Positions 1 through 7,217 of a stretch of DNA of 7,217 nucleotides are shown piece by piece. Source of the stretch: Pseudomonadota bacterium (lineage in GTDB: Bacteria; Pseudomonadota; Gammaproteobacteria; Acidithiobacillales; Acidithiobacillaceae). The notes beneath the pieces were generated by a model. That model did not search any database. It was not told the DNA's origin and saw only the letters and a program-made list of their open reading frames with translations. The DNA is taken from contig JAKBXD010000078.1 in NCBI GenBank assembly GCA_021840785.1, forward strand, positions 1,514 through 8,730, given 5' to 3'. The position numbers and the translations under genes were made by a program. Position 1 is the stretch's first letter. Every line of letters starts with the position of its first letter.

Positions 1-132
1 CACACCAGCCCCTTCTCGCAAGAAGCGTACAAGCAGATGAGCGAAAATGGGTGGGTAAAACGCATAGACGAAGCGTTGCGTGACTCCGTATTTAACGCAC
101 CGCTTCTCCCGCTTTTTGATTCCGGGGGGTGA
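1..132 (+). CDS. Tyrosine recombinase, C-terminal end only (partial)
   Basis: This is the 3' end of a gene that starts outside the window; frame 1 is open from the first base to a TGA at 130-132, giving 43 residues. The fragment begins HTSPFSQEAY. The spacing of nine residues from the first His to the Tyr matches box III of tyrosine recombinases, where a Gly-His pair is followed by the nucleophilic Tyr (compare LGHSDLSTTQIY in XerD). The Tyr would be codon 10 (28-30). After it comes a short, partly hydrophobic tail ending in DSGG. The stop overlaps the next recombinase gene by four bases (GTGA), so the two are probably translated together. From its place before a GmtZ-like gene it may be the GmtY-type recombinase of a gamma-mobile-trio-like module. 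The family call rests on a ten-residue motif plus context, because the catalytic Arg residues lie upstream of the window. Confidence 0.72.
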   Translation, partial: HTSPFSQEAYKQMSENGWVKRIDEALRDSVFNAPLLPLFDSGG

Positions 133-3100
133 CACGCGTGTACAGATACCTGACAACAGACTACAAAGTTGAGATTAGCCCGGCGACTGGCCGGGAAATC
201 AAGATTAACCCGTCCTTAACGAAATTCCTGATTGTTCCGGAACCAAATTCGATAAAAAGAGCCTATCGGCGTATTCGCGCCATGCTCGATGACATCGTGG
301 CAGAGCATGGGCGCAGTCAAGCCTACCTATCACTCACCCTTGACAAACACACGATGACAGTCGTTGAGACGCATTATAAAGATAACGATCAGATTGTCTC
401 CAGGCTTGATGAAGCCATTGGCGCCGTTATCGAATGGCGGCGGGAAATTAAAACGAAAATTAAAGACAAAACCGCATCGTCAATTGAAAAACGACGTTCG
501 GCTGGCGAAATGGTGTGTTTCATGAAATTCATTGCCATCCTTCGCGATGAAGAGGTGTTAGCTTGGCCGTCTTATCGTAATCTTCTGTGTACTGAGGAGG
601 ACGGGCGTCACCGCTCGGAGCACACGGTTATCTCAGGTTTTTTCCTGGGGGCCCTTAAGCCGCTGCTAGACCAAACCGAGACCTATATAAGGTCGCGTGA
701 TCACCATGCGTCGGTCAGAGTAATATATGAGTGGATCTTCAGCAGGCTTGGTATCACCTGCTTTGCTGACTTATCGGAAAACGTGTTGGGTGATGATCTT
801 CGTAAAGGCAAGGCAGCAGCTGGATACTATGGGCTCAAAGCGCACGATGCTTTAAACGCATTTTACAAGACCGAAGGCCACCCCGAACTTTGCTTCCCAA
901 CCGCCAAATATTCAAGGATCGGTCAGGACAAAATCACGGACGGCATTGACGAGGTAACGTATCTTTTCCCAACAATGGCGCAATGGGTCGAGATCGCAAA
1001 GGAATTTGTCGGACAGAGCACCGGTCAGAAGAAGACTATGCTGTCTGGTTTGCGCAGCTTGTTGCAACAAATTGCTGAGCGTGGACCAGATTTTCATGAT
1101 CCGAGATTTGTATTTCGAAATGCAGAACGTCTATCTGATCTGAATATCACGAATTCCCACTATAAAAAACTCTACAGGGGCTTTTTCAAGTTCGCCATGG
1201 AAAGCCGCAGTGTTTCGGAAATACTTCCCGATGGACGGGTCGCTGTTGAAGCGGGATTTTCCAACCCGATAGATCGTATAGGTGCAGTAAGCAACTCAAC
1301 CGCGGCCATCGAGTCGATGACACCGGCGCTCCCGACCTGGTTGATGCATCAAATGAAGCAGGTATTGGTTGAGGATAACTTCAGGTTCGGCCGTACACTC
1401 CATGTCAAAGGCATTGTGCCGGCGATTGACCGCCATATCCAACTAGATGGTCGTCCTATCTTCTGCCCTGTACGGAGTATCTATATGCTCCTGAAGCTTA
1501 CGCTGCCGGTGCGTGGCCACCAGTTGCGCTGCCTTGATTCAGGTGAAGGGGATGACCGTCGCTATGAGGTTGATCCGGAGGTCGTTGAACGTGCTGTTTT
1601 TGAGCAGACCTTTCCCGACGAGTTGCGCAAAGGAAAGTGGGCTATCAACAACGGGCAACTCGCAAGGCGAATCAGGCACTCACGGAAGATATTAGGGCAG
1701 CGGGTCCTTGGTCAGGGCACTCTTACCCAGCGGGTCGATAATGAAGGAGCACCATTTCTCGGGTTATATATCAATACAAACAAGACGGCAGACCAAGGGA
1801 AGATAGGCAACGAGGCGGGATATCATATCCCCTGGGTCAGTTCTGAAGCCGTCGCATATATTTTATATATGCGAAACTGGTGGGAAACAAATGCACCATT
1901 AGAGGTGCTTACCTCCTGGTCTGATATAACTGAAAGATATTTTAAGCAAATGGATCGCTTTTATCTGGCAGGCCGCCCTGATACAGCGTTTTTATTTCGG
2001 CAGCCTAGAAGCTCGATCGGCGCACCGTTGCAAATGCATCAAATCGAATATTTTTGGGACGCCTTAATGGCAGAAATGCAGGCACGCTTGCAAAAGCAAG
2101 GCATAACGGGAATAGATGGGCAGGAAATTAAGCTAGGTGAATTTGTTGAAAGAAAGAGTGCAGGTAATAAAACGGACGTAGCCGACAGAACTGTATTTAG
2201 GCCTTATTATACACTTCACTCAATTCGTCACGGATTGATTACTGCATTGGTGCAGGACGAGCGGATCCCAGTTGAGATCGTCATGAAGCTGGTTGGTCAT
2301 GCCTCGATGGTTATGACTCTGTGGTATACCAAATTCTCTGACAGACACTTTCGCGATGCCATGGAGAACGCCGCCCCAGCGCTCAAGGGGCAAATGGATG
2401 ATTTCCTCGCCTCGCTGGCGGAACTCGACGACGGGACACGGGAGCGGCTCATATTCAACAGCCCGAATTGCTACGCCTATTTGAAGGATTATCCTAAGGC
2501 TTCTCACACTATAACGGATCTCGGCGTATGTCCGAATGGTGCCCAGATGTGCCATGTCGGGGGAATAGAGGTGAAGGATGACGGGGAGTCCGCGAGAGAA
2601 GGTGGCTCTCCGAAATATAAATCTCTGCGTCCGATGAATTGCGTGCGGTGCCGCTTCCTCGTCACTGGACCGGCCTATCTACATAATCTTATCAATTACT
2701 TTCACCAAGTCGGCTGGGCTCTACGGGAGAAATCTGTTGCACTGAATAAGCAGTTCGATGCTTGTGATCGACTGGAACATGGGACCGACGAAGTGAGGCG
2801 ACAAGGAAGAGAAGTCGCTGCCAAGATGAATGCACTGCGCGTCGCCACGGAGCGACGGCAGGCCCTCGAACACGAGATCAGGGACATTGTTGACGACTGG
2901 TCAGCAACCTTTCGTTTGATCGAGGATTGTATCGCTATCGCGCGCAAAAGAGCTCTGGGCGATAGCGAGAAGGCTTTGTTACTCGTCAACGATTTTGCGA
3001 GTTTTACGGATAGCTTGGTGTCTGTGGATAGCGGCGAAACCACTGTGTTGGAACTTGCGGATTGGATATGCCAGGCAGCCGAAGTTATGCAAAGCAATGT

Positions 3101-3506
3101 ATTGACCGAGGTATTGTCCGCAGCCAGCGCTGAACGCCTCAAGCATCTCGACCGGATCTTGAAGCGCCAAGGTATCGATCCGGTTTTTTTTGATCTTGAT
3201 GAGGAAGTTGCCAGAGGTGTCGCCAATGAGATGGCTTATCGCCTCTACCATGAGCTTGGTCGGCAGGATGCCAACCGTATCGCTGCGGGCAATGCAACGC
3301 TGAAGGACCTTCGCATGGAACGGGCGCAACGCGGCCTTGATGATCGACCGATTCTTGCGGTCGAGACCCTGTTGCGGCAGGTCGGCCAGAACCCAAAGGT
3401 ATTGCTTGAGGGCCCGCCTCCTTCAGAATTCGGATCTGCCGCCATGAAGCGATTGGAACTACCGCGTCCGAAGTTGCAGACTACAGAGAGCCGCAAACGG
3501 TCATGA
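129..3506 (+). CDS. Large GmtZ/VPA1269-like tyrosine recombinase (integrase)
   Basis: This 1125-residue protein carries the tyrosine recombinase catalytic set: Arg I at R462 (LPVRGHQLRCLD), H697 and R700 in HSIRH, H724 in VGHAS, and the probable nucleophile Y733 in TLWYTK. It would cut and rejoin DNA through a 3'-phosphotyrosyl link. It is about three times the size of a phage integrase. About 460 residues precede the first Arg, and 235 residues separate R462 from H697, roughly twice the usual gap. Downstream lie two Cys pairs, C801-x6-C808 and C838-x2-C841, that could hold zinc, followed by NCVRCRFLVTGPAYL. A long helical, probably coiled-coil stretch follows at about 864-925, and the tail is basic. 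The Cys/TGPAYL block resembles, from memory, the VPA1269 (GmtZ) family. The start is GTG at 129, overlapping the upstream stop; a second GTG at 138 is better spaced from the G-run at 124-129. It lies second in a five-gene overlapping operon. Confidence 0.88.
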   Translation: MTRVYRYLTTDYKVEISPATGREIKINPSLTKFLIVPEPNSIKRAYRRIRAMLDDIVAEHGRSQAYLSLTLDKHTMTVVETHYKDNDQIVSRLDEAIGAVIEWRREIKTKIKDKTASSIEKRRSAGEMVCFMKFIAILRDEEVLAWPSYRNLLCTEEDGRHRSEHTVISGFFLGALKPLLDQTETYIRSRDHHASVRVIYEWIFSRLGITCFADLSENVLGDDLRKGKAAAGYYGLKAHDALNAFYKTEGHPELCFPTAKYSRIGQDKITDGIDEVTYLFPTMAQWVEIAKEFVGQSTGQKKTMLSGLRSLLQQIAERGPDFHDPRFVFRNAERLSDLNITNSHYKKLYRGFFKFAMESRSVSEILPDGRVAVEAGFSNPIDRIGAVSNSTAAIESMTPALPTWLMHQMKQVLVEDNFRFGRTLHVKGIVPAIDRHIQLDGRPIFCPVRSIYMLLKLTLPVRGHQLRCLDSGEGDDRRYEVDPEVVERAVFEQTFPDELRKGKWAINNGQLARRIRHSRKILGQRVLGQGTLTQRVDNEGAPFLGLYINTNKTADQGKIGNEAGYHIPWVSSEAVAYILYMRNWWETNAPLEVLTSWSDITERYFKQMDRFYLAGRPDTAFLFRQPRSSIGAPLQMHQIEYFWDALMAEMQARLQKQGITGIDGQEIKLGEFVERKSAGNKTDVADRTVFRPYYTLHSIRHGLITALVQDERIPVEIVMKLVGHASMVMTLWYTKFSDRHFRDAMENAAPALKGQMDDFLASLAELDDGTRERLIFNSPNCYAYLKDYPKASHTITDLGVCPNGAQMCHVGGIEVKDDGESAREGGSPKYKSLRPMNCVRCRFLVTGPAYLHNLINYFHQVGWALREKSVALNKQFDACDRLEHGTDEVRRQGREVAAKMNALRVATERRQALEHEIRDIVDDWSATFRLIEDCIAIARKRALGDSEKALLLVNDFASFTDSLVSVDSGETTVLELADWICQAAEVMQSNVLTEVLSAASAERLKHLDRILKRQGIDPVFFDLDEEVARGVANEMAYRLYHELGRQDANRIAAGNATLKDLRMERAQRGLDDRPILAVETLLRQVGQNPKVLLEGPPPSEFGSAAMKRLELPRPKLQTTESRKRS
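1852..1874. repeat. 23-base interrupted palindrome inside the integrase gene
   Basis: TCGCATATA (1852-1860) and TATATGCGA (1866-1874) are perfect 9-base inverted arms separated by five bases (TTTTA). The site lies at about codons 575-582 of the large recombinase, at the left edge of an AT-rich tract. It may form a weak hairpin or be a protein-binding palindrome, or it may be a coincidence of coding for VAYILYMR. Confidence 0.5.
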
Positions 3507-3964
3507 CGAGGCGCAACGTCGAGGAGGAGATTACCGCCAGACTGGATAAAATGTTATCCTTTGAACAACCATTGCCGGCGACGTCCGACGGCAAGGTAAA
3601 CGTTGCGGCGTTGGTTAGAATGCTCGGCCTAAAGGCCGCAGACACGCAGTATTTCCACAAAATTGATTCGATAAAAACAGCCGTCAATGCGCTCGCGGCC
3701 GAGCAAGGCTTAGCTCCTATTGGTGCCCGCACTGAACAGGCTGCCGCAGACAAGAAGCTGCTGAACCGGATAGCTGAGCAAGGGAGACGTGCAAGAGAGA
3801 TCGAAATTGGTGCGATCACCAACGCGTCTCTCGTCGAGGCTTTGAGCGAGGATCTGCGCGGAGCGAGGGCCGAGATCGTGCGGCTGCGCCGGGAAAACAC
3901 CTCGCTACGCGAGCGACTCGCCATGGTCGAAGATTGCGGATTTCTTTTCGGCGATCAGCCATGA
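3503..3964 (+). CDS. Small HTH-like / coiled-coil accessory protein
   Basis: This 153-residue protein was not recognised as a named family. Residues about 31-66 (from KVNVAALVRMLGLK) read like a small helix-turn-helix or winged-helix unit with a following helix. Residues about 107-144 form a charged amphipathic helix (ARAEIVRLRRENTSLRERL) with heptad-like leucines, a likely coiled coil for dimerisation or for contact with the recombinases. There is no signal peptide or membrane segment, so it should be cytoplasmic. The ATG at 3503 overlaps the recombinase stop (ATGA) and the stop at 3962-3964 overlaps the helicase start in the same way. There is no good Shine-Dalgarno sequence before 3503, only a weak GAGAG at 3486-3490 spaced 12 bases away, which fits translational coupling. 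By analogy it recalls the small helical protein TnpC that accompanies the paired tyrosine recombinases of Tn554-type transposons. That is an analogy of layout only, and homology is not claimed. Confidence 0.82.
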   Translation: MTRRNVEEEITARLDKMLSFEQPLPATSDGKVNVAALVRMLGLKAADTQYFHKIDSIKTAVNALAAEQGLAPIGARTEQAAADKKLLNRIAEQGRRAREIEIGAITNASLVEALSEDLRGARAEIVRLRRENTSLRERLAMVEDCGFLFGDQP

Positions 3965-6123
3965 TCGTGGAAATTGCGGTCGACCGTATTTTGGTGAAGT
4001 CGGCGACTTTCATCATCTTCGCGGGCGCAGCAGCCGATGGCCAACGCCTGATCGTGAAGAGTGCAGAACCCGTTCTGCCGGCGATCGGTGAGGTCTACCA
4101 GGTGGATGGCGAAGCCAAGGATTTTCGTGACCAACGTGGATATGTCCATCGCCAAATTGAGGCGCGATATATCAGTCGGGTCCGGATTTCCGGCAAATTG
4201 ATCGCACCGTGGCTGAGGACGCTGCCTGGGGTCGGCGTGGAACGCGCCAGGCGCCTTTTGATGGTCTACGGTAGCGAAGTGCTGGATGTGCTGACAGACC
4301 TCTCCAAGAATGAGGAATTGGCCGCGGTGATCTCGCCGGCCCGCCCGAATCTGGGCAGGAAGCTGGTGAGTTTGATTCAAAGTCGGCTGATTGGGTTCAG
4401 GACCGAAGAGGAAGCCGCTTTCGATGAAGGGCAGTTCTATCGCTCGCTCGAGGAATACGGGGTGTCAGAGGTCCGACTGGCAAGACGACTATGGCGGCTT
4501 TTCGGCGGCAATCAAGGTTGGGCTGGTCTGTTGGTCGACCCGTATATTTTGGCCGCCTTTACCGATTGGAAGTCGGCGGATGAATTTGGAAAGCGCATTC
4601 TTGTTGTTCGGTGCGGTTCGCTCGCTATTGGTGACCATCCCTCTCGCTTGATCGGGGCATGCGCATCTGCTTGGAGCGAAATCCTCTCAAGAGGAGAGAC
4701 CGCATGTGGCCGCGAGAGTTTCGTTGAAGTGCTGGCGCATCGGATTCCGAACCCGCTGGACGCCCTCTCCCTCGCCCTAAAGCGGGGCCTAATCCAAGAA
4801 TTTGGCCACCATCTTTGTCCCAAGGGTATCGCCTTTCTCGAGCGAGAGGTCCTACATGGATTCCATCGTCTACACGGTCGCGCTGAGCAGGTGCCCGATG
4901 TCGATGGTCTTATCGACAGAGCTCAAACTACTGCAGGTTTGCGCATGACAAGCGAGCAAACCGACGCACTGAGGTTTGCCATTAAGAACCCAGTTTGCTG
5001 CCTGCAAGGCGGCGCAGGAACTGGGAAAACGACGATTTTGCGGGTCTTGGTTCGTGCCTGGGAACAATGCGGCGGCGACGTCATCATCGCCACGATAGCC
5101 GGAAAGGCTGCTCTGCGGGCGAGCCGAGCGACCGGCAAACTGGCATATACGATGGCACGATTGATGGGCGGAATTGAGCGAAAGAAAGGACTATCCAAGG
5201 AGGGGCGCTTTGATGCAGCCAAAGCTATCGAAACCCCAGCGATCGGATCGCAAACACTTATCATTCTTGATGAAGCTTCAATGGTAGACCTAGCGGCTAT
5301 CCGATCCTTATTGGACCTCGCGCCCGACGGCGCCCGCCTGGTCCTTGTTGGAGATTTTGGCCAGCTTCCTCCGGTTGGCTTGGGTCAAGTTTTCCACGAT
5401 CTCGTGTCCTCAGGCTGGTATACAGCCACGTTGTCCACGCCGCTTCGACAAGCTAAGGAGAATCCGATAGTCGCCGCTGCGTGGGCGATTCGTAACGGCT
5501 TACTGCCGGGATTGCCCCCCTATCGTGGGGCCGCTCAGGGTGTTTTCCATCTTCCCTGCCCCACTAAGGAAATCGGTCTTAGAATCCAGCGTTTGAAAAG
5601 AGACTTCCCCGACGATGTGATGACGATCACGGCGCTTCGGGCAACCGCGGCGGCAATCAACGAAGAAGCAGCTCGGTCACTCGCAGCAATGGGCATCGAG
5701 GGGCAACGACTAGGGCCGAATTGCCCATTCGTCGCCATCGGGGAACCCGTGATTATGTCGCGCAATTTCTATGCGCACGGCTTGATGAATGGGCAAACTG
5801 GGACCGTCACAGCGATCGACCCTGTGACGATTAGATGGGACGGTGAGGAACAGGCACGAGAGGTCGACCCCGATTATATTGCGGAAATTGAGCCGGCTCA
5901 TGCGATCACCTGCCACCGTGCCCAGGGCAGCGAAGCCGACGTCGTTATTGTCAGCCTCGATAGCGCGCATCTTATAACTAGGAACTGGCTTTATACGGCC
6001 GTAACCAGGGCACGAAAGACAGCCATTTTCGTTGGGCCGAGTTCGACCATTACAGATGGTGTCGCCAAAATCACATCCCGCGCTACGGGTTTAAGGCTGA
6101 TGTTGGAACGGGAGGCGGCATGA
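3961..6123 (+). CDS. RecD2-like superfamily 1B DNA helicase (AAA ATPase)
   Basis: This 720-residue ATP-dependent helicase should move 5' to 3' on single-stranded DNA, as RecD-type SF1B enzymes do. An N-terminal domain (about 1-75) is followed by a helix-hairpin-helix at 88-104 (LPGVGVERARRLLMVYG), as in RecD2. The motor motifs are complete: Walker A GGAGTGKT at 350-357 with K356, Walker B ILDEAS with D437 and E438, motif III GDFGQLPPV at 464-472, R496 in LRQ, CHRAQGSEAD at 651-660, and motif VI YTAVTRAR at 678-685. A short beta-rich segment, MSRNFYAHGLMNGQTGTV, precedes the last two, as in UvrD_C_2 domains. There is no RecB or RecC partner nearby. The ATG at 3961 is preferred because it overlaps the previous stop by four bases, like the other junctions; a TTG at 3934 would add nine residues. 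It sits between two small proteins in a recombinase operon, which suggests a role in mobilisation, such as unwinding an intermediate, rather than general repair. Confidence 0.94.
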   Translation: MIVEIAVDRILVKSATFIIFAGAAADGQRLIVKSAEPVLPAIGEVYQVDGEAKDFRDQRGYVHRQIEARYISRVRISGKLIAPWLRTLPGVGVERARRLLMVYGSEVLDVLTDLSKNEELAAVISPARPNLGRKLVSLIQSRLIGFRTEEEAAFDEGQFYRSLEEYGVSEVRLARRLWRLFGGNQGWAGLLVDPYILAAFTDWKSADEFGKRILVVRCGSLAIGDHPSRLIGACASAWSEILSRGETACGRESFVEVLAHRIPNPLDALSLALKRGLIQEFGHHLCPKGIAFLEREVLHGFHRLHGRAEQVPDVDGLIDRAQTTAGLRMTSEQTDALRFAIKNPVCCLQGGAGTGKTTILRVLVRAWEQCGGDVIIATIAGKAALRASRATGKLAYTMARLMGGIERKKGLSKEGRFDAAKAIETPAIGSQTLIILDEASMVDLAAIRSLLDLAPDGARLVLVGDFGQLPPVGLGQVFHDLVSSGWYTATLSTPLRQAKENPIVAAAWAIRNGLLPGLPPYRGAAQGVFHLPCPTKEIGLRIQRLKRDFPDDVMTITALRATAAAINEEAARSLAAMGIEGQRLGPNCPFVAIGEPVIMSRNFYAHGLMNGQTGTVTAIDPVTIRWDGEEQAREVDPDYIAEIEPAHAITCHRAQGSEADVVIVSLDSAHLITRNWLYTAVTRARKTAIFVGPSSTITDGVAKITSRATGLRLMLEREAA

Positions 6124-6812
6124 CTATCGAAGAAGTCAAAGCTCTGAAAGATCGTTTGGTGGTATCGCGCCATACGCAACGAGCCAAGGATGCCGTCGAC
6201 GCGATTTGGCTCGCGCTTGAGGCGATGCGCCAGCGGCACGTGGTGACATATGCCGTCTCAGCCGTCGTGAGGACCGCAGAAGAATTGTGCCCAGGGAAGG
6301 CGCCGGCGCTCCAGACCGTACGCAACAAAATGGGCAAAGATTACCGTCAGCTGATTGATCTATACTCACGGGCCGCAGGTGCAAATCGGCCCGAGGACGC
6401 ATCGCCAACCTTATCGCGGTACGACCGCGTGATAGATGGCATCGACAACATCGAAATTCGGACCCAGATGAAAATCTTGCTTCGGGATTTCACGCGCGAA
6501 CGTAATCAGGCAAACGTGCTTCGGCAGCTGTTGGCGCGAGTCTCAATTCCAGCTGGTGGTACACGCCCGCCACCACAAATATCCGGTCCAGAACACGGCG
6601 CTTCACTCAATCCGGAAGAAGCGCTTACCGAATTCGATATCAAGTTGATGGAAAAGCTCAGCGATAAGAAAGAGTTTGAGAGGCGTGGCCTCGAACCCAG
6701 AGACAACGGAGAAGTCAGGACCCTCGACGACATGGTTGTCCTTCCTGCCGGGAGTACGCAAACCTTTGCGAGGGTTGCAAAATTTCTTCGTTCTTCGAGT
6801 TTGGCAGGATGA
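6120..6812 (+). CDS. HTH-like protein resembling GmtX
   Basis: This 230-residue protein is the last gene of the operon. Residues about 20-82 are helical. The stretch from VVTYAVSAVVRTAEEL to TVRNKMGKDYRQLI reads like a DNA-binding helix-turn-helix: a helix, a turn rich in Gly and Pro, then a recognition-like helix with RNK..KDYR. This pattern recalls, from memory, GmtX of gamma-mobile-trio islands, where a similar 'RNK.G..YR.LI' block occurs; no search supports it here. A second helical region spans about 102-140. A Pro/Gly-rich linker (about 143-157, IPAGGTRPPPQISGP) leads to a charged C-terminal part of unknown fold. There is no membrane segment or signal peptide. The ATG at 6120 overlaps the helicase stop (ATGA), and GGAGG at 6111-6115, four bases before it, gives this gene a real though tight ribosome binding site. 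A DNA-binding accessory or regulator of the recombinases is the likeliest role. Confidence 0.85.
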   Translation: MTIEEVKALKDRLVVSRHTQRAKDAVDAIWLALEAMRQRHVVTYAVSAVVRTAEELCPGKAPALQTVRNKMGKDYRQLIDLYSRAAGANRPEDASPTLSRYDRVIDGIDNIEIRTQMKILLRDFTRERNQANVLRQLLARVSIPAGGTRPPPQISGPEHGASLNPEEALTEFDIKLMEKLSDKKEFERRGLEPRDNGEVRTLDDMVVLPAGSTQTFARVAKFLRSSSLAG

Positions 6813-6821
6813 CTCCGCAAT

Positions 6822-6847
6822 AAGAACAAAGCACGAACATTGTTCTT
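6822..6847. repeat. Inverted repeat overlapping the LexA box
   Basis: AAGAACAA (6822-6829) and TTGTTCTT (6840-6847) are perfect 8-base inverted arms around a 10-base centre. The second GAAC of the LexA box also begins an exact 11-base palindrome, GAACATTGTTC (6835-6845). Together three LexA-type half-sites (6824, 6835, and 6842 inverted) are packed in 22 bases. The arrangement could give a second LexA docking option, or could be a hairpin in read-through RNA; no T-run follows, so it does not look like a terminator. Confidence 0.6.
6824..6838. promoter_or_regulatory. LexA (SOS) box, GAAC-N7-GAAC
   Basis: The sequence GAACAAAGCACGAAC is a perfect match to the alphaproteobacterial LexA operator, a direct repeat GAAC-N7-GAAC (GTTC-N7-GTTC on the other strand). 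It lies 136 bases before the recA start and directly abuts or overlaps the putative -35 region, where bound LexA would block RNA polymerase. This matches known SOS control of recA in alphaproteobacteria and is the best lineage clue in the window. Confidence 0.87.
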
Positions 6848-6873
6848 GCGTACCTTGCCATAGTGGATAAAAT
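6840..6873 (+). promoter_or_regulatory. Putative sigma-70 promoter of recA
   Basis: Two overlapping readings are possible: TTGCGT (6846-6851) with a 16-base spacer to TAAAAT (6868-6873), or TTGTTC (6840-6845) with an 18-base spacer to TGGATA (6864-6869). The first has the better -10. Either -35 lies within 10 bases of the LexA box, or touches the palindrome beside it, which fits a LexA-repressed promoter. The leader would be about 95-100 bases long. Confidence 0.5.
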
Positions 6874-6961
6874 GCAACCCAACATCGAGGGTGATGGGCT
6901 CGAACGCGGAGCAAGCTTACTAAGACAGCTGGGGCAACCACGTCGTGCATGAAACGAATAC

Positions 6962-6967
6962 AAAGGA
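6962..6967 (+). promoter_or_regulatory. Ribosome binding site of recA
   Basis: AAAGGA lies seven bases before the ATG at 6975, a good Shine-Dalgarno spacing. It decides the start: the ATG at 6970 runs into a stop after two codons (ATG TTA TGA), so 6975 is the workable start codon. Confidence 0.75.
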
Positions 6968-6974
6968 CCATGTT

Positions 6975-7217
6975 ATGAATGAACGAGCCAAAACTTCCGC
7001 AAGCGACAAAACAAAGGCCCTAGACGCAGCACTGGCGCAAATTGAACGCGCCTTTGGCAAGGGATCGATCATGAAGCTTGGAGACAAGCCACATGAGACG
7101 ATTCCCGCTATCTCTACAGGCTCAATATCGTTAGATATTGCGCTAGGTATTGGCGGCATGCCGCGAGGTAGAATTTGTGAAATTTTTGGACCTGAGTCTA
7201 GTGGCAAGAGTACTGTC
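6975..7217 (+). CDS. recA: RecA recombinase, N-terminal part (cut by window end)
   Basis: The first 81 residues of RecA are present and the frame is open to the window edge. After a short variable head, the N-terminal helix reads [20 protein letters not shown] (11-30), which in RecA packs against the neighbouring subunit of the filament. Then come [16 protein letters not shown] (46-61), MPRGR and the Walker A motif GPESSGKS at 72-79 with K78. RecA coats single-stranded DNA, carries out strand exchange and triggers LexA self-cleavage; the LexA box upstream is its expected operator. Against common proteobacterial RecA (EIYGPESSGKTTL), this copy reads [13 protein letters not shown], with SIS for SLG near residues 50-52. 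It also uses codons that are rare in GC-rich alphaproteobacteria (CTA, TTA, ATA, AGA, AGT). This hints at a divergent second copy, but the 81 residues cannot exclude the housekeeping gene. Confidence 0.95.

Follow-up and report, generated by a model that had tools for sequence, protein, structure and literature searches.

Does the block of overlapping genes in this stretch of DNA (7,217 nucleotides in full, hereafter the window) belong to a mobile element, and if so, where does that element end and into what does it insert? A first-pass annotation had proposed a five-gene mobilisation module resembling the gamma-mobile-trio (GMT) elements (gmtY-gmtZ-gmtX; Mahata et al. 2024, Nat Microbiol, as cited in PMC12715929), with two genes added between the Z-like and X-like members. 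Our analysis suggests, with a probability of about 80%, that the window is the mobility operon, followed by the start of a carried recA, of a site-specific GMT-type element with a tyrosine recombinase operon, which resides in a plasmid recA and whose genes have the roles proposed below.

Gene Organization and Relation to GMT

The window is identical (7217/7217 bases) to part of plasmid NZ_CP041717.1 of Acidiphilium multivorum JZ-6, a circular record of 268,632 bp. Five genes follow each other in the order gmtY-like, gmtZ-like, small protein, RecD2-like helicase and gmtX (table 1), and all four junctions are 4-bp stop/start overlaps (GTGA, ATGA, ATGA and ATGA), so that the proposed layout was confirmed. 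The gmtY-like gene is represented by a 43-codon tail; the full gene has 448 codons in the plasmid record and starts approximately 1.2 kb upstream of the window. The next gene 3' of gmtX is a complete recA. In RefSeq, the gmtZ-like gene starts at window position 138, 9 bases 3' of 129, and for the helicase the list of open reading frames gives a longer form with a TTG start at 3934, compared with 3961 in RefSeq.

Table 1. Features of the window, with positions in nucleotides
Feature	Position	Strand	Basis
gmtY-like tyrosine recombinase, 3' end	1..132	+	Reading frame and NF040693 (GmtY)
gmtZ-like large tyrosine recombinase, 1125 aa	129..3506	+	NF047926 (GmtZ); Pfam Integrase_2
Small protein, 153 aa	3503..3964	+	ATGA overlaps at both ends
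RecD2-like SF1B helicase, 720 aa from RefSeq start	3961..6123	+	TIGR01448; PDB 3e1s
gmtX, 230 aa	6120..6812	+	NF040692 (GmtX)
Putative SOS (LexA) box GAACAAAGCACGAAC, alphaproteobacterial type	6824..6838	+	Pattern scan
Carried recA, 5' part, cut at window end	6975..7217	+	TIGR02012

GmtX exceeds the curated NCBIfam cut-off (NF040692, 74.9 bits versus 40; E 6.4e-21), whereas the GmtY-like (NF040693, 295 bits versus 340; E 1.2e-87) and GmtZ-like (NF047926, 429 bits versus 600; E 3.4e-128) proteins score below theirs and are homologues rather than equivalogs. These values, together with that of the helicase (E 2e-74), exclude a chance resemblance and bear out the suggested relation to GmtY, GmtZ and GmtX; with GmtX over its cut-off and the other two being clear homologues below it, the block is a divergent relative of GMT. 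The further suggestion that such a relative had not been described holds in part, as the RefSeq annotation of this locus already includes gmtX and a "VPA1269 family" gene. Alignment of four sequences revealed that R233, K297, R384, H385, H406 and Y415 of the GmtY-like protein, which we take to be the catalytic residues of the tyrosine recombinase family, are invariant, and so are R462, R467, K552, H697, R700, H724 and Y733 of the GmtZ-like protein.

The list of contigs that encode an identical GmtX has 29 entries, of up to 3,786,318 bases, compared with 268,632 bp for the plasmid. This is indirect evidence that the operon block is present at more than one location, and it lends some support to the earlier expectation of variable sites.

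Element Boundaries and the Split Plasmid recA

Both the target recA and the recA that the element carries are for the most part beyond the window. In the plasmid record, a 10-bp direct repeat, the core AGTCCTCGGG, bounds the element on either side, with 16,117 bp between its copies (16,127 bp with one core). The plasmid's own recA is split by the element at its Walker A codons (GPESSG|K). At the left junction (core at record positions 253581-253590) the 5' part of recA stops at GPESSG, and at the right junction (core at 1076-1085) the gene runs from SSGKTT through to its end, so that the locus spans the origin of the circular record. When the flanks are joined, an intact RecA of 348 aa is restored in a single frame, in which the core occupies nt 200-209 of the gene. 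The defined ends that had been anticipated were therefore found, at a specific site, the Walker A codons of recA. A further near-repeat, TTGATAC[T/C]ACATC, is present inside both ends (12/13 positions match, which was equaled in 0/300 mononucleotide shuffles), and the best inverted match between the two ends reaches 9/13. From gmtY to recA the G+C content is 52.9%, compared with 62.7% in the remaining plasmid. Both ends were defined from one named copy, that in the plasmid of JZ-6. The defined ends, and the in-frame empty site obtained on joining the flanks, make the element a candidate mobile island.

The recA carried by the element is complete (346 aa in the plasmid; P0014) and scores 570 bits against TIGR02012 (cut-off 325). 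Its product shares 75% identity with the joined plasmid RecA; at the DNA level the two genes are 74% identical in the 3' two thirds that align, the core-containing part being left unaligned by blastn. The carried gene lacks the core: its Walker A DNA reads GAG TCT AGT GGC AAG and differs from the core at 4/10 positions, a difference in spelling that, judged from the sequences, is within the range of general divergence between recA genes. The SOS-type box lies 136 bp upstream of the carried recA ATG and reads GTTC-N7-GTTC on the other strand, presumably the alphaproteobacterial SOS (LexA) box consensus.

The RecD2-Like Helicase and the Small Protein

Against the RecD2 family model TIGR01448, the helicase scored 251 bits with an equivalog cut-off of 500; we therefore name it RecD2-like and not RecD2. 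It resembles RecD2 (PDB chain 3e1s, which the entry calls RecD, presumably a Deinococcus protein; E 1e-30) in its SF1B core, with the motor domain and its motifs aligned. It differs in that score and in the HHH_RecD2 Pfam domain, which was not found among the 25 of 26 families listed. The best PADLOC match was the type IV-D CRISPR RecD model (E 2.6e-47). A search for homologues, in which 7994 candidates were scored, gave 271 proteins; the 120 listed include proteins of Lacibacterium, Roseomonas, Geomonas and Novosphingobium, and 73 of the 120 (48 near and 25 further) were placed in a tree with the window helicase and four helicases from gammaproteobacterial GMT operons. In this unrooted tree the window helicase and 48 others form a subfamily of their own on a long branch, and the four gammaproteobacterial helicases form a single clade apart from it. 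With this topology and no root, a common origin of the alpha- and gammaproteobacterial helicases within GMT is no more than a possibility.

The small protein has ten homologues among the matches listed, one of them 99% identical. It matched Pfam DUF6262, a family that we assume to be TnpC-like, below the cut-off (17.7 bits versus 29; E 0.0041), as did one of the homologues, P0004 (23.5 bits; E 6.4e-5). Profile comparison by hhalign with VPA1267, the small protein of the helicase-bearing gammaproteobacterial GMT operons described below, gave no significant similarity (probability 0.7%, E 0.079), and the identification as VPA1267 was rejected on this basis; by position and size, the small protein is a possible counterpart of it. 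Identification as GmtX was also rejected (profile comparison, E 0.2). Another homologue of the small protein (P0011) and a homologue of the helicase (P0022) are very probably encoded on one contig, since for each the longest contig has 69,064 bases and the sources are the same.

Related Operons in Other Plasmids

Among 72,556 plasmid records, the small protein, and hence the exact five-gene order, was found in one. GmtZ-like matches occurred in 146 records (20 listed) and GmtY-like matches in 145 (60 listed). We read 13 GMT loci besides that of the window, one of them reached through GmtX matches, and then five more reached through the helicase. Y, Z and X were detected by tblastn in 12 of the 13, and the annotated genes between Z and X in any of them are exclusively IS genes; the window departs from a consecutive Y-Z-X arrangement in having two genes between Z and X. 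GMTs share with the window an overlapping operon in which genes for two tyrosine recombinases and GmtX are accompanied by other genes.

Helicases of the Providencia type were found in 67 plasmid records (60 listed), and the contexts of six were read. Four gammaproteobacterial plasmid GMTs (Providencia, Shewanella, Klebsiella and Photobacterium) have the order Y-Z-X-VPA1267-RecD2-like. As in the window, a small protein is followed by a RecD2-like helicase within the operon; unlike in the window, the pair is located 3' of GmtX and the helicases belong to another clade. The order Y-Z-small protein-helicase-X was seen in the plasmid of the window only. Thus, contrary to the earlier reading as it stood, the helicase does not set an alphaproteobacterial relative apart, and of the expected recurrence it is the pairing of a small protein with a helicase that recurs, in these four operons, and not the exact order.

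In 11 of the 13 loci examined first, nine of them with 2.5 kb or more of flanking sequence, no match to VPA1267 or the helicase was found, which implies that the helicase is not essential to all GMTs. The VPA1267 absences are weak, as the search used a single Shewanella query that also misses the small protein and GmtX of the window. One Salmonella plasmid has a truncated helicase, and within 8.5 kb of it no GMT genes were detected. A motif search for common ends upstream of gmtY in 16 loci did not outperform shuffled sequences, and a search for the empty site of the Providencia GMT recovered the left end alone.

Beyond plasmids, scans of genome contigs with GmtX and GmtZ gave no relative, nor did scans of viral contigs with the helicase, the small protein (P0011 and an alignment) or a GmtZ alignment, and none of 50,697 phage records matched GmtZ. 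The helicase-alignment scan of viral contigs (best 80 of 506 loci) reached at most 33% identity. Among the best 80 of 268 loci kept from the carried-RecA scan, two (L035 and L036) have a recA fragment adjoining a full recA, as in the recA mobile element (RME) of Vibrio. In none of these 160 viral loci did GmtY, GmtZ, GmtX, the small protein or VPA1267 match at E 1e-4. No GmtZ was found in two contigs of IMG/VR, possibly fragments, whose recA arrangement resembles that of RME.

Comparison with Known Elements

The RME of Vibrio cholerae S24 and V. parahaemolyticus 090-96 (PMC4405046, PMC4334540) has been shown to move into recA (PMC4405046). Like the element described here, it is located in recA, brings a divergent complete recA and is low in G+C; the S24 RME also has an SOS box. 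In both cases recA is restored on removal, as seen by PCR for RME and by joining the flanks for our element. The two differ in insertion site (recA nt 494 or 491 for RME, core at nt 200-209 here) and in their ends (9-bp inverted repeats in the S24 RME, a 10-bp direct repeat here).

Tn6283 (SE-6283), a strand-biased circularizing integrative element (PMC5991714, PMC10214605), resembles our element in having a tyrosine recombinase operon and inserting into a gene. In E. coli it inserts in bcp and carries a related thiol peroxidase, which, in the suggestion of its authors (PMC5991714), may compensate in a manner comparable to RME and recA. In the same sources the SE core genes are four, with no helicase, and their order, intA-tfp-intB-srap, differs on its face from ours. 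Precedents, known or proposed, thus exist for islands that disrupt a gene and supply a replacement. GInts (PMC5385486) and Tn554 (as described in PMC10214605) also combine ordinary and large tyrosine recombinases with a small TnpC-like protein in an operon and show target preference, but their gene sets are ginABCD and tnpABC. In contrast to our operon with its helicase gene, the text of the GInt paper (PMC5385486) nowhere contains the word helicase, and ginC-ginD blocks have been reported as absent from Alphaproteobacteria.

Proposed Mechanism and Alternatives

A reasonable scheme is that GmtY and GmtZ cut and join DNA at the core, and that GmtX and the small protein may assist as DNA-binding or orienting factors, by analogy with TnpC in Tn554. 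The RecD2-like helicase would unwind an intermediate that is nicked or circular, which would be the unwinding step of mobilisation that the first-pass annotation had proposed. In a host with a disrupted recA, the carried copy would maintain RecA activity and would itself escape targeting, so that every insertion would break a host gene and supply its substitute at once. Considering that the broken recA is plasmid-borne, the need for such a rescue is a presumption.

Part of this scheme would fall away if the helicase and the small protein were passengers, for instance defence or repair genes without a part in movement. The PADLOC match to a CRISPR RecD model, the 11 loci lacking a match to VPA1267 or helicase and the Salmonella helicase without GMT neighbors fit this possibility, but both genes are coupled by 4-bp overlaps and a small protein with a RecD2-like gene recurs, in another order, in four further plasmid GMT operons; we regard a passenger role as doubtful. 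It is quite improbable that the carried recA is ordinary cargo, the split recA beside it a coincidence and the core a chance match to a plasmid gene. Plasmids do commonly have recA-like genes (1295 records by tblastn, 1070 of them less than 60% identical), and the divergent spelling at the core needs no special cause. However, the split and carried genes are both of the full recA type, the cut falls in conserved Walker A DNA, and the Vibrio island shows the same pairing independently and has been shown to move into recA (PMC4405046).

Entry by homologous recombination between the recA of the element and that of the plasmid (Campbell-type), and not by its own recombinases, is hardly credible. 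The two RecA proteins are similar enough to invite the idea, yet a single crossover would leave hybrid recA copies at both ends, and the recorded junctions rule this out: the left recA part gives way at Walker A to DNA other than recA, and the carried recA is unbroken and lies in the interior of the element.

A site-specific GMT-type element in a plasmid recA is thus the reading we prefer. A more ambitious version of it appears unlikely as a whole. It would be a "replace what you break" element, whose recombinases target the highly conserved Walker A DNA of recA and whose carried recA is SOS-inducible and spelled to escape cutting; the RecD2-like helicase and RecA would form an autonomous recombination machine driving copy-out transposition under DNA damage, and the recA strategy would have been reached independently of the Vibrio RME.

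Significance

A GMT-type operon now has exact ends and an exact target, and RecD2-like helicases recur in such operons in two proteobacterial classes and two gene orders. After the Vibrio RME, this is a further, apparently independent case of an island disrupting recA and supplying a copy of its own, and after RME and Tn6283 it is a third recombinase type for which breaking and replacing a gene is arguable. Phylogenies commonly use recA as a marker and can be misled by elements of this kind.

Organization of the Operon

The window was found to be identical (7217/7217 bases) to positions 254998-262214 of the Acidiphilium multivorum JZ-6 plasmid NZ_CP041717.1. The five-gene overlapping layout described in the first-pass annotation was confirmed by gene calls and by 4-bp stop/start overlaps at all four operon junctions (GTGA, ATGA, ATGA, and ATGA).

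Genes of the window and extensions past gmtX in GMT operons of other plasmids
Feature	Locus	Coordinates	Size or extent
GmtY-like recombinase	Window		43-codon tail only
GmtZ-like recombinase	Window		1125 aa
Small protein	Window		153 aa
RecD2-like helicase	Window		720 aa
GmtX	Window		230 aa
recA	Window		Start only, after GmtX
Providencia GMT operon, extension past gmtX	L185	5295-7902	
Shewanella GMT operon, extension past gmtX	L186	8055-10654	
Klebsiella GMT operon, extension past gmtX	L187	8055-10654	
Photobacterium GMT operon, extension past gmtX	L190	8055-10630	

GmtX scored above its curated cut-off (74.9 vs. 40 bits) and the GmtZ-like (429 vs. 600 bits) and GmtY-like (295 vs. 340 bits) proteins below theirs; thus, by these cut-offs, the operon appears to be a divergent relative of the gamma-mobile-trio (GMT) elements and not a strict member. 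The kinship with the trio suggested previously therefore holds as homology of Y, Z, and X, not as strict membership. When aligned with their GMT counterparts from Polaromonas, Caballeronia, and Photobacterium, both recombinases were seen to retain the Arg/Lys/His/Tyr positions typical of tyrosine recombinases. The helicase scored 251 bits against the RecD2 model (cut-off 500), and its motor motifs align to RecD chain 3e1s.

Element Ends and Target

The first part of the split recA, the plasmid's own gene, lies upstream of gmtY and stops at GPESSG; the rest, starting SSGKTT, is found on the other side of the origin in this circular record. The 10-bp core AGTCCTCGGG is present at both junctions (253581-253590 and 1076-1085), and joining the flanks at one core yields an unbroken 348-aa RecA in which the core occupies nt 200-209. 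The block lies between defined ends, and these ends, its position, gene content, overlaps, and the restored reading frame are directly observed. The 16,117 bp between the cores have a G+C content of 56.0% (62.7% in the rest of the plasmid), and the gmtY-to-recA stretch 52.9%. A 13-bp near-repeat (12/13) inside both ends was reached by none of 300 mononucleotide shuffles. One more exact copy of the core occurs in the plasmid, at 167672; the carried recA does not contain it.

Cargo right of recA comprises a DUF1778 and GNAT pair of toxin-antitoxin type, and an IS256 transposase gene with a second, shorter near-copy after it (38432-39228 and 39804-42095 of L001, a 43.6-kb stretch of the plasmid). 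The plasmid itself is unusually well equipped with replication and repair genes (recA, ruvAB, dnaE, the genes of both ribonucleotide reductase subunits and of topoisomerase IV, and thyX), and it also has Dot/Icm-type transfer genes.

The carried RecA is complete (346 aa, 570 bits, cut-off 325) and shares 75% identity with the split RecA; the G+C contents of the two genes are 49.6% and 64.1%, respectively. A pattern scan detected between gmtX and the carried recA a GAAC-N7-GAAC box, the SOS-type box of Alphaproteobacteria; as four matches occur across L001, the presence of one close to recA is no more than suggestive. The Walker A DNA reads GAG TCT AGT GGC in the carried and GAG TCC TCG GGC in the split recA. 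These four differences in the 10-bp core would fit a carried gene that escapes targeting, although general divergence could give as many.

Recurrence of the Five-Gene Order

The small protein and the helicase of the window's subfamily (query P0022, a helicase homologue; E 1e-60 or better) were each found once in 72,556 plasmid records, of which GmtX matched three. By tblastn, 12 of 13 plasmid GMT loci contain Y, Z, and X, and no genes other than IS genes are annotated between Z and X; the remaining locus, from Serratia, has just Y. The window's gene order was seen in none of the 13. VPA1267, a small protein of some other GMT operons, occurs at two loci (Providencia and V. alginolyticus) and a RecD2-like helicase at one (Providencia). 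Neither was found at the other 11. Nine of these extend at least 2.5 kb beyond X or, for Serratia, beyond Y; the other two, from B. glumae and P. antarctica, are uninformative on both genes because their flanks end at or just past X.

Ten homologues of the small protein (one 99% identical) were listed; the helicase has 271 (E 1e-30 or better), 120 of which were listed. For both P0011 (small protein) and P0022, the longest contig has 69,064 bases and the sources are the same, so that the two very probably lie on one contig. For P0012, another small-protein homologue (29,252 bases), no such partner was detected among the 120 helicase homologues listed. The window's GmtX entry covers 29 contigs, the longest of which (3,786,318 bases) is too long for NZ_CP041717.1; thus, a chromosome-size copy or cointegrate with an identical GmtX exists.

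Helicases in Other GMT Operons

At the Providencia locus, VPA1267 and the helicase lie 3' of gmtX. This helicase as query matched 67 plasmid records (E 1e-70 or better), and gene contexts were examined for six. The order Y-Z-X-VPA1267-helicase was observed in Providencia, Shewanella, Klebsiella, and Photobacterium plasmids; the annotations give this five-gene form no unit name. The form seen in Vibrio vulnificus is divergent (GmtZ, 184 bits; an unassigned 255-aa gene; VPA1267, 93 bits; helicase). In a Salmonella plasmid, the helicase is truncated, and no GMT genes are detectable in its flanks. Another housekeeping gene, tyrS, lies 3' of the Klebsiella operon (L187 10892-12145).

The helicase is therefore no peculiarity of the window's operon: GMT-type operons of two classes contain a pair made up of a small protein and a RecD2-like helicase, which follows X in Gammaproteobacteria and precedes it in the window. 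In the helicase tree, the four gammaproteobacterial proteins form one clade (support 100), and the window helicase, itself on a long branch, groups with 48 relatives (support 99). It is possible that the two were recruited separately. These 48 belong to 52 RecD2-like homologues (P0016-P0067; 36-46% identity), for none of which the HHH_RecD2 Pfam domain is listed.

Known recA Islands and Possible Mechanism

The recA mobile element (RME) of V. cholerae S24 was described as an island of 32.8 kb, located at nt 494 of recA and equipped with an SOS-box recA of its own, which excises and moves into plasmid-borne recA (PMC4405046). In V. parahaemolyticus, a similar island is located at nt 491 (PMC4334540); the core of our element is at nt 200-209. 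Tn6283, a strand-biased circularizing integrative element (SE), inserts into bcp of E. coli and brings a related peroxidase; the authors of that study suggest that the peroxidase may compensate, and liken the element to RME (PMC5991714). Given these precedents, the break-and-compensate strategy is not new. As far as our searches show, the novelty lies in the type of recombinase, the class of the host, the position within recA, and the operon. Among the matches listed, titles and abstract openings on recA islands and GMT mentioned neither an alphaproteobacterial recA island nor a helicase in GMT operons. Two IMG/VR contigs (L035 9349-10957 and L036 4669-6252) have a full recA immediately preceded by a recA fragment that runs to about residue 173, resembling the recA end of the Vibrio RME islands.

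By analogy with GMT, SE, GInt, and Tn554, the core may be where the two recombinases act; GmtX and the small protein may bind DNA or orient the reaction, a role that was proposed for GinD from a comparison with TnpC (PMC5385486). SE intermediates were described as nicked double-stranded circles (PMC10214605), and the helicase could serve a copy-out step through an SE-like nicked circle. The carried recA would make up for the split recA.
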